A stretch of DNA of 64,000 nucleotides from Brachybacterium aquaticum. GTDB lineage: Bacteria > Actinomycetota > Actinomycetes > Actinomycetales > Dermabacteraceae. Positions 1 through 64,000 of this stretch are shown here, piece after piece; the first letter of the stretch is position 1; the number at the start of each line of letters is the position of its first letter. Where the stretch lies: contig NZ_JACHLZ010000001.1 of the NCBI RefSeq assembly GCF_014204755.1, positions 2,914,001-2,978,000 of the forward strand, written 5' to 3'. A program made the position numbers and the translations under genes. The notes below the pieces were generated by a model. That model saw only the letters and a list, made by a program, of their open reading frames with translations, was not told the DNA's origin and did no database searches.

Positions 1-28
1 CACCCTTTTGTGCAGGCGCCGCCGCGGC

Positions 29-1129
29 TCAGTGCGGGATCGCGGCGGGGGCGGGCTCGGAGGCGGGACGGGTGACCGGCGCGAGGAACGGCACCCCGGC
101 GCGCCTGCCCACCCAGGCGGCGAGGAGCACGGCGAGGGCGAGCAGCGCGATCGCCGAGGTCACGCCACCGGCGAGAGTGGCGGCGTGCGCACCGGTAGTC
201 GACGCCGCGAGCGCGGCGGCGGAGGTGCCGGGTGCCGCGGCAGCAGCGGTGAGCACCGCGGTGCCGGCACCGGCGCCGGTGCCGGCGGCGAGCGCGGAGA
301 CGAGGTGGGAGCCCGCCGTGATCGTGGTGGTCAGCGCGATCGGCAGTTCGAGCCCGCCGCTCTTCCAGGCGAGCAGCCCGGAGGCGAGGCCCAGAGCGAG
401 GGCCGGCAGCACGACCGCGGGGGTGAGCTCGCGGCCCACCAGCATCACGAGCGCGCCGATGACCACGGGCACGGCGGGGCTGCGCAGCACCGCGCCGAAG
501 GCCTGCATCACCACGCCCCTGAGAGCGAGCTCGAGCCCGGCGGCCTGGAGCGGGGCGAGCAGGAGCACGAGCACGGCGAGGAGGAGCAGCTGCAGGGGCG
601 AGGAAGCGCCGCCGTCGGCCGCGATCCCGTCGGCCGCCGCGGATGCCCCGCCTGCAGCCCCACCCGCGCCGCCGGCGATCCCGCCCGCGAGGGCGGCGAG
701 GGCGATCACGGCGAGTCCGCCGACCAGCCCGGCCGTGACGTACGGGCCGCGCAGCTCGCGGCGCAGGCGTCCGGCGATCGACCAGGCGGTGCCGAGCGGC
801 CGCCAGCCGCCGGCGCGCACGCCGATGATCCCGGCGGGCAGCCACATCGCACCCATCGCGAGCGCCAGGCCCACGTCCAGGGGGCTCGTGGGGTCGCCCG
901 CGGTGACGCCGCGGGCGACGTTCACCCCGGGCGCGACGGCGAGGATCAGCACCATGCCGACCAGCACCACGGAGATCAGCACGACGTAAGCGATGAATGC
1001 GGCGGCGAGGGCGAGGAGCGCCTTGGTGGGGCGGGCCCACTCCGGGCGCAGGGTCGCCATGCGGTGGTAGGCCGTGCCCTCGGCGGGGGTGGGCGTCGCG
1101 GCTGGGGTCGCGGCGTCGGCGGCGCTCAT
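29..1129 (-). CDS. CPBP-family membrane protein lacking the protease motifs
   Basis: A 366-residue polytopic membrane protein of the CPBP (CAAX protease and bacteriocin-processing) family. The start is the ATG at 1129, which overlaps the stop of the upstream amidotransferase by 4 bases (ATGA), so the two are probably translationally coupled. Aligned by eye to the intact paralogue at 2887-3990, the segment AGEEYLYR of the paralogue reads AGLELALR here, so the first catalytic Glu is Leu. The later FxxxH and HxxxN motifs are also absent (HVANN corresponds to TTTIT), although the flanking GLLAWKSGGLELPI matches well. The fold is probably kept and proteolysis lost. Seen: motif loss. Inferred: a non-catalytic scaffold or sensing role. 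The C-terminal tail is Ala/Gly-rich. Confidence 0.8.
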   Translation of the reverse strand: MSAADAATPAATPTPAEGTAYHRMATLRPEWARPTKALLALAAAFIAYVVLISVVLVGMVLILAVAPGVNVARGVTAGDPTSPLDVGLALAMGAMWLPAGIIGVRAGGWRPLGTAWSIAGRLRRELRGPYVTAGLVGGLAVIALAALAGGIAGGAGGAAGGASAAADGIAADGGASSPLQLLLLAVLVLLLAPLQAAGLELALRGVVMQAFGAVLRSPAVPVVIGALVMLVGRELTPAVVLPALALGLASGLLAWKSGGLELPIALTTTITAGSHLVSALAAGTGAGAGTAVLTAAAAAPGTSAAALAASTTGAHAATLAGGVTSAIALLALAVLLAAWVGRRAGVPFLAPVTRPASEPAPAAIPH

Positions 1130-2043
1130 GCGGCGCGCTCGGCGAGTCGGCGGCGGCGCTGCTGCTGGGCGCGGTCCTGGGCGGCGTGGGCCTGGGAGGC
1201 CGCGGCGGACAGGCCCAGGTCGTCGATGGTGAGGGGGTGCGCGAGGGGGCCGAAGGGCTTCTCGGTGCGGATCTGCCCGTCGGCGGTGAGGTGGAGCAGC
1301 TCGCCGGAGTCCATGAGGCGCCAGGCGGGATCGTCGTCCATCGGCTCGGAGGCGATGACCACGGAGTCCACGCCGGCGAGGTCCTCGCTGCGGGTGCGCA
1401 GGGTGTCCGAGGCCTGGTCGAGCGCCTCGCGGGGGCTGGTGGCGGAGGCGTCGCGGTCCAGGACCCACAGCTCGTTGGTGGCGGGCAGGCGCACGGCGAT
1501 CAGCTCCTCCCCCTTCATCGCCAGCAGGTTCACGGAGTAGACGGGCACGTTGCCCGCGATCCAGGTCAGGGCCGCGACGACGCCGTCGTGGAGGTCCCCG
1601 CCGTGGGCGGCGGTCTCCCCGGTCACCAGCGCCGCCATCCACTCGGAGTCGGTGCTGCCGTGGACGTGGTGCGCAGCGCCCAGATCCCGCACGCGCTGCT
1701 TCATCTGGTCGGTGACCTCGAGGACGCCGTTGTGGGCGGAGACGATGCCGTCCTGGAGGAAGGGGTGGGTGTTCTCGTCGCAGTGCTCGGTCCCGGAGGA
1801 CAGGCGCACATGGGCGATCATCGCGCAGGAGTGGAGGGCGGTGGCGACCTGGCCGAACCGCACGGACTCGTAGGCGGCGACGGGGCGCTTGGCGACGTGC
1901 GCGGCGCCGTCGGCGTCGATCCAGCCCAGGCCCGTCCCGTCGGCGTTGAAGCGGGACTGGTTCACGAGCGAGTAGGGGGCGTCGAGCAGCCAAAAATCGG
2001 CGGTGACGGGGGTATCGGAATGGAGAGCGAAGAGTCGGCACAT
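1126..2043 (-). CDS. class II glutamine amidotransferase (YafJ-like)
   Basis: A 305-residue protein starting MCRLFALHS. After Met removal, Cys2 becomes the N-terminal nucleophile of the Ntn-hydrolase glutaminase fold, which fixes the start at the ATG at 2043; the open frame extends further upstream but would bury this Cys. Further family features are SRFNADGTGLGW, the AHVRLSS segment and FLQDGIVSAHNGVLEV. No synthetase or transferase domain follows, so this is a stand-alone amidotransferase of the YafJ/DUG3-like group, which hydrolyses glutamine or gamma-glutamyl substrates. The true acceptor is unknown. It overlaps the downstream pseudo-CPBP gene, so the two are probably one operon. Confidence 0.85.
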   Translation of the reverse strand: MCRLFALHSDTPVTADFWLLDAPYSLVNQSRFNADGTGLGWIDADGAAHVAKRPVAAYESVRFGQVATALHSCAMIAHVRLSSGTEHCDENTHPFLQDGIVSAHNGVLEVTDQMKQRVRDLGAAHHVHGSTDSEWMAALVTGETAAHGGDLHDGVVAALTWIAGNVPVYSVNLLAMKGEELIAVRLPATNELWVLDRDASATSPREALDQASDTLRTRSEDLAGVDSVVIASEPMDDDPAWRLMDSGELLHLTADGQIRTEKPFGPLAHPLTIDDLGLSAAASQAHAAQDRAQQQRRRRLAERAA

Positions 2044-2108
2044 GGCGTCTCCACTGTAGAACCGGCTGGCCCGAACCGCAGTGAGGGCCGCCACGAGCGG
2101 GAAGAGAG

Positions 2109-2864
2109 ATGCGGGTCGGCGCGTTGTGGCGGGGCGTGGACACGACTGGGCACTCCTCCGCGACCTCTGATGGCACGGCAACCGGCTCTGCCCTGACCGT
2201 GGTCGGCATCCTCGGTGCCGGCAAGGTGGGGACGGTGCTCGCGCGCCTGGCGCTCGGCGCCGGGTACGAGGTGCTGATCTCCGGCTCCGGCGACCCGGAG
2301 AAGATCGCCCTGATCACCCAGTTCCTCGCCCCGGGCGCGCAGCCGGTCACCTCCCGCGAAGCGGCCGAGCGGGCGGACCTCGTGATCCTCGCGCTCCCCC
2401 TCGGCAAGCAGGCGAGCATCCCCGCGCACGCCCTCGAGGGCAAGCTCGTCCTCGATGCCATGAACTATTGGTGGGAGACCGACGGGATCCTCGAGGAGTT
2501 CTCCTCCCCCGCCGCCTCCACCAGCGAGTTCGTGCAGGAGCAGCTGCCAGGCGCCACCGTCGTGAAGGCCTTCAACCACATGGGCTACCACGACCTCGAG
2601 GACCTCGCCGGCCGTCCCGCGCCCCGCGCCGCCATCGCGATCGCCGGGCCTGAGGAGGCGCTCCCGCCCGTCGCCCGGTTCGTGGATGCGCTCGGCTTCG
2701 ACCCGCTGCCCATCGGCCCGCTCACCGAAGGCGTGCGCCTGCAGCCCTACACCGAGGCGTTCGGGTCCAAGGGCGATGCCGCCGAGCTCGCCGCGATCGT
2801 GGAGCGGTTCCCCGAGACCGAGCGCGGCCAGGAGGTCCTGGCCGCGCTCGGCGCGAGGGTCTGA
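2109..2864 (+). CDS. NADP-binding oxidoreductase, F420-dependent NADP reductase family
   Basis: A 251-residue protein with an N-terminal Rossmann nucleotide-binding motif (VVGILGAGKVGT, about residues 31-42) and the family segment VVKAFNHMGYHDLED. This is the NADPH-dependent F420 reductase-like fold (COG2085), which moves hydride between NADP(H) and a deazaflavin or another acceptor; the substrate here is not certain. The start at 2109 has a purine-rich GGGAAGAGAG just upstream. A GTG at 2199 would remove a 30-residue unconserved extension but lacks an evident ribosome site. The same domain is fused to a flavoprotein at 19308-22034, where the matching motif is VVKALNHIGYHDVED. Confidence 0.8.
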   Translation: MRVGALWRGVDTTGHSSATSDGTATGSALTVVGILGAGKVGTVLARLALGAGYEVLISGSGDPEKIALITQFLAPGAQPVTSREAAERADLVILALPLGKQASIPAHALEGKLVLDAMNYWWETDGILEEFSSPAASTSEFVQEQLPGATVVKAFNHMGYHDLEDLAGRPAPRAAIAIAGPEEALPPVARFVDALGFDPLPIGPLTEGVRLQPYTEAFGSKGDAAELAAIVERFPETERGQEVLAALGARV

Positions 2865-2886
2865 GGGAGAGGTTCCGAGGGCTCGG

Positions 2887-3990
2887 TCAGCCCCGGCCCG
2901 CACCGCCCGGTTCCGCACTGCCCGTATCCACACCGCCGGTGCCGCGCAGCGGCTCCCAGATCCTCAGGCCCTCGCGGCGGGAGAACCACACCCAGATCCC
3001 GGCGCTGAGCAGGAGCATCGGGGCGAGCGAGACGACGAGCGCAATCGGCGGCACATGCCCCTGGACGAGCGAGCCCGGCAGCAGCGGCGCGATCGCGAAC
3101 AGGGTGAGGTTGTTGGCCACGTGCAGCAGGATCGGGATCTCGATCCCGCCGGTCTTCCACGCGAGCAGACCCATCACCAGGGCGAACACCCCGGTGCTGA
3201 CCTGACCCACCCAGTCGTAGCCGTGGGAGACCATGAACAGCGGCACCGGCAGCAGGATCCCGACCAGCGGCGAGCGCAGCCACGTGCCGAGCACCTGCAG
3301 GGGGAGCACCCGGTAGAGGTACTCCTCCCCCGCGCACTGCAGAGGCGCGAGCAGCACCGCGATCGCCCAGGCGGCGAGCACCGGCGCGGTCAGCTGGGGC
3401 ACCTCGATCCCGTCGCGCTCGACGATCAGGGTCAGCACTGAGTTCACCAGCACGTACACGGGCATGACCACGAGTGCGGCCCGGCCCAGCAGACCCCAGC
3501 GGAACCGCCCGCGCACGGAGTGGGCGATGCCGGCCCGCCCGTAGGCGACGCGGACCCCGAGCAGCACCGCGGGGATCAGGATCGCGATCGATCCCAGGCC
3601 GATCAGCATCCCCAGCGGGTCATGCGGGTCGAGCACGCCGCTGTCCAGCATCGGCGAGGTCACACCGGTGACGGCGGAGAACACCAGCAGCGGGACCATC
3701 AGCGCGGCGGTGAGCACTCCCGCGGCCGCGCCGGTGACGGCCAGTGCGATGAGGGGCCGGTGCCATCGGCGACGGTGCGGACGGGTCAGTGCGAGGCGGT
3801 GGAAGGGCTGCGGTGCCGGGGCGGTGGGGACGGTCGGGTCGGCGAGGATGGTCGGGGCAGTGGGAGCGGCGGAGCTCAGGACGTCGTGGGGAGGCTGGAC
3901 GAGCGGAGCGGCAGCGTGGTGAGTGGCGGGGCGGGGAGCGTCGGCGGGGCGGGGGGCTCGGGGGCTGTCCAGCAGCTCGGTGGTGGTCAT
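2887..3990 (-). CDS. CPBP family intramembrane metalloprotease
   Basis: A 367-residue membrane protein with a long Pro/Ala-rich cytosolic N-terminus (about 75 residues) and about eight membrane segments. All CPBP (Abi/Rce1-like) catalytic motifs are present: EEYLYR (EExxxR), FMVSHGYDW (FxxxH) and HVANN (HxxxN). Members cleave substrates within the membrane or confer bacteriocin self-immunity; the substrate here is unknown. The start is the ATG at 3990 (MTTTELLDS), chosen because upstream residues of the open frame look like random high-GC translation. It is divergent from the histidine kinase gene at 4155, with about 165 bases between them, so joint control is possible but not shown. Confidence 0.88.
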   Translation of the reverse strand: MTTTELLDSPRAPRPADAPRPATHHAAAPLVQPPHDVLSSAAPTAPTILADPTVPTAPAPQPFHRLALTRPHRRRWHRPLIALAVTGAAAGVLTAALMVPLLVFSAVTGVTSPMLDSGVLDPHDPLGMLIGLGSIAILIPAVLLGVRVAYGRAGIAHSVRGRFRWGLLGRAALVVMPVYVLVNSVLTLIVERDGIEVPQLTAPVLAAWAIAVLLAPLQCAGEEYLYRVLPLQVLGTWLRSPLVGILLPVPLFMVSHGYDWVGQVSTGVFALVMGLLAWKTGGIEIPILLHVANNLTLFAIAPLLPGSLVQGHVPPIALVVSLAPMLLLSAGIWVWFSRREGLRIWEPLRGTGGVDTGSAEPGGAGRG

Positions 3991-4154
3991 GCCGGAATCG
4001 TGGCCCGCGCCGGCCAGGCCGGACATCGGCCGACGGGCCATGCTCCGGCATGGCCGAGCGGCTGACGCCCTCGCCTTTCGTCGGGGGTCGGCCGACAGGC
4101 CCGTCGGCCGGACGGACGATCCCCGCCCGCTCTCCCCTTCCCTACTGTGAGTCC

Positions 4155-5519
4155 ATGACCTCCCCGGCCACGACCCTCGACGCGGCGGGACCCGCCCTGC
4201 CCGCGCCGTCCCCGCGGCGCCTGCGCCCATGGCTCGTCGCCGCGGCGCAGTCGGCGGCGTGCCTGCTGCTCGGTGCACTGACCTGGACGTTCAGCTTCGG
4301 CGACGCCCTCCTCCAGTACAACGACGACCCACCGCCCATCGTCCTCGCCTTCCACGGGATCGATCTGTTGCTCGGCCTCGGCGCCGCGCTCGTGATCGGC
4401 CCCTCGAGGTTCCTGCCACCGGGCCGCGCGCACACGGCGGTGCATGTCCTGCTCGCCCTCGTCGCGGCGCTGAGCGTGTGGGCGCTGCCGGCCGGGATGC
4501 TCGCCCTGTACCGGATCGGGACCCGGCGCCGGCTCGGACTGTCGATCGCGGTGGCGCTCGCGATGGCGGTGCTCGCCGCGGCCGGGCTGTGGCTCGACGC
4601 GGCGCTGCGCGCTCCCACCCCCGCCGTGATCGTCGTCGTGGCGGTCCTCGTCACGGCGCTCCTCGCCGCCCTGCCGCTGCTGCTCGGGCACGTGCTGGCG
4701 ACCCGGGCGCTGCTGATGACGGCGCTGCGCGAACGGGCCGCGTCGGCCGAGCGGGAGGCGCAGGCGCTGGAAGGAGAGCGCGAGGCGCTGGTGCGGGAGC
4801 GGACGGCCGATGCCGCCCGGGTCCGGGCCGAGGAGCGCACCGCGCTCGCCCGCGACATGCACGACTCGATCTCCCACCACCTGGCCACGATCGCCATGCA
4901 CGCCGGCGCCATGGCCTACCGCGACGACCTCCCCCCGGAGCAGGTGCGCCGCGCCGCACAGACCGTCCGCGACGCCGCCCAGCAGGCGAACCGCGAGCTG
5001 CGCACGGTGCTGACCACCCTGCGCACCACCGACGCCGACGCCCCGCTCGCGACCGTCCCAAGTCTCGCCGCGCTCGTGGAGCGCTGCCGTGAGGAGGGGC
5101 AGGACGTGACCCTGACCTGGGAGGGCACAGATGCCGAAGAGCTCGCCGGACGTCCCCGCACGACCGTGGTCGCGCTGGTGCGGATCCTCGCCGAGGTCGC
5201 CGCGAACGCCGCGAAGCATGCACCGGGCCTGCCGCTCGAGGTGCGGATCGCGCGGGAGGGCGAGAGGACGAGCGAGGGGCATGACAGCAAGGACCGCGTG
5301 GTGCTGCGGGCGCGCTCCCCGCTGCCTTCGGAGCCGGTCATCGCCCCGACCTCGACCGGGCACGGGCTGCAGGGTCTGCAGGAACGGGCGCGGCTGCTCG
5401 GCGGGGATGCCCGCTGGGGACGACGAGTCCCTGCCAGGGAACGCACGACGGAAGATCGCACGACGGAAGATCGCACGACGGAGGGGTTTTTCGAGGTGGA
5501 AGCATGGATGCCGTGGTGA
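4155..5519 (+). CDS. sensor histidine kinase, NarL/LiaS type
   Basis: A 454-residue kinase. The N-terminal third holds several hydrophobic membrane segments (about residues 23-190), followed by a charged linker helix and the HisKA_3 dimerisation box LARDMHDSISHH with the phospho-acceptor His at about residue 236. The N-box of the ATPase domain is AEVAANAAKHAPG, and a GHGLQGLQERARLLGG segment gives the G-box near the C-terminus. The gene ends within a 15-base tandem repeat that inserts a TTEDR-type repeat just before the last residues (FFEVEAWMPW). It overlaps the response regulator by 16 bases, so it forms a two-component pair with it. The signal is unknown; envelope stress is usual for this family. 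Confidence 0.9.
   Translation: MTSPATTLDAAGPALPAPSPRRLRPWLVAAAQSAACLLLGALTWTFSFGDALLQYNDDPPPIVLAFHGIDLLLGLGAALVIGPSRFLPPGRAHTAVHVLLALVAALSVWALPAGMLALYRIGTRRRLGLSIAVALAMAVLAAAGLWLDAALRAPTPAVIVVVAVLVTALLAALPLLLGHVLATRALLMTALRERAASAEREAQALEGEREALVRERTADAARVRAEERTALARDMHDSISHHLATIAMHAGAMAYRDDLPPEQVRRAAQTVRDAAQQANRELRTVLTTLRTTDADAPLATVPSLAALVERCREEGQDVTLTWEGTDAEELAGRPRTTVVALVRILAEVAANAAKHAPGLPLEVRIAREGERTSEGHDSKDRVVLRARSPLPSEPVIAPTSTGHGLQGLQERARLLGGDARWGRRVPARERTTEDRTTEDRTTEGFFEVEAWMPW
5442..5483 (+). repeat. 15-base in-frame tandem repeat in the kinase gene
   Basis: The unit CGCACGACGGAAGAT occurs twice exactly (5442-5456, 5457-5471) and a third, partial copy follows. Because the unit is a multiple of three, copy-number change would only lengthen or shorten the surface loop before the last strand of the ATPase domain. 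Confidence 0.9.
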
Positions 5520-6328
5520 GCGACGGGACGACGACTGAGCGCGTGCGCGTGCTGCTGATCGATGACGAGGCGCTGATGCGCGCCGGTCTGCTGATGATGA
5601 TTGACGGCGCCCACGGTATCGAGGTGGTCGGCGAGGCGGTGGACGGCCACGAGGGCCTCGCCCTCATCGACCGCCTCTCCCCCGACGTGGTCCTGCTGGA
5701 CCTGCGCATGCCCCGCATGACCGGCCTCGAGATGCTCCGCGCCCTGCAGGAGCGAGCCGTCGCGCCCGGTGAGACGGCAGCTCCTGCCCCGCGCATCGTG
5801 GTCCTCACCGCATTCGACACCGACGAGTTCCTGCTGCAGGCCCTGCGCGCCGGCGCCACCAGCTTCCTGCTGAAGGACTCCCCGCCGGACGAGGTGGTCG
5901 CCGCGGTGCTTGACGCCGCAGCGGACCGCTCCCGCTTCTCTCCCGACGTGCTGCAGCGCCTGGTGCGCCTCGCCTCGGGGCCGGGCGGCGACCCGGCCGG
6001 TCCGGCCGGGGTGCGCCCGTCGGCCGCGAGTGGCGCGCCGGGCTCGCAGCGTGCGCCGGGCTCGCAGCGTGCGCCGGGCACCCAGCCGCCGCCGGGCGAG
6101 GAGCCCCCGTCGGCCGACTCCCCCGCGGCCCCTGCGCCCGAGGGGATCACGGACCGCGAGTGGGAGGTGGCGCGGCTGGTCGCGCAGGGGCTGAGCAACA
6201 CCGAGATCGGGCAGAGCCTGTTCATGTCGTTGGCGACGGTGAAGACGCATCTGGGCCGGCTGTACCAGAAGATGCAGGTCACCAACCGTGTGCAGCTCGC
6301 GATCCGGGTGCTCGAGCTCGGCGGCTGA
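5504..6328 (+). CDS. LuxR/NarL-type response regulator
   Basis: A 274-residue regulator with an N-terminal receiver (VRVLLIDDEALMRAGL; phospho-acceptor Asp66 in VVLLDLRMP; conserved Lys in SFLLKDSPP), a long Pro/Ala/Gly-rich linker, and a C-terminal LuxR helix-turn-helix (ITDREWEVARLVAQGLSNTE, then SLATVKTHLGRLYQKM). The linker is unusually long, about 60 residues, and contains an 18-base tandem repeat. It is the cognate partner of the overlapping kinase at 4155-5519. Targets are unknown; the divergent CPBP protease is a candidate by position only. Confidence 0.93.
   Translation: MDAVVSDGTTTERVRVLLIDDEALMRAGLLMMIDGAHGIEVVGEAVDGHEGLALIDRLSPDVVLLDLRMPRMTGLEMLRALQERAVAPGETAAPAPRIVVLTAFDTDEFLLQALRAGATSFLLKDSPPDEVVAAVLDAAADRSRFSPDVLQRLVRLASGPGGDPAGPAGVRPSAASGAPGSQRAPGSQRAPGTQPPPGEEPPSADSPAAPAPEGITDREWEVARLVAQGLSNTEIGQSLFMSLATVKTHLGRLYQKMQVTNRVQLAIRVLELGG
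6035..6085 (+). repeat. 18-base tandem repeat in the regulator linker
   Basis: The unit GCGCCGGGCTCGCAGCGT is present twice exactly (6035-6052, 6053-6070) and a third time partially. It encodes APGSQR repeats between the receiver and the DNA-binding domain, so slippage would change linker length without a frameshift. Confidence 0.9.
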
Positions 6329-6344
6329 GCGCGCCGGGCCCCTG

Positions 6345-6524
6345 TCAGACCAGCATCGTCAGCACCGCGACCATCACGAGGCCCAGCGTCACCGCGGCGA
6401 GGACCAGCACCCAGCGCGGAAAGTGCGTGTTGCGGGCGGTGACCACGGTGGTGTGGATCGAGATGAGGGTGCCGAACAGGCACAGCCCTGCCAGCAGCCA
6501 CACAAGCATCGACAGCGTGCTCAT
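6345..6524 (-). CDS. small two-helix membrane protein, function unknown
   Basis: A 59-residue protein starting MSTLSMLVWLL, with two predicted membrane helices (about residues 5-28 and 38-58) separated by a short polar segment containing TARNTHFPRW. It is not recognised as a named family. The gene lies convergent to the response regulator, 16 bases from its stop. The hydrophobic pattern and the ATG start support a real gene, but its length limits confidence. Confidence 0.6.
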   Translation of the reverse strand: MSTLSMLVWLLAGLCLFGTLISIHTTVVTARNTHFPRWVLVLAAVTLGLVMVAVLTMLV

Positions 6525-6746
6525 ACGCGGCCACCGGCCCCGACTCCTGCCCCGCGCATCCGCTCCTGCTCCCCGCTCGTCCCGTGCTGGTCGCCCCGCT
6601 GGGGCGCAGCCGCGCGCCGTGTGCGGACCGGTCGATCCTCCTGTCCGGTCGGCCGCGGGGAGTCGAGCGTCCTGCGAGTGCCGGGGCGGCGGGCGGCATA
6701 CTGGTCGCGTCCGTGCATTCCGCACGGCCGCCGCTCCCGCCCGGAG

Positions 6747-7442
6747 GTGACGACGTCCCGCATCCTCGTCGTCGAGGACTCCCCGGACGCGCGCGCCCTG
6801 CTGGTCGAGACCCTGCAGGGCGAGGGTCACGACGTGACGACCGCGGCCGACGGGCTCGCGGCCCGCCGAGCGCTCGCCCCGGAGACTCGGCCCGCCCCGG
6901 ACCTGGTGGTGCTGGACCTGATGCTCCCCCACGTGGACGGGTCCTTGCTGCTCGCCGAGATCCGCGCCGCCGGACCTCTGCCGGTGCTCGTGCTCTCGGC
7001 GAAGGACGCGGTGTACACGAAGGTGGACATGCTGCGCCTCGGTGCGGACGACTACGTCACCAAGCCCTTCAACCTCTCCGAGCTCACCGCCCGCATCGAG
7101 GCGCTGCTGCGCCGCGCCGCCCCGCACGCGTCGGCCCCGACGGTGCTCGTCCACGGCCCGCTCGAGCTGGACCCGCAGACCGCCCGAGTGCACCTGGACG
7201 GCGCCGAGGTGTCGCTGACCGCAACCGAGTACCGCCTGCTCACCGTGCTGGTGGAGCGTCCCGGGCAGGTGTTCTCCCGGCCCCGGCTCTACGAGGCGGT
7301 GTGGGAGGAGCCCTTCGTGGGCGACGACGCGGCCGTGAAGACGCACGTCTCGAACCTCCGCGCGAAGCTGCGCGAGGCCGCGCGGGCGCTCGACCCGGTC
7401 GAGACGGTATGGGGGCTCGGGTACCGGTTGCGGGAGCTCTAG
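6747..7442 (+). CDS. OmpR-type response regulator (orphan)
   Basis: A 231-residue regulator. The receiver begins SRILVVEDSPDARALL, with the phospho-acceptor Asp at about residue 57 in VVLDLMLPH and the conserved Lys in DDYVTKPFNL. The C-terminal winged helix is typical of OmpR/PhoB (LTATEYRLLTVLVERPGQV, then VKTHVSNLRAKL and a GLGYRL ending). The GTG at 6747 is the only sensible start; CCGGAG lies directly before it, closer than usual. No kinase gene adjoins it, so its partner must be elsewhere. It sits immediately before the lower-GC glycosyltransferase island. Confidence 0.9.
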   Translation: MTTSRILVVEDSPDARALLVETLQGEGHDVTTAADGLAARRALAPETRPAPDLVVLDLMLPHVDGSLLLAEIRAAGPLPVLVLSAKDAVYTKVDMLRLGADDYVTKPFNLSELTARIEALLRRAAPHASAPTVLVHGPLELDPQTARVHLDGAEVSLTATEYRLLTVLVERPGQVFSRPRLYEAVWEEPFVGDDAAVKTHVSNLRAKLREAARALDPVETVWGLGYRLREL

Positions 7443-7564
7443 TCTGCTGCTCCCGTTCGATGACTGTCGAGTGCTCGAGGTAGCGGGTGGCCGTGGGCTG
7501 ACCCGTACCGCGACCTCGAGAAGAGTCGCCGCGTCGCCCGCCGCGCCCACCTATCCTGTGCGGT

Positions 7565-8734
7565 ATGGCCTCAGTACCCGACAGCTTCCGCCGATTGCGG
7601 ATCGCAGTTGTGGCAGTCGGTGATCCCACGGATCCGACGACCTGGTCGGGGACCCCTGCCGGTCTAATGGCCGGCTTCAAGGCGCTCGGGCACGAGGTGG
7701 TCCCTGTCGATGCGCTGCCGCCGAGACTTCCGCGCAGAGCGGCTCTGAGTGCTATCGCCGCGAAGAGGCTCATCACGGGTCCTCGGTTCTCGCCGACGGG
7801 CGCCCTTGCCGCCGCACGTTACGGATCCGAGTGGAGCACTGTTCTGGGTCTTTCGGCGAGGCAGAGGCTCCGGAAAGCCCGCCCTGATGTGATCGTCCAG
7901 GCAGGAGAAGGATGGGCAGTCGAGCATCCTCGCGTGGCGATGTACCTGGATATGACCACACATCAAGCGATCGAGCACCGAATGTTCACGCCAAAGGACA
8001 GTCTGTCAGGACTCGACGAATCGCGCGTCCGCGCTGCGGATCGTGCATTCCGTCGCGTTGATGTCATCTGTGCCTCCACGCCATGGGCTGCACGGTCTGT
8101 CGTGGAGGAACATGGAGTTCCCTCCGCGAAGGTTCACGCTGTGGGCATCGGGGCACGCCCTCTAGATGCTTCAAGACAGATCCGGGATTTCAGCACTCCG
8201 AAATACTTGTTCGTCGGCACTCGGTGGGAGCGGAAGAACGGCCCGACCGTGCTAGCCGCTTTCCGTCGTCTCCGCGAGGAACATCCCTCCGCCACGCTCG
8301 ACATCGTCGGTGAACACCCTGACCTCAAGGAACCCGGAGTGAGCACCCACGGCTTCCTCGCACGGGATAATGCTGAACATCAGCGCAAACTCGCGGACCT
8401 GTATGGCCGGGCAACATGCCTTGTGTTGCCCGGGGCCTTCGAAGCTGCGGGCATCGTCTTCATCGAAGCCTCACATCAGGGCATTCCTTCCATCTGTGGA
8501 GATGTCGGAGGCGCAGCCGATCTCGTGGGTTCCGGCGGTGTCGCGGTCCCCCCTGGAGACGTGAGCGCACTGCACGCCGCAATGCGAGCGATGGTCGGCA
8601 CCCCCGGGGAGCGCATGGGACTCGCCGCCAGCAAGAGAGCCGATCTCTTCACATGGCCTTCGGTGGCCCGTCGGATTCTGGAATCGCTCAACTCCGAGCA
8701 GCCCTCCGACAATGCCGGGATGTGGGAAGCGTGA
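7565..8734 (+). CDS. glycosyltransferase family 4
   Basis: A 389-residue GT-B enzyme. The C-terminal half carries the GT4 hallmarks: YLFVGTRWERKNG at the start of the nucleotide-sugar domain, TLDIVGEHPD, and the donor-binding GAFEAAGIVFIEASHQGIPS with the EX7E-like glutamates. The N-terminal half holds the acceptor Rossmann fold (IAVVAVGDP). It probably transfers a hexose to a surface-glycan precursor in the cytoplasm; donor and acceptor cannot be read from the sequence. Base composition and codon use are clearly less GC-rich than the flanks, which fits acquisition. It is the first gene of a three-glycosyltransferase group. Confidence 0.85.
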   Translation: MASVPDSFRRLRIAVVAVGDPTDPTTWSGTPAGLMAGFKALGHEVVPVDALPPRLPRRAALSAIAAKRLITGPRFSPTGALAAARYGSEWSTVLGLSARQRLRKARPDVIVQAGEGWAVEHPRVAMYLDMTTHQAIEHRMFTPKDSLSGLDESRVRAADRAFRRVDVICASTPWAARSVVEEHGVPSAKVHAVGIGARPLDASRQIRDFSTPKYLFVGTRWERKNGPTVLAAFRRLREEHPSATLDIVGEHPDLKEPGVSTHGFLARDNAEHQRKLADLYGRATCLVLPGAFEAAGIVFIEASHQGIPSICGDVGGAADLVGSGGVAVPPGDVSALHAAMRAMVGTPGERMGLAASKRADLFTWPSVARRILESLNSEQPSDNAGMWEA

Positions 8735-8869
8735 TTCTGACGTGCACTCCACAGCATCCCGCACTCAGCACGCAGTGGCAGGATCGTTACATCGGCAAGG
8801 GCGCCAACGTGAGCGGTGTGCTCCGGTGTCGCAACCTTGGCAGCCCCGAAACGGATAGGAGAGAGAGAC

Positions 8870-9748
8870 GTGGCATCAACCGCTGCCGTGACATCCGCGA
8901 AGGATCTCCTGCGCCGGGCAGTCACCACACCGATTGGGGCAGCGACCGGTGCTCCAAGGGTGCATGTCGCGTCACCACTGATCAGGGGAGGAAACTTCCT
9001 GTACTACTGGATGTGGGCAGCCGGCATGGACTCCGAACGTCGGCCCGCGAGAGTACAGCTTCAGGAGTCCATCCAGGACTGGCTGGCTGAGTTCCCTCTC
9101 GCTGCTCAACTCACTGTCGCCAAGGGTGAGGTGCCGCTCCTGCGCACCGAGTGGGTCAGCGGACGCCGTCACAGGTTCGGAGTCGACTTCGACAGGTCGG
9201 ATGTCACTAGCTTCTCCCACCGACTAATCGAGTCCTCACCAAGGTTTCTGGACCGTCGAGAGAGGCTCCGGTCTCTCATCGACGACGGCACGATCGTCAT
9301 CAATGTCCGACGTGGCGACTACTACCAGTACGAGCACCTCTCCAGCACCTACGGGCTGGCGAATGAGCTCTACGTTCCAGCGGCGGTGAGGCTGGCCGCC
9401 GAGGCGGGACGAGGCAGCGAAAGGTTCTTCCTCGTCTCCGACGACATCCCGTGGTGTCGCGAGCATGTCAGCCCGGCCCTTGACGGCAAGGTGATCATCG
9501 ACGATGGCCGGAGCGGGCCATTCGACGACCTCGCAGCTCTGTCACTTGCACGAACGTCAGTCATCACCAACTCGACATTCTCCTTCTGGGGTGCCTTCCT
9601 CGCCGCGGCCACTCGTAACGACCACATCGGGATCGCACCGCCCTATCACCTGCGCGATGAGGACGGGCATCGCAATCGTGAAGCCTTCGACCCCGACTGG
9701 CTCACGGTCGAACTCCTCACCCCCGTCACCCACGGGAGCGAGGCGTGA
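8870..9748 (+). CDS. GT11-like glycosyltransferase (alpha-1,2-fucosyltransferase family)
   Basis: A 292-residue protein with the GT11 motifs VINVRRGDYY (the RRGDY nucleotide-binding signature), FFLVSDDIPWCREH, and ITNSTFSFWGAFLA near the C-terminus. The family transfers fucose, and sometimes other sugars, in alpha-1,2 linkage from GDP-sugars. No GDP-fucose biosynthesis genes are in the window, so the donor is uncertain. The GTG at 8870 was preferred because AGGAGAGAGA lies at proper distance upstream; the open frame extends to 8816. It overlaps the next gene by 4 bases (GTGA). The lower GC is shared with its neighbours. Confidence 0.82.
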   Translation: MASTAAVTSAKDLLRRAVTTPIGAATGAPRVHVASPLIRGGNFLYYWMWAAGMDSERRPARVQLQESIQDWLAEFPLAAQLTVAKGEVPLLRTEWVSGRRHRFGVDFDRSDVTSFSHRLIESSPRFLDRRERLRSLIDDGTIVINVRRGDYYQYEHLSSTYGLANELYVPAAVRLAAEAGRGSERFFLVSDDIPWCREHVSPALDGKVIIDDGRSGPFDDLAALSLARTSVITNSTFSFWGAFLAAATRNDHIGIAPPYHLRDEDGHRNREAFDPDWLTVELLTPVTHGSEA

Positions 9749-10962
9749 CCCAAGCAGCCCGTCGAATCGTCGTGGTCAGCCCAACTCCGGCGCTCGAGGC
9801 CCCGGGCCATGCTGGGGGTCAGCTGGTTTCCTCCATCGTGATGTCGTATCGCTCCCTCGGTGACCACGTCGTACTTCTCGCCCCCTCCACCGCCCCAACG
9901 CTGGTCGAGCTTGAACGAACCAAGGTCATTTGTGATACCCGGCTTCTGGGTCGCCCTCGCGACAATCGTGGATTGCGACGGCTGCTTCTGACACTCGCGC
10001 ATCGAGCAATGCCTCCGATGCTTCGGTGGGATCCGTATCTCCCGTGGATCCCCTTGGTCCTCGACCTGCTCACCGATCCCTCACTCCGCGCTCTGCTACG
10101 GGGCGCCGACGTCGTAGACCTTCAGTGGGAAGAGTACGGACGGCTCGCGCCCCTCGTGAAGATGCTGTCCCCCGGATCCCTGATCACGTGCATGTTCCAT
10201 GACGTGAACGACCAGCGGGCCACGCGCCGGCTTCATGCCGCCGACACGACAAGCATCAAGAAAGCGCGGCGACAGCTCAGACAAGTACAGCGCGCTGAAC
10301 GCAGACTGACTGCGCGGCTCGACGCAGCATTCGTGCTTTCCGAGAAGGACAAGAAAGTGCTCACCTCCGTCGCCCCAGGGGCTCCCACCCGTGTGGTGCC
10401 ACCGCCTCTGGCTGATTCAAGTATTCCAATGGTCGACACCGAGCACCGAGAAGCAGCCGTAGGATTCGTGTCCGCCCTCGGACGCCAGGAGAACCGGGAC
10501 GCCGCGCATCGCCTCGTGCACTCCGTCTGGCCGCTCATCCACCAGGCACTTCCCGATGCACGCCTCATCCTCGTGGGAGGCGGACTCGATCTCTCGACGA
10601 AGGCGGGATTCCTGGAAGTTCCCGGTGTGGAAGTGACCGGATTCGTGGACGACCTCGATGCGCAGTACCGGCGGTTCAGCGCCACCCTCTCGCCGATCTC
10701 GACCGGTGCTGGGGTGAAGTTCAAGATCCTCGAGTCGATCATTCGCGGCCTACCGACGATTACCACCTCGGTGGGCATCGAGGGGATCGAGCCGGACCTC
10801 GCGGAAGCTGTCGGGGATGACGACGCAGAGCTGGCGAGAGCCACCATCGCCGCTCTGCAGGACACGGATGCCCCCAAGCGAGCACGGGCGGCGTCAGCAC
10901 AGGCGAGGCAGCTCTACAGCCGGGAGCGATTCCACCAGGAGTACCAGGCAGCGTTTCGGTAG
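9745..10962 (+). CDS. glycosyltransferase family 4
   Basis: A 405-residue GT-B enzyme starting at GTG 9745 inside the stop of the GT11-like gene. N-terminal IVVVSPTPALEAPGHAGGQL is the glycine-rich acceptor-domain loop of GT4 enzymes. The C-terminal domain shows AVGFVSALGRQENRDAA, RLILVGGGLD and the donor segment FKILESIIRGLPTITT followed by GIEGI. Related enzymes act in O-antigen-like or exopolysaccharide assembly. It ends the lower-GC glycosyltransferase group. No flippase, polymerase or exporter follows; the next gene is a broken ABC ATPase, so the island may have lost its export function or use another locus. Confidence 0.85.
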   Translation: MTQAARRIVVVSPTPALEAPGHAGGQLVSSIVMSYRSLGDHVVLLAPSTAPTLVELERTKVICDTRLLGRPRDNRGLRRLLLTLAHRAMPPMLRWDPYLPWIPLVLDLLTDPSLRALLRGADVVDLQWEEYGRLAPLVKMLSPGSLITCMFHDVNDQRATRRLHAADTTSIKKARRQLRQVQRAERRLTARLDAAFVLSEKDKKVLTSVAPGAPTRVVPPPLADSSIPMVDTEHREAAVGFVSALGRQENRDAAHRLVHSVWPLIHQALPDARLILVGGGLDLSTKAGFLEVPGVEVTGFVDDLDAQYRRFSATLSPISTGAGVKFKILESIIRGLPTITTSVGIEGIEPDLAEAVGDDDAELARATIAALQDTDAPKRARAASAQARQLYSRERFHQEYQAAFR

Positions 10963-11121
10963 TCCCCGCCGCCCCGTTCTGCCGGTCTGCGAGGCCCCGC
11001 GACCTTCACCGAATCCTGACCTTCTCGCCCCCGATCCCCACCCCGGCCGGACTTCCGCTCCGTAGCGTCGACGTCACCAGCAGAAGACGAGAGCAGCGCG
11101 AGAGCAGGAGGGAGCCCCGCC

Positions 11122-11181
11122 ATTAGCGACCCCGTCGTGAGCGACCCAGTCATGAGCGACCCAGTCATGAGCGACCCGGTG
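11122..11181 (+). repeat. 15-base tandem repeat, four copies, MSDPV-type
   Basis: Units at 11122, 11137, 11152 and 11167 share the pattern nTGAGCGACCCnGTC, the first with ATT in place of ATG/GTG. They would encode successive (M/V)SDPV units. Each copy supplies a potential start codon, so the repeat multiplies starts at the head of the broken ATPase gene. Confidence 0.9.
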
Positions 11182-11658
11182 CTCATCACCCGTGGCCTCA
11201 CCAAGCGCTACGGCGCGCACACCGCCGTGAACGCGGTGAGCCTCCGCCTCGAGCGCGGGCGGGTGTACGGGCTGATCGGCCGCAACGGCGCCGGGAAGAC
11301 CACGCTGATGCGGCTCATCACCGGGCTCAGCCTCCCCACCTCCGGCACCATCGAGCTGTTCGGCTCCGGCACCGGCCACCCTCGCCAGCAGGACCTCGCC
11401 CGGATCGGCACCCTCATCGAGTCCCCCACCCTGCACGGCGCGATGACCGCGCGGCAGAACATGCACCTTCACCGCCTGCTGCGCGGCGTGCCCGACCCCG
11501 GCATCGAGGAGAAGCTGCTGGAGGTGGTGGGCCTTTCCGGCACCGGCCGCAAGAAGGTCCGCGACTTCTCCCTCGGCATGCGCCAGCGCCTCGGCATCGC
11601 CCTCGCCCTCGTCGCGGACCCCGAAGGGGGATCACCCCCGCGAAGAAGAGCCCCATGA
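11122..11658 (+). pseudogene. truncated ABC transporter ATPase with a decayed start
   Basis: The frame encodes a recognisable ABC-2-type ATPase: ITRGLTKRYGAHTAVNAVSL, Walker A GLIGRNGAGKTTLMRL, and the signature FSLGMRQRLGIALAL. After ALVADPE (near 11625) it changes abruptly to GGSPPRRRAP and stops, so Walker B, the D- and H-loops and any permease gene are missing. A good ribosome site (AGGAGGGAG, about 11107-11115) is 7-8 bases before ATTAGCGAC at 11122. Three following 15-base copies read GTGAGCGAC or ATGAGCGAC, so ATT probably replaces an ancestral ATG. Translation could still begin at GTG 11137 or ATG 11152. Unlikely to make a working ATPase. Confidence 0.85.
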
Positions 11659-11734
11659 GTACTGCAAGTGCCACAAAGGCACCGAACAGTGCGCCCCACC
11701 CGAACCTGCTCTTCGCAGTCCCTTCGCCACCCAT
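11632..11734 (-). pseudogene. 5' remnant of a small membrane protein, fused to the broken ATPase
   Basis: On the minus strand, MGGEGTAKSRFGWGALFG begins at 11734 and runs into a hydrophobic helix ending in MGLFFAGVIP. From about 11630 on, the frame only reads antisense to the ATPase gene. It looks like the first 35 residues of a one-helix membrane protein whose remainder was removed by the same deletion that truncated the ATPase. The family is not recognised. It lies about 60 bases upstream of the stop of the trypsin-like protease gene (same strand). Confidence 0.5.
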
Positions 11735-11794
11735 CACAGCTCCTGTCCGTGACATCGCCGCCCTCGGGACGCGCCCGATGCGCGGCAGCTCCGC

Positions 11795-13186
11795 TCAGTC
11801 GGCGAAGCAGTGGTCCCATCCGCCCTTGTTGTCATAGCCGCCGGCGTCGTCGATCACCCAGCCGTGCGGTCCTCCGCGGGTGAGCTCATATTGCACCGTC
11901 CAGTACGCGCAGGACTCCCCCTCGGGGACGTACTTCGGCGCCTGCCAGGACAGGAAGGTCACCACCGCGCTGCGTGTGTCGCCGCTGCCGCTGACGTCGA
12001 GGATCAGCACATCCTCGATGACGCTGGTGCTCTGGTCCTCGCTGAACGCCTCGAGCGAGTAGCTCGACTGGTTCCGCTCGGAGCGCTGGGCGTAGGCCCG
12101 CTCGTAGTCCGAGCTGTTGATGCCGTCGAAGTAGTCGTAGTAGACGTGCGTGACCGCATCGACGTCGGGCCCCTCGGCGATCGACGTGACGAGCACGGAG
12201 GGGTCGTAGACAGAGTCCTCCTCGACCTCCTCGAAGTCGCAGCTCTCGGCCGACAGCGGCTCGGGGGTGTCCCGCCAGTCGTCGACGCGCGCGGCGGCGA
12301 GATCGGAGGGCACCGCATAGCCGTAGCCAGGCACCGCACTGCCCGTGCTCTCGACGCGCTGACCGGTGACGACGCCGACGATCTCGCCGTCCGCATCGAT
12401 CAGCGGACCACCGCTGTTGCCCGGGTTGATCGCTGTGGAGATCCGCATCGCGTTCGGCACGGCGATGCCCGACTCCCCGTACTCGATCGGCTCGTCATGG
12501 GTGCTGATGGTGCCCGGGCCGGAGAAGGACAGGGGGCCGCTCAGCGGGTAGCCGAGCGCCGCGACCGGTGTGCCGACGGGGGCGCGCTCGTCGGACACCT
12601 CGAAGATGTGACCGCTCAGCGGACGCTCCGCACTGACCAGCGCGAGGTCGTCACCGGGCGAGTAGCCGACGACCTCGCCGACCACGGCCTGGTCCCCGAG
12701 CTGCAGCTGGATGCTCGAGTAGCCCTGGACCACGTGGGCGGCGGTGAGGACGAGGTCGTTGGCGACCAGCGCGCCGCTGCCCATTCCCGCGTAGTCGCCG
12801 CACATGCCCACGGCCACGCGGACCACCCCGTCGGACACTTCGTCATACGTGGACACGAAATCTCCCTCGGGCTCATCCGTGGTCGTCGGAGGAGCCATGG
12901 GCCCTTCCTGCTCCTCGTCCGACTCCTCGGCGGGCCCATCCGAGACGGGATCCTCTTCGTCTCCGGTGACGCCCGGCGGATCGGAGATCGGCTCGCTGAT
13001 CCCCTGCTCCTCCACCTGCTCGGAGACGGGGCTGGTCGGCCCGCCGCCCGAGCGGGAGAGAAACGAGCCCCCGCCGAGGAAGACGAAGTAGACGCCCAGC
13101 GCGGCCACGAGGGCGAGCACGGTGAGGAGCGCGCCGGCGACGATGAATGCCGCGGGACTTCCTCCAGATGGTCTCTGCATGTCCAT
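11795..13186 (-). CDS. membrane-anchored trypsin-like serine protease with NTF2-like tail
   Basis: A 463-residue protein: a short cytosolic N-terminus, one membrane helix (about residues 13-37), an acidic linker of about 70 residues, then a trypsin-like (S1C/HtrA-type) domain with intact triad: His in LTAAHVVQGY, Asp in GDDLALV, Ser in PGNSGGPLID. No PDZ domain follows. Instead the C-terminus (about residues 325-463) resembles an NTF2-like fold of the type that ends several actinobacterial secreted proteins (YYDYFDGINSSDYERAYA, VVTFLSWQAP) and contains paired Cys. It is probably active outside the membrane in envelope quality control. The start may be the ATG at 13186 or 13180. Confidence 0.85.
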   Translation of the reverse strand: MDMQRPSGGSPAAFIVAGALLTVLALVAALGVYFVFLGGGSFLSRSGGGPTSPVSEQVEEQGISEPISDPPGVTGDEEDPVSDGPAEESDEEQEGPMAPPTTTDEPEGDFVSTYDEVSDGVVRVAVGMCGDYAGMGSGALVANDLVLTAAHVVQGYSSIQLQLGDQAVVGEVVGYSPGDDLALVSAERPLSGHIFEVSDERAPVGTPVAALGYPLSGPLSFSGPGTISTHDEPIEYGESGIAVPNAMRISTAINPGNSGGPLIDADGEIVGVVTGQRVESTGSAVPGYGYAVPSDLAAARVDDWRDTPEPLSAESCDFEEVEEDSVYDPSVLVTSIAEGPDVDAVTHVYYDYFDGINSSDYERAYAQRSERNQSSYSLEAFSEDQSTSVIEDVLILDVSGSGDTRSAVVTFLSWQAPKYVPEGESCAYWTVQYELTRGGPHGWVIDDAGGYDNKGGWDHCFAD

Positions 13187-13458
13187 GGTCTCCCCCTCGC
13201 TGGTGCACCGCGCTCACCGGGCGCCATCACCTCGGTGTCGGAATGTGGAGCTGGGTTCCCGAGCCCTACGAAAGCTCGGAGATGCCCGGAGTATTGCATC
13301 GGACATTTCAGACAGCAATGGGTGGGGGATTCTTCTTCGGTCCGGGCCGAACAGGAATGTCCGGGAAAAGCTTATCGGCGACTCCCCGAACTATTACCGA
13401 TCAGTCATGCCCGCGGAATTCCCTGGCTCCGAACTCCGCACGCATGACCCGTCGTACC
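13187..13458. other. intergenic region, no gene recognised
   Basis: About 270 bases between the protease and aldo/keto reductase genes, locally less GC-rich than the flanks. It must contain the protease promoter. I see no convincing small gene, terminator or mobile-element end in it. Confidence 0.5.
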
Positions 13459-14481
13459 TCAGCGGGTCTTCGCGCCCGCGCCGAGGGTTGACTCGCCGGG
13501 AGCGAGGGCGCCGACCACCTTGTGCGGGACGTACGGGGCCTCGAGCTCGGCGATCTCGTCGGCCGAGAGCTCGAGGTCGAGCGCGCCGAGCGCGCCGTCG
13601 ATGTGGGAGGTCTTGGTCGCGCCGATGATCGGGGAGATCACCGGGTTCTTCGCGAGCAGCCAGGCGAGCGCCACATGCACGCGCTCCACGCCGCGCTCCT
13701 GCGCGATGCGGGCGACGGCCTCGACGATCGCGCGGTCGGTCTCCTCGCTGGAGTCGTACTTCGACTTCGCGGTCTGGTCGGTGCGGGCGCGCTCGGTGTC
13801 CGCGTCCCAGTCGCGGGTCAGGCGCCCGGCGGCCAGCGGGCTGTACGGGGTGGAGGCGACGCCGAGGTCCCGCAGCAGCGGCATCATCTCCCGCTCCTCC
13901 TCGCGGTACAGGAGGTTGTAGTGGTTCTGCATGGAGACGAACTTGGTCCAGCCGTGGGTCTCGGCGACGTGCTGGGCCTTGAGGAACTGCCAGGCGAACA
14001 TCGCCGACGCCCCGAGGTAGCGGACCTTGCCGGAGCGGACCAGGTCATCCAGCGCCTGCATCGTCTCCTCGATCGGGACCGTATGGTCCCAGCGATGGAT
14101 GATGTACAGGTCGATGTAGTCGGTGCCGAGCCGGCGCAGGCTCGCCTCGGCCTCGGCGATGATCGACTTGCGGGAGAGCCCCCCGCCGTTGGGGCCCTCG
14201 TGCATCTTCCCGTGCACCTTGGTGGCCAGCACGTACTCCTCGCGCTTGGCGTAGTCCACCAGCGCCTTGCCGACGATCTCCTCGCTGCGGCCGATCGAGT
14301 ACACGTTGGCGGTGTCGAAGAAGTTGATGCCCTGGTCCAGGGCGTGCTTGATGACGGGGCGGGAGGCGTCCTCGTCCAGGACCCACTGGTGGATCCAGCG
14401 CTCCCGGTCGCCGAAGCCCATCGTGCCCAGGCACAGGCGCGAGACATCCAGTCCGGTATTGCCCAGCTTCACGTAGTCCAT
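13459..14481 (-). CDS. aldo/keto reductase
   Basis: A 340-residue NADPH-dependent oxidoreductase of the AKR superfamily, YajO/Tas-like group. Visible features: FFDTANVYSIGRSEE with catalytic Asp and Tyr; the catalytic Lys in YVLATKVHGKM; the His in YIIHRWDHT; the Gln/Asn segment FVSMQNHYNLL; and the cofactor-binding end PIIGATKTSHIDGAL. It reduces carbonyl compounds in the cytoplasm, substrate unknown. The ATG at 14481 gives the usual family N-terminus MDYVKLGNTGLDVSRLCLGT; upstream residues of the open frame are not conserved-looking. It stands alone on this strand. Confidence 0.93.
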   Translation of the reverse strand: MDYVKLGNTGLDVSRLCLGTMGFGDRERWIHQWVLDEDASRPVIKHALDQGINFFDTANVYSIGRSEEIVGKALVDYAKREEYVLATKVHGKMHEGPNGGGLSRKSIIAEAEASLRRLGTDYIDLYIIHRWDHTVPIEETMQALDDLVRSGKVRYLGASAMFAWQFLKAQHVAETHGWTKFVSMQNHYNLLYREEEREMMPLLRDLGVASTPYSPLAAGRLTRDWDADTERARTDQTAKSKYDSSEETDRAIVEAVARIAQERGVERVHVALAWLLAKNPVISPIIGATKTSHIDGALGALDLELSADEIAELEAPYVPHKVVGALAPGESTLGAGAKTR

Positions 14482-14626
14482 GCGGTGCTCCTTCGGATGC
14501 GCGGATGCGGAGTCGTGGGCGCTGTGCGCCCGACGCGTCCATGCTGGCACCGCCGCTCGGCCGACGGGAGGGGCTGCCAGTTCCCCCCTTCCCGCTCCAC
14601 CGCGCCGGGCGGCGATCATCTGCGGG

Positions 14627-14826
14627 ATGTTCTTCCTCGCGATCGGCGTCGCGGCGCTGCTGTTCGTCTTCGGCCTGCTCGTCGCGCCCGGGTCGATGTC
14701 GAACTTCGTGCCGCTGAACCTCGTCGACACCTGGACGTACCTCGTGCTGCGATCGTGCTGGTCGGTCTGTCATTCCTGTCCGGTGAGGTCAGGCCCGCCC
14801 CGGTGAGGACCCTCCGGCACGCCTGA
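14627..14826 (+). pseudogene. frameshifted small membrane protein gene
   Basis: From the ATG at 14627 the frame reads MFFLAIGVAALLFVFGLL, then NFVPLNLVDTWTYLVL, a normal two-helix membrane protein. After about 14753 the frame turns to RSCWSVCHS and ends at 14806. The next frame continues sensibly as IVLVGLSFLSGEVRPAP and stops at 14826. A single missing base around 14753-14756 would join them into one protein of about 66 residues. This is either a true frameshift or a sequencing error in a GC-rich run. The family is unnamed to me. Confidence 0.65.
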
Positions 14827-14877
14827 GCCGTTCGCGCCGGGTCGCCGCTGCGGCGGCGATCCGGCGGCAGACGGTGC

Positions 14878-16170
14878 TCAGGAGCACTTGCGGAAGGTCT
14901 TGCCGCCGGGCATGCCGTAGCGCTTGCCGGTGTACCCGCCGTCGTCGGAGTAGAGGATCTCCGGGCCGTACGGGACGCAGCTGGAACCGGAGGAGCCGCC
15001 CGAGGAGGACTTCCCGGAGGAGGACCCGCCCGACGAGCCGGAGCCAGAGGAGCTTGAGCCCGAGGACGTACCGGAGCCGGAAGAGGATCCGATGGACGAA
15101 CCGGACGAGGAGCCGGACGAACTGCCGCCGGACTTCCCGGAGGAGGAGGACCCGGAGGAGGACGCAGCCGGTTGCTGCTGTGCCTTCCTCTCGCGCTCCT
15201 TCCGCTCCCTCTCCTCGCGCTCTTCCCGTTCCTGCTCCTCGCGCTCGCGCTCTTCGCGCTCCTGCCGCTCGCGCTCCTCGCGTTCGCGGCGCTCGCGCTC
15301 CTCCTTCTCCTTGCGCAGGCGCTCCTGCTCCTCGTCGTAGGCGGTCTTCGCCTCCTGCATCCGCTCGTGGCCGGTGGTGCCGCGCTCCAGCACGTCGCCG
15401 GCCTCCTCACGGCGCTCCGACATGTACTGCGCCATCAGCGGCGCGGCGAGGACGGCATTGCCGAGCCCGGGCAGCCCGTCGTCGGCCAGCCCCGCGACGA
15501 GCGCGTCGGCGTCCTCGACGACGGTCGCGGCCTCGGCGAGGGGACCCGCCGGATCACCCTCGACGGTGGTCGGGATCCCGTCGGCCGCCTGGGCGACCTC
15601 GGCGATCTGCGCAGGGATCGTGCAGGCGATGTCGGCGGCGAACAGCCCGAGCCCGTCGGCCTGCGCCGTCGAGGCGGCCTCCTCGACCTCGGGCAGGAAG
15701 CGATCGTTCGGCTCGAAGAGCACGGGCACGCCCAGCCCGGCCGCGGCGATCTCGGCGTTGACCAGCGAGTCGGACTCCAACACGCCGGCGAGTGTGCGGC
15801 CGTAGCGGTCGGTGCGCTCCTGGTCGTACTCGAGCTCGATCTCGGTACCCGCGGGCAGTCGCTCGGCGAGGAACTCGCTCGCCTCCGGGCCCAGGCATTG
15901 CACGGGCTGGTCTGGGTCCTTCGTCTCGGGGGTGTCGATGTTCAGCAGGCGGATCGTCGTCTCCTCGCCGCGGATGTCCGCGATGAGGGTGTCCCCGTCG
16001 ACCACGCGCACCACGGTTCCCCGGCCGTCACCGCCGATCCCACCCACGGCACCGGCCGCCACCGCACCGACCACCACGACCCCGGCCACGAGGGTCGCGA
16101 GAACGCCCCGCCGCGTCCCGGTGCCGACCGCCCCGTGCTGCCCTCGGGTGTGCTTTCCGCCCGCCACCAC
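14878..16170 (-). CDS. membrane-anchored thermonuclease-like protein with coiled coil and Ser/Gly linker
   Basis: A 430-residue protein starting at GTG 16170. An N-terminal membrane helix (about 22-45) precedes a staphylococcal-nuclease-like domain (about 50-170) with the catalytic residues in place: VDGDT, IRLLNIDTPE (Arg, Asp, Thr, Glu) and TDRYGR (Arg). An Ala-rich helical section follows, then about 60 residues of Arg/Glu repeats (a long charged helix), a Ser/Gly-rich stretch of about 65 residues, and a small C-terminal module with two Cys (CVPYGPEIL, ending FRKCS). The nuclease domain is probably outside the cell. The multi-part tail looks like a spacer that holds a small surface module away from the membrane. 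Confidence 0.85.
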   Translation of the reverse strand: MVAGGKHTRGQHGAVGTGTRRGVLATLVAGVVVVGAVAAGAVGGIGGDGRGTVVRVVDGDTLIADIRGEETTIRLLNIDTPETKDPDQPVQCLGPEASEFLAERLPAGTEIELEYDQERTDRYGRTLAGVLESDSLVNAEIAAAGLGVPVLFEPNDRFLPEVEEAASTAQADGLGLFAADIACTIPAQIAEVAQAADGIPTTVEGDPAGPLAEAATVVEDADALVAGLADDGLPGLGNAVLAAPLMAQYMSERREEAGDVLERGTTGHERMQEAKTAYDEEQERLRKEKEERERREREERERQEREEREREEQEREEREERERKERERKAQQQPAASSSGSSSSGKSGGSSSGSSSGSSIGSSSGSGTSSGSSSSGSGSSGGSSSGKSSSGGSSGSSCVPYGPEILYSDDGGYTGKRYGMPGGKTFRKCS

Positions 16171-16320
16171 CGCATCCGCCTTCCGCAGACCCTGACACTT
16201 GACGGATCAAGTATCGGCGAGCGGTCGGACATTCGAGCTTCGAGTCCAAGGCGCAGAGCGGGCAAGGGGGGCGGGGCAGACCGCAGAAGCGGACCCACAG
16301 AGGTGACGACGGATAGTCGC

Positions 16321-16647
16321 TCAGAAGTTCCGTTTCATCACCGGGTCAGTCTCGTCCTCATCCCTCGACTTCCGCAGGAGCTTCCGGAGGCCCGCTCCGA
16401 GCGGGGCGCCGGCGACCACGAGGATGAGGGTCAGAAATCTGTTGTCCAGCCATCCCTGAAAGCCGAGCCAGATCAGGACGGCGAGGAGGACCAGGTAGAC
16501 GCCGATCGCCAGCTTCCGCTCGAACGGGGTGAGCTCCCAGCGCCGCGACGACGGCCTCGTGCCACCCACGGCCCCCTCCCCCGTGAACTGCCCGAAGTGC
16601 GGCCCGTCACCCGGCCCCTGCGCATCGTTTCCCCGACGATTCCCCAT
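16321..16647 (-). CDS. small membrane protein, MGNR/FTGE type
   Basis: A 108-residue protein with a polar N-terminus (MGNRRGN, then HFGQFTGEG) and two closely spaced membrane helices (about residues 45-65 and 70-90), ending in a charged tail. The ATG at 16647 was chosen because it gives the same MGNR start as the neighbour at 17121; a GTG six bases upstream is possible. The two neighbours share MGNRxG and FGxFTGx motifs and topology, so they are probably an old tandem duplication. Function unknown. Confidence 0.7.
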   Translation of the reverse strand: MGNRRGNDAQGPGDGPHFGQFTGEGAVGGTRPSSRRWELTPFERKLAIGVYLVLLAVLIWLGFQGWLDNRFLTLILVVAGAPLGAGLRKLLRKSRDEDETDPVMKRNF

Positions 16648-16692
16648 GCCCACCAGCGTAGAGGGCGAGACCAGTGTGCGCAGGGGGCGCGC

Positions 16693-17121
16693 TCAGTCCC
16701 CGAAGTAGCGGGAGGCGAGGTTCGCGATGCGCCGGACGAGCGGGATGCCGACGACGAAGATCAGCCACCAGGCGTTCCAGCCCGAGCGGTAGAACGTGAA
16801 CGCGATGACGATCAGCACGACGATCGAGACGAGGGCCGAGATCAGCTCCTTGGTACTCGGCCGGCCCTGGGGCTGACGGGTGCGCCTGCTGCTCCGGGCC
16901 TGGTCACCGGTGAACTCGCCGAAGCGCGGCGCGGACTCCTCGGGCACACTCCGCCCCTCGGCGGTCTGCGCACTGTCCGGGGTGAAGTCCGAGGACCAGC
17001 CCCCGTCGGCCGCGCCCCCGCTCCCCGGGCCGCCGACCCCCGCGCGCCCGCGGCCCTTGCCGCCGAGCCAGGAGGGGTCGCCCTCCGGGTCATGACTCTC
17101 TGATCCCCATCGATTCCCCAT
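16693..17121 (-). CDS. small membrane protein, MGNR/FTGE type
   Basis: A 142-residue paralogue of the protein encoded at 16321-16647. It starts MGNRWGSESHDPEG, has a longer Gly/Ser-rich polar region, the shared motif RFGEFTGDQ, then two membrane helices (ELISALVSIVVLIVIAFTF and WWLIFVVGIPLV). The gene lies about 45 bases upstream of its paralogue on the same strand, so they are probably one transcript. The soluble N-terminal halves may bind a partner. No function can be assigned from sequence. Confidence 0.7.
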   Translation of the reverse strand: MGNRWGSESHDPEGDPSWLGGKGRGRAGVGGPGSGGAADGGWSSDFTPDSAQTAEGRSVPEESAPRFGEFTGDQARSSRRTRQPQGRPSTKELISALVSIVVLIVIAFTFYRSGWNAWWLIFVVGIPLVRRIANLASRYFGD

Positions 17122-17228
17122 GCGAACACCTTAGGCGTGACGGCGCCGCCGCCCCAGAGGATCGGCCGCCCGGTCCCCCTGCCGCGCGAGGTCCGCCCAC
17201 AGGCCTTCCCTTCGCCGCACCCGTCGAT

Positions 17229-17244
17229 ATGATGACTTCATCAT
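17229..17244. promoter_or_regulatory. 16-base palindrome over the ArsR start codon
   Basis: ATGATGACTTCATCAT is a 7+7 inverted repeat with a 2-base centre whose last two bases are the first two of the ATG of the downstream ArsR-family gene (17243). Position and symmetry fit an autoregulatory operator for a small winged-helix dimer. It also stands out as A/T-rich in a GC-rich context. Confidence 0.7.
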
Positions 17245-17662
17245 GCCGCTATCCCGCGCCCAGCGCCCCCTGTACGAGATCAAGGCGAACCTCTTCAAGG
17301 GCCTCGCCCACCCCTTCCGCATCCGGATCCTCGAGCTGCTCTCCGCCGCTCCCGAGGTCTCTGTCGCGAGCCTCCAGCAGGAGACGGAGCTCGAGGCCTC
17401 CCACCTCTCCCAGCACCTCGCCGTGCTGCGCCGCCACCACCTGGTGATCTCCGAGCGGCGCGGCAGCCACGTCTACTACCGCCTGGCCGACCGGCGCACC
17501 GCCGAGCTGCTCGCCGTCGCCCGCGAGCTGCTCATCGGGATCCTCTCCGCGGAGAACGACCTGCTGGGCGACGCGGAGGACCTCCCGGCGTTGCCCGGCG
17601 CCCCGTCGGAGCCCGTGGAGTCCCCGTCGGCCGAGCCCGCCTCCACAGGGGCCGGCGCATGA
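17243..17662 (+). CDS. ArsR-family winged-helix repressor
   Basis: A 139-residue regulator. The HTH is clear: KGLAHPFRIRILELLS, then SVASLQQETELEASHLSQHL (recognition helix) and VISERRGSHVYYRLAD (beta wing). No Cys metal site of the classic ArsR kind (CVC) is present, so the inducer may not be a heavy metal. The C-terminal 35 residues are Pro/Ser/Ala-rich. It overlaps the following SulP-type remnant by 4 bases (ATGA); ArsR next to SulP sulfate permease is a familiar actinobacterial pairing. A 16-base palindrome covers its start codon, so it probably represses itself. With the transporter broken, the regulator may now be orphaned. Confidence 0.88.
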   Translation: MPLSRAQRPLYEIKANLFKGLAHPFRIRILELLSAAPEVSVASLQQETELEASHLSQHLAVLRRHHLVISERRGSHVYYRLADRRTAELLAVARELLIGILSAENDLLGDAEDLPALPGAPSEPVESPSAEPASTGAGA

Positions 17663-17957
17663 GCGCCCCCGCGTCCCGGCCCACCCTCGACCCGTCGATT
17701 CTCGCGCCCGAGCCCGCGCCGCGCACCGCCGGCGAGCGAGCCCGCGAGGCGCCCGCCACTCGGAGCTGCTGCGCAAGGTGGGCGTGCTGCGCGCCCTGCG
17801 CCACCAGCACCACCTGTTCGAGACCTTCGACGACGCGCTCGCGCATGCGCGCTCGCACGTGCGCCGGGCCCGGGAGGAGCGGGAGGAGCGGGAGGAGCGA
17901 GAGGAGCGGGAGTCTGCCGCGAAGAGCGCGGGCGGCGTTGAGGAGTTCGAGATCTGA
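17659..17957 (+). pseudogene. SulP-type transporter remnant (both ends kept, middle deleted)
   Basis: Starting at the ATG overlapping the ArsR stop, the frame gives a plausible N-terminus (MSAPASRPTLDPSILAPEPA, to about 17750). From about 17755 another frame encodes SELLRKVGVLRALRHQHH and FETFDDALAHARSHVRRA. That reads like the end of a STAS domain, which closes SulP anion permeases, followed by an EER-rich tail and a stop at 17957. All membrane segments are missing, so a deletion of roughly the whole transporter joined the two ends out of frame. The SulP assignment rests on the STAS-like ending and the ArsR partner, and is moderately certain. Confidence 0.6.
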
Positions 17958-18121
17958 CCTCGGTGCCGACACCTTCGTATAGATGGCGTCAAGTATCAGG
18001 AGGTATCGAGGACTGCCCGGCCGCTCCCCCAGGGATGCGCACCGAGCAGGCAGCTCGGGGTGGACGCGGACAGCGCAAAAGGCGTTGAGCCTGGCGTCCG
18101 GTCACAGATACGGTCACGGCC

Positions 18122-18580
18122 ATGCCCGACCTCACGATCACCACGCTGGACGACACGACTGCGCAGTTCATGGCCGACTCGATCCCCGTCTGGGCATCAG
18201 CTGTCCCGGCATGGCGACGGAGCATGGACGAGGGCCGCACCACGCTGTTGGTCGCTCTGCTCGACGGAGCTCCCGTCGGTGTCGCTCAGCTGGTCCACGG
18301 CGTGATCCCCGAGGTGTGCAACGTCGGCGTGCTCGCGCCGCACCGCGGCCACGGCATCGGCTCCGCGCTGATGAGGGAGGCGGAACGGCGGGCGGCGCCC
18401 GCCGGCGGTCTGCGCCTCGGTGTCGGGGTCGACAACCCGTCGGCACGCGCGCTCTACGAGCGGCTCGGGTTACGGCCGACAGGCGAGCGCACGACGACCA
18501 CGTACGACTATGTCGGTGCGGAGGGCGCCACCCGCACCGCCACCGAGACCGACGAGTGGATGGAGAAGACCCTTCCCTGA
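18122..18580 (+). CDS. GNAT family N-acetyltransferase
   Basis: A 152-residue acetyl-CoA-dependent acyltransferase. Motif A for CoA binding is visible as VGVLAPHRGHGIGSALMREA (R/QxxGxG/A), and the later LGVGVDNPSARALYERLGLR is the usual strand-helix with the NxxA..YE..GF pattern. The N-terminus (MPDLTITTLDD) and the length are typical of a complete single-domain member. The substrate is unknown; neighbours give no help. Confidence 0.88.
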   Translation: MPDLTITTLDDTTAQFMADSIPVWASAVPAWRRSMDEGRTTLLVALLDGAPVGVAQLVHGVIPEVCNVGVLAPHRGHGIGSALMREAERRAAPAGGLRLGVGVDNPSARALYERLGLRPTGERTTTTYDYVGAEGATRTATETDEWMEKTLP

Positions 18581-18681
18581 CGCCGCTGCCCCGCACCCGA
18601 CGGGGAGCATCGCAGCCCTGCCCCGACAGTGAGTCTCCATGTCAGGATGGCAGCTCTTCCAGGATCTGAAACGCGGTGACC

Positions 18682-19173
18682 ATGGCTCTCTCCTCCGACC
18701 TCGACGGCGCGCTCGCCCGTGCCCGGATGCTGTTCGCCATGCTGGCGGCCCCGACGCTCCGCGCCGGGCTCGGCGCGCGACTCACCGGATCCGCGGTCGA
18801 CGAGGACCCGGGGGTGCGAGGCCCGCTGTCCGCACTGGACTGGCTGGATGCCGAGGGACGGATCGACCTGGACACCGTGCGGGCCACGGCGGAGTCCCTG
18901 GGGTTCCTGCGCTCGGACCAGGTGCTGCTGGAGGTGGGCCGGCTGGAGGAGCTGCCGGTGGACATCGAGGAGAGCCGAGAGGTGAGCTGCCGGATCGTGC
19001 GCACGGTGTTCGAGCGGGTCGGACCGGGACGCCGGCTCGGGGAGCCGGAGCTGAACGCGGCGCTGGCGATGTTCACGGCGAACGTGCCGGTAGTGCGGCG
19101 CGATGCCGTGGATGCCGGGGTGCTCGCACGCACAGCGGACGGCGGCTCCTACTGGCTCGCTGCCGACCAATGA
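18682..19173 (+). CDS. DUF2087-like regulator-type protein
   Basis: A 163-residue protein. The C-terminal 45 residues resemble DUF2087 (ELNAALAMFTANVPVVRRDA, then DAGVLARTADGGSYWL), a small domain often joined to ArsR-type helix-turn-helix units. The N-terminal half is helical (LARARMLFAMLAAPTLRAGL) and looks like a degenerate winged-helix region. The ATG at 18682 (MALSSDL) was preferred to the in-frame GTG at 18676. A large hairpin follows 30 bases after the stop. Function unknown; a regulatory role is likely. Confidence 0.7.
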   Translation: MALSSDLDGALARARMLFAMLAAPTLRAGLGARLTGSAVDEDPGVRGPLSALDWLDAEGRIDLDTVRATAESLGFLRSDQVLLEVGRLEELPVDIEESREVSCRIVRTVFERVGPGRRLGEPELNAALAMFTANVPVVRRDAVDAGVLARTADGGSYWLAADQ

Positions 19174-19202
19174 CGCTCGGCGGAGGACCCCGCGCCCTGC
19201 CG

Positions 19203-19261
19203 CAGATCGGTCGATTCCGTTCCAGATCCGGCCCAGAACTGGAACGGAATCGACCGATCTG
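19203..19261. terminator. 23-base perfect hairpin between convergent genes
   Basis: Arms 19203-19225 and 19239-19261 are perfectly complementary (first half begins CAGATCGGTCGATTCC), with a 13-base loop. It lies between the convergent genes ending at 19173 and 19308 and probably serves as a bidirectional terminator. There is no U-tract, as is common in actinobacteria. Confidence 0.75.
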
Positions 19262-19307
19262 AGCTGCGGACCAGAGCGGACGCCCGCGGCGCCCGGAGGC
19301 GCTCCCC

Positions 19308-22034
19308 TCACGCCACGCGGGCGAGCTCCTCATAGCGGCTGCGCAGCTCGGCGCGGGTGGTCCAGCCGCTGAACAGCCCCTCCCCCGGCTCGATCTGCCG
19401 ACCGGCGGCGAGGGAGCCGAGCAGCGCGGCGTCGTAGCCGAGGCGGTCGAGGATCCGGCTCACAGCCTCCGCGGCGCGGGCGTCGTCCGAGGCGACCGCG
19501 ATGGCGCGGCGCTCGGGGTGCTCGGCGCGGCGGCCGTGGTCCTCCACGTCGTGGTAGCCGATGTGGTTCAGGGCCTTCACGACGGTCGCGCCGGTGAAGT
19601 GGCGGGCCAGCAGCTCGGAGGTGGACAGCTCCCCGTGCACATCCCCGGCGGCGTCCCGCGCGGCGGTGACGGCGGCGGCGTCCGCCTCGCCCCAGGGGTT
19701 GGTGACGTCGACCAGGATCGCACCGTGGAGCGCGGCCGGGTCGAGGGTGAGTGCGACGTGCAGCGGCACCGTGAGCAGCACGATGTCGCTGGTGGCGGCG
19801 AGGTCCGCGAGCGGGGTCGGGACGGCGCCGGGCAGCTTCGCGGCGAGCACGGGCGCGGCCGCGCGGCCGGACACGTGCACCTCGAGACCTGCGCGCAGGG
19901 CCGTGCGGGCGAGCGCGGTGCCGATCTTTCCCGGGCCCAGCAGACCCAGCCGCGGGGTGCGGAGGCCGCGGGGTGCGAGCGCCGTGACCCCGGCCAGCAC
20001 CGCCTGTCGACGCCACGCGGAGTCCTCGGGCCGGCCGTGCGCCGCGGACTGCAGCGCGGTCGCGGCAGCGGGCGCATCGAGGCCGGCGAGATCGGAGGCC
20101 ACGTGAGCGTCCACATCGTCCCAGGTCCCGCCTGCCGAGCCCTCGTCGGCCGCGCCCGGAGCGCCCTCGCGACCGCGGGAGGCGGCGTCGAGCAGCTCGC
20201 GGGCCAGCGCGTCGTTCCGTCGATGGCAGGGAGCATTGGTGCGGGGGCGGGCGAAGGCACCGATGGGCAGCTCGGAGGTCCACGGGCCGACCGCCCACAG
20301 GCGCGGCTGCACGGTGCCGTCGGGAGCGATCACGCGGTGGTGGTCGTCCACATCCAGGGCGCCCGGGGCCGCGGCGGACTCGCGCCCCACCGCCGCCCCA
20401 CCGCCGGCGACGAGGTCGCGCAGCAGGGGGTTGGTGGACTCGGCGAGGGACGCCTCGGGCAGGAACGCGTCCACGAGCGCGGTCGCGGAGACCTCGGTGC
20501 CGGCGCCGCCGCGGGCGATGAAGCGGCCGGTGGCGTCGTCGGCGCGCACGCGGGTGCGCGGTCCGAGGAAGCGGACGACGCCCGCGCGCTCGAGGGCGAG
20601 CAGCTGCTGGAGGCGATGCGGGGGCGGTCCGGAGTCGACGAAGCTGAACAGGGAGTGCCACCAGCGGGGGTAGTCGCCGCGGGACTCCTCGCGCAGCCGC
20701 GAGGCGGGCAGCTGGTCCACGAGCGCGCCGTGCAGGCGCAGGAGCAGCTGGAAGAGGGTGCGGGCGGGGGTGACGTCGCCGTGGGTGCGCTCGCGCAGGT
20801 CCGCCTCGATGTAGCGGACCACGGCGTCGCGGGTGACCTGGTGGTCGGCCTCACCGTCCAGCCAGGCCAGCGGATCGTCCAGCCACGCGAGCGGTTCCTC
20901 GCCCTCGACGGGGGCGGGGGCGCCGGGGACCTGTGCGGCGATCTCCGCGGCGATCAGCGGCAGCACGTCGGCTCGGAAGTCCAGCAGGCCGCGCTCGTCC
21001 TCACGGGCGGCGAGGTTCTCGGCGGTGACGTGCTGGAAGGCGGTCAGGCCGGTGGGCTCACCCTCGGCGCGGACCTTGGAGTGGTAGGGCACGCCGCGAC
21101 GGGAGCCCACCCACAGGCGCGGCTCCAGGCCGGAGGCGGTGTACTCGAGGCGGCCTGGGTCGTCCGGGCGCGGGGCGGGCGTGAACTCTCCGCCGCGGCC
21201 CTCGGTGAGCAGGGCCATGAGGTCGATGAACCCCAGCCCCATGCCGCGCACGATGACGTCCTCGCCCTCTCCGAGCTGCTCGAGGCGCGCGTCGTTCGCC
21301 TGGGAGGGCGGCAGGTAGGCGCCGCCGTGGCGGCGAGCGAAGGCGGCCAGCTCGTGGCGCGCGGCCGACGGGCGCGAGTCGGTGTGCCCGGCGGCCAGCA
21401 GGAGCAGGTCCGCGGGGAGCGGGGCGCGGTCCTCGAGGGCGACGGTCCACGCCGCATCCCCCGACCCGGCGCCGTTGGCCCGGCCGCGGCGCACCCCTGT
21501 CGCGATGGTGCGGTGCACGGTGACCGACACCGTTCCGGGCAGCGCCGCGAGGACCTGGCCGAAGAACCACTCCAGGTACAGGGCCTGGACGCGGCGGCTG
21601 GCGAAGTCGGTCTCACCGAGGGCCTTGATCTCCTCGAGGCGCTCGGTGCCAGCGGTGGGCGCGGCGATCTCGCCGCGGCGGATCCCGTCGGCCCATTCGG
21701 CGAGCGACGGCCCCGCGACGACGGGGCCGGCGATCTCGACGGTCTCGTCCGTGAAGATCGACACATCGGCCGCGCGGGAGTTCATCAGCAGAAGACCGGA
21801 CTCGTCGGCCCGCCAGATGCGGCCGGAGCCGGGCATGTGGGGGTCGATCACGTCGATATGGAGAGGGCGTTCCTCCAGTTGGGAGGCATGTTCGGGCTGT
21901 GCGGCGCTAGCGCCGAGGCGCTCGACCACGCCGATGGCGCGGGGTCCGCCGCCGACGATCACCAGGCGGGTGGGCGCACTGGCGGCGGCGCCCTGGGCGG
22001 CCGTCCCGCTGCCTGCGCTGATCCGGGAGTTCAT
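19308..22034 (-). CDS. FAD/NAD(P)-binding protein fused to an F420-dependent-reductase-like domain
   Basis: A 908-residue fusion. The N-terminal two thirds (about 1-690) is a flavoprotein of the FAD_NAD_binding_9 type: LVIVGGGPRAIGVVERL dinucleotide loop, VIDPHMPGSGRIWRADES, VRGMGLGFIDLMALLTEGRG. The last 215 residues form a COG2085/F420-dependent NADP reductase-like Rossmann domain (LGLLGPGKIGTALA, VVKALNHIGYHDVED), the same family as the protein at 2109-2864. It probably channels reducing equivalents between a flavin and NADP or a deazaflavin, perhaps for the two monooxygenases in the divergent operon. The ATG at 22034 follows a good AGAAGGGA site. Substrate unknown. Confidence 0.82.
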   Translation of the reverse strand: MNSRISAGSGTAAQGAAASAPTRLVIVGGGPRAIGVVERLGASAAQPEHASQLEERPLHIDVIDPHMPGSGRIWRADESGLLLMNSRAADVSIFTDETVEIAGPVVAGPSLAEWADGIRRGEIAAPTAGTERLEEIKALGETDFASRRVQALYLEWFFGQVLAALPGTVSVTVHRTIATGVRRGRANGAGSGDAAWTVALEDRAPLPADLLLLAAGHTDSRPSAARHELAAFARRHGGAYLPPSQANDARLEQLGEGEDVIVRGMGLGFIDLMALLTEGRGGEFTPAPRPDDPGRLEYTASGLEPRLWVGSRRGVPYHSKVRAEGEPTGLTAFQHVTAENLAAREDERGLLDFRADVLPLIAAEIAAQVPGAPAPVEGEEPLAWLDDPLAWLDGEADHQVTRDAVVRYIEADLRERTHGDVTPARTLFQLLLRLHGALVDQLPASRLREESRGDYPRWWHSLFSFVDSGPPPHRLQQLLALERAGVVRFLGPRTRVRADDATGRFIARGGAGTEVSATALVDAFLPEASLAESTNPLLRDLVAGGGAAVGRESAAAPGALDVDDHHRVIAPDGTVQPRLWAVGPWTSELPIGAFARPRTNAPCHRRNDALARELLDAASRGREGAPGAADEGSAGGTWDDVDAHVASDLAGLDAPAAATALQSAAHGRPEDSAWRRQAVLAGVTALAPRGLRTPRLGLLGPGKIGTALARTALRAGLEVHVSGRAAAPVLAAKLPGAVPTPLADLAATSDIVLLTVPLHVALTLDPAALHGAILVDVTNPWGEADAAAVTAARDAAGDVHGELSTSELLARHFTGATVVKALNHIGYHDVEDHGRRAEHPERRAIAVASDDARAAEAVSRILDRLGYDAALLGSLAAGRQIEPGEGLFSGWTTRAELRSRYEELARVA

Positions 22035-22094
22035 CCGGTCGGGTCCCTTCTGACGTGCATCTATGTCGCTGCATGACCACTCATAGTGAGCACC

Positions 22095-22121
22095 TTGCAT
22101 CTCCATTAGATTCACTAATAT
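22095..22121 (+). promoter_or_regulatory. promoter with overlapping palindromic operator
   Basis: An A/T-rich island in the divergent intergenic region holds TTGCAT (22095-22100) and TAATAT (22116-22121), spaced 15 bases, a plausible -35/-10 pair for the ABC/monooxygenase operon. The palindrome ATTAGATTCACTAAT (22105-22119) covers the spacer and -10, so a bound regulator would block transcription. It could also control the divergent flavoprotein gene. The LysR protein at 27833 is a candidate regulator by position only. Confidence 0.55.
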
Positions 22122-22182
22122 CGTCTGCCTCTGCAACCCCGGACCGCATCACGGTTCACGCACCGTCACGGAAGGCACAGAC

Positions 22183-23277
22183 ATGACCTCCTCCGTCGTC
22201 ACCCACGACACCGCGCGTCGCACCCCCGCGACCGATGCCGCGATGGGGTCCGACGTCATGTCGGGCCCGTCCGGTTCCACTCCCCACGGCGCGGACCCCC
22301 ACGGCTCCGGCAGCGGCTCCGGCGACGGGCCCCGTCCCGGCGCGATCACCGCCGTCTCCGACGCGGAGCTCTCGCGGCTGAAGGTGGTCCCCGCGAAGCA
22401 TCCGGGCCGCGTGGTCCTCGCGGTGGTCGTCGGCCTGCTCGTCGCCCTGGTGCTCTACTCCTTCGTCACCAACCCTCGCTGGGAGTGGGGCGTGGTGGCG
22501 CAGTGGTTCTTCGCCGAGTCGATCATCCGCGGACTGCTGGAGACCCTGAAGCTCACCGCGCTCGCCGGCGCCGTCGGCTTCGGCCTGGGCCTGGTGCTCG
22601 CGCTCATGCGGCTGTCCCCGTCCTCGCTGATCTCGTCGGTGAGCTGGACGTTCTCCTGGATCTTCCGCTCCACGCCCCTGCTGGTCCAGCTGCTGCTCTG
22701 GTACAACCTGGGCTACCTCTACGAGCGCGTCACCCTCGGCATCCCGCTGACGGACGTGACCTTCGTCGATGCGCGCACCAGCGACCTGATGACCCCGATG
22801 CTGGCCGCGGTCCTGGGCCTGGGCCTGCACCAGGCGGCCTATGCGGCCGAGCTCATCCGCGGCGGGATCCTGTCGGTCGACCAGGGTCAGCTCGAGGCGG
22901 CGAGCGCACTGGGCATCCCGGCCCGCGACCGCTCACTGCGCATCGTGTTGCCCCAGGCGATGCGGGCGATCCTGCCCACGGCGTTCAACGAGATCATCGG
23001 CCTGGTCAAGGGCACTGCGATCGTGTACGTCCTCGCCCACGCCGAGCTGTTCTTCACCGTCCAGCTGATCTACGGCCGCACCCAGCAGGTGCTGCCGATG
23101 CTGCTGGTCGCGACGGTCTGGTACATCGTCATCACCTCCGCGCTGTCGATCGCGCAGTACTACATCGAGCGCCACTACTCCAAGGGCGCCGTGCGCACCC
23201 TGCCGCCCACTCCGCTGCAGCAGGTCCGCACCCGTCTCGCCCGCCTCCGTCCCACCCCCTCGGGAGCCTCCGCATGA
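22183..23277 (+). CDS. amino-acid-type ABC transporter permease
   Basis: A 364-residue HisM/ArtQ-type permease with an unusually long (about 75 residues) polar N-terminus before the first membrane helix (VVLAVVVGLLVALVLYSFV). The following part (ESIIRGLLETLKLTALAGAV) is the typical start of the polar amino acid permease fold, and the EAA-like coupling loop reads EAASALGIPARDRSLRIVLPQ. It works with the ATPase and binding protein that follow. Overlaps in the operon are 4 bases each. Substrate unknown; the context points to an organosulfur or modified amino acid. Confidence 0.92.
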   Translation: MTSSVVTHDTARRTPATDAAMGSDVMSGPSGSTPHGADPHGSGSGSGDGPRPGAITAVSDAELSRLKVVPAKHPGRVVLAVVVGLLVALVLYSFVTNPRWEWGVVAQWFFAESIIRGLLETLKLTALAGAVGFGLGLVLALMRLSPSSLISSVSWTFSWIFRSTPLLVQLLLWYNLGYLYERVTLGIPLTDVTFVDARTSDLMTPMLAAVLGLGLHQAAYAAELIRGGILSVDQGQLEAASALGIPARDRSLRIVLPQAMRAILPTAFNEIIGLVKGTAIVYVLAHAELFFTVQLIYGRTQQVLPMLLVATVWYIVITSALSIAQYYIERHYSKGAVRTLPPTPLQQVRTRLARLRPTPSGASA

Positions 23278-24266
23278 GCCCGCTGTCCCTGCTCCGCCGC
23301 CGCACGGGCCATGACGCCGTCGGCACCCCCGCGCCGGACCGGTCGGCCGGTTCCCTCACGCCCGCCCCGTCGGCCGGCACCCCGCCGGCCGACGCCCCCG
23401 CCGCCCGCGGCGGGCTCATCGAGATCCGCGGGGTGCGCAAGTCCTTCGGCGACCTCGAGGTGCTGCGCGGCATCGACCTGACCCTGCCGCCCGGCTCGGT
23501 CACGGCGATCCTGGGCCCCTCGGGCTCGGGCAAGTCGACCCTGCTGCGCTCCATCAACCACCTCGAGCCCGTCACCCAGGGCCTGATCAGCGTGGACGGA
23601 GAGATCATCGGCTACCGCCGCGACGGGGACCTGCTGCACGAGCTGCACGAGAAGGAGGTGCTGCGCCAGCGCACCGCCATCGGGATGGTGTTCCAGAGCT
23701 TCAACCTCTTCGCCCACATGACCGCGGTGCAGAACGTCGCCGAGGCGCCCCGCCGCGCCCTCGGCGTCCCGAAGGCCGCCGCCGAGGCGCGGGCCCGGGA
23801 GCTGCTCGCGCTCGTGGGCCTGGAGGACAAGCTCGACGTCTACCCCCGTCAGCTCTCCGGCGGCCAGCAGCAGCGCGTCGCGATCGCCCGCGCCCTCGCG
23901 CTCGAGCCGAAGGTGCTGCTGTTCGACGAGCCGACCAGCGCGCTGGACCCGGAGCTGGTCGAGGAGGTGCTCGCCGTGATCCGCGACCTGGCCCGCGCCG
24001 GCACCACCCTCGTGATCGTCACCCACGAGATCTCCTTCGCCCGGGACGTGGCCGACACGGTCGTGTTCATGGACCGCGGCGTGATCGTCGAGCAGGGACC
24101 GCCCTCCCAGGTCATCGACCATCCCTCCCACGAGCGCACCCGCACCTTCCTCCAGCGCGTGCGCACCGGCACGGAGCAGCCGAGCACCGAGCAGCCCGAC
24201 CTCGACGAGCCCGTCCCCACCCCCGCCTCCCCCGCCCTCCCCCGATCCTCCGAGGACCAGTCATGA
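23274..24266 (+). CDS. amino-acid-type ABC transporter ATP-binding protein
   Basis: A 330-residue ATPase. All motifs are intact: Walker A LGPSGSGKSTLL, Q-loop MVFQSFNLFAHMT, signature LSGGQQQRVAIARAL, Walker B VLLFDEPTSALDP and H-loop VTHEISFARDVAD, all typical of GlnQ/HisP. Extra Pro/Ala-rich extensions occur at both ends (about 45 residues N-terminal, 35 C-terminal). It starts at the ATG overlapping the permease stop and energises the permease at 22183-23277. Confidence 0.95.
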   Translation: MSPLSLLRRRTGHDAVGTPAPDRSAGSLTPAPSAGTPPADAPAARGGLIEIRGVRKSFGDLEVLRGIDLTLPPGSVTAILGPSGSGKSTLLRSINHLEPVTQGLISVDGEIIGYRRDGDLLHELHEKEVLRQRTAIGMVFQSFNLFAHMTAVQNVAEAPRRALGVPKAAAEARARELLALVGLEDKLDVYPRQLSGGQQQRVAIARALALEPKVLLFDEPTSALDPELVEEVLAVIRDLARAGTTLVIVTHEISFARDVADTVVFMDRGVIVEQGPPSQVIDHPSHERTRTFLQRVRTGTEQPSTEQPDLDEPVPTPASPALPRSSEDQS

Positions 24267-25294
24267 ACCCCCGCACCACCCGTCCTGCCCCGCGCCGCCT
24301 CTCCCGTCGCTCCGTCGCCGCCTCCGGCCTGCTGCTGCCGCTCGGCCTGCTGGCCGCCTGCTCCGATCCGGCCCCCACCGCGACCGGCGGCGGTGCCGCG
24401 GCCGCGAGCGACGGCGGCGGATCCTCCGCCTCCGACGGCGGCGGCGAGAGCGCCGGCTCCGTGGACACCACCGGCACCCAGGAGCTGATCCGCTCCACGC
24501 CCGACGAGTCGGTCGCCGCCCTGCTGCCGCCCGAGATCGCCGAGGCCGGCGTGCTGCGCGTGGGCGTCAACGGCACCGGCTCGGCGCCGCTGACGTTCCT
24601 GGCCGACGACAACCAGACCCTGATCGGCTCCGAGATCGACATCGCGCGCATCGTCGCCGACAAGCTCGGGCTCGAGTTCGACCTGCGCACCACCACCTGG
24701 GAGAACTGGCCGCTGAAGCTCGAGGCCGGCGAGTTCGACGTGGTCCACTCCAACATCGGCATCAACGCCGAGCGCCTGCAGAAGTTCGACTTCGCCTCCT
24801 ACCGCGCCGCCTACATGTCCTTCCTGGTCAAGAAGGGGGCGGACTTCTGGCTCGAGGACGCCGACTCCCTCTCCGGCCGCATCATCGCCGTGGGCGCCGC
24901 CACCAACCAGGAGCGGATCCTCACCGACTGGAACGCCGAGCTCGTCGCCGCGGGCAAGGAGCCGGCGGAGCTGAAGAACTACTCCACCGAGGCCGACACC
25001 CTGCTCGCCCTCGGCTCCGGCCGCGTGGACGGCTACATCGCCCCCTACGCTTCGCTGAGCTTCGTCGCCGACCGCCGCGACGACATGGAGCTGCAGGGCC
25101 GCATCAACGCCGGCTGGCCCGACGAGACCCTGGTCGCCGCGACCTTCCCCGGCGGCAGCGGCCTGGCCGAGCCCTATGCTGCCGCGCTCAACGCCCTGAT
25201 CGAGGAGGGCACCTATGCCCAGGTCCTCGACCGCTGGCTGCTGAGCGACGAGGCCCTGCCCTCCTCCCGCGCCCACACCAAGGAGAACCCGTGA
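24263..25294 (+). CDS. ABC transporter substrate-binding lipoprotein
   Basis: A 343-residue secreted binding protein of the polar amino acid (SBP_bac_3) family. The signal peptide contains twin arginines (RRLSRRSVAAS) and ends in the lipobox LLAAC, so it is lipid-anchored and possibly Tat-exported. After a Gly/Ser/Ala-rich spacer, the binding domain begins near VLRVGVNGTGSAPLTF and shows GSEIDIARIVADKLGL and the hinge segment VHSNIGINAERLQKFDFA. It captures the substrate for the permease/ATPase pair. Ligand unknown. Confidence 0.93.
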   Translation: MNPRTTRPAPRRLSRRSVAASGLLLPLGLLAACSDPAPTATGGGAAAASDGGGSSASDGGGESAGSVDTTGTQELIRSTPDESVAALLPPEIAEAGVLRVGVNGTGSAPLTFLADDNQTLIGSEIDIARIVADKLGLEFDLRTTTWENWPLKLEAGEFDVVHSNIGINAERLQKFDFASYRAAYMSFLVKKGADFWLEDADSLSGRIIAVGAATNQERILTDWNAELVAAGKEPAELKNYSTEADTLLALGSGRVDGYIAPYASLSFVADRRDDMELQGRINAGWPDETLVAATFPGGSGLAEPYAAALNALIEEGTYAQVLDRWLLSDEALPSSRAHTKENP

Positions 25295-26331
25295 CCGTCG
25301 CCGCCACCACCGAGAAGGAGAACAGCGCCCCTGTGACCACCACCGACGCCCCCACCACCGACTCCGCCGCCGCGGCCGGCGCGGCCTCGGACGCGCAGGG
25401 TCGCACCCTGCCCGTCCTCGCCGTCGACCTCGTCACGACCCCCGAGCTGCTCGGCTCCCTCGCCGAGCTCGCCCGCGGCCTCGAGGACGCGGGAGTGGGC
25501 GCGCTGACCCTCAGCGACGGGGGCCTGCACCCCATCCACGTCGCCTCCCACCTCGCGCCGCTGACCCGCAGCGTGGGCCTGCTGCCCCGCACCGACGCGA
25601 TCTACGTCGAGCCCTTCCACCTCGCGACCCAGCTGATGAGCCTGGACCACATCAGCCACGGCCGCGCCGGCTGGCTGCTGCTCGCCGAGACCGACCCGGC
25701 CGTCCCGCCGACCGTCGGCCGTGAGCTGCTGAGCCTCGAGCAGACCGCCCGCGAGGCGGCCGACGTGCTCGCCGCCGCCCGCCTGGTCTGGGACTCCTGG
25801 GCCGACGACGCCGTGGTGCGCGACACCGAGAAGGGCCTGTACTTCGACGCCTCGCGCCTGCAGTACGCGGACGCCCGGGCGGAGACCTTCTCCGTGCGCG
25901 GCCCCGCCATCACCCCCCGCTCCCCGCAGGGCCTGCTGCCCGTGCTCGTCGCGGACACCGACCGCGAGGCTGTGGGCGAGGCGGCGACGGCCGCGGCCGA
26001 CGGGCGCGTGCTCGACGTCGATCTCGCCGCCGGCGCCGATGCCGTGCGCTCCGCCCTCGAGACCGCCCTCTCGGGCGCAGAGGACGGGCAGGCCGGAGAG
26101 GGGCAGCCCGCGCTTCGCCTCGTGCGCCTGACGGGCCTGGACCTCGACGCCGATCCGCTCGGCACCGTGCAGGCGCTCGCCGCGGACCTGCGCGCCGCGG
26201 GCCTGATCGCCCCGGTCCCGTCGGCCGGCGTCGACCTGCGCACCCAGCTGGGCCTCGCGCCCGCCCCCCACGTCGCAGATCCTGTGCGTCGCTCCGACCG
26301 CGCCCGCCTGACCTCGAAGGAGTCCGCATGA
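25291..26331 (+). CDS. LLM-class flavin-dependent oxidoreductase
   Basis: A 346-residue luciferase-like monooxygenase starting at GTG 25291. The barrel begins at about residue 35 (LPVLAVDLVTTPELLGSLAE) and shows VGLLPRTDAIYVEPFHLATQ, LDHISHGRAGWLLL and a C-terminal FMN-phosphate region. It is shorter and more divergent than the next enzyme, so it may be a companion component. Expected role: FMNH2-dependent C-S, C-N or C-O bond oxidation of the imported compound. An external flavin reductase is needed; the fused flavoprotein at 19308-22034 could supply it (inference). Confidence 0.8.
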   Translation: MTVAATTEKENSAPVTTTDAPTTDSAAAAGAASDAQGRTLPVLAVDLVTTPELLGSLAELARGLEDAGVGALTLSDGGLHPIHVASHLAPLTRSVGLLPRTDAIYVEPFHLATQLMSLDHISHGRAGWLLLAETDPAVPPTVGRELLSLEQTAREAADVLAAARLVWDSWADDAVVRDTEKGLYFDASRLQYADARAETFSVRGPAITPRSPQGLLPVLVADTDREAVGEAATAAADGRVLDVDLAAGADAVRSALETALSGAEDGQAGEGQPALRLVRLTGLDLDADPLGTVQALAADLRAAGLIAPVPSAGVDLRTQLGLAPAPHVADPVRRSDRARLTSKESA

Positions 26332-27704
26332 CCGCCGGCCACTGGCCCCTCCCGACCGCCCCGGAGCTGTCCGAGGAGGCGCGCGCCCTCGCCACCGGCA
26401 CCGCCGAGCACCCGATCCACCCCGAGCACACCCCCACCGGGCAGCTCGCCTTCGGCGTGTTCTTCCAGGGCGTGAACTCCTCGACCATCTGGCGCCTGCC
26501 CGAGAGCGGCGACCAGGTGGCGTGGGAGTCCTTCGAGTCCCTGATCCGCACCGCCGAGCGCGGCAAGTTCGCGGCGTTCTTCCTCGGCGAGGGGCTGCGC
26601 CTGCGCGAGCACCGCGGCGTGCCCTTCGAGCTCGACGTCGCCGGGCGCCCCGACGCGCAGACCCTGCTCTCCGCCCTCGCCGCGGTGACCTCCAAGATCG
26701 GTCTCGTCGCCACGCAGAACACCACGTTCAACGACCCGGTCGACCTCGCCCGCCGCCTGCAGACCCTTGACCTGCTCTCCGGGGGCCGCGCCGGCTGGAA
26801 CATCGTCACCACCGACAACGCCTGGACGGGCGAGAACTTCCGTCGCGGCGGCTACCTCGACCACGCCGACCGCTACACCCACGCCGAGGCGTTCGTGCAG
26901 GTCGCCGAGCAGTTCTGGCGCGGAGAGAAGATCTCCCACGACGGCGCCCACTACACCGTGCGCGCCGAGGGGACCCTGCCCCGCTCCGCGCAGGGCCGCC
27001 CGACCCTGTTCCAGGCGGGTGCGTCCCCCGCCGGGCAGGACTTCGCCGCCCGCACCTCGGACGTCATCTTCTCCCCCCACGCCTCGCTCTCCGCCGCGGT
27101 CGACTTCCGCCGCTCCATCGTGGAGCGCACCGTCGCCGCGGGCCGCGACGCGGGCGCCGTGAAGATCCTCCCCGGCGCGGAGATCGTCCTCGCCGAGACC
27201 GAGCAGGAGGCCGACGAGAAGGTGCGCTGGGTGCGCGACCTGCAGATCGGCCCCGAGCAGGCCATCGCCCTGCTCGAGCAGTACTGGGGCCGGGACCTCT
27301 CCGAGTTCGACCCGGAGGGTCCGTTGCCGGACGTGCCGCCGGAGGTCGAGGAGTCCGGGGTCACCCGGGGTGCCGGCTTCCAGTACGCCAAGGCCGAGGA
27401 GCTCACCCGCACCTGGCGCGAGGAGGCGAAGGAGAAGGGGCAGAACATCCTCGAGTTCGCCCGCGTGAAGTCCGGCGCCCGCCGCGGCGAGTTCACCGGC
27501 AGCTACGACGCGGTCGCCGACCGGCTCGCGGAGTACGCGGCGCTCGGCGCGATCGACGGTCTGAACATCACCCCGTGGCTGATCCCGTCGGGCCTGGACG
27601 ACATCGTCGACCACCTCATTCCGCGCCTGCAGGAGCGGGGCGTGTACCCGGAGGACTACGCCGGGGACACCCTGCGGGAGAACCTGGGCCTGCCGCCGCT
27701 GTGA
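26328..27704 (+). CDS. NtaA/SnaA/DszA-type FMN-dependent monooxygenase
   Basis: A 458-residue LLM enzyme of the NtaA/SoxA group. Typical landmarks: GVFFQGVNSSTIWRLPES, TSKIGLVATQNTTFNDPVDL, LDLLSGGRAGWNIVTTDNAW, HADRYTHAEAFVQVAEQFW and RPTLFQAGASPAGQDFAART. The group oxidises dibenzothiophene sulfone, nitrilotriacetate, alkylated cysteines and related compounds with FMNH2 and oxygen. It is the last gene of the five-gene operon and is followed by a strong hairpin terminator. In the yxe- and ytm-type operons of Bacillus the same gene combination scavenges sulfur from modified cysteines, a fair model here. Confidence 0.9.
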   Translation: MTAGHWPLPTAPELSEEARALATGTAEHPIHPEHTPTGQLAFGVFFQGVNSSTIWRLPESGDQVAWESFESLIRTAERGKFAAFFLGEGLRLREHRGVPFELDVAGRPDAQTLLSALAAVTSKIGLVATQNTTFNDPVDLARRLQTLDLLSGGRAGWNIVTTDNAWTGENFRRGGYLDHADRYTHAEAFVQVAEQFWRGEKISHDGAHYTVRAEGTLPRSAQGRPTLFQAGASPAGQDFAARTSDVIFSPHASLSAAVDFRRSIVERTVAAGRDAGAVKILPGAEIVLAETEQEADEKVRWVRDLQIGPEQAIALLEQYWGRDLSEFDPEGPLPDVPPEVEESGVTRGAGFQYAKAEELTRTWREEAKEKGQNILEFARVKSGARRGEFTGSYDAVADRLAEYAALGAIDGLNITPWLIPSGLDDIVDHLIPRLQERGVYPEDYAGDTLRENLGLPPL

Positions 27705-27749
27705 CCGCTGGCTGCCGCGCGGCCTGACCGCTCAGGGGCAGAGGGACCT

Positions 27750-27780
27750 CGGGGGCGCGACCATCACGGTCGCGCCCCCG
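27750..27780 (+). terminator. hairpin terminator of the ABC/monooxygenase operon
   Basis: CGGGGGCGCGACC (27750-27762) pairs perfectly with GGTCGCGCCCCCG (27768-27780) across a 5-base loop, 46 bases after the monooxygenase stop. Confidence 0.85.
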
Positions 27781-27832
27781 ACGTGCCCCAACCCATAAGC
27801 ACAGCTATCCACCCACGGGTACGATGGTGCGC

Positions 27833-28747
27833 ATGGATCCTCGACGCCTGCTCATCTTCCGCACCGTGGTGCGCAACGGCTCGATCGGCGCCGGCGCCCG
27901 CGAGCTCGGCTGGACCCAGCCCGCGGTCTCCCAGCACCTCGCGGCGCTCGAGAAGGAGGTCGGGACCCAGCTGCTGCTGCGCTCCTCCTCCGGCATCACC
28001 CCCACCGAGGCCGGCTCGCGCCTGGCCGCGCATGCCGAGGCGATCGCCGCCCAGCTGCACGCGGCCGAGGAGGAGATCGAGGCGATCACGGCGCTGCGCC
28101 GAGGCAGCGTGAAGTTCGGGACCTTCCCGTCAGCCGCCGCGATGATCCTGCCCCAGGTGCTGAACCGGCTACGCGAGACCGCGCCCGACCTCGACGTCAC
28201 CTTCTCCGAGCTGGAGCCGCCGGACGCCGTCGACGCGCTGCGCGAGGGCGATCTCGACCTCGCGCTCGTGTTCCGCTACCCCTGCAGCGACATCGGCGAC
28301 GAGGGCACCCTGGAGTGGACCCCGCTCATGGAGGACCGGGTCATGCTCGTCCTCCCCACGGACCACCCCCACGCCGAGGACCCCGACCTCACCCTCGGCG
28401 ATCTCGCCAAGGACGAGTGGATCGCCGGCTGCGAGCGCTGCCGCGCGAACCTCATCTCCTCCGCCCGCCGGGCCGGCTTCTCCCCGATCGTGCGCCACTC
28501 GACCGACGACACCATCGTGGTCCAGCAGCTCATCACCCACGGCGGCGGCGTGGCGCTCGTGCCCGAGACCGCGCTCGAGGCCGCCCCGGCCGCCGACCTC
28601 GTGGTCCGTGCGATCCCCGACCTCGACAACCGCATGATCGGCCTGCTGAACCGCCGCGGCGCCCTGTCGATCCCCGCCGTCGGCGCGCTCCGCGACGCGC
28701 TGGTCGCCGAGACCACCGAGCGCCTGGCCACCGCGGTGATGATCTGA
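27833..28747 (+). CDS. LysR-family transcriptional regulator
   Basis: A 304-residue regulator. The N-terminal helix-turn-helix is LLIFRTVVRNGSIGAGAREL then WTQPAVSQHLAALEKEVG; the effector-binding domain starts near SVKFGTFPSAAAMILPQVL. The ATG at 27833 gives the usual MDPRRLLIF start. A TACGAT hexamer at 27820-27825 would place the transcript start near 27832, so the mRNA may be leaderless; ATG 27824 is the alternative. Two Cys in AGCERCRAN of the effector domain might sense redox or metals (inference). It may control the sulfur-type operon upstream. Confidence 0.88.
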   Translation: MDPRRLLIFRTVVRNGSIGAGARELGWTQPAVSQHLAALEKEVGTQLLLRSSSGITPTEAGSRLAAHAEAIAAQLHAAEEEIEAITALRRGSVKFGTFPSAAAMILPQVLNRLRETAPDLDVTFSELEPPDAVDALREGDLDLALVFRYPCSDIGDEGTLEWTPLMEDRVMLVLPTDHPHAEDPDLTLGDLAKDEWIAGCERCRANLISSARRAGFSPIVRHSTDDTIVVQQLITHGGGVALVPETALEAAPAADLVVRAIPDLDNRMIGLLNRRGALSIPAVGALRDALVAETTERLATAVMI

Positions 28748-28749
28748 GC

Positions 28750-29364
28750 ATGGCCGCCTCCGACGACGCCGTCCCCGGCGACCGCACCCCCGAGACGCCC
28801 GACGCAGGCGCCCCCCGCGACCGCACCCCAGGCGACCGCACCCCGAGCGACCCCGACCGCACCCCGATGGCCACCACCGCGCCCGCGCGGGCGTGGCTGC
28901 GGCCGATCCTCATGCTGCTGGGCGGGCTGTTGCTCGCCGGGCTGCTGATGCTCGCCGACCAGCGCCTCGCCGCCCTGCTCGCGGCACTGTTCGCGCTGTT
29001 CATGGCCTACTGGACGAGCCCGCTGCGCTCCGGCCCCCACACCTCGCTCGCCGATGCCCTGGCCCGCAAGGACGAGGGCGCGACCGTGATCCTGTGGGCG
29101 CCGGGCAACCCGCTGTCCGCCCGGCTGCAGGCCGTGGTGCGCACCCCGCGCGAGGATCAGGAGGTGGTGTGGGTGAACGTCTTCCACGACGCCGAGGCGC
29201 GGGCGCTCGTCGAGCAGCACGGCGGCGCGGACGCGCTGCCGCTGGTCCTCATCGGCGAGGACGTGATGACGGCCGTGACCGCCGCGGAGCTCGAGCGCCG
29301 TCAGGAGGAGCAGCGGCGCCAGGACGAGGAGCGGCGCCGCGGCGGGAGCCCGTCGGCCGACTGA
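28750..29364 (+). CDS. membrane-anchored glutaredoxin-like protein without active-site cysteines
   Basis: A 204-residue protein starting 3 bases after the LysR stop. A polar N-terminus of about 45 residues with DRTP repeats precedes two hydrophobic helices (about 50-95). Then comes a domain that follows the actinobacterial mycoredoxin pattern: VILWAPGNPLSARLQ where redoxins have a CPxC after WxPG, WVNVFHDAEARALVE, and ALPLVLIGEDVMTAVTAAEL in place of the TVPTVVIGG strand. Both catalytic Cys are missing (NPLS). The C-terminus is Glu/Arg-rich. The redoxin assignment is by pattern and moderately certain; if right, it is a binding or structural domain rather than a thiol reductase. Confidence 0.65.
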   Translation: MAASDDAVPGDRTPETPDAGAPRDRTPGDRTPSDPDRTPMATTAPARAWLRPILMLLGGLLLAGLLMLADQRLAALLAALFALFMAYWTSPLRSGPHTSLADALARKDEGATVILWAPGNPLSARLQAVVRTPREDQEVVWVNVFHDAEARALVEQHGGADALPLVLIGEDVMTAVTAAELERRQEEQRRQDEERRRGGSPSAD

Positions 29365-29444
29365 CCCGTCGGCCGACTGATCCGTCGGCCGATCCCGGGC
29401 CGACTGACCCCGCGGCCGACCGGCCCCGCCGACCGGCCGACCTC

Positions 29445-29732
29445 TCAGGCCTCGGGCAGCTCGCCCACCACGACGGTCCACTCGCGCGCGGTGCGCTCGG
29501 TGATGACCTGCTCGCGCCAGAACGGATCGGCGTCCAGGGCGGCGAGCGCGGCGTCGGCCGAGTCGGCCCGCACGATCACGAGCGCACCCGGCGCACCGTC
29601 GGCGAGCGGCCCGGACAGCGCCACGACGCCCTGGCTGTGCAGCTCGGCGAGATGCGCGCGGTGCTCGGGTCGGAACGTCCCCACGCGGTCGGCATCGTCG
29701 ATGTAGGTGTACTGGACGGCGAAGGTGGCCAT
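29445..29732 (-). CDS. YciI-family protein
   Basis: A 95-residue protein of the ferredoxin-like YciI fold: FAVQYTYIDDADRVGTFRPE with the conserved His/Asp region, HRAHLAELHSQGVVALSGPL, and VIVRADSADAALAALDADPF, the full family layout. Members are small, possibly enzymatic (dehalogenase or hydrolase-like) proteins of mostly unknown function. The start is the ATG at 29732 preceded by GGGGGAG. It is divergent from the operon at 29966. Confidence 0.88.
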   Translation of the reverse strand: MATFAVQYTYIDDADRVGTFRPEHRAHLAELHSQGVVALSGPLADGAPGALVIVRADSADAALAALDADPFWREQVITERTAREWTVVVGELPEA

Positions 29733-29895
29733 GACTCCCCCTTGGAGCGCTCGGCGGGCAGGATGGGGTCCGTCGGCCGACGAGGGCGCGGGCCGGAGGA
29801 CCTGACGACCATCCTCCCCCACACGCTCGGGCCCGGGGCGGGCCGTCCGACCCGAGGCAGCGGAGTAGCCCGTGGGCGGGGCCCAGCATTGAAGG

Positions 29896-29923
29896 TTTAC
29901 TTTTCCGGAATTACGGATAACAT
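29896..29923 (+). promoter_or_regulatory. promoter with internal dyad upstream of the HTH/hydrolase operon
   Basis: TTTACT (29896-29901) and TAACAT (29918-29923) are spaced 16 bases and look like a -35/-10 pair in a locally A/T-rich stretch. The dyad TCCG-GAATTA-CGGA (29904-29917) fills the spacer and could be an operator for the downstream winged-helix protein. Confidence 0.5.
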
Positions 29924-29965
29924 GGATCTCGTTCACGGGAGCCCTGCCGATCGGAAGGAGGAGCG

Positions 29966-30586
29966 ATGTCCGACGTCGCTGGGATGTCCGCTGCGGACCC
30001 TGCCGAGGCCCGCGCCGGCGATCCCGCGCTCCAGGACCGGCTGGTCGCGCTCGAGGAGCGCGTGCATCAGCTCGAAACCCGCCTCGGCGGCGGCGGGGCA
30101 GACATCGCAGACACTGCCGCCAGGGGCGGCGATCCCGTCGGCCGCGACGAGAGCGCCCGCCCTGCCGATCCCCCGTCCCACGAGGACGTCTTCTGGGCGC
30201 TCGAGGGGCTGAAGGAGCGCGTGCCCGCACCGGGCGGCGTGCTCCTGACCGGCGCGGTCGAGGTGGGCGCCGGGCGCCTCGACTACCAGTGGGCGCGCCC
30301 CACCGAGCACCTGCTGGAGACCGACTGGACCGGGCGCGCCGACGCGCTCGCCGCGCTCGGGCACCCGCTCAGGATGGCGATCCTGCGTCACCTGCTGGAC
30401 GGCGAGCGCACCGTCGCCCAGCTGGTCGAGGAGCTCGAGCTCGGATCGACGGGCGTCGCCTACCACCACCTCTCGGCCCTGCAGTCCGGAAGCTGGGTCC
30501 ACTCCCCGCGCCGCGGCAGCTGGGCGCTGCCCGCCGACCGCGTGATCCCCCTGCTGACCATCCTGATCGCTCTCGAGAGAGGCTGA
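29966..30586 (+). CDS. winged-helix (ArsR/HTH_20-like) regulator with coiled-coil N-terminus
   Basis: A 206-residue protein. Residues 20-45 form a short coiled coil (LQDRLVALEERVHQLETRL), followed by a flexible Gly/Ala/Asp linker. The C-terminal half has an ArsR-like wing: ALAALGHPLRMAILRHLLDG, TVAQLVEELELGSTGVAYHH and SWVHSPRRGSWALPADRV. It is probably a dimeric repressor or activator of the operon it starts, with the serine hydrolase following 2 bases after its stop. Confidence 0.82.
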   Translation: MSDVAGMSAADPAEARAGDPALQDRLVALEERVHQLETRLGGGGADIADTAARGGDPVGRDESARPADPPSHEDVFWALEGLKERVPAPGGVLLTGAVEVGAGRLDYQWARPTEHLLETDWTGRADALAALGHPLRMAILRHLLDGERTVAQLVEELELGSTGVAYHHLSALQSGSWVHSPRRGSWALPADRVIPLLTILIALERG

Positions 30587-30588
30587 CC

Positions 30589-31737
30589 GTGTCCGCACCC
30601 GACGGCACCCCCGACCGCGCCGATGACGACACCCCCGACCCTGCTGCGGGGTTCCCGGCCGTGACCCGCCGCACCGCTCTCGCCGTCGGCGTCCCGACCG
30701 TCGCCGCGCTCGTGGGGCTGACGGCGCTGACCGCCCCGCGCCCCGCCCGGCTCGGCGAGCCCACCGGCGACGAGACGCTGACCAGCGCGATCGCCGGGCA
30801 GCTGGACGGGCACCGCCACGTCGCCATCGCCTACCTCGACGGCTCCGGGCAGACGCGCTTCTGCGGTTTCGGGGCGGACGAGAGCACCGAGTTCGAGATC
30901 GGCTCGGCGACCAAGACCTTCACCGGCGCGCTCATGGCCGAGGGGATCGCCCGCGGCGAGGTCACCGCGGAGACCACCGTCGAGGAGATCCTCGGCGACG
31001 AGGCCGCAGACAGCGCGATCGCGGACGTGACCCTCGCGGAGCTCGCCACCCACACCTCCGGCATGCCGCGGCTCGGCGGCGCGACCCTCGGCGCGTCCCT
31101 CGCCGGGACGTTCCTGCGCAAGGATCCCTATGCCGGCCGCGACGCGGACCAGGTGATCGCCGACGCGCTCGCGACCACGCCGTCGGGCCGCGGCGAGTAC
31201 GCCTACTCCAACATCGGTGCGGCGCTCGAGGGGCAGCTGCTCGCCCGCGCCGCCGGCACGGGCTACGGCTCCCTGCTCGCCGAGCGGGTCCTCGACCCGC
31301 TGGGCCTCGCCGGCACCTATCTGCCGCTCACCGAGGCGGGTATGCGCGAGGGCGCGCCGCGCGGGCACACCGCGACCGGGCTCGGCAGCGCGGCCTGGAC
31401 CTTGGACGGCAGCGCCCCCGCGGGCGGCCTGCGCTCCACCGCCGCGGACCTCGCCGTCTACCTCCAGGGCACCCTGGACGGCTCCGCACCGGGCGCCGAT
31501 GCCGCCACCGAGGTGCTCTTCGAGGGCAGCGCCACCAGCCGCAACGGCATGAACTGGTTCCACCAGGACGTGGGCGACGGGGTGTGGGTGACCTTCCACA
31601 ACGGCCAGACCGGCGGCTTCGCGTCCTTCCTCGGCTTCGTCCCCGAGACGGGCCGGGGAATCGTGCTGCTCACCGACACGGCCCGCAGCATCGACACCCT
31701 CGGCGTCCGCATCCTCACCGGGGAGGTGGCCCTGTGA
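30589..31737 (+). CDS. serine hydrolase, class C beta-lactamase fold
   Basis: A 382-residue enzyme starting at GTG 30589. An N-terminal membrane or signal segment (VTRRTALAVGVPTVAALVGL) precedes a beta-lactamase/DD-peptidase-type domain: nucleophile in IGSATKTFTG (SxxK), YAYSNIGAAL (YxN), and HNGQTGGFAS (the HxG equivalent of KTG). All three motifs are intact, so activity is likely. Members act as D-amino-peptidases, esterases or beta-lactamases; the specific role is unknown. The twin Arg could route it to Tat. It overlaps the next small membrane protein gene. Confidence 0.9.
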   Translation: MSAPDGTPDRADDDTPDPAAGFPAVTRRTALAVGVPTVAALVGLTALTAPRPARLGEPTGDETLTSAIAGQLDGHRHVAIAYLDGSGQTRFCGFGADESTEFEIGSATKTFTGALMAEGIARGEVTAETTVEEILGDEAADSAIADVTLAELATHTSGMPRLGGATLGASLAGTFLRKDPYAGRDADQVIADALATTPSGRGEYAYSNIGAALEGQLLARAAGTGYGSLLAERVLDPLGLAGTYLPLTEAGMREGAPRGHTATGLGSAAWTLDGSAPAGGLRSTAADLAVYLQGTLDGSAPGADAATEVLFEGSATSRNGMNWFHQDVGDGVWVTFHNGQTGGFASFLGFVPETGRGIVLLTDTARSIDTLGVRILTGEVAL

Positions 31738-32114
31738 CGACGTTCCTGCTGCTCCTGCCGCTGCTCGCAGTCCTCGTCCTCGCCGGCGCGCTGCTGGTCT
31801 CGTGGTTCACGCTGTGCGTGCGCTACCTGCATCCGTGGCGGATCGCGCTGCGGGTGCTCGGCGCGGCGACCACGATCGGCGTGATCGGCCTGGCCTCGGT
31901 GCTGCCCGACTCGCTGTGGTGGCTGCTGTGGCTGCCGGTGGTGCTCACGATCGGTGCCGCGGCGATCGCGCTGCGGCGTCTGCTGGTCTCGCACCCACCC
32001 TCGCGGCCGACGCCCAAGGAGGCGAAGCTCCTCACCCGCCCGAGCATCGCGACGATCGCGGTGGACATCGCGCTCTACGTCGCGCTGGTCGTGGTCGCGC
32101 TCCTCGCCGGCTGA
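31734..32114 (+). CDS. four-helix membrane protein of unknown function
   Basis: A 126-residue hydrophobic protein starting at the GTG that overlaps the hydrolase stop. Four membrane helices are apparent: FLLLLPLLAVLVLAGALLVS, ALRVLGAATTIGVIGLASVL, LWWLLWLPVVLTIGAAAIAL and a last one ending VALVVVALLAG. It is the third gene of the operon with the winged-helix regulator and the serine hydrolase, so it may be a partner of the hydrolase. No family recognised. Confidence 0.7.
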   Translation: MTTFLLLLPLLAVLVLAGALLVSWFTLCVRYLHPWRIALRVLGAATTIGVIGLASVLPDSLWWLLWLPVVLTIGAAAIALRRLLVSHPPSRPTPKEAKLLTRPSIATIAVDIALYVALVVVALLAG

Positions 32115-32127
32115 TCCGGCGTGCGGG

Positions 32128-32922
32128 TCAGCGGCGCAGCGGCAGCCAGTCCAGGACGTCCTGGATGCCCTGGTCCCAGAAGTCCCAGGTGTGGGCGCCG
32201 GGGCGCAGGCGCGAGGTGACCTCGACGCCGCGGGCCTCGGCCTCGGCGAGGAAGCGCTCGTTCTGGGGCAGCAGCTCGTCCTCCGTGCCGCAGTCCAGGA
32301 ACAGCGCCGGCAGCGAGGCGGGGTCGGCGCGGCGCACGAGGCCGAGCAGGTCGTCGTCGGTGCCGGAGATGCCGCGTCCGCCCCAGACCCGCTCGGCGAG
32401 GTGGCCGGCGTTCAGCTCGAGCGGCAGGGAGGCGGGGTCGACCGCGCCGGACAGGCTCGCGGCGCCCGCGAACCGGCCCGGGTGGTGCAGGGCCAGCTTG
32501 AACGCGCCGAAGCCGCCCATCGACAGACCCGCCACGAAGGTGTCCTCCCGCGCGGTGGAGACGCGGAAGGTGCGCGCGACCAGCTGCGGCAGCTCCTCGG
32601 CGACGAAGGTCCAGTACGCCTCGCCCACGGCTTCGTCGGTGTAGAAGGAGCGCCGCACCTCGGGCATGACCACCGCGATGCCCTTCTCGCTGGCGTAGCG
32701 CTCGATCGAGGTGCGCCGCTCCCAGATGGTGCAGTCGTCGCTCAGGCCGTGCAGGAGGTAGAGCACGGGCACGCCGGGATGGCGGCCGTCGGCCGCGCCC
32801 TCCTCCCCCGCGGCGCCCGCGCCCTCCATCCCGATCCCGGCCGCGGCCTGCGGCATCAGCACCACCATCGAGGTGCCCATGCCGAGGGACTCGGCGAAGA
32901 AGTCGGTGCGCAGGCGGATCAT
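32128..32922 (-). CDS. alpha/beta-hydrolase esterase (esterase D / acyl-protein type)
   Basis: A 264-residue esterase. VPVLYLLHGLSDDCTIW is the oxyanion-loop segment; the nucleophile elbow is GLSMGGFGAFKLAL; the acid lies in LFLDCGTEDELLPQNERF and the His in GAHTWDFWDQGI. This is the putative esterase family that includes S-formylglutathione hydrolase and mycolyltransferase-like enzymes. No signal peptide, so cytoplasmic. The start is the ATG at 32922 (MIRLRTDFFAES) preceded by GGAGAGCC. Confidence 0.9.
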   Translation of the reverse strand: MIRLRTDFFAESLGMGTSMVVLMPQAAAGIGMEGAGAAGEEGAADGRHPGVPVLYLLHGLSDDCTIWERRTSIERYASEKGIAVVMPEVRRSFYTDEAVGEAYWTFVAEELPQLVARTFRVSTAREDTFVAGLSMGGFGAFKLALHHPGRFAGAASLSGAVDPASLPLELNAGHLAERVWGGRGISGTDDDLLGLVRRADPASLPALFLDCGTEDELLPQNERFLAEAEARGVEVTSRLRPGAHTWDFWDQGIQDVLDWLPLRR

Positions 32923-33029
32923 GGCTCTCCTCGGGACGGGGCGACGGTGCGGGGCGGCGGCCGACGGGACCCCGGCGGCCAGGCACCAGCATCGCACCCG
33001 GCCGCCCCGCCCCGTCGGCCGCCCGTCCC

Positions 33030-33572
33030 TCAGGGGCGCACGAGCACCTTGATCGCGCGGCGCTCGTCCATCGCGGCGTACGCCTCGGCGATGTCGGTCA
33101 GCGGCAGCTCGAGGTCGAAGACGAGCCCGGGCTCGATCTCGCGGGCGAGCACCTTCTCCATGAGCCGGGGCAGGTAAGCGCCGCAGTTGGCGGGCCCGCC
33201 GCGCAGGCCCACAGCGCCGTCGCCGACCACCGCGACCGTGCTGCCCTCGGTGACGCCGCCGCTGACGGCCGCGTGCCAGCCGGTGCACATGACGTCGGAC
33301 AGGGTCAGCAGGCTCGGGATCAGGTCGTCTGCGGGCATCTCGGGGGTGGCGACGAGGGTGCCGTCGGCGTGCGGGATGCGCACCTGCTCGGCGTGGGCGC
33401 CGTCGTAGGACTGCTTGTGCAGGCAGTTGGCGGTGGCGCCCTTGCGGCACAGGGGGCAGGTGCCGTCGGAGGGGTTGAACCCGCCGACCACGAAATCGCC
33501 GACCTTCACGGTGGTGACCGCGTCGCCGGCGGCGTGGATGATCGCTCCATAGATGCGACACAGAAGGCCACG
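33030..33572 (-). pseudogene. zinc-dependent alcohol dehydrogenase, N-terminus and core deleted
   Basis: In one frame, the protein starts abruptly in the catalytic domain (IIHAAGDAVTTVKVGDFVVG), keeps the structural-zinc part (CPLCRKGATANC), and reads MCTGWHAAV and TVAVVGDGAVGL, the beginning of the NAD domain. It then jumps at about 33200-33206 to GGPANCGAYLPRLMEKVLAR and a normal C-terminus ending AIKVLVRP. Roughly 100-120 residues of the nucleotide domain and about 60 N-terminal residues, including the catalytic-zinc ligands, are missing. The reading frame is kept across the internal junction. No start codon or ribosome site fits the N-terminal end. Confidence 0.8.
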
Positions 33573-33683
33573 ACGCGGCCGGGGCGTGGGAGGGCCTGAC
33601 AGTCTCCCTGCGGCGCTGTCGGCCGCGCCCCGAGTCGCCCCGTCGGCCGTGACCTCGCAGGTCCGCCAGCCTACGATGGCCGC

Positions 33684-35249
33684 ATGAGCACCACGACCGC
33701 CCCGTCCTGGATCACCGACGCGATCTGCTGGCAGGTGTACCCGCTGGGTTTCTGCGGCGCGCCCCGCCACCGCGAGGACCTCACCGGCGAGGCCTACGGC
33801 GGCGGCGCCGGCGAGAACGTCGTGCACCGCCTGCGCCGACTGACGGGCTGGCTGGACCACCTGGTCGCCCTCGGGGCGAACGTGCTGGTGCTGAACCCGA
33901 TCTTCGACTCCGTCTCCCACGGCTACGACACCCTCGAGCACCGCCGCATCGACCCGCGCCTCGGCGACGACGCCGATTTCGACGCCCTGGTCGCCGCCTG
34001 CCACGAGCGCGGGATCCGCGTGGTCCTCGACGGGGTGTTCAACCACATCTCCGACCGCCACCCCACCGCCCGCCGCGCCATCGCCGCCGGTCCCGACACC
34101 GAGGAGGGCGGCCGCATCCGCTGGGCCGGCACCAGCCCCTACGGCTTCGAGGGCAACCCCGACCTCATCGAGGTGGACCTCGCCGACCAGGTCGTCCAGG
34201 ACCGCATCGTCGAGATCATGGACAAGTGGCTCACCCGCGGGGCCGACGGCTGGCGGCTGGACGCGATGTACGCCGCGGGGGCTGAGGCGTGGGCGCCGAT
34301 CCTTCAGCGGGTCCGCGCCGCGCACCCCGAAGCGTGGATCCTCGGCGAGGTCATCCACGGCGACTACCCCGCCTTCGCCGCCGCGTCCGGCGCCGACTCG
34401 ATCACCCAGTACGAGCTGTGGAAGGCGATCTGGTCCTCGCTGCACGACGGGAACCTCTTCGAGCTCGCCCACGCGCTCGGCCGCCACCAGGACTTCCTCA
34501 CCGCGCAGCGCGACGCCGGCGCCGACGGGCTGCCGCTGACCTTCGTGGGCAACCACGACACCACCCGCATCGCCTCCCAGCTGACCGACGGGCGCGACCT
34601 CGCCGCGGCGATCGGCCTGCTCGCGCTGCTGCCCGGGATCCCCGCCGTCTACGCCGGGGACGAGTTCGGCGCGGCCGCGGTCAAGGAGGAGCGCGCAGGC
34701 GGCGACGACGCGATCCGCCCCTGGTTCCCCGGCTCGCCGGACGAGGTCCTCGCCGCCGGTGCCACCACGGACACCGGCACGATCGCGGCGGTGCCGGGTG
34801 GCGAGGAGGCGCCCGGCGCGGAGCCGAAGCCCGGCGACGTGCCCCGCTCGCTGCGCCTGCTCAAGCCCGACGCCGCCGGACGCATCCTCGAGGTCCACCG
34901 GCGCCTGTTCTCCCTGCGCCGCCGAGAGCGCTGGCTGTCCACCGCGTCGGTGTCGGTGGACGAGGGGACGCTGGAGAACACGTGGGCGCAGATCGTGCTG
35001 ACCCCGTCGGCCGACGGGGCCGGCGGCGCCGCGGCCGACGGAGCTGCCGCCGGTGGTGCCGAGGGCGGTGCCGTCGGCCCCGATGGCGCACCCGCGCAGC
35101 CCCTCACCCTCGTGCTGAACCTCGGCGACGAGGCCCGGCCCGCGCCCGGCGAGATTCTTGAGGTCGTCTCCGGCGCGGACATGCTCGACGGTGTCGGCCC
35201 CGCCGCCCCCGGCGAGGTCCCCGCCCACGGCATCGCGGTGGTGCGCTGA
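33684..35249 (+). CDS. GH13 alpha-amylase-family glycoside hydrolase
   Basis: A 521-residue enzyme with the GH13 barrel: conserved region I VVLDGVFNHIS, region II GWRLDAMYA (nucleophile Asp), region III WILGEVIHGDY (acid/base Glu) and region IV FVGNHDTTR. It begins ITDAICWQVYPLGFCGAPRH, with no signal peptide, so it is intracellular and likely acts on maltodextrins, trehalose-like sugars or glycogen fragments. An Ala/Gly-rich insertion (AAADGAAAGGAEGG) sits in the C-terminal beta domain. The preceding dehydrogenase is broken, so no operon partner is evident. Confidence 0.92.
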   Translation: MSTTTAPSWITDAICWQVYPLGFCGAPRHREDLTGEAYGGGAGENVVHRLRRLTGWLDHLVALGANVLVLNPIFDSVSHGYDTLEHRRIDPRLGDDADFDALVAACHERGIRVVLDGVFNHISDRHPTARRAIAAGPDTEEGGRIRWAGTSPYGFEGNPDLIEVDLADQVVQDRIVEIMDKWLTRGADGWRLDAMYAAGAEAWAPILQRVRAAHPEAWILGEVIHGDYPAFAAASGADSITQYELWKAIWSSLHDGNLFELAHALGRHQDFLTAQRDAGADGLPLTFVGNHDTTRIASQLTDGRDLAAAIGLLALLPGIPAVYAGDEFGAAAVKEERAGGDDAIRPWFPGSPDEVLAAGATTDTGTIAAVPGGEEAPGAEPKPGDVPRSLRLLKPDAAGRILEVHRRLFSLRRRERWLSTASVSVDEGTLENTWAQIVLTPSADGAGGAAADGAAAGGAEGGAVGPDGAPAQPLTLVLNLGDEARPAPGEILEVVSGADMLDGVGPAAPGEVPAHGIAVVR

Positions 35250-35447
35250 GGCTCGCGCCCAACGGGGCACGCGCAAATAGTGATCGAGCGTCACGCAATC
35301 AATGACGACCGCTCCCGCTGAACCGATGGAGCCTGACCAGCGGGGATACCCCGCATCGTGCAGTTGCTGTCAGGAGGCGGCGCAATTGTGGTGCCAGGCG
35401 AGTGCCGTCCCAGGCTCGGCCCGGCGGCCCGGCGTAGGCTCGTCCCC

Positions 35448-35801
35448 ATGAGCACTGCGATCAAGCCTGCCGAGTCCGTGAAGACCGCCCCCGTCGTCGC
35501 CCTCGGGCTGGTGGGAGGGTGGCTGACCGCCCGCGAGACCGGCATCCGACCCCTCGGCGGCGTGGTCCTCGCCGCCGCCGGCGTCTACGCCGGACGCACC
35601 TGGCTGGCCCGCCGCGGCCCCGCCACCACCGCTCTGCTCGGCGCGACCTATGTGCTCGGCTTCGGCCTGTCCCACCCGCTGGCCAAGAAGATCGGCGCCT
35701 GGCCGTCGGTGCTGACCGTCGCGGGCGTCTCCGCCGGCGCCGCTGCGCTGCTGTCCGACGCCGCCTACAGCGACTGGATGCCCGACGCCGACGAGGCCTG
35801 A
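35448..35801 (+). CDS. small membrane protein of unknown function
   Basis: A 117-residue protein starting MSTAIKPAESVKTAPVVALG, with about four hydrophobic segments (VVALGLVGGWLTA, LGGVVLAAAGVYAG, TALLGATYVLGFGLSH, SVLTVAGVSAGAAALL) and an acidic C-terminus (YSDWMPDADEA). It stands alone, 198 bases after the GH13 gene. No family recognised. Confidence 0.7.
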   Translation: MSTAIKPAESVKTAPVVALGLVGGWLTARETGIRPLGGVVLAAAGVYAGRTWLARRGPATTALLGATYVLGFGLSHPLAKKIGAWPSVLTVAGVSAGAAALLSDAAYSDWMPDADEA

Positions 35802-35827
35802 GCCCTCCGCGCTGCCGCCACGCAGTA

Positions 35828-36010
35828 GGGCATGGTGTCTCACGCGTCGCTACCGCGCACAAATAGCGACGCCTCAGGCACCCTGGCTCCGCGATAGCGA
35901 CACACCAGGCACCATGGCCGTGGTCACACCAGGGCACGGTGCCTCATGTGTCGTTACCGCACACTCATAGCGACGCACCAGGCACCGTGGCCACGCGATG
36001 GCGACACGCA
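35828..36010. repeat. two direct copies of an ~80-base element with internal dyads
   Basis: The copies begin GGGCATGGTGTCTCAC (35828) and GGGCACGGTGCCTCAT (35932), 104 bases apart, and match in most positions over about 80 bases. Each contains a dyad built on CGTCGCTA and TAGCGACG (in copy one, 35844-35852 pairs with 35864-35872), then CACCAGGCACC-type words. No open frame is convincing. The surrounding 35802-36209 region holds nothing else except A/T-richer sequence near 36051-36090 (TTAAAC, TTGACT) that may include the exporter promoter. Confidence 0.75.
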
Positions 36011-36209
36011 CGCCCCTTGCCGACGCCGCAGTGACGCTCTCCGCGCCCTGTTAAACGCTATCCGCCGAGCGAATAGTTGACTAGGCTAAGACTCCGGCCC
36101 CGATCGTCGGGCCTCCCGCACCCCGGCGCACTCGATCCCCCGGCCCACTCGATCCCCCAGCCCTCCCGCACCCCCCGCCTTCCCACTCCCCTCGAGGTTC
36201 TTCCACCCC

Positions 36210-38060
36210 ATGCTCGGCACCATGGGTCGTCTGTGGACGACCGTCCGACCGATCCGCTTCCGTCTCTACCTGGGGCTCCTCAGCGCCCTGACCGCCTCCC
36301 TCGTCGCCCTCGGCATCCCGCAGGTGCTCGAGTTCGTCGTCAACCGCCTGCACATCGGTGCCGCCGCCGCGACCGTGTGGACCGGCGGCGCGATCGTGCT
36401 GGGCCTGGGCCTGGTGGAGGCGGCGCTGATCTGGCTGCGCCGCGTCTTCGCGGTCTCCCCCTCCACGCTCGTGGAGAAGGACATCCGCGTCGCCTTCTAC
36501 GAGAAGGTGCAGAACATGCCGGTGGCCTTCCACGACGGATGGGGCTCCGGGCAGCTGCTCTCGCGCATGATGAGCGACATCAACCTGATCCGGCGCTGGA
36601 TCGCGTTCGGAATGATCATGCTGGTCACGTCATCGGTGACGATCGTGGTGGGCATGGCGCTGCTGATCCGCTCGTCGTGGATCCTGGCGCTGATCTTCTT
36701 CCTCGCCGCGGTGCCGGTGACGATCATCGCCTTCCGCTTCCACCGCGAGTACTCCTACCTCTCCCGCCTCTCGCAGGACCAGAACGGCGACCTCGCCACC
36801 ACCATCGAGCAGTCCGTGCAGGGCATCCGTGTGCTGAAGGCGTTCGGCCGCGGACCGTCGGCCCTAGAGGGCTTCACCGAGCAGGCCGAGGAGCTGCGCC
36901 GCACCGAGGTGCGCAAGGCGACCTCGATGGCCCGCTTCGACATGTTCATGTTCATGCTCCCCGAGCTCGCCCTCGGCATCGCGCTGTTCGTGGGCCTGCA
37001 CCTGGTGGCACGCGACGCGATCAGCGTCGGCCAGCTGGCCAGCTACTTCGCGACCGCCACGCTGGTGGTCGGCCCGGTGCGGATGCTCGGCATGCTGTTC
37101 GGGCAGATGGTCAACGCCTCCACGGCGCTGGACCGCCACTACGAGGTGATGGACGAGGAGAACCGCATCGTCTCGCCCGACGCGCCCACCCGCATCGACC
37201 CGTCGGCCGCGCGCGGCGCCGTGGTGTTCGAGGACGCGCACTTCCGCTACGAGGACGCCCCCGACCACGTCGACGACGTGCTGGACGGCGTGGACCTGGA
37301 GATCCGCCCCGGCGAGACGATGGCGCTGGTGGGCGTGACCGGCTCCGGCAAGTCGACGCTGCTGCAGCTGGTGCCGCGGCTGTACGACGTGACCGGTGGG
37401 CGGATCACCATCGACGGCGTGGACGTGCGGGACATGGACCTCACCGCGCTGCGCACTCTCACCGCCGTCGCCTTCGAGGACGCGACCCTGTTCTCCGACT
37501 CCGTGCGGGAGAACGTGCTGCTCGGCGCCGATCCGGAGCTGTCCGACGAGGAGGCGGAGGAGCTGCTGCACCTGGCCCTGCGCACGGCGGACGCGACCTA
37601 CGCCTACGACCTCCCCCAGGGCGTGGACACCCGCATCGGCGAGGAGGGGATGAGCCTGTCCGGCGGGCAGCGTCAGCGCCTCGCCCTCGCCCGCGCGATC
37701 GCGGCCCGGCCCACCGTGCTGCTGCTGGACGACCCGCTCTCGGCGCTGGACACCAAGACCGAGGAGACCGTGACGGGCCGGCTGCGCGAGGTGCTCGAGG
37801 GGACCACCACCCTGATCGTCGCCCACCGCACCTCCACCGTCGCTCTCGCCGACCGCGTCGCACTCCTGGACGGCGGGCGGGTCGTCGCCGTCGGCACCCA
37901 CAGCGAGCTGATGGCGAGAAGCGCCCGTTACCGCTGGGTGATCGCGAACCAGGAGGAGGAGAAGCGCCGCGACCAGGACATCGAGACCCTCACCGGCGAG
38001 CTCGACCTGCGCGGCGCGACCCCGTCGGCCGACGACACCACCGCGGGAGGTGCCCGATGA
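36210..38060 (+). CDS. ABC exporter half-transporter, subunit with degenerate Walker B
   Basis: A 616-residue fusion of a six-helix membrane domain (LYLGLLSALTASLVALGIPQ onward) and an ATPase domain (about 345-580): Walker A GVTGSGKSTLLQL, signature LSGGQRQRLALARA, Walker B VLLLDDPLSALD and H-loop IVAHRTSTVAL. The usual catalytic Glu after Walker B is Asp (LLDDP). In heterodimeric exporters such as TM287/288 and BmrCD this marks the subunit whose own site binds but hardly hydrolyses ATP. It overlaps its partner by 4 bases (ATGA). It probably exports drugs or lipids. The start at 36210 is uncertain, as ATG 36222 is close. Confidence 0.92.
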   Translation: MLGTMGRLWTTVRPIRFRLYLGLLSALTASLVALGIPQVLEFVVNRLHIGAAAATVWTGGAIVLGLGLVEAALIWLRRVFAVSPSTLVEKDIRVAFYEKVQNMPVAFHDGWGSGQLLSRMMSDINLIRRWIAFGMIMLVTSSVTIVVGMALLIRSSWILALIFFLAAVPVTIIAFRFHREYSYLSRLSQDQNGDLATTIEQSVQGIRVLKAFGRGPSALEGFTEQAEELRRTEVRKATSMARFDMFMFMLPELALGIALFVGLHLVARDAISVGQLASYFATATLVVGPVRMLGMLFGQMVNASTALDRHYEVMDEENRIVSPDAPTRIDPSAARGAVVFEDAHFRYEDAPDHVDDVLDGVDLEIRPGETMALVGVTGSGKSTLLQLVPRLYDVTGGRITIDGVDVRDMDLTALRTLTAVAFEDATLFSDSVRENVLLGADPELSDEEAEELLHLALRTADATYAYDLPQGVDTRIGEEGMSLSGGQRQRLALARAIAARPTVLLLDDPLSALDTKTEETVTGRLREVLEGTTTLIVAHRTSTVALADRVALLDGGRVVAVGTHSELMARSARYRWVIANQEEEKRRDQDIETLTGELDLRGATPSADDTTAGGAR

Positions 38061-39871
38061 CCGCCCAGACCGCCCCCGGCCGACGCGACGACGAGCAGCG
38101 CGACCTCACCCCCGAGGAGGCGAAGGCCTCCCGCAAGCGCTCCATGGCGCTGCTCGGCGAGCTGATCTCCCCGGTCAAGGGCCAGTTCGTGGTGATGGCG
38201 CTGATGGTCGTCGTCGCCCAGCTCGCCGTCGTCGCCGGTCCCGCGATCATCGCCTGGGGCATCGACCACGGAATCCCGGCGCTGATGGAGGGCGACGGCG
38301 GCCCGGCGCTGCAGGCCGCGGCGCTGCACATCGCCTGCGCGCTCGTCGGCGGCGTGCTGACCTTCGGCTACGTGCGCCAGTCCGTCGTGGTCGGGCAGCG
38401 GATGCTGCTGACGCTGCGGCGGAAGGTCTTCCGCTTCACCCAGCGCCAGGACCTCGAGTTCCACGAGCGCTACACCTCCGGACGGATCGTCTCCCGCCAG
38501 ACCTCCGACATGGAGGCGCTGCGCGAGCTGCTGGACTCGGGCGTGAACGTCATGGTCGGCGCGGCGCTGTCGATGGTCTTCACGATCGTGCTGATCGTGG
38601 TGATGGACCCGGTGACGGGCCTGGTCATGCTGCTGATGCTGATCCCCTGCATCGCGCTGACCGTGTGGTTCCAGCGCCGCTCCTCCCGCGAGTACCGTGC
38701 GATCCGCACCCACTCCGCGCGGCTGATCGTCCACTTCGTCGAGGCGATGGCCGGGATCCGCGCCGTCAAGGCGTTCCGCAAGGAGGAGCGCAACCACGAG
38801 CGCTTCGACACCCTCGCGATGGACTACCGCAACGCCTCCCTGCGCTCGATCAAGGTGTTCGGCATCTACCAGCCTGCGCTGCGCGTGCTCGCCAACGTCA
38901 CGATCGCCGCGGTGCTGGTGGTGGGCGGGTTCCGGGTGCTGGCCGGGGATCTGCAGGTGGGCGTGCTGGTCGCGCTCGTGCTCTACTCGAGGCGCTTCTT
39001 CCAGCCGATCGACGAGATCGCGAACTTCTACAACGCCTTCCAGTCCGCCGTGGCGGCGCTCGAGAAGATCGCGAACCTGCTGGCCGAGCAGCCGCACGTC
39101 AAGGAGTCCCCCACCCCCACGCCGCTGCCCACCTCGAGCGGCGAGATCGACTTCGAGAACGTGTCCTTCCGCTATTCGGCCGACGGCCCGCTGGTCCTCC
39201 AGCCCCTGGACCTGCACATCCCGGCCGGGCAGACGGTGGCGCTCGTGGGCCAGACCGGCGCCGGGAAGTCCACCGTCGCCAAGCTCATCTCCCGCTTCTA
39301 CGACGCGACCGAGGGCCGGGTGCTGCTGGACCGCGTGGACCTGCGCGACATCTCGATGAAGGACCTCACCCGCAACATCGTCATGGTCACGCAGGAGGCG
39401 TACCTGTTCTCCGGCACCGTCGCGGACAACATCGCGCTCGGCAAGCCCGGTGCGTCCCGCGAGGAGATCGAGGCGGCCGCCCGCGCGATCGGTGCGGACG
39501 CCTTCATCGAGCAGCTGCCCTACGGCTACGACACCGACGTGAACAAGCGCGGCGGACGCGTCTCCGCCGGGCAGCGCCAGCTGATCTCCTTCGCCCGCGC
39601 CTTCCTCGCCGACCCCCGCGTGCTGATCCTCGACGAGGCCACGAGCTCCCTGGACATCCCCTCGGAGCGGATGGTGCAGGAGGGTCTCACGAAGCTCCTG
39701 GGCCGGCGCACCTCGCTGATCATCGCCCACCGCCTGACCACCGTGATGATCGCCGACCGGGTGCTCGTGGTCCACGACGGCCAGGTCGTCGAGGACGGCT
39801 CGCCGACCGAGCTCGTCGCCGCGGGCGGGCGCTTCGCCGCGCTGTACCAGGCGTGGCAGGAGTCGATGTAG
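38057..39871 (+). CDS. ABC exporter half-transporter, catalytically competent subunit
   Basis: A 604-residue partner of the preceding subunit. The membrane domain starts near ELISPVKGQFVVMALMVVVA; the ATPase domain has Walker A GQTGAGKSTVAKL, Walker B VLILDEATSSLD with the catalytic Glu, and H-loop IIAHRLTT. Its signature is VSAGQRQLISFARA, with Ala in place of the first Gly of LSGGQ. That variant would face the degenerate site of the partner, as the asymmetric-exporter scheme predicts. A hairpin terminator follows directly. Confidence 0.94.
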   Translation: MTAQTAPGRRDDEQRDLTPEEAKASRKRSMALLGELISPVKGQFVVMALMVVVAQLAVVAGPAIIAWGIDHGIPALMEGDGGPALQAAALHIACALVGGVLTFGYVRQSVVVGQRMLLTLRRKVFRFTQRQDLEFHERYTSGRIVSRQTSDMEALRELLDSGVNVMVGAALSMVFTIVLIVVMDPVTGLVMLLMLIPCIALTVWFQRRSSREYRAIRTHSARLIVHFVEAMAGIRAVKAFRKEERNHERFDTLAMDYRNASLRSIKVFGIYQPALRVLANVTIAAVLVVGGFRVLAGDLQVGVLVALVLYSRRFFQPIDEIANFYNAFQSAVAALEKIANLLAEQPHVKESPTPTPLPTSSGEIDFENVSFRYSADGPLVLQPLDLHIPAGQTVALVGQTGAGKSTVAKLISRFYDATEGRVLLDRVDLRDISMKDLTRNIVMVTQEAYLFSGTVADNIALGKPGASREEIEAAARAIGADAFIEQLPYGYDTDVNKRGGRVSAGQRQLISFARAFLADPRVLILDEATSSLDIPSERMVQEGLTKLLGRRTSLIIAHRLTTVMIADRVLVVHDGQVVEDGSPTELVAAGGRFAALYQAWQESM

Positions 39872-39883
39872 CGGGGCCGGCGG

Positions 39884-39910
39884 TCGGGGCGCGCCCTCAG
39901 CGCGCCCCGA
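39884..39910. terminator. bidirectional hairpin terminator
   Basis: TCGGGGCGCGC (39884-39894) and GCGCGCCCCGA (39900-39910) are perfect complements with a 5-base loop. The hairpin includes the stop codon of the convergent GNAT gene (39897-39899) and lies 13 bases after the exporter stop. Confidence 0.85.
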
Positions 39911-40613
39911 GCAGCGCCTTCAGCTCCGCGGTGACGCCCTCCACCTCGACCGGCATCTCCGGCCTGCGGAAAGTGTCCGGGGTGACCAGGAACCGCTGCT
40001 GCAGGGTCACTGGGCCGGGTTCGGTGGACATCTGGATGCCGTTGTCCTCGTAGCCGCAGGCGCGCGAGACCGCGGCGGAGCGATGGTTCTCGACCGCCGC
40101 GGCGGACTCGGCCCGCTCGGCGCCGAGGTGGTCGAAGGCGAGCACGAGCATCGCCTGGCGCATGAGGCGGCCGTACCCGCGGCCGTGCGCATCGCGCGTC
40201 AGCCAGGAGCCGGAGTGGACGGTGCGCCGCTCGGCGAACCGCTCCGCGGCCACGTCCTGCACGCCGAGGAGTCTGCCGCCCGCCCAGATCCCGAACGGGA
40301 GGGTCCATTCCTCGGGCCCGAGCCCGCTGCGCAGGCGCCACTGGAAGCGCAGCGCCTCGCGCACGCGCTCGTCGGGCTCGGCGCGGTACCAGCCGAACAC
40401 GTAGGAGGCACCCTCGTCCTCGAAGATCGGCCGACGGATCAGCGCCGCGTACTCGGGCAGATCCGCGTCTGCGAGCACCCTCAGGGTCAGGTCCCCGGCC
40501 CGCACGACGAGCCCGAAGGGCGGGTGGAGCGTGACGAGCGCAGGGTCGACGGTGGACGCAGAGGAGCCGGGCACGGAGGATCCGGACGCAGAGAGATCGG
40601 GGGCGGAGGCCAT
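39897..40613 (-). CDS. GNAT family acetyltransferase (RimJ/RimL-like)
   Basis: A 238-residue protein. The GNAT core spans about residues 45-215: LTLRVLADADLPEYAALI, FGIWAGGRLLGVQDVAAERF, WLTRDAHGRGYGRLMRQAML (motif A, RGxGxG-like) and ENHRSAAVSRACGYEDNG. The last 30 residues are an extra tail. The start is the ATG at 40613. The first seven codons (MASAPDL) are mirrored just upstream as an inverted repeat. Expected substrate: an amine such as a protein N-terminus, antibiotic or small metabolite. Confidence 0.85.
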   Translation of the reverse strand: MASAPDLSASGSSVPGSSASTVDPALVTLHPPFGLVVRAGDLTLRVLADADLPEYAALIRRPIFEDEGASYVFGWYRAEPDERVREALRFQWRLRSGLGPEEWTLPFGIWAGGRLLGVQDVAAERFAERRTVHSGSWLTRDAHGRGYGRLMRQAMLVLAFDHLGAERAESAAAVENHRSAAVSRACGYEDNGIQMSTEPGPVTLQQRFLVTPDTFRRPEMPVEVEGVTAELKALLGAR

Positions 40614-40658
40614 CGCTCCAGCGTAGTGCTGGGAACGATGGTCTCCGCCCCCGATCTC
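40593..40658. repeat. 23-base inverted repeat spanning the GNAT start
   Basis: Arms 40593-40615 and 40636-40658 are complementary at 22 of 23 positions, with a 20-base loop. The left arm is the start of the GNAT gene (ATG plus six codons) and the right arm is an inverted near-copy. It could form a cruciform or an mRNA hairpin that hides the ribosome site. Confidence 0.85.
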
Positions 40659-40760
40659 GGTGGCGGTGCGCGGCGCCCGGACGTCGGCCTGGCCTCGGGG
40701 CCCGGTCGGATCAGGCGCGGCCATCGGTCACGCGCTCTGCGCGCTCAGGCGCGGGTCTGG

Positions 40761-41273
40761 TCAGGCGTTGACCGGCTGGGCCTCGGTGCTCTCCGGCGCG
40801 GACTCGACGGAGCCCTCGGGCTCGGGGCTCACTGACTCGCCGGTGGCGGACCCGCCCTCGAGGGCGACCGGACGGTCGCTGTGGGTGACGGCGATCTTGC
40901 GCGGCTTGGCCTCCTCGGCGACCGGGATGGTCAGGCGCAGCACGCCGTCGCTGTAGCCGGCGTCGATGCGGTCCAGCGCGACCCGGTTGCCGAGGGTCAG
41001 CTGACGGGCGAAGGTGCCGGTCGGACGCTCACGGGTGAGCCAGGAGCGCTGGCCCTCGACGGGGGTGGCCTTGCGCTCGGCACGGATGGTCAGGGTGCGG
41101 TCCTCGACGTCCACGTCGATGCTGGCAGGGTCCACGCCCGGCAGGTCGATCTCGGCGACGAAGCTGTCGCCGTCGCGGTAGAGATCCATCGGCATGCCGA
41201 CGGAGGCGGGGGTGCGGGAGAGGTCGGAGAAGAGACGGTCGACCTCGTGGAAGGGGCTGAGGGTGCGTGCCAT
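40761..41273 (-). CDS. Hsp20 / small heat shock protein
   Basis: A 170-residue chaperone. The alpha-crystallin domain (about 32-125) shows MDLYRDGDSFVAEIDLPGVD, RTLTIRAERKATP, FARQLTLGNRVALDRIDA and YSDGVLRLTIPVAEEAKPR with the A/I-x-L strand (VLRLTIPV). A Glu/Ser/Pro-rich tail follows. It holds denatured proteins soluble in the cytoplasm. The start is the ATG at 41273 after AGGAGGA. A HAIR-like sequence lies about 95 bases upstream, so HspR control is likely. Confidence 0.94.
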   Translation of the reverse strand: MARTLSPFHEVDRLFSDLSRTPASVGMPMDLYRDGDSFVAEIDLPGVDPASIDVDVEDRTLTIRAERKATPVEGQRSWLTRERPTGTFARQLTLGNRVALDRIDAGYSDGVLRLTIPVAEEAKPRKIAVTHSDRPVALEGGSATGESVSPEPEGSVESAPESTEAQPVNA

Positions 41274-41367
41274 GGTGTGTCCTCCTGTGTGCATTTCTGG
41301 CGTTCCGGGTGACATCTCTCGATGTCGGCGGGGAGTACAACGCATGAGTCGGCCTTCTATTCCACAG

Positions 41368-41386
41368 TTGAGTCATAGGGACTCAT
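41368..41386 (-). promoter_or_regulatory. HAIR-like HspR operator upstream of hsp20
   Basis: TTGAGT-N7-ACTCAT (41368-41386) closely fits the HspR inverted repeat CTTGAGT-N7-ACTCAAG, with the correct 7-base spacer. It lies about 95 bases before the hsp20 start. No hspR gene is present in the window. Confidence 0.75.
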
Positions 41387-41489
41387 GCCGTGTGCGTCAC
41401 ACCCGGGCATGTCGACGTCAACTGGCCTCCGGTCGCGCACCGGCGCACCCGCCGCGCTGCACAGCTCACGCCCTCCGTACAGTGGCTCC

Positions 41490-42119
41490 ATGACCACCGA
41501 CGTGCTGCTCACCGGCTTCGCCCCCTTCGACGGCGCGGCGCTCAACGAGTCCTGGGAGGCGGTGCGCGCGGCGGCGCCGCTGCTGGGCGAGCGCGGGATC
41601 GCGGCCGAGGCGCTGGAGCTGCCGGTCGAGTTCGGCGCCGCCTCCGCCCTGCTCACGAAGGCCGTCCGGGAGCTGCGCCCGCGCCTGGTGATCGCCGTCG
41701 GCCTCGCCGCCGGGCGCAGCGCGATCACGCCGGAGCGCGTCGCGATCAACGTGCGCGACGCACGCATCCCCGACAACGCCGGCGCACAGCCGATCGACGA
41801 GCCGGTCGTCGAGGGCGGGCCCGTAGGCCGCTTCTCGCACCTGCCCGTGAAGGCGATGGTCGCCGCGCTCGCGGCCGACGGGATCCCCGCGGCCGTCTCG
41901 CAGACGGCGGGGACGTACGTCTGCAACGACGTCTTCTACGCACTGCTGCACCTGCTGGAGACGGAGCCTGAGCTGGCCGGGATCCGCGGCGGGTTCGTGC
42001 ATGTCCCATCGGCCGACGTGGTCGACTCCCCCGCCGCAGCCCGCGCCGTCGCACTGATGGTCGAGGTGGCGCTCGCGACGGAGGCCGACGTCCGCCTTGT
42101 CGGCGGCGCCGAGCACTGA
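41490..42119 (+). CDS. pcp: pyroglutamyl-peptidase I (C15)
   Basis: A 209-residue cytosolic peptidase that removes N-terminal pyroglutamate. LLTGFAPFDGAALNESWEAV is the N-terminal substrate loop; VGLAAGRSAITPERVAINVR contains the catalytic Glu; SQTAGTYVCNDVFYALLH carries the nucleophile Cys at about residue 145; GGFVHVPSAD gives the His. Length and motif order match the family. The start is the ATG at 41490. It is divergent from hsp20. Confidence 0.95.
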   Translation: MTTDVLLTGFAPFDGAALNESWEAVRAAAPLLGERGIAAEALELPVEFGAASALLTKAVRELRPRLVIAVGLAAGRSAITPERVAINVRDARIPDNAGAQPIDEPVVEGGPVGRFSHLPVKAMVAALAADGIPAAVSQTAGTYVCNDVFYALLHLLETEPELAGIRGGFVHVPSADVVDSPAAARAVALMVEVALATEADVRLVGGAEH

Positions 42120-43061
42120 CGGCCCGGTCGCACCCCGCCTCCGCACCTGCAGCGCGCCGGCTCCGCGCCGTGCCGCGCTGCACCGTGCCGTACCGAGCCG
42201 TGTCATCCCCCTCCAAGCCGTGCCGCGGGAACGTTCCGCCCCGCACGGCGCGGCCGTTGTCAACACCCTCCCCGTGCCGGGGATGAGCGACGCTTCCGAC
42301 TGTGCACATCGGGCCGTGCGCAACGCCCTCGAGGTGGACAACCGCCCCTCTTCCACCCCTCCGCAATAGTTATCCACAACGTTTTCCACCGCGGTGGAGG
42401 AATCACAGACTTGTAGTTCCGCAGGTGCGAGCGAGATGCCGGGCGTGTCGCGCCTCGGGAGCCGTCCGCGGCCGTGCGGCGGCGAAGCCTCAACCTCAAC
42501 TAGAGGTGCAACCACGCAGTAACTTCACGAAGATGCAGGTCAAGGGCTCGCAAAGTTGCCGTGCGAGCTGGGCCTCCACGGCTCGGAAAGCTCTCTCGAT
42601 GGGCCTGTCGGGCCGCTGATCACCTGGTGTGAGGGCACTGTTCGGGCCGCGGGCGGCCGCTGCGGGACGTCGTCATCCCCACCGTCCATCCACACAGCAT
42701 CCCGAGTTATCCACAGCAAGACGCCGCAATCCCCAAGGAGGGGGCAGGTTGTCCCCATCCTTGTCCACAGCTGGGGAAAACCACACCCGTGTAGTTCCCC
42801 TGCACCGCGCCCCATCGGCCGACGAACGTTCCCGCGGGAACGTCTCCGCCGCCCCTGCCGCTCCCCCGCTCTGTCACTCCCGCACACCGGCCCCGGCCCC
42901 CGCGCCTGCCCCGGACAGACTTGTGCGCCCTGTCGGTCGATGTCAGATCCGACATCGACCGTCAGGGCGCACAAGTCCGGTGGCCCGACTGCGGGTGGTC
43001 GGGCTGCGGCAAGCCGCCCGGCCCGGGGCCGCCCGGCGCTCGGCCGCCCGGCCAGCGGCCC
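42120..43061. other. 0.94-kb non-coding region with DnaA-box-like sites and palindromes
   Basis: No convincing gene in about 940 bases. The plus strand carries TTATCCACA at 42370-42378 and 42707-42715 and TTGTCCACA at 42761-42769 (perfect DnaA boxes). Near-matches are TTGTCAACA (42257), TTTTCCACC (42382) and TTGTCCCCA (42749), plus a reverse-strand TTGTCCACC (42333-42341). Palindromes are TCCACCGCGGTGGA (42385-42398) and ACGTTCCCGCGGGAACGT (42826-42843). The words GTAGTTCC and CTTGTAGTT/GTGTAGTT recur after two of the boxes. dnaA and dnaN are not nearby, so a replication origin is not claimed. Confidence 0.6.
42917..42974. repeat. dispersed hairpin family, copy A
   Basis: Arms 42917-42942 and 42949-42974 pair at 25 of 26 positions around a 6-base loop. 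The core GGTCGATGTC/GACATCGACC is shared with copies at 52970-53017 and 63494-63543. It lies about 90 bases beyond the rhomboid stop and could terminate that transcript. Confidence 0.85.
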
Positions 43062-44012
43062 TCAGCCCCCGAGCACCATCACGGTCTTCACCGCGATAAG
43101 CACCACGCACAGCAGCACCGCTGCGACCACCACGCCGGTGTGCAGCAGGGCGGAGCGCCTGGCGAGGGCCTCGCGGTCGGCGCCCGGGGTGGCCTTGGGG
43201 CGCAGGGCGAACATGCCGGCGGTGACCAGCGCACCGAAGACGAGTCCGCCGAGGTGGCCCTGCCAGGAGATGTTCGGGAACGTGAAGGTGATGACGAGGT
43301 TCAGCGCGATGAGCACCAGGATCTGCGCGGTCTGCCCGCCGAGGCGCCGGTTGACGATGAACATCGCCGCGAACAGGCCGAACACGCCGCCGCTGGCGCC
43401 GACGGTGCCGGTCACCCACGACTGGCCCATCGGGTCGGCGAGCAGATAGACGGCCGTGTGACCGCCGAGCACGGAGACGAGGTACACCGCGGCGTAGCGG
43501 ACGTGGCCGAGGGTCTGCTCGAGGTACTGCCCCACCGCCCACAGCGCGTACATGTTCAGCGCCAGGTGCATGATCCCGCCGTGCAGGAACCCGGCGCTGA
43601 GGAAGGTCCACGGCATGGCGAGCGCACGGAAGGGCGCGAAGATGCCCAGCTGCTCGACGATCTGCGGGGCGACCATCTGCCCGAGGTACGCCAGGACGCA
43701 CAGCGCGATGAGCGTGTAGGTGACCACGGGGGTGCGCTTGCCCATGCGCCCGCCCATGGCGGTGCGGGGCCGGGCACTCGCCTGCTGACGGGCGATGTCG
43801 CGCTCGCAGTCCACGCACAGCACGCCGACGTCGGTGGGGCGCTGGCACTCGGGGCAGGCGGGGCGGTCGCAGCGCTTGCAGCGCACGTAGCTCACCCGGT
43901 CGGGGTGGCGGGGGCAGACGGGCTGGCCCGGCGGCTGTCCCTGCGGGGGCCCCTGGGGCGGCGGGGCGTCGTCGGCGCTGTAGCCGTAGGTGGGTCGATC
44001 CATGGCGCTCAT
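43062..44012 (-). CDS. rhomboid intramembrane serine protease with N-terminal zinc-binding module
   Basis: A 316-residue protein. The first 80 residues hold a B-box-like Cys/His module (CPRHPDRVSYVRCKRCDRPA, CPECQRP, CVDCERD). The rhomboid core follows with six to seven helices: FLHGGIMHLALNMYALWAVG, catalytic Ser in GTVGASGGVFGLFAA and His in ISWQGHLGGLVFG. It cleaves substrates inside the membrane. Rhomboid beside ppiA and a DUF5324-type gene is a common arrangement not far from the replication origin in actinobacteria. The start may be the ATG at 44012 or 44003. Confidence 0.93.
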   Translation of the reverse strand: MSAMDRPTYGYSADDAPPPQGPPQGQPPGQPVCPRHPDRVSYVRCKRCDRPACPECQRPTDVGVLCVDCERDIARQQASARPRTAMGGRMGKRTPVVTYTLIALCVLAYLGQMVAPQIVEQLGIFAPFRALAMPWTFLSAGFLHGGIMHLALNMYALWAVGQYLEQTLGHVRYAAVYLVSVLGGHTAVYLLADPMGQSWVTGTVGASGGVFGLFAAMFIVNRRLGGQTAQILVLIALNLVITFTFPNISWQGHLGGLVFGALVTAGMFALRPKATPGADREALARRSALLHTGVVVAAVLLCVVLIAVKTVMVLGG

Positions 44013-44106
44013 TCCATCACGCGCGCCTGGGGCGGGGCGGGGCGCGCCGGCCGACGGGGCGCCCGCCCGCTCGGGGCCCGCCGGCCGACGCCCGCCCGCC
44101 CCTGCC

Positions 44107-45258
44107 TCAGCTCGCGAAGGGGAACGCTGCGTACCGCTTCTCGAACCGCGCCCGCTGCGGGTCGCTGATCGGGGCGAGGGCGGTGAGGTCCAGTCGCCGC
44201 TTCGCCCCGGAGCCGGCGCGGGTCCACACCCCGACCACCTCGCCGCGGCGGAGTGCGGAGCGCTTGAACACCCCGTTGTTGCCGGGCACGAGGGCGCGGT
44301 GGCGGTCCTCGTCCATGAGGTAGAGGCGGTCGCGGTAGCCGAGCACGAGCTCGTCGAAGCCGGGCAGGAGCAGCTCGCGCATCGTCTCCTTCTCGAGCTC
44401 GGCGTACTCCTCCATCAGGCCCGGCCGCCAGTACAGCCGCTCGCCGTCGCCGCCGCGGGCCTCGTCGGCGCGGGCGTGGAGGCGGCCCTGGGCGTCGGCG
44501 TAGCCGCTCTCGAGCTCGGCCTCGACGCCGGGCAGGACCTGGCGCAGCAGGCCGAGGGGCAGCTTGGACCACCAGGCGAGGTCCCGCTCCCCCGCCGGGC
44601 CGTGGCTGGTGAAGTAGCGCCGGGCGAGCTCGGCCGCGGCGCCGGCGCGGTCGCCGTTGAAGCCGCCCTCGAGGTCGGTCCCGGCCGGCAGCCAGTCGCG
44701 GGCGAGGACCACGGTCATCTCGCCCTCGCGCCAGGGCCCGTAGGCGGCATGCCCCATGGAGATGAGCTCGGCGAGCAGGTGGTAGCCGCGCCCGCCCTTC
44801 CCGCCGATCCCGGCCTGCTCCCACGCCTGCTGCACCTCGGCGCGCAGCACCCCACGACCGACGCCCCGCTGCGAGCGCGGCGCGGCGAGCTCCTCGAGGA
44901 CCTCGCGGGCGCGCTCCACGTCACGCTCGGTGAGCTCGAGATGGGGCCGACGGGAGATCGCGGCGCGCAGCGGGCCCTCGACGCAGAGCTCCGTGAGCCA
45001 GGCGAGGGTGTCCGCGGCGACGGCGAAGACCGTCCCGCGCATCGGGTAGCCGCGCACCACCTCCCCGGCGTCGAGCGCGGCGAGGACGGGGGCGAGGTCG
45101 CCGCCGGTGCGCAGGGCGAGGGAGGCGAGCACGCCGGGCAGGTCCTGACCCTGATGGGCACCGAAGGCGCGTGCGGCGTCGGCCGGGGTCTCGAACCGGG
45201 TCGGGCCGGCAACGCCCTGGGCGAGGATCCGGGCGCCGGCGAGATGTCGCGAGGTCAT
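44107..45258 (-). CDS. winged-helix DNA-binding protein, AlkX/HTH_42 family
   Basis: A 383-residue protein of the HTH_42 (DUF1006, AlkX/YcaQ-like) family. Typical features: LAGARILAQGVAGPTRFETP, FGAHQGQDLPGVLASLALRT with a QxQ motif, VVRGYPMRGTVFAVAADTLA, and the C-terminal LLLPGFDELVLGYRDR and HRALVPGNNGVFKRSALRRG. Studied relatives (azinomycin-resistance AZL, YcaQ) are DNA glycosylases that unhook crosslinks and use QxQ or QxD. Many actinobacterial members are untested, so a repair role is plausible, not shown. Confidence 0.8.
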   Translation of the reverse strand: MTSRHLAGARILAQGVAGPTRFETPADAARAFGAHQGQDLPGVLASLALRTGGDLAPVLAALDAGEVVRGYPMRGTVFAVAADTLAWLTELCVEGPLRAAISRRPHLELTERDVERAREVLEELAAPRSQRGVGRGVLRAEVQQAWEQAGIGGKGGRGYHLLAELISMGHAAYGPWREGEMTVVLARDWLPAGTDLEGGFNGDRAGAAAELARRYFTSHGPAGERDLAWWSKLPLGLLRQVLPGVEAELESGYADAQGRLHARADEARGGDGERLYWRPGLMEEYAELEKETMRELLLPGFDELVLGYRDRLYLMDEDRHRALVPGNNGVFKRSALRRGEVVGVWTRAGSGAKRRLDLTALAPISDPQRARFEKRYAAFPFAS

Positions 45259-45320
45259 GACTCGAGAGTACGGAGCGGGCGGACCGGACCTGTCCTCACG
45301 CGCCGTGCACCGGCACGATC

Positions 45321-45366
45321 AGGTAAGGCGAGCCTTCCATCACCACAGCTCAGGAGAGCCTTACCT
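45321..45366. promoter_or_regulatory. paired DtxR/iron-box-like sites
   Basis: AGGTAAGGCGAGCCT (45321-45335) and, on the other strand, AGGTAAGGCTCTCCT (45352-45366) resemble the DtxR/IdeR core AGGTTAGGCTAACCT and each other. Together they also make a large imperfect inverted repeat. They lie 40-85 bases upstream of the VIT-type transporter start. Confidence 0.6.
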
Positions 45367-45374
45367 TGCTTGTC

Positions 45375-45387
45375 TGGACTAAGTCCA
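45375..45387. promoter_or_regulatory. short perfect inverted repeat before the transporter start
   Basis: TGGACT-A-AGTCCA is a 6+1+6 palindrome 18 bases before the ATG at 45405. It may be another regulator site or part of the transcript leader. Confidence 0.5.
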
Positions 45388-45404
45388 AAGAGTACCGTGG
45401 AGCC

Positions 45405-46283
45405 ATGACGCTCCTCGAACCCACCGCATCCCGCACCGACGGCGCCACCGCGCGGCCCGTCGGCAGCGGCCCCGAGTCCGCGCGGCAGCACGACTCCGCG
45501 CCGCACCCGGGCGCGGAGGGCAAGGACGCCTCGCCCAAGGACGCCTCGCCCGAGGACTCCTCGACGAAGGACTCCCCCGGCCGCAGCCACCACGACAAGG
45601 AGCGCAGCTCTCGCTCCGAGAAGGTGAACCGTCTGCGCGCCGGGGTGCTCGGCGCGAATGACGGCATCGTCTCGGTCGCGGGCCTCGCCGTCGGCGTCGC
45701 CGGTGCCACCACCGACACCCGCTGGCTGCTGATCGCCGGTCTCGCCTCGCTGATCGCGGGCGCGCTGTCCATGGCGATGGGCGAGTACGTCTCGGTCTCC
45801 ACCCAGCGCGACACCGACCGCGCCCTCATCGAGCGGACCCGCCGCGACCTCGCCGCGGACCCCACCGGGGAGCACACGCACCTGGTCGAGTCCCTCGCCG
45901 AGACCGGGATCCCGGACGACGTGGTGGAGGACGTGGCCGACTCGCTCGAGCGGCACGACGCCCTGCGCGCCCACACCCGCTTCCGCCACAACGTGGAGGA
46001 CGACGAGGTCGTCTCCCCGCTCGGCGCCGCGATCGCCTCGCTGATCTCGTTCTCCATCGGCGGCACGATCCCGCTGCTGGCGATCCTGCTCTCGCCGCCG
46101 GTGCTGCGCCTTCCGATGACGATGCTCGCCGTCGTCGTCGCGCTCGCCCTGCTCGGCTGGGCCAGCGCGAAGCTCGGCCAGTCCCAGGCCCGCCGCGCCA
46201 CGGTCCGCACCATCATCGGCGGTCTGCTCGCGATCCTGGTGACCTACGGGATCGGCGCGGCCCTCGGCGTCGCCGTCGGCTGA
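45405..46283 (+). CDS. VIT1/CCC1-family metal (iron/manganese) transporter
   Basis: A 292-residue protein. A polar N-terminus of about 65 residues contains a KDASP repeat; then RLRAGVLGANDGIVSVAGLA is the family signature in helix 1, LIAGALSMAMGEYVSVSTQR helix 2, a cytosolic metal-binding loop rich in Glu/His (about 155-205), and three further helices. Known members export or sequester ferrous iron or manganese. The upstream iron-box-like pair fits iron control by a DtxR-type protein. The start is the ATG at 45405; the longer open frame (45366) would run into the operator region. Confidence 0.92.
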   Translation: MTLLEPTASRTDGATARPVGSGPESARQHDSAPHPGAEGKDASPKDASPEDSSTKDSPGRSHHDKERSSRSEKVNRLRAGVLGANDGIVSVAGLAVGVAGATTDTRWLLIAGLASLIAGALSMAMGEYVSVSTQRDTDRALIERTRRDLAADPTGEHTHLVESLAETGIPDDVVEDVADSLERHDALRAHTRFRHNVEDDEVVSPLGAAIASLISFSIGGTIPLLAILLSPPVLRLPMTMLAVVVALALLGWASAKLGQSQARRATVRTIIGGLLAILVTYGIGAALGVAVG

Positions 46284-46374
46284 GCGGTCGCCGTCGACCG
46301 AGCAGTCGACGTCGGCCGGCAGCCCACCCGGGCCGATCCGTCGGCCGACCCCCACACACAACCCCCGCACACAG

Positions 46375-46430
46375 GAGCGCCGCCGGCGCCTCCCGCACCC
46401 TCTCGGGCTGGGGGGGCGCCGGCGGCGCTC
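46375..46430. terminator. bidirectional hairpin terminator
   Basis: GAGCGCCGCCGGCGCC (46375-46390) pairs perfectly with GGCGCCGGCGGCGCTC (46415-46430) between the convergent transporter and ppiA genes, with a 24-base loop. Confidence 0.85.
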
Positions 46431-46460
46431 ACTGCGGTGGGCGGCGGACCGCCCGGCCGG

Positions 46461-47000
46461 TCACTTCTCGATGGTGACCTTCTCGATGACGACGTCCTCG
46501 AGGGGACGGTCGCGCATGTCGGTCTTCACGGACGCGATCTCGTCGACGACCTTCTTGGAGTCCTCGTCGGCGACCGCGCCGAACACGGTGTGCTTGCCGT
46601 GCAGGTGCGGGGTGGGGCCCACGGTGATGAAGAACTGGGAGCCGTTGGTGCCGGAGGGGCGACCGGTCAGCGCGTTGCGGCGCTTGCCGGCGTTGGCCAT
46701 GGCGAGGACGTAGGGCTCGTTGAAGTTCTTCTCGGGCGAGATCTCGTCGTCGAAGGTGTAGCCGGGGCCGCCGGTGCCGGTGCCCAGCGGGTCGCCGCCC
46801 TGGATCATGAAGCCGGAGATGATGCGGTGGAAGATGACGCCGTCGTAGAACGGACGGGTGACCTTCTCGCCGGTCTCGGCGTCGGAGAACTCCTTGGAGC
46901 CCTCGGCCAGGCCCACGAAGTTCTCGACGGTCTTGGGTGCGTGGTTCGGGAACAGCTCGATGCGGATGTCCCCGTAATTGGTGTGCAGAGTTGCGAACAT
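46461..47000 (-). CDS. ppiA: cyclophilin-type peptidyl-prolyl cis-trans isomerase
   Basis: A 179-residue cytosolic cyclophilin. MFATLHTNYGDIRIELFPNH is the family start; active-site residues are in FHRIISGFMIQGGD (Arg, Phe, Gln), MANAGKRRNALTGRPSGTNG, SQFFITVGPTPHLHGKHTVF (Phe, Trp replaced by His). This Trp-to-His change is common in bacterial forms. It speeds proline isomerisation in folding proteins. The start is the ATG at 47000. Its rhomboid and DUF5324-type neighbours match the typical origin-near region of actinobacteria. Confidence 0.95.
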   Translation of the reverse strand: MFATLHTNYGDIRIELFPNHAPKTVENFVGLAEGSKEFSDAETGEKVTRPFYDGVIFHRIISGFMIQGGDPLGTGTGGPGYTFDDEISPEKNFNEPYVLAMANAGKRRNALTGRPSGTNGSQFFITVGPTPHLHGKHTVFGAVADEDSKKVVDEIASVKTDMRDRPLEDVVIEKVTIEK

Positions 47001-47203
47001 GGCGCAATCCTCGCACAGACGCCTCCCCGACCGGCTGGACGGCCGCACCTCCGTCCCGGCTGTGAGCGGTGTGGGCCCGTAGCGTTAGAGTTGTGCCACA
47101 CGGGTCCGTGACAGCAGAGTCTCCCCCCAGGGGTCACTGTGCCGTCCGGGCCCAGGGACCGCCGTCGGCCCGACCCGACGGATACGACCGAAAGGGGAAC
47201 CCC

Positions 47204-47992
47204 ATGGCGCTTTCCACCAAGCGTGAGGCCAAGAAGGCCGAGAAGCACGCGTCCAAGGCCGCCGACGCCGCGTCGGACGCGGTCAGCAGCACCGCCCAGA
47301 ACGCCCAGAAGGCGGTCGAGGAGCTGCAGAAGCTCGCCGCCCAGGTGGGCCCCGTGGTGTCCGAGGGCGCCCGCGAGGCGCGCTCCAAGGCGTCCGATCT
47401 GTACGGCCAGTACGCGCCCGAGGCGCAGGCCCGACTGCGCGAGCAGTCCGAGAAGCTGACCCAGAACCTCGGCCCGCGCGCGCAGAAGCTCCGCCACGAC
47501 GTGGAGGACGACTACCTGCCGCGTGCGAAGAAGACCGCCGAGACCACCGGTTCGGTGCTCAAGGCCGCCGTCGACGCCGCCCGCAAGGAGCTCGACAAGG
47601 GCCAGGGCGACATCCGCGCCGCGATCGTGGAGCCCACCCCGCAGAAGAAGAAGGGCCGCGCCGGCAAGGTCCTGCTCATCCTGGGCCTGGCCGCCGCCGG
47701 TGCCGCTGCGGGCTACATCGCCTGGCAGAAGACGCGTCCGGTCGAGGACCCGTGGGCGCCGCCGGCGGACTTCGCCCGCGCGCACTACCCCGCCTCGGCG
47801 GGCACCGAGTCCGACTCCTCGACCGTGTCCGACACCGTCGGCTCGGCCGACGCCGGTGACGTCGCCTCCGCCCTGAAGGGCGAGGACCGCTCCTCCGACG
47901 TGGAGCCCAAGGAGGTCAAGGTCGAGTCCGACGAGACCGCCTCCACCGCGGCCGACGAGGAGAAGCGCGGCAATCACCGCGGCGACGCCTGA
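47204..47992 (+). CDS. DUF5324-like membrane-anchored coiled-coil protein
   Basis: A 262-residue protein starting MALSTKREAKKAEKHASKAA. Its first 150 residues are helical Ala/Lys/Glu repeats, apolipoprotein-like; KKKGRAGKVLLILGLAAAGA then gives a single membrane helix, followed by WAPPADFARAHYPASAG and an acidic Ser-rich tail. This layout resembles the actinobacterial DUF5324 family found beside ppiA. Function unknown; an envelope or chromosome-linked structural role has not been shown. AAAGGGG precedes the ATG at 47204. Confidence 0.75.
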   Translation: MALSTKREAKKAEKHASKAADAASDAVSSTAQNAQKAVEELQKLAAQVGPVVSEGAREARSKASDLYGQYAPEAQARLREQSEKLTQNLGPRAQKLRHDVEDDYLPRAKKTAETTGSVLKAAVDAARKELDKGQGDIRAAIVEPTPQKKKGRAGKVLLILGLAAAGAAAGYIAWQKTRPVEDPWAPPADFARAHYPASAGTESDSSTVSDTVGSADAGDVASALKGEDRSSDVEPKEVKVESDETASTAADEEKRGNHRGDA

Positions 47993-48023
47993 TCCCAGGC
48001 CTTCCGCAGCGCGAGGCCCTCGC

Positions 48024-48737
48024 GTGACGCACGTGCCCGACGGCGCGGCGATCCCGTCCCCGGACGAGGAGCGCCGCGCCGTCGGCGCGTCCGGGGGCGG
48101 GGGCGCAGATGGGGTCGCGGCGGCCGACGGGGGCGTCCTGCCCTGCGCGCTGCTCACCTCCCGCCTGCGGCTCACTCCGGTCGCGGCGGCCGACGAGGCC
48201 GAGCTCTTCGCCCTCCATGCCGATCCCCGCGCCTTCGCGGAGGACTCCACCACCCCGCTCACCGACCCCGCGCAGATGCGCTGGGTGCTCGCGCAGTGGC
48301 GCGAGAGCTGGGCGCGGCACGGGATCGGATACGTCTGCGTGCGGGCGCGGGAGGGGGCGCAGTCGACGGGGGCGCGGCCTACGGGGGCGCGCGACGAGCT
48401 CCCGCCTGGGCTGCTCGGCGTCGTCGGCCTCGCCCCGCTCACCACGGGCGCGGGCGAGGAGCTCCTCAGCGCCTACTGGCGCCTCTCCCCCGCCGTGACC
48501 GGCCGCGGCGTCGCGACCGAGGCGATGTCCGCCTTGCTCGCGGACCCGCATCTCGGTCCGGGGAACCGCGAGGTCGTCGCGATCACGGCTGCAGGCAACG
48601 GGCCCTCCCGCGCCCTCGCCGCCCGGCTCCGCTTCCGTTCTGCTCCGTCGGACGGCCCCGTGCCCGGCGGCCGCCCGGACGACGTACTGCTGGTCCGCCC
48701 GGGCGGCGCCCCGCCGGGCCGCACGCCCGCTCCTTAG
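48024..48737 (+). CDS. GNAT family acetyltransferase
   Basis: A 237-residue protein starting at GTG 48024. The RimJ/RimL-like core follows a Gly/Ala-rich N-terminal 40 residues: LTSRLRLTPVAAADEAELFA, VLAQWRESWARHGIGYVCVR, GLLGVVGLAPL, AYWRLSPAVTGRGVATEAMS (motif A) and AGNGPSRALAARLRF. The substrate is unknown. It ends 10 bases before the GluQRS start, so they may be cotranscribed. Confidence 0.82.
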   Translation: MTHVPDGAAIPSPDEERRAVGASGGGGADGVAAADGGVLPCALLTSRLRLTPVAAADEAELFALHADPRAFAEDSTTPLTDPAQMRWVLAQWRESWARHGIGYVCVRAREGAQSTGARPTGARDELPPGLLGVVGLAPLTTGAGEELLSAYWRLSPAVTGRGVATEAMSALLADPHLGPGNREVVAITAAGNGPSRALAARLRFRSAPSDGPVPGGRPDDVLLVRPGGAPPGRTPAP

Positions 48738-48747
48738 ACTGACGCGC

Positions 48748-49704
48748 ATGCCAGACGCCTCCCGACCCTCCGGCGACCCCGTCGGCCGACCCGCCGGGCA
48801 CCCCGTCGGCGCGGGCCGCTACGCACCGTCCCCGAGCGGCGATCTGCATCTCGGGAATCTGCGCACGGCCCTGCTCGCCTGGGTGCTCGCCCGTGGCACC
48901 GGCCGCGCCTTCCACCTGCGCATCGAGGACCTGGACCGGGTGCAGGAAGGCGCCGCCGCACGGCAGCTCGAGGATCTCGCCGCCCTCGGCATCGACTGGA
49001 ACGGAGAAGTCGTCCACCAGTCCGCCCGCCATGCCGCGCACGAGGCGGCGATCGCGTCCCTCCAGGAGCGCGACCTCGTCTTCGAGTGCTACTGCACGCG
49101 CCGCGAGATCCTCGAGGCGCCGTCGGCTCCGCACGCCCCACCCGGCGCCTACCCCGGCACCTGCCGCGACCTCTCCCCCGCAGAGCGCGAGGCCGGGCGC
49201 GCACGGATGACGGCGCTTGACCGCGAGCCCGCTCTGCGCCTGCGCGCCGAGGTGAGCTCCTGGCGGGTGCACGACCGCTGGGCCGGGGAGGTCACCGGGA
49301 CGGTGGACGATCTCGTGCTGCGCCGCGGCGACGGGGTCGTCGCCTACAACCTCGCGGTCGTCGTGGACGACGCGTACGCCGGCGTGGACCAGGTGGTCCG
49401 GGCCGACGACCTGCTCAGCTCCGCCCCACGCCAGGCGCACCTCGCTCACCTCCTCGGTCTGCCCGAGCCCGGTTATGCGCACGTCCCGCTCGCCGTGAAC
49501 ACGGCCGGGGTGCGCCTGGCGAAGCGCGACGGCGCCGTCACCCTGCGGGACCGGCTCGCGGCCGGGGAGGACGCCGGGGACGTGGTCGAGCGGATCGGGG
49601 ACTCGCTCGGGGTGCCGGGCTGCCGCACGGCCGCCGACCTGCTCGCGCGCTGGGATCCGGAGACCCTGTCGCGAGAGCCCTGGGTGGTGGACCTCCCCCG
49701 CTGA
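48748..49704 (+). CDS. gluQ: glutamyl-Q tRNA(Asp) synthetase
   Basis: A 318-residue GluRS-like enzyme without the anticodon-binding domain, which attaches glutamate to queuosine in tRNA-Asp. The adenylate-binding HIGH-type motif is GRYAPSPSGDLHLGNLRTAL; the KMSKS-like loop is GVRLAKRDGAVTLRD; zinc ligands are in FECYCTRRE and Y...GTC (C-x-C, Y, C). Also FHLRIEDLDRVQ. Length fits the family. Whether this organism makes queuosine cannot be told from the window. Confidence 0.93.
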   Translation: MPDASRPSGDPVGRPAGHPVGAGRYAPSPSGDLHLGNLRTALLAWVLARGTGRAFHLRIEDLDRVQEGAAARQLEDLAALGIDWNGEVVHQSARHAAHEAAIASLQERDLVFECYCTRREILEAPSAPHAPPGAYPGTCRDLSPAEREAGRARMTALDREPALRLRAEVSSWRVHDRWAGEVTGTVDDLVLRRGDGVVAYNLAVVVDDAYAGVDQVVRADDLLSSAPRQAHLAHLLGLPEPGYAHVPLAVNTAGVRLAKRDGAVTLRDRLAAGEDAGDVVERIGDSLGVPGCRTAADLLARWDPETLSREPWVVDLPR

Positions 49705-49781
49705 GGGGCCGGTGGCGCGGCGCCGGGCGACGGCCGGAGGGTCTGCCCCGCCACACTTGTCGGCAGCAGGTGACGAGATTG

Positions 49782-49797
49782 GATACACGAATGTATC
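49782..49797. promoter_or_regulatory. palindrome adjoining the YhgE/Pip start
   Basis: GATACA-CGAA-TGTATC is a perfect 6+4+6 inverted repeat ending one base before the GTG at 49798. A second overlapping dyad ACACGA-ATGTA-TCGTGT shares its centre. The layout fits a TetR-type operator; no TetR gene is in the window. Confidence 0.65.
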
Positions 49798-52700
49798 GTG
49801 TCGCCCGTGCAACGACTCCTGCGTGCTCTCCTCACCGCCCTCTCCTCAGCGCTGCGCACCGTCCTGACCGCTCTCGGGAGCGCGGGGACCGCCATCGGCC
49901 GCGGCCTCTCCGCCGCCGGTCGGGGCGCGGCCGCCCTCCTCCCCCGCGAGTGGAAGAAGCCGATCGCTGCCCTGTTCGTGACGGGTCTGGCCATGGTTCC
50001 GATGATCTACTCGGGGAACATGACCTGGTCCTTCCACGACCCCTCGAACAATCTCGACCAGATCACCGCGGCGGTGGTCAACGAGGACGTCGGCGCGGAC
50101 TCGACCGCCCCGGACGGCACGGTCTCCCACCTGGACGTCGGGGCCGAGTTCACGGACACGCTGCTGAGCAAGGACCAGCCCAACCTCTACCGCTTCGTGG
50201 AGGTTCCCGCCGCCGAGGCGCGGCAGGGCCTCGAGGACGGCACCTACGGGGCGACCGTCGAGATCCCCGCTGACTTCTCGGCGAACATCGCCTCTCTCGG
50301 GGGCGACGCCGAACAGGCCGCACCCGCGATGCTCACGGTCACCACGAACGACTCGGTGAACTACGTGGGCGGCAACTTCACCAAGTCCGTGGGGACGGCG
50401 CTCACCGAGGCGCTGCGCGGCAGCGTGCTCGAGCAGTACCTGGACCAGATCTACGTGGGCTTCACGAGCATCCACGACGGGCTCGTCGACGCCGCCGACG
50501 GCGCGAGCGACCTCGCCGACGGTGCCGCGACGCTGCACGACGGCACCGGGCAGCTCGTGGACGGCAGCACCCAGCTCGCCGACGGCACCGCCCAGGTCGC
50601 CGACGGCGCGCACTCTGCGGCCGACGGCGCCGCAACGCTGCACGACGGCACCGTCGACCTGGTGGTGGGACTGGACCAGCTCGCCGCCGGTGCGGTGACC
50701 CTGCAGGACGGCAGCGCCACCCTCGCCACCGGCGCCGGCGACCTCAGCAGCGGGCTCGCGACCCTGGACGCGAACAGCCCGACGCTGCGCAGCGGGGCCG
50801 ACGCCCTCGCCACCGGCACCTCCCAGCTCGCCGGCGGCGCCTCCGACCTCGCCACCGGTGCGGGACAGGTCGCGGACGGCACCCAGCTGCTGGAGGACAC
50901 GGTCACCGATGCCCAGCAGCGCGCCGCGGAGCTGGGGATCACGGAGCAGTCGGTGCAGACCACGAGCGACGACCTGGTCGACGCCATCGACGCCCTGGAC
51001 CGCGCGGCGAGCGGCATGCCGGGACGTCTCGACACCCCGATCAGCGATGCGAGCACGCTCTCCACCTCCGCCTCGACCCTGGACCAGGCCGTCTCGGACG
51101 TGGACGACGCTGCCCAGGACCTCGCCGACTCCACCGCCGACCGCGCCACGGACGCACGCACCGTGCGCGACGGCGCCGCGACGATCGGCGAGGACGTCTC
51201 CGGCCTCGACACCGCCGTGCAGGACGCCGCGGGCGCCGCCGCGACCGCCGCGGACAGCACCGGCACCGCCGCGGACACAGCCCGCACCTACACCGAGACC
51301 GTCGACGACCTCGCCACCCGCTGTGCGGACTCCGGCGCCGACCCCGCCTTCTGCCAGGAGCTCACCGACCTGTCGGCCGCCTCCCCGCAGGTGCGGGACG
51401 AGACCTCGACCGCCGCGACGGACGCGACCGGCGCGAACGACCTCGCGACCACCGCCGCCGACACCTCCACCGACGTCGCCGGCACCGCCGAGTCCATGAC
51501 CGGCGCCGCCGATTCCCTCGTCGACTACCTCGACGGGCTCGACACCGCGACGTCCACCCTCGCCGAGGGCACCTCGGCGCTCTCCGACACCACCACGACG
51601 ATCGCCGACGGCGCCTCCACGCTGCACGGCGACCTCACGACCGTGCAGCAGGACGCCGAGGCGGCCGTGCCCGCGCCCGCCTCGGGCCGCAGCGCGAGCG
51701 AGCTGGCCGGGGACCTGACCAGCCAGGCGCGCACCGCCGCGCAGGAGCTGCCCGAGGCGTACCGCCTGCTGGGCCAGGGGGCCGAGGACGTGCGCACCCT
51801 GAACTCCGGCGCCCAGCAGGTCTCCACCGGCGCCCAGCAGCTCGCCGACGCGAGCGGGACCGCCCGCGACGGCGCCTCGCAGCTGTCCTCGGGCATCGGC
51901 ACGTACACCGACGGGGTCGCCGCTGCGGACTCCGGCGCCCGCCAGGTCGCCTCCGGCGCGGACCAGCTCGCCGACGGGGCGGGGACCCTCGCCGACGGCG
52001 CGGCCTCCGCGGACGACGGCGCTCGCCGCCTGGAGGCCGGCGCGGACACCCTCGCGGACGGCACCGCCGAGCTGGCCACGGGCGCCGACCAGGCGGCCGA
52101 CGGGGCCGGGGAGCTCGAGGACGGCGCGGTCTCGGTCGACGAGGGCGCCGGGCAGCTCGCCGACGGGGCGGGCACGCTCGCCGACGGACTCGCGGACTCC
52201 GAGGACCAGGTCCCCTCCTACACCGACTCCGAGAGCCAGCACCTCGCCGAGACGGCCGCGGACCCGGTGCAGATGAGCTTCGTGCGCGACCACGAGCTGA
52301 CCCGCTTCGGCGAGGGCCTGGCCCCGCTCTTCCTGGCGATCAGCCTGTGGGTCGGCGGGATGGCGATCTTCCTGATGATGCCGCCGTTCTCCGCCGAGGC
52401 GATGGCCCGCGGCGTCGGCCCCGTGCGGCTCCTGGCCGGCGGGCTCGTCCCGGCGCTCCTGCTGGGCCTGGTCCAGACCGCGGTCGCGGTCGCCGCGCTG
52501 CGGTTCGGGGTGGGCATCGGGATCGAGCACATGGGCGCGTTCCTCGCCATGGCAGGACTGACGTCGCTCGTGTTCGTGGCGCTGAACCACGGCTTCGGTG
52601 CGCTGTTCGGCCCGGTCGGGAAGTTCGTGGCGCTGGTGCTGGTCGCCCTGCAGATCTCCGGGGCGGGCGGCACCTACCCGACCGGCACGCTGCCTGCCTT

Positions 52701-52944
52701 CTTCCAGGTGATCCACCCGTTCCTGCCGATGACCCATGCGGTCGACGCCTTCCGCGGCGCGATCGGCGGCGGCTGGATCGACCCGGTCGGGGACATCTCC
52801 TGGTTGTCCGCCTGGCTGGTCCTCGGCCTTGTGCTGGGCCTGCTCGGCTCAGCGGTGCAGCGCCGCCGGCTCGGCGCCGGCGCACGGGCCGAGGAGGACG
52901 ACGCCGACGATCCTGCGGCCGCGGCGCAGCCCGTCACGGCATAG
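49798..52944 (+). CDS. YhgE/Pip-family membrane protein with extended helical repeat region
   Basis: A 1,048-residue protein. N-terminal helix at IAALFVTGLAMVPMIYSGNM, an extracytoplasmic domain with the family marks ITAAVVNEDVG and YRFVEVPAAEARQGLEDGTY, then about 600 residues of LADGA/LATGA-type heptads predicted to form a long coiled stalk, and five to six membrane helices at the end resembling ABC-2 permeases (LFLAISLWVGGMAIFLMMPP onward; SGAGGTYPTGTLPAFFQ). Relatives are phage infection protein and ESX/type VII-like EsaA. The role is unknown; an envelope export or adhesion function is usual. Starts at GTG 49798, directly after an operator-like palindrome. Confidence 0.88.
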   Translation: MSPVQRLLRALLTALSSALRTVLTALGSAGTAIGRGLSAAGRGAAALLPREWKKPIAALFVTGLAMVPMIYSGNMTWSFHDPSNNLDQITAAVVNEDVGADSTAPDGTVSHLDVGAEFTDTLLSKDQPNLYRFVEVPAAEARQGLEDGTYGATVEIPADFSANIASLGGDAEQAAPAMLTVTTNDSVNYVGGNFTKSVGTALTEALRGSVLEQYLDQIYVGFTSIHDGLVDAADGASDLADGAATLHDGTGQLVDGSTQLADGTAQVADGAHSAADGAATLHDGTVDLVVGLDQLAAGAVTLQDGSATLATGAGDLSSGLATLDANSPTLRSGADALATGTSQLAGGASDLATGAGQVADGTQLLEDTVTDAQQRAAELGITEQSVQTTSDDLVDAIDALDRAASGMPGRLDTPISDASTLSTSASTLDQAVSDVDDAAQDLADSTADRATDARTVRDGAATIGEDVSGLDTAVQDAAGAAATAADSTGTAADTARTYTETVDDLATRCADSGADPAFCQELTDLSAASPQVRDETSTAATDATGANDLATTAADTSTDVAGTAESMTGAADSLVDYLDGLDTATSTLAEGTSALSDTTTTIADGASTLHGDLTTVQQDAEAAVPAPASGRSASELAGDLTSQARTAAQELPEAYRLLGQGAEDVRTLNSGAQQVSTGAQQLADASGTARDGASQLSSGIGTYTDGVAAADSGARQVASGADQLADGAGTLADGAASADDGARRLEAGADTLADGTAELATGADQAADGAGELEDGAVSVDEGAGQLADGAGTLADGLADSEDQVPSYTDSESQHLAETAADPVQMSFVRDHELTRFGEGLAPLFLAISLWVGGMAIFLMMPPFSAEAMARGVGPVRLLAGGLVPALLLGLVQTAVAVAALRFGVGIGIEHMGAFLAMAGLTSLVFVALNHGFGALFGPVGKFVALVLVALQISGAGGTYPTGTLPAFFQVIHPFLPMTHAVDAFRGAIGGGWIDPVGDISWLSAWLVLGLVLGLLGSAVQRRRLGAGARAEEDDADDPAAAAQPVTA

Positions 52945-52969
52945 CTGGCGGCCGGGTACAGCCGACTTC

Positions 52970-53017
52970 TGCGCGCTCACGGTCGATGCCGAGGCCGACA
53001 TCGACCGTGAGCGCGCA
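52970..53017. repeat. dispersed hairpin family, copy B
   Basis: TGCGCGCTCACGGTCGATG (52970-52988) and its exact complement (52999-53017) enclose a 10-base loop. It lies 25 bases after the YhgE/Pip stop and also faces the 3' end of the UDP-glucose dehydrogenase gene. See copies at 42917 and 63494. Confidence 0.9.
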
Positions 53018-53147
53018 CAACTCAGCCACGGCCATCGTGCATGGGGAACAGTTGCTGGAATCCCTCACGCATTCCTGCACGTGTTCCCCGCGCGCTGCTC
53101 ACGTCAGCGCCGCGCGGCACGCTGTCGATCACCTGCCCGCGCGCGCA

Positions 53148-54548
53148 CTACGCGGCAGCCACCTGATCGCTCGTGTCCAACCTCTCCGCCGCGGCCGCCG
53201 CCTGCGGGGCCTCGCCGCGGCCGAGGCTGCGCAGCTCCCAGCCGGCCTCCCTCCACGCCGCCGGGTCCAGCACGGTGCGCCCGTCCAGCATGCGGGGCGC
53301 GGCGACGAGCCCGGCGGTCCGCGCAGGGTCCAGCTCGCGGTACTCGGGCCACTCGGTCAGGAGCACCACCAGCTCAGCACCATGAAGCGCCTCGTCGGTG
53401 TCCTGCACGAAGCGGTCCTCCCCCACCAGCCGCTGGGCACCGGCACGGGCGGCGGGGTCGGTGACGGTGACGTCGGCCCCGGCGTCGAGCAGCCGGCGGG
53501 CGACGTCGAGGGCCGGGGAGTCGCGCACGTCGTCGCTGTCGGGCTTGAACGCGGCGCCGAGCACGGTGATCCGTCGGCCGCCCAGCCCGCCGAGCATCTC
53601 GGAGGCGAGCTCCACGACCCGCGCGCGGCGGCGCTCGTTGATCGTGTCCACCTCGCGCAGGAACCCGAGCGCCTCGCCGACGCCGTGCTGCTCGGCGCTG
53701 GCGAGGAAGGCGCGGATGTCCTTGGGGAGGCAGCCCCCGCCGAAGCCGACGCCGGCGCGCAGGAACCTGCTGCCGATGCGGTCGTCCATGCCGATCGCAA
53801 CGGCGACGTCGGTGACGTCCGCGCCGGTGGCCTCGCACATCTCCGCCACCGCATTGATGAAGGAGATCTTGGTGGCCAGGAACGCGTTGGCGGAGACCTT
53901 GACCAGCTCCGCCGCCTCGTAGCCCATGACCAGGCGCGGGGTCCCGGCCTCGAGCAGCGGCGCGTAGACCGCGTCGAGGGCCCGGACGCGCGGGTCCTGC
54001 TCGGGGGCGGACCCGTCGGCCGACGGGATCCCGTAGACGAGCCGATCCGGGGTGAGGGTGTCCCGCACGGCGAAGCCCTCGCGCAGGAACTCGGGGTTCC
54101 ACATCAGCTGCGCGCCGGGGACGTGCTCGAGGCGGGCGGCGAGGGCGCGGGCGGTGCCGGCGGGAACGGTGGACTTGCCGACGACCAGCGTGGGGGCGCC
54201 GGCGCGGGCGGGGAGCACGGCGGCGAGCGCGTCGACCGCGGACTCGAGGTAGCTCAGGTCCGCGCCCGTGCCGTCGGCGCGCTGCGGGGTGCCGAGGCCG
54301 AGGAAGTGCACGTCGGCGCCCGCGAGCTCGGCGTAGTCGGTGGTGAAGCGGAGGCGTCCGGCGGCGAGGCCGCGCCGGAGGAGCTCCTCGAAGCCGGGCT
54401 CGTGGAAGGGGGCGCGGCCGGACTGCAGGGCGGCGACGCGCTCGGCGTCGACATCCAGGCCGATCACGTCGTGGCCGAGCTCGGCCATAGCGGCGGCGTG
54501 GACGGCGCCGAGGTAGCCGACGCCGATCACGGAGATCTTCTGGGTCAT
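53148..54548 (-). CDS. ugd: UDP-glucose 6-dehydrogenase
   Basis: A 466-residue NAD-dependent enzyme that oxidises UDP-glucose to UDP-glucuronate. The N-terminal Rossmann loop is ISVIGVGYLGAVHAAAMAEL; EFLREGFAVRDTLTPDR and MWNPEFLREG are the substrate-binding region; the catalytic Cys lies in GVGFGGGCLPKDIRAF (about residue 265); the C-terminal domain shows ITVLGAAFKPDSDDVRDSPA. It starts at the ATG at 54548, 4 bases beyond the kinase stop, so it is last in the surface-glycan operon. A partial second copy starts at the right edge of the window. Confidence 0.95.
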   Translation of the reverse strand: MTQKISVIGVGYLGAVHAAAMAELGHDVIGLDVDAERVAALQSGRAPFHEPGFEELLRRGLAAGRLRFTTDYAELAGADVHFLGLGTPQRADGTGADLSYLESAVDALAAVLPARAGAPTLVVGKSTVPAGTARALAARLEHVPGAQLMWNPEFLREGFAVRDTLTPDRLVYGIPSADGSAPEQDPRVRALDAVYAPLLEAGTPRLVMGYEAAELVKVSANAFLATKISFINAVAEMCEATGADVTDVAVAIGMDDRIGSRFLRAGVGFGGGCLPKDIRAFLASAEQHGVGEALGFLREVDTINERRRARVVELASEMLGGLGGRRITVLGAAFKPDSDDVRDSPALDVARRLLDAGADVTVTDPAARAGAQRLVGEDRFVQDTDEALHGAELVVLLTEWPEYRELDPARTAGLVAAPRMLDGRTVLDPAAWREAGWELRSLGRGEAPQAAAAAERLDTSDQVAAA

Positions 54549-54552
54549 GACG

Positions 54553-57126
54553 TCACGGTCCTTTCGTGGTGGGGACTGCGGGGTGGGGAGGGGTGGAAGC
54601 GAGTGCGGCCGACGGGGCAGTGCCGGCCGACGCGGACTGAGCGAGCTCGGCGGCGAGGCGTCGGGCGTTCTCCTGCCAGCGCGGACGGAATGCGTACACG
54701 CAGGTGAGGCGCGCTAGGGTCGCGGCCTCGTAGGCGGCGAGGGTGTCGGGGTCGATGCCCTCGCGGTCCGCGGCGCCGTCGATCTCGCCCTGGACCTCGC
54801 AGGCGTGGTCCGCGCTCCAGATCTCCTGCAGCTCGCGCCAGCGGGTGTGGGCGCGGAGGTTTCCGAGGTCCAGGGCGGGGTCGCCCCAGGTCGCGGTGTC
54901 CACGTCGAGCAGGCCGGGTGCGGCACCCTCGAGGTGGAGGATCTGCTTGTCGTGCAGGTCGCGGTGCACGAGCGCAGGTCGCGCCGGTGCAGGGGTGCCG
55001 GCGAGGGCGCGCAGGGCGGCGCCGACGGCGGCCTCGCGGCCCGCTGCCCCGTCCGGATCGACGGCGCGGGCGCGTTCGAGCCAGGTGATGAGCACCTGCG
55101 CCTCGGCGTCGGCGCCGTGGAGGTCGCCGAGCACGCTCTGCTCCTCGCGGGAGCGGGTGATCGCCTGCGACCAGGCGTCCATCACGCCGCGCCAGGCGCG
55201 CTGCCAGGTCCCGTCCTCGCGCCGGAGCGGCTCGTGGAGGGTGCGGCCGGGGAGCTCGGCGAGGATGATCGTGTCCTCGTCGGCCGCGAGCAGGGCGGGG
55301 GTGCGGAAGGGGCCGTCGAAGGGCGCCGCCGTAGCGAGGGCGTCGCGGAGTCTCGCGGCCCGGCCGGGGCGGACTATCTTCACGTACCGGGCGGGGCGCT
55401 GCCCGGGCCTGGCCGCCAGGCGCACCACGGCGCGCTTGCCCGGGCGCAGCGAGACGAGCTGTCCGTCGGGGTGCGCGGTGAGGGTGCGGGCAAGACCGGG
55501 CAGGCGCGGGTCCTCCCCCAGGCGGTGGAGGGTGAGCGCGCCGGTCGCGGGGTCGACGCGCGCGCCGCGGAGGGCGCCGGAGCCGGCGCCGCCCTCGGCC
55601 GACGGGGTTCCCTCGGAGTGCGCGCCGCCGTCGGTCGCGTGCTCGTCGGCCGCCTCTTCGTCGGCCGAGCCGCCGACGGCCCGCAGCTCGAGCGGCATGC
55701 CGCGGCCGTCGTCGGGCCAGGCCCGCTCCACGCGCCACGTCGCCCCACCGTCGCTGACCTGAGCGGGGATCCGGGTCGTCGGCGCGGTGCCCGAGGCAGG
55801 GGGTGCGACCGGTGCGGGCGCAGCAGCGCCGGCGGGCGCTGCGACACCGGCGGGGGCGGCGACACCCGACTCCGCAGCCCCGCCCGGCAGGGGCAGCCAG
55901 GCGGGCTCGCCGAGCACGGCGCCGGCGAGGTCCAGGCGCTTCTCGAGCAGCAGGGGCCAGCCCTCCTGCGCGCGGCGCATCGGGTCGACCGACGCGGCGG
56001 CGAGAGCGCGGGCGGTCCACGCCGCGAGCTCCGAGGTCTCCGGCAGCGCGCCCCCGGCGGCGACGTATCCCTCGAGAAACGCCTCGGCGAGACGCGGCCG
56101 CCCCATGACCAGGCACGACGCGAGCCAGGCACCGAGGTCCGCGCCGAGCGGTCCGGTGCCGGAGCGGTCGAGGTCGACGATGCGGATGGCGGGCTCGGCC
56201 GCGGTGCCCTCGGCGTGGGTGTCCACGAGCACCTGGTCGGGGGTGAGGTCGCCGTGGAGCAGGCCGGTGCGGGGCGCGTCGGGCAGGGCCTCGTCGAGGC
56301 GGGCGGCGAGGGTGCGCACGGCGCGGCCGCGGTGCGGGAGCAGCTCGCCGAGCAGGTCGAGGGAGTCGGGGACGGTGCGGCCCAGGCGCGCGGCCGGCAG
56401 CGCCGCCGACGGCTCCGCGCCGTGGAGGCGGGCGATCGCCGCGCCGGTCGCCCGGGCGGCGTGCGCGGCGGCGGAGTCCGTCGGCCCGAGCGCGGGGTCG
56501 GCGAGATCACCCTGACCCCAGTGGGCGCTGCGCACCGCGTGGGCGTCCGACGTGGGCCGCAGAGCCAGGGTGGGCAACTCCAGCGCGCGCCACGCCTCGG
56601 CGGCGCGCAGCAGCCGGTCCAGGGGGCGGGAGGCGATGCGGAGCACCTGCTCGGAGGCGGGGACGCCGAGGACCACGTGCTTTGCGGGGTTGTAGGAGAG
56701 GACGCGGATCCGCTGGGCACCGGCGCGGCGGGCGCGGCGCAGGGCGCGGTCCACGGAACGTCCCAGGCGCGGGTCGGCGTCCAGGCCGCCGGTGAGCAGG
56801 GTCGTGCCCGACTCCTCGCGGACCTGGAGGGGCACGTCGCGGCGGGCGGCGCGGCGCAGGGCCCCGTCGCGCTTGTCGGCGTCGGCCGTGAGCATCGCCC
56901 AGCCGACGTCAGCCGGAGTGTCCCCGCCGGGGCGGGAGCCGGGGCTACGGTGGCCGACCATGACGCTCGCGCCGGGCTTGATCCGCACCCGGGAGAGCTC
57001 CACGGAGCGACCGAGCAGCGCGGTGAGCTGCGCCGGGTCCAGGATCCGGGCGGCGCCGGGCAGGTCGGCGTGGGCGGTGAGCAGGTCCAGCGGGTCGCTG
57101 GGGGCGGTGAGAACGTGCGGGGTCAT
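54553..57126 (-). CDS. protein with two tandem aminoglycoside-phosphotransferase-like kinase domains
   Basis: An 857-residue protein. Kinase unit 1 (about residues 1-400) has the catalytic loop GLLHGDLTPDQVLVD and metal Asp in IRIVDLDRSGTGPLGADLG. Unit 2 (about 520-835) has ALVHRDLHDKQILHLEG and GLLDVDTATWGDPALDLGN. Both have Gln where the usual family motif has Asn. An Ala/Pro/Gly-rich linker separates them. No membrane segments. Relatives phosphorylate small alcohols or sugars; here a sugar, inositol or lipid-head acceptor is possible. It starts at 57126 with a 4-base overlap to the exporter stop, so it belongs to the same operon. The double-kinase layout is unusual. Confidence 0.8.
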   Translation of the reverse strand: MTPHVLTAPSDPLDLLTAHADLPGAARILDPAQLTALLGRSVELSRVRIKPGASVMVGHRSPGSRPGGDTPADVGWAMLTADADKRDGALRRAARRDVPLQVREESGTTLLTGGLDADPRLGRSVDRALRRARRAGAQRIRVLSYNPAKHVVLGVPASEQVLRIASRPLDRLLRAAEAWRALELPTLALRPTSDAHAVRSAHWGQGDLADPALGPTDSAAAHAARATGAAIARLHGAEPSAALPAARLGRTVPDSLDLLGELLPHRGRAVRTLAARLDEALPDAPRTGLLHGDLTPDQVLVDTHAEGTAAEPAIRIVDLDRSGTGPLGADLGAWLASCLVMGRPRLAEAFLEGYVAAGGALPETSELAAWTARALAAASVDPMRRAQEGWPLLLEKRLDLAGAVLGEPAWLPLPGGAAESGVAAPAGVAAPAGAAAPAPVAPPASGTAPTTRIPAQVSDGGATWRVERAWPDDGRGMPLELRAVGGSADEEAADEHATDGGAHSEGTPSAEGGAGSGALRGARVDPATGALTLHRLGEDPRLPGLARTLTAHPDGQLVSLRPGKRAVVRLAARPGQRPARYVKIVRPGRAARLRDALATAAPFDGPFRTPALLAADEDTIILAELPGRTLHEPLRREDGTWQRAWRGVMDAWSQAITRSREEQSVLGDLHGADAEAQVLITWLERARAVDPDGAAGREAAVGAALRALAGTPAPARPALVHRDLHDKQILHLEGAAPGLLDVDTATWGDPALDLGNLRAHTRWRELQEIWSADHACEVQGEIDGAADREGIDPDTLAAYEAATLARLTCVYAFRPRWQENARRLAAELAQSASAGTAPSAALASTPPHPAVPTTKGP

Positions 57127-59291
57127 CGGGTCTCCTTGCCGTCATGGGGCCGGAAGGCGTCGGTGCCGGGTGCGGTGTGGGGCGCAGTGTCGAGCACGGC
57201 CCAGGCGTTGACCTCGGCCTCGTCGGCCGCCGGGCGCTGGGGCGCCTCGACCTCCGGCGAATCGCCCGCGCCCGCCGCCGCAGCGTCCTCCCCCGCCTCC
57301 CGCTCGGTGCTCTGGGCGAGCATCCAGCGGGCGTAGCGGGAGTCGGGGTCGGCGGCCAGCACGGCCGGGGAGCCGTCCTCGAGGATGGCGCCGTCCTCGA
57401 TCCACAGCACCCGGTCCAGGCCCTGGACCATCGCGGCATCGTGCGTGATCGACAGGGTGGTGCGGCCACGGGAGAGCTCCACGATCGACTCGTTGACCTG
57501 CGCCTTCGAGGCAGGGTCGAGGCCCGTGGTGGCCTCGTCGAGCACCACCACCGGGGAGCGTCGGATGATCGCGCGGGCGATCGCGAGGCGCTGCCGCTGC
57601 CCGCCGGAGAGGGTGTCGCCGCGGTTGCCGAGCACGGTGTCGTAGCCGTCCGGCAGCGCCATGACGAAGTCGTGGGCACCGGCGCGGCGCGCGGCCTCCT
57701 CCACCTCGTCGTCGGTGGCGTCGCGTCGGCCGTAGCGGATGTTCTCCCGCACGGAGACGGAGAACAGCACCGACTCCTGGGGCAGGATCGCGACGTGGCG
57801 GCGCAGGTCCGCCAGGCGCACGGTCTGCACGTCGTAGCCGCCGACGCGCAGGATCCCGTCGTCGGGCTCGGCCAGGCGCAGCAGGTAGGAGACGAGGGTG
57901 GACTTGCCGCCGCCGGAGGGGCCGAGGATGCCCACGTGCTGCCCGGCCGGGACGTACAGGTCCAGGTCCTCGAACAGGGGGCGGCCGTGGCCGTCGCGGG
58001 AGGTGAGGCCCTTGATCTCCACGGTCCCGTCGCTCATGCGCATGGGGCGCGGATGAGGCGGGTCCTGGATCTCGACCTGCTCGTCCAGAAGGTCGGCGAT
58101 CCGCTCGCCGGAGGCGGCGGCGCGGGCGATGCGGCCGGTGTACTTGGCCATGTCGCGCAGCGGCTTCATCGCGATCTTCAGGTACATCACGAACAGCACC
58201 AGGTCGCCGGGGGTCATGGTGCCGCGCAGCACCTGCAGGGAACCGGAGAGCAGCACGGCGGCCTGGGCGATGCCGACGACGAGGTCGGTGGTGCGCTCGA
58301 GCCCGGCGGAGAGCTTCTTGGCCTTCACCCCGGCCTTCATCGCCTTCTCGTTGCCGCCGGCGAACTCGGAGGCGACCGTGCCCTCCAGCCCGTAGGACTG
58401 GACCACGCGGATCGCACCGAGCGCCTCGGCGGCGGAGCCGACGAGGGCGCCCTCGCCCTTGCGGGTGGAGCGGGAGGCGGAGACGATGCCCGGCGAGGAC
58501 GCGCGCGAGAGCAGCAGGTACCCGATCGCGGCGACGATGACGATCCCGGCGAGGCTCGGTTCGAGCAGCGCCATCACGACCAGGAGCGTGACCAGGGTGA
58601 TCACGTTCCCGACCAGCGGCAGACCGGCGGTGACCGCCACGTCCTGCAGGCGTCCCATGTCGCCGACCAGGCGCTGGGAGGTGTCGCCGATCGAGGCGCG
58701 CTGGTGGTAGCGCAGGGACAGGGACTGGACGTGGTCGAACACGCGGGTGCGCAGCTCTGTCGCGATCCGGGCCCCGACCAGGGCGAAGGAGACGGTGGAG
58801 AGGTAGTTCGCGCCGGCGCGGCCGCCGACGATGATCAGCAGCGCGAGCGCCGAGGCGACGACGGTGCCGGTGACGTCCAGGCCGAACGGGGTGGCGTCCG
58901 GCATGGTCGCGCCGAGGGCGGAGGTGACCGCGTCGATCGCGAACTTCATCGGCCACGGCTCGAGCACCCGGAAGGCGACGTCGGCCAGCAGCGCCACCAG
59001 GCCCAGCAGGATGAGTCCGATGTGGCGGGGCAGATGCGGGCGGACCACGTGCAGGGTGCGGCGCAGCGCGGAGGGATCGAGCTTGTCCTTGTCCTTCTTC
59101 TTCCCGGACTTCTTCCCGGACTTCTTCGTGCTCGCCTTCGCCGGCTCCCGCGGGGGCTCGACGGGCGTCGGGGCGAGCTCATCGGGGCGCTGGTGCTTCG
59201 GCGGTGCCGTTGCGCGCGAGGCCAGGCCGGCGCGGGGGTTGACCCCGGCGCGGGGATGCAGGCCGGTGCGGGAGGTGCCGATGGCCATCAT
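57123..59291 (-). CDS. ABC exporter (membrane domain fused to ATPase)
   Basis: A 722-residue half-transporter. A basic Lys-rich N-terminus (KKSGKKSGKKKDKDK) precedes six membrane helices from IGLILLGLVALLADVAF. The ATPase has Walker A GPSGGGKSTLVSYL, signature LSGGQRQRLAIARA, Walker B VVVLDEATTGLD and H-loop SITHDAAM. Domain layout fits MsbA-like lipid or glycolipid exporters. An acidic tail of about 75 residues follows. It starts at 59291 (MMAIGTSRTG), overlapping the upstream glycosyltransferase stop. Likely job: flip a glycan-lipid made by the adjoining enzymes (inference). Confidence 0.92.
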   Translation of the reverse strand: MMAIGTSRTGLHPRAGVNPRAGLASRATAPPKHQRPDELAPTPVEPPREPAKASTKKSGKKSGKKKDKDKLDPSALRRTLHVVRPHLPRHIGLILLGLVALLADVAFRVLEPWPMKFAIDAVTSALGATMPDATPFGLDVTGTVVASALALLIIVGGRAGANYLSTVSFALVGARIATELRTRVFDHVQSLSLRYHQRASIGDTSQRLVGDMGRLQDVAVTAGLPLVGNVITLVTLLVVMALLEPSLAGIVIVAAIGYLLLSRASSPGIVSASRSTRKGEGALVGSAAEALGAIRVVQSYGLEGTVASEFAGGNEKAMKAGVKAKKLSAGLERTTDLVVGIAQAAVLLSGSLQVLRGTMTPGDLVLFVMYLKIAMKPLRDMAKYTGRIARAAASGERIADLLDEQVEIQDPPHPRPMRMSDGTVEIKGLTSRDGHGRPLFEDLDLYVPAGQHVGILGPSGGGKSTLVSYLLRLAEPDDGILRVGGYDVQTVRLADLRRHVAILPQESVLFSVSVRENIRYGRRDATDDEVEEAARRAGAHDFVMALPDGYDTVLGNRGDTLSGGQRQRLAIARAIIRRSPVVVLDEATTGLDPASKAQVNESIVELSRGRTTLSITHDAAMVQGLDRVLWIEDGAILEDGSPAVLAADPDSRYARWMLAQSTEREAGEDAAAAGAGDSPEVEAPQRPAADEAEVNAWAVLDTAPHTAPGTDAFRPHDGKETR

Positions 59292-60550
59292 GCCGCCACC
59301 TGCACGAGATCCATCAGGTCGCGGCAGCGACGACGCCAGTCGTGCTCGGCGACCGCCGTCTCCCGCGCCGCGCGGCCGAGGTGCGCGCGACGGCCCGGGT
59401 CGGCGGCGAGCTCGTCGAGGGCGCTCGCGAGGGCGTCCACGTCGCCGGCCGGGACGAGCACGCCGAGCGCGCCGTCCTCGAGCATCGAAGGGATGGTGCC
59501 GATCGCCGAGGCGACGACGGGCAGCCCGGCGGCAAGGTACTCGTACACCTTCAGCGGGGAGAAGTAGTGGTCACCGGCCGGGTAGGGAGCGACCGCGATG
59601 TCCATGCCGCGCAGCGCGGCGGGCACCTCTTCCGGGGCGACGGCGCCGCGCAGGCGCACCCGGTCCGCGATGCCGAGCTCCGCGGCGAGCGCCTCGAGGC
59701 TCCCCTGCTCGGGGCCGGTGCCGACCACGTCCAGGCGCAGGTCGCCGCGGGTGCGGGCGAGCGCCCGCAGCAGCAGGTCCGTGCCGTGCCAGGGCTTCAG
59801 GGTGCCGACGAAGCCGACGGTGACCGGGCCGGCGGCGCCGTCGGCCTCGAGGCCGTCGTTCGCACGTCCGTCGGCCGCGAGTCCGTCGCTCCCGATCCCG
59901 TGGGCCGACGGGGCTCCCGCAGCGGCTCCCAGCGGGCGCGGGGTGATGCGGTCGGTATTCACGCCGTTCGGGGTGACGACCACGCGCGCTGCGACGGCGC
60001 CCTGCTGGATCGTCCACTCGGCGACGGGCGGCGAGACGCAGGAGACGACCGCGGCGGCCTCGAGCTGCCGGCGGGTCGCCTCGACCGCCCCCTCCTCGTC
60101 GTAGAGGCTGCGGTGCCGGCGCTGCTCGGTGATCAGCGGCGCGTTGACCTCGAGGATCGTCGGGATCGGGCGGGCCCCGTCGGCCGCGCCCATCCCGTCG
60201 GCCCCGCCCTCGCCCGACGGGGCGGCGAGCCGCGCGGCGACGTCGGAGAAGAGCGAGTAGCGCTCGTAGGCGAGGTCGAAGCCCTCCGCGAGGATCTCGG
60301 CGGCGATGTCGGCGGCGGCGCGGGCGACGGCGGCCTCGCGCTCAGGGCCCTTGCCCTTGGGGAGGCGGTGGCGGCGCACGTCGAGGTCCGCGAGGTCGAC
60401 GGGCACGTGCTCGTCGGTGCGGGTGCAGAACACGGTGACCTGGTGGCCGTCGGCGCGCAGCGCCCGGGTGACCTCCTGGACGTGCACGGAGGCTCCCTTG
60501 GTGCCGAACACCCCGATGCCGGGGTCGAGCAGGACGTAGGCGATCCTCAT
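59288..60550 (-). CDS. glycosyltransferase family 4
   Basis: A 420-residue GT-B enzyme. N-terminal IAYVLLDPGIGVFGTKGASV is the acceptor-domain loop; C-terminal VTVGFVGTLKPWHGTDLLLR, LRLDVVGTGPEQGSLEALA and YFSPLKVYEYLAAGLPVVAS are the GT4 donor domain. It overlaps the exporter start by 4 bases, and the next glycosyltransferase stops 3 bases upstream. An Ala/Gly/Asp-rich insertion (about 225-250) may be a loop expansion. Substrate unknown. Confidence 0.9.
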   Translation of the reverse strand: MRIAYVLLDPGIGVFGTKGASVHVQEVTRALRADGHQVTVFCTRTDEHVPVDLADLDVRRHRLPKGKGPEREAAVARAAADIAAEILAEGFDLAYERYSLFSDVAARLAAPSGEGGADGMGAADGARPIPTILEVNAPLITEQRRHRSLYDEEGAVEATRRQLEAAAVVSCVSPPVAEWTIQQGAVAARVVVTPNGVNTDRITPRPLGAAAGAPSAHGIGSDGLAADGRANDGLEADGAAGPVTVGFVGTLKPWHGTDLLLRALARTRGDLRLDVVGTGPEQGSLEALAAELGIADRVRLRGAVAPEEVPAALRGMDIAVAPYPAGDHYFSPLKVYEYLAAGLPVVASAIGTIPSMLEDGALGVLVPAGDVDALASALDELAADPGRRAHLGRAARETAVAEHDWRRRCRDLMDLVQVAA

Positions 60551-60552
60551 GA

Positions 60553-61989
60553 TCAGCTCCTGGTGGCGGCCGCGAGGGGCGCGGCGTCGGGGGCGGGGGT
60601 CGGGTCGGTGGCGGCCGGGTCGGCCGACGGGGCCGGATCGGCCGACGGGGCCGGGTCGGCCGACAGCGCCTGCGCGGCCGGGTCCTCTTCGGCGAGCGGC
60701 GCGTCGGCTTCGGCGAGCAGCGCATCGGCCTCGGCGAGCGGCACGTCGGACTCGACGAGGGCCCTCAGCCGGGCGGCCTGGGCCGGAGAGGAGTACTCGG
60801 CCTCGACGAGCGCCCGGGCGGCGTCGGTGAGGCGTCGGCGCTCCTCGGCGCCCGCCCCGGCGGCCTCGTCGAGGGCGGTGACCAGGGCGGCGGTGTCGTC
60901 ACAGGGGATCAGCCACCCGGTCTCGCCGGTGCGGATCACCTCGGGGACGGCGGTGACGCCGGCGGCGATGCAGGGGATGCCGCTGGCCATGGCCTCGAGC
61001 AGCACGGTGGGCAGGCCGTCGGCGTTGCCGTCCTCGGCGATGACGAACGGGGCGGCGAAGAGGTCCGCCTCCTGCAGCAGGGCGCGCACCTCCTCCTGGG
61101 TGCGGGGGCCGAGCAGGGTCACCCGGTCGCCGACGCCGAGGCGGTCGATCCGCTCCTGCAGCTCCTCGCGCAGCGGGCCGTCGCCGACGATCTCGGCGGT
61201 CATCGCGGTGCCTGCATCGCGCAGGGCGGCGATCGCGTCGATGAGCTGGGCGAATCCCTTCTTCTCCACGAGCCGGCCCACGCCGAGCACGCGCGGCACC
61301 TCGGCCATCGCGGGGCGCGGCAGGTAGGGGAAGCGCTCGAGCTCGAGACCGTTGCGCACCAGGCGCAGGCGGCCGACGGCGCCCGGGAAGCGGCCGCGCA
61401 GGTGATCGAGGTTGTAGGCGGAGATGGTGATGGCGTGGTGGGCGCCGGAGAGCTTGCGCTCGAGGTCCTCGTCGCGCACGTCCTGGTGGAAGATGTCCTT
61501 CGCATGGGCGGTGAACGAGTAGGGCAGCCCCGCGATCGCGCCGGCCATCCGGGCCACGCCCGTGGCCATCGAGGCGAAGTGGGCGTGGAGGTGGGTGAGC
61601 CCGTGCTCGCGGGCGAGGCGCGCGATGGTGAGGGCCTGCTCGGCGTCGTCGGCCTCTGCCTGGACCAGCTCCGGAAGGATCTGTGCCGCACCGTCGGCGA
61701 GCTCGGGATCGGCCATGGTCGCCCGCCAGGTCTCCCACAGGCGGCGGGGGCTCGCGGAGCGGCCGACGGGGATCACCGGCGCCTGGACCCGGGCGAGCTC
61801 GGGGTGGAAGCGGGCGTCGGTCGGCGGGCGCAGCGAGAAGATGACGATCTGCTCGCCGGCGGCCTCGCGGGCGAGGATCTCCGAGACGATGAACGTCTCC
61901 GAGAAGCGGGGGTACATCTTCAGGACGTACCCGATGCGGCAGGGCCGGTCAGGGGTGAGCTTCGCGGTGGTGGGCTGGTCAGACGGCAT
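60553..61989 (-). CDS. glycosyltransferase family 4, with long acidic tail
   Basis: A 478-residue enzyme resembling colanic-acid-type GT4 proteins: IGYVLKMYPRFSETFIVSEI, LTHLHAHFASMATGVARMAG, YSFTAHAKDIFHQDV, RVLGVGRLVEKKGFAQLIDA, and ADLFAAPFVIAEDGNADGLP with TVLLEAMASGIP. The last 60 residues are an Ala/Asp/Glu/Pro-rich extension of ADPAPSADP-type repeats. It starts at the ATG at 61989, 11 bases inside the preceding gene. A likely exopolysaccharide transferase. Confidence 0.9.
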   Translation of the reverse strand: MPSDQPTTAKLTPDRPCRIGYVLKMYPRFSETFIVSEILAREAAGEQIVIFSLRPPTDARFHPELARVQAPVIPVGRSASPRRLWETWRATMADPELADGAAQILPELVQAEADDAEQALTIARLAREHGLTHLHAHFASMATGVARMAGAIAGLPYSFTAHAKDIFHQDVRDEDLERKLSGAHHAITISAYNLDHLRGRFPGAVGRLRLVRNGLELERFPYLPRPAMAEVPRVLGVGRLVEKKGFAQLIDAIAALRDAGTAMTAEIVGDGPLREELQERIDRLGVGDRVTLLGPRTQEEVRALLQEADLFAAPFVIAEDGNADGLPTVLLEAMASGIPCIAAGVTAVPEVIRTGETGWLIPCDDTAALVTALDEAAGAGAEERRRLTDAARALVEAEYSSPAQAARLRALVESDVPLAEADALLAEADAPLAEEDPAAQALSADPAPSADPAPSADPAATDPTPAPDAAPLAAATRS

Positions 61990-63379
61990 GGCTGTGCACC
62001 TCCGGGAGGACGCGGGCGGGGACGGTGACGTCAGGGGCGGCGACGTCAGGGGCGGCGATCTCGTGCGCGGCCGACGGGTCGAGCAGACGGGCGGCCAGGC
62101 GCGGGACGACGGCGAGACCGTCCAGGTCGATGCCGCTGCGGACGGTGCGGCCGGTGACGGCACGCGCCCACCATTCGGTGATGTCCGCCGCGGTGAGCCC
62201 GGCGGCCTCCTGCGTCTCCAGCGCCCCCGCGGCGGCGAGGGCCGCAGCGCGGCGGGGCTGCTCCAGGCGGCGGCGGGCGCGGGGCACGACGAGCGCGGGG
62301 GTGGTGGTGTCCAGGACCTCGGCGACGGTGTTGTACCCGCCCATGCACACCACGGCCGCGGCCTCGGCGATCAGCTCGGGCACGTCGGGGGCGGAGCGGA
62401 CCACGGTGGCGTGCCCGTCGGCGATCTCGTGGAGCTCCTCGAGGTCCGCGGTCGGCATCTGCGGGCCGGTGATCAGCAGGTGGCGGTGCCCGGGCGGCGG
62501 CGTGGCCTGCAGGGCGAGGCGGGCGAGCTCGGCGCCGTCGGAGCCGCCGCCGAGCACGGTGAGCAGGTACGGGGGCGGCGGCGCCGGGGAGGGACGGTCG
62601 CTGCGACGGGGCCGGGCGGCGGGGCGACCTGCGGAGAGGTATCCGGTGGGCTCGGCGAGGCGCGCGAGCGGTCCAGGCAGCTCCCCGGTCAGACGCGGGT
62701 CGTAGACGCGGTGGTCGCCGTAGATCCACACGGCGTCCAGGAGCTTCGCGACCCCGTCGGCCCCGCCGAGCTCCTCCCACTCACCGGCGGCGACGCGCGG
62801 GGTGTCCAGCACCTCGCGCAGGCCCAGCACGGTGCGGCAGCCGCGGGCGCGGAGCATCTCGAGCACGGGGCGCAGCTCGCCGTCGATGCCGAAGGGGTGG
62901 CGGTCGGCGATGAACAGGTCGGGGTCCAGGGCGTCGAGGGTCGCGAGGAGGGCGGCGCTGCGCAGGTCGCGCAGGGCGGCGGGATCCATGCCGAGGCGGC
63001 GCGGGATCCAGCCCTCGGGGCCGCGGGTCAGGCCCGGCAGGATCAGCCAGTCCCAGCCCTCGGGGAGGGGGTCGCGGCCGGCGTCGGGGTGGCCGGCGAT
63101 GAGCAGGCCGCGCACAGGACCGCCGACGAGGGCGGGCAGGTGCTCGGCGAGCGCATGGGCCAGCGCCCGGTTGCGGCGCGCATGCCCGAGCCCGACGGAG
63201 TCGTGGGAGTACAGCGCGATCGTCGCGCCTGCCGCGCCGCGTGCACCTGGTGCTGCGTGCGCACCTGCGACGCCTCGCGTCCCCGCCGCGCTTTGCGGCC
63301 CCGCTGCGCTCCGCGTTCCCGCTGCGCTCCGCGTTCCCGCTGCGCTCCGCGTTCCCGCTGCGCCTCGCGTTCCGACCAT
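61979..63379 (-). CDS. GT28-like glycosyltransferase (COG4671 type)
   Basis: A 466-residue GT-B enzyme. After a repetitive N-terminus (about 50 residues, GTRSAA units), the fold starts IALYSHDSVGLGHARRNRAL, a hallmark of this group; LFIADRHPFGIDGEL and the C-terminal LLTVLGGGSDGAELARLAL, AAAVVCMGGYNTVAEVLDTT and TPALVVPRARRRLEQPRRAA bind the nucleotide. It is first of the operon and may start the glycan. The start is the ATG at 63379 followed by 18-base repeats; ATGs further in the gene are not near the conserved start. Confidence 0.85.
   Translation of the reverse strand: MVGTRGAAGTRSAAGTRSAAGTRSAAGPQSAAGTRGVAGAHAAPGARGAAGATIALYSHDSVGLGHARRNRALAHALAEHLPALVGGPVRGLLIAGHPDAGRDPLPEGWDWLILPGLTRGPEGWIPRRLGMDPAALRDLRSAALLATLDALDPDLFIADRHPFGIDGELRPVLEMLRARGCRTVLGLREVLDTPRVAAGEWEELGGADGVAKLLDAVWIYGDHRVYDPRLTGELPGPLARLAEPTGYLSAGRPAARPRRSDRPSPAPPPPYLLTVLGGGSDGAELARLALQATPPPGHRHLLITGPQMPTADLEELHEIADGHATVVRSAPDVPELIAEAAAVVCMGGYNTVAEVLDTTTPALVVPRARRRLEQPRRAAALAAAGALETQEAAGLTAADITEWWARAVTGRTVRSGIDLDGLAVVPRLAARLLDPSAAHEIAAPDVAAPDVTVPARVLPEVHSHAV
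63301..63372 (-). repeat. 18-base tandem repeat at the N-terminus of the glycosyltransferase
   Basis: The plus-strand unit CCGCTGCGCTCCGCGTTC is present at 63301, 63319 and 63337 exactly and at 63355 with two changes. It encodes the six-residue repeat GTRSAA on the minus strand. Copy-number change would alter only the N-terminal linker length. Confidence 0.92.
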
Positions 63380-63493
63380 GTCTCGGCCCTCCTGTGCTGT
63401 GCGAACACGAGGAGCCTGACGGGCGGCGGTGAGGTGGCGATGAGCCGTCGATGAGGACGTTCTCAGAGTCGGGGAGCCCCGATCAGCCCGAGT

Positions 63494-63543
63494 TGCGCGC
63501 TCTCACGGTCGATGCGGGCCGCGACATCGACCGTCAGCGCGCA
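63494..63543. repeat. dispersed hairpin family, copy C
   Basis: TGCGCGCTCTCACGGTCGATG (63494-63514) and CATCGACCGTCAGCGCGCA (63525-63543) pair with a small bulge and share the core of copies A and B. It lies about 155 bases beyond the stop of the second UDP-glucose dehydrogenase, in a 320-base region (63380-63699) with no other gene that also must hold the promoter of the glycosyltransferase operon. Confidence 0.85.
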
Positions 63544-63699
63544 CACGTCCGTCCCCGGCCACCACGCGCGGTGAACACATGCGGGAATTCCGCGGCCATT
63601 CCGACATGTCTCCACCGCGCGCCACCGGCTATCGCGTCCGGGGGCGCACACAACGGGCCCGCACGCCACGCGCAGCGGCGGAGAGGGGCAAGGTGACAG

Positions 63700-64000
63700 T
63701 CACCTGCCCGCGATAGGCACCTGCCCGCTCGCACCCACCGGCTCCGCGGCGGGAGCCTCGTCGGCCGACGGGACCTCCCCTCGCCCGAGCGAGCGCAGCT
63801 CCCAGCCGGCGTCCCTCCACGCCACAGGATCCAGGACCGTACGGCCGTCGATCATGCGGGGCGCGGCGACGCGGGCGCGGGTGCGGACCGGGTCGAAGTC
63901 GCGGTACTCGCGCCACTCGGTCAGCAGCACCACGAGCTCGGCGCCGGCGAGAGCGGCATCGGTGTCGGGCTCGCCGTGAAGGCCCGGCACGCGCCTGGCG
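63700..64000 (-). CDS. UDP-glucose 6-dehydrogenase, C-terminal part (cut by window edge)
   Basis: The last ~100 residues of a second UDP-glucose dehydrogenase, closely matching the end of the enzyme at 53148-54548: LAGAELVVLLTEWREYRDFD, VAAPRMIDGRTVLDPVAWRD and AGWELRSLGRGEVPS. The 5' end lies outside the window; the frame stays open through 64000. The two copies flank the glycan locus and both end near a hairpin of the same family. Confidence 0.9.
   Translation of the reverse strand, partial: ARRVPGLHGEPDTDAALAGAELVVLLTEWREYRDFDPVRTRARVAAPRMIDGRTVLDPVAWRDAGWELRSLGRGEVPSADEAPAAEPVGASGQVPIAGR

Follow-up and report, generated by a model that had tools for sequence, protein, structure and literature searches.

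A DnaA-box module with an adjoining palindrome near rhomboid and crgA genes of Actinomycetes, a putative element for the control of DnaA outside the chromosomal origin

Escherichia coli controls DnaA, the initiator of chromosome replication, by means of datA, DARS1, DARS2 and several proteins. To our knowledge, little has been established about the sites that do so in Streptomyces, Mycobacterium, Corynebacterium and other Actinomycetes. A cluster of DnaA boxes in a gene-free region of the chromosome of Brachybacterium aquaticum, detected in a sequence-only reading, raises the question of whether such a locus is a site of the datA or DARS type, as was then suggested, or a fragment of an origin.

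DnaA boxes and modules in the pcp-rhomboid gap

The window (the whole stretch of DNA analysed, 64 kb) corresponds to positions 2914001-2978000 of the B. aquaticum genome, a single contig of 3,449,336 bp with 25 exact DnaA boxes in total, and the element described here is located at 2.957 Mb. The gene-free region of 0.94 kb was confirmed as a gap of 942 bp (42120..43061, without strand) that separates the convergent 3' ends of pcp (Peptidase_C15; 41385..42119, + strand; PF01470, 2e-55), the convergent neighbour in Brachybacterium, and of a rhomboid protease gene (43062..44012, - strand; PF01694, 2.9e-27), which precedes the element in the majority of the loci fetched from Actinomycetes. Pfam searches agreed with the earlier naming of the Ppi and rhomboid genes, and gave no convincing match for the gene described as DUF5324-type (47069-47989). 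The three perfect boxes in one orientation were found where they had been placed, in each case on the + strand: TTATCCACA at 42370-42378, an additional TTATCCACA at 42707-42715 and TTGTCCACA at 42761-42769. No other exact TTRTCCACA site exists in the whole window, and shuffled sequences had a mean of 0.06 and never three. The near-boxes mentioned together with them also appeared, at 42257, 42333 (- strand), 42382 and 42749. Groups of at least three boxes per 600 bp, with one mismatch allowed, were present in only two further places in the 798 kb examined, so that the objection that boxes might be as dense elsewhere found no support; these places are a cluster 10 kb upstream of dnaA, which outscores that of the element, and the 5' end of dnaA with its upstream region, which scores next below it. 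Neither sigma70-like promoter nor intrinsic terminator matches were found in the gap (42120..43061), no family reached the gathering threshold in an Rfam search, and a plasmid origin was rejected, since similar DNA was absent among the plasmids searched.

The boxes are arranged in a module of around 53 bp, present twice, in which a palindrome is followed by an inverted DnaA box (box I) and then by two tandem boxes (II and III) 12 bp apart. The palindrome has the pattern AATnACA-N4-TGTnRTT, and the module consensus in Brachybacterium reads GAAYKACA-N4-TGTSRYTY, inverted box TYCCMC, TGTGGAnAA and, 12 bp on, TGKGGATAAC. Two models were used to delimit and search for it, R1 (117 positions, sequence only) and R2 (56 positions, made from order-level modules). 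The core of module 1 spans 42748..42800 (- strand; 58.3 bits with R2) and, together with a conserved tail, 42685..42799 according to R1 (- strand; 92.4 bits). It consists of the palindrome GAACTACA-CGGG-TGTGGTTT (42778..42797, - strand), a probable site of a dimeric protein; box I TTTTCCCCA (42772..42780, - strand), in opposite orientation to boxes II and III; box II, which is the exact TTGTCCACA site; and box III TTGTCCCCA (42749..42757, + strand), 12 bp from box II. The additional exact TTATCCACA box falls within the tail. Module 2, the second copy, is 378 bp from module 1 (core 42368..42421, - strand; 33.0 bits with R2) and has the palindrome GAACTACA-AGTC-TGTGATTC (42400..42419, - strand), a match to the dyad pattern, a degenerate box I TCCTCCACC (42393..42401, - strand), again opposite to boxes II and III, box II TTTTCCACC (42382..42390, + strand) and, 12 bp from the latter, the other exact TTATCCACA as box III. 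Box I is often two mismatches off the consensus, and the degenerate dyad pattern has exactly two matches in the genome, one per module. The spacer contains the motifs TGACCTGCA (42534..42542, - strand) and CGCGACACGCCCG (42440..42452, - strand), the latter at a nearly fixed distance to module 2. The palindrome of the module, its duplication and the class-wide conservation beside crgA and rhomboid genes described below had been overlooked by the sequence-only reading.

The two strong palindromes that had been pointed out near the boxes were both located, and neither is part of the element. One is a near-perfect inverted repeat of 60 nt (42918-42977; RNA fold -63 kcal/mol, z -9.3), with palindromic copies of around 80% similarity at 52964-53023 and 63490-63549, as well as elsewhere in the genome, in L034 (12593-12651) and L046 (12918-12972); being a dispersed repeat, perhaps REP-like or a bidirectional terminator, it was dropped as a part of the element. 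The other, AACGTTCCCGCGGGAACGTT (42824-42843), has one of its arms again at 42223-42236, 0.6 kb away, and is outside the conserved modules.

Conservation in Brachybacterium and in the class

The relatives retrieved by means of the rhomboid protein were Brachybacterium species, and their convergent gaps carry the boxes at conserved spacing, with extra sequence between the gap and the rhomboid gene in one of them (L067). When the gaps were aligned, conservation was confined to two blocks, each a copy of one module. Columns with at least 90% identity made up 57% of the module 1 core (30/53, in 19 Brachybacterium sequences), 63% of the module 2 core and 32% of the module 1 tail, compared to 0.5% of most of the spacer, 0.4% of the sequence before the cores and 0% of that after them; the spacer motifs TGACCTGCA and CGACACGCC are at nearly fixed distances in the genus. 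A strict module pattern had matches in 30 of the 38 genomes of the genus, while the reversed-pattern control gave 0 in all of them, and R1 had matches in 46 of 47 genomes of the family, a few of them weak or at oriC.

Profile searches gave matches in 247 of 396 genomes of the order with R1 and in 242 of 394 genomes of the class with R2, tallies that reflect the number of elements only approximately, given the inclusion of some oriC matches and the strict filters. Sixty-five loci outside the family were fetched, a biased sample, since they were picked as best-scoring matches; crgA, rhomboid or ppiA was beside the module in 63 of them, and crgA plus rhomboid or ppiA in 58, the identity of CrgA being checked with Pfam at three loci. 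Two fetched loci (L249 and L253) had different neighbours. The median distance from the module was 71 bp to crgA and 151 bp to rhomboid in this set, and the commonest arrangement was ppiA-rhomboid -> element <- crgA, with the element at two 3' ends, mostly 3' of crgA and on the crgA strand. Its orientation is mixed with respect to crgA (46 against 12), and with respect to rhomboid Brachybacterium has the opposite orientation to most other taxa, which fits a role independent of orientation. At two class-level crgA-rhomboid loci (L252 and L265) a second R2 match was observed beside the main one, in opposite orientation, so that some families may have an inverted pair of elements.

The consensus for the class, taking the best row per locus, is gAAtnACAcnngTGTnaTTnTCCcCAgctGtGgAna....TGtGGAtAACT; the phasing of the palindrome and the three boxes is retained across the class, and ACA-N4-TGT is present in 81 of 81 complete palindromes. 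Eleven further genomes were selected according to family and assembly, irrespective of score, and a match at the crgA locus was found in ten (E up to 0.01), sometimes weaker than the oriC match. Palindrome and boxes were both present in the five Mycobacterium-like genomes of this group, in one of which 14 kb separate the element from the dnaA-region match, and in the four Streptomyces-like genomes the boxes were kept (3-5 in the crgA-rhomboid gap) but the palindrome was not aligned by the model, both assignments being inferred. In Dermabacteraceae no crgA was detected at the locus, although the element is kept there and doubled in Brachybacterium, and only weak crgA matches were obtained elsewhere in the B. 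aquaticum genome, within the 1.16 Mb searched. Our literature search returned nothing linking crgA with DnaA and rhomboid, and nothing relevant on crgA and intergenic DnaA boxes.

The element and the chromosomal origin

A distance of 173 kb separates the element from dnaA, which in B. aquaticum is located at 3.130 Mb and precedes dnaN, a RecF/SMC-type gene and gyrB. Samples spread over the genome, 1.16 Mb in total, were used to compute gene-strand bias and sense 4-fold GC skew, and both switch at around 3.13-3.16 Mb and 1.3-1.45 Mb and not at 2.957 Mb. As the skew contrast has the sign of leading-strand genes rich in C, only the switch points were used. Comparison with the dnaA-dnaN region of the same genome and with the skew, which had been proposed as a check, thus placed the locus away from the switch, and at the same time revealed a shared core. 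The oriC of the genus, in the dnaA-dnaN region, has the same triple-box core, TCCCCAnnTGTGGAnAAC-TGTGGA, plus the GACCTGC motif that is also part of the spacer motif TGACCTGCA, and the half-palindrome GAATGACA is present in oriC of many Brachybacterium species. R1 aligns to the oriC of the genus with a 9-bp insertion, R2 also matches it, and three of the 21 exact TGTCATTC octamers of the genome are in oriC. The block TTnTCCACnGnATCnACAGCCGTGAnGAnGAGGA, which we infer to be the unwinding side of this oriC, was found in all 21 oriC sequences (up to 7 mismatches) and in none of 25 element sequences. Over 40 bp, AT content peaked at 0.53 in the element and at 0.50 in oriC, and neither value is conspicuous. 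An active origin was rejected, given the absence of TTnTCCACnGnATCnACAGCCGTGAnGAnGAGGA and the location of dnaA-dnaN and of the strand-bias and skew switch 173 kb away. In the Brachybacterium genomes with the element and dnaA on one contig, the element was on the dnaN side, in the same relative orientation and 78-397 kb off, in 16 of 16 cases.

Other DnaA boxes were observed in the genome. The cluster 10 kb upstream of dnaA (L057, 2430-2680; genome 3140433-3140680) is denser than that of the element, with three exact and four near-boxes and 12-bp tandem spacing, and adjoins a thioredoxin-reductase-like gene. The coding sequence of dnaA itself contains boxes in its 5' half, ahead of the part for the ATPase domain (L056, 12422-12462; genome 3130422-3130462), and two more pairs of exact boxes, within around 100-230 bp, are located at genome positions 429175-429270 and 2553782-2554015.

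Possible roles in the control of DnaA

The interpretation of the element as a DnaA-regulatory site is well supported by the phylogenetic footprint, the DARS-like order of the boxes and the core shared with oriC, so this part of the initial proposal stands, and that of an origin fragment, taken as an active origin, does not; the sequence cannot decide among a datA-like site, a DARS-like site and plain titration. Many Actinomycetes have closely related versions in an equivalent location, which makes it likely that this is an old switch or sponge, so far unrecognised, and its function would probably be the timing of chromosome copying. We consider it rather probable that the element is a non-coding, DnaA-binding locus for replication control in which a second, dimeric factor, possibly MtrA, takes part. 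DnaA would bind the triplet of each module, with box I inverted and boxes II and III in tandem, and the dimer would bind the adjoining palindrome and help DnaA to assemble on the triplet. The resulting nucleoprotein complex could take up free DnaA or alter its nucleotide state, thereby tuning the time of oriC firing, and the direction of the effect would lean towards restraint of initiation. Since the element is located where two genes converge, it is unlikely to be a promoter. The palindrome left unaligned by the model in the Streptomyces-like loci, even though the boxes are kept, speaks against this explanation, as do the frequent mismatches of box I and the incomplete fit of many palindromes to the MtrA repeat described below.

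With respect to the palindrome, its covariation as an RNA stem was not above that of shuffles; a DNA site for a dimeric protein is therefore simpler than an RNA hairpin, and the hairpin or terminator reading was rejected. The MtrA motif reported for Mycobacterium tuberculosis consists of a degenerate 7-nt repeat whose units are separated by 4 nt (PMC6265350). Binding of MtrA to oriC has been reported for both M. tuberculosis and Streptomyces venezuelae, and an interaction with DnaA for the former (PMC5487470). The palindrome has a 7+4+7 structure, similar in this to the MtrA boxes at mycobacterial and Streptomyces oriC, and both halves fit the MtrA cores ([A/G]TnA[C/T], 11 bp apart) in 46 of 81 cases, the motif being very degenerate. 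Unlike those boxes, it is fused at a fixed phase to a DnaA triplet in a site other than oriC. MtrA can thus be put forward, tentatively, as the best candidate for the factor, and its binding is putative.

The closest precedents are DnaA-box clusters of Streptomyces coelicolor and Bacillus subtilis, followed by DARS. Those of S. coelicolor, outside oriC (Smulczyk-Krawczyszyn et al., 2006), are reported to repress untimely initiation (cited in PMC4585315), and the six clusters of B. subtilis, also outside oriC, influence the timing of initiation and are reported to restrain it (PMC13220808). The S. coelicolor clusters resemble the element in being DnaA boxes near but outside oriC in an actinobacterium; the locus in B. 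aquaticum is likewise a significant, non-coding cluster outside oriC. We know of no palindrome or class-wide locus described for the former. They are called H69, H24 and D78; H69 might be the crgA region, and the Streptomyces form of the element may already have been seen as one of them. These precedents, the density of boxes outside oriC and the 3-5 boxes in Streptomyces-like gaps would fit passive titration, proposed for the S. coelicolor and B. subtilis clusters, in which a high-affinity sink lowers free DnaA and the palindrome is incidental or structural. We regard this as possible but doubtful, with just three boxes per module outside Brachybacterium and a phasing of palindrome and boxes that a sink does not need and that is kept across the class. 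E. coli datA, which has an IHF site and drives the hydrolysis of DnaA-ATP, is also a non-coding DnaA-box locus away from oriC, but its layout differs and the inverted-plus-tandem triplet was not found in the datA stretch.

Like the element, the cores of E. coli DARS1 and DARS2 consist of three boxes, the first in opposite orientation to the other two, with a start-to-start distance between II and III of exactly 12 bp, and the extra site beside box I, a palindrome here and IHF/Fis sites in DARS, recalls IHF and Fis on DARS2. A DARS-like site, promoting ADP release from DnaA and stimulating initiation, nevertheless seems unlikely to us: boxes I and II are 11 bp apart instead of 14, the 12-bp tandem is a general preferred site for DnaA dimers (PMC11317965), and box order alone does not make the element a DARS, because the oriC of the genus carries the same triplet.

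It is quite improbable that the element regulates or terminates crgA or rhomboid transcripts, with the boxes serving gene expression. The element is close to crgA, mostly downstream of it and on the same strand, and the palindrome can fold as RNA, which would agree with such a role, but convergent 3' ends, the missing promoter match, covariation no greater than in shuffles and, in Brachybacterium, a doubled element at a locus in which no crgA was seen do not. A second or relocated origin, or a relic of one, is very hard to sustain, since the box core, half-palindrome and GACCTGC motif in common with oriC are countered by the strand-bias and skew switch at dnaA and by the lack of TTnTCCACnGnATCnACAGCCGTGAnGAnGAGGA.

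Returning to a DnaA-regulatory element with a second factor, the proximity of crgA outside Dermabacteraceae may leave room for a role linked to this gene. The MtrA kinase has been reported to be activated at the division site, and it is conceivable, although we would not favour it, that throughout the class a composite cis element next to the cell-division gene crgA, in which the palindrome binds a dimeric regulator such as MtrA and is fused at fixed phase to a DnaA triplet, couples division signals to DnaA activity as an actinobacterial counterpart of datA and DARS. As far as our searches reach, the composite architecture, the class-wide position and the core shared with oriC are new. An element of around 53 bp in a mostly fixed position across the class makes the question of how DnaA is controlled in Actinomycetes experimentally approachable, and its palindrome offers a handle for finding a new partner of DnaA.
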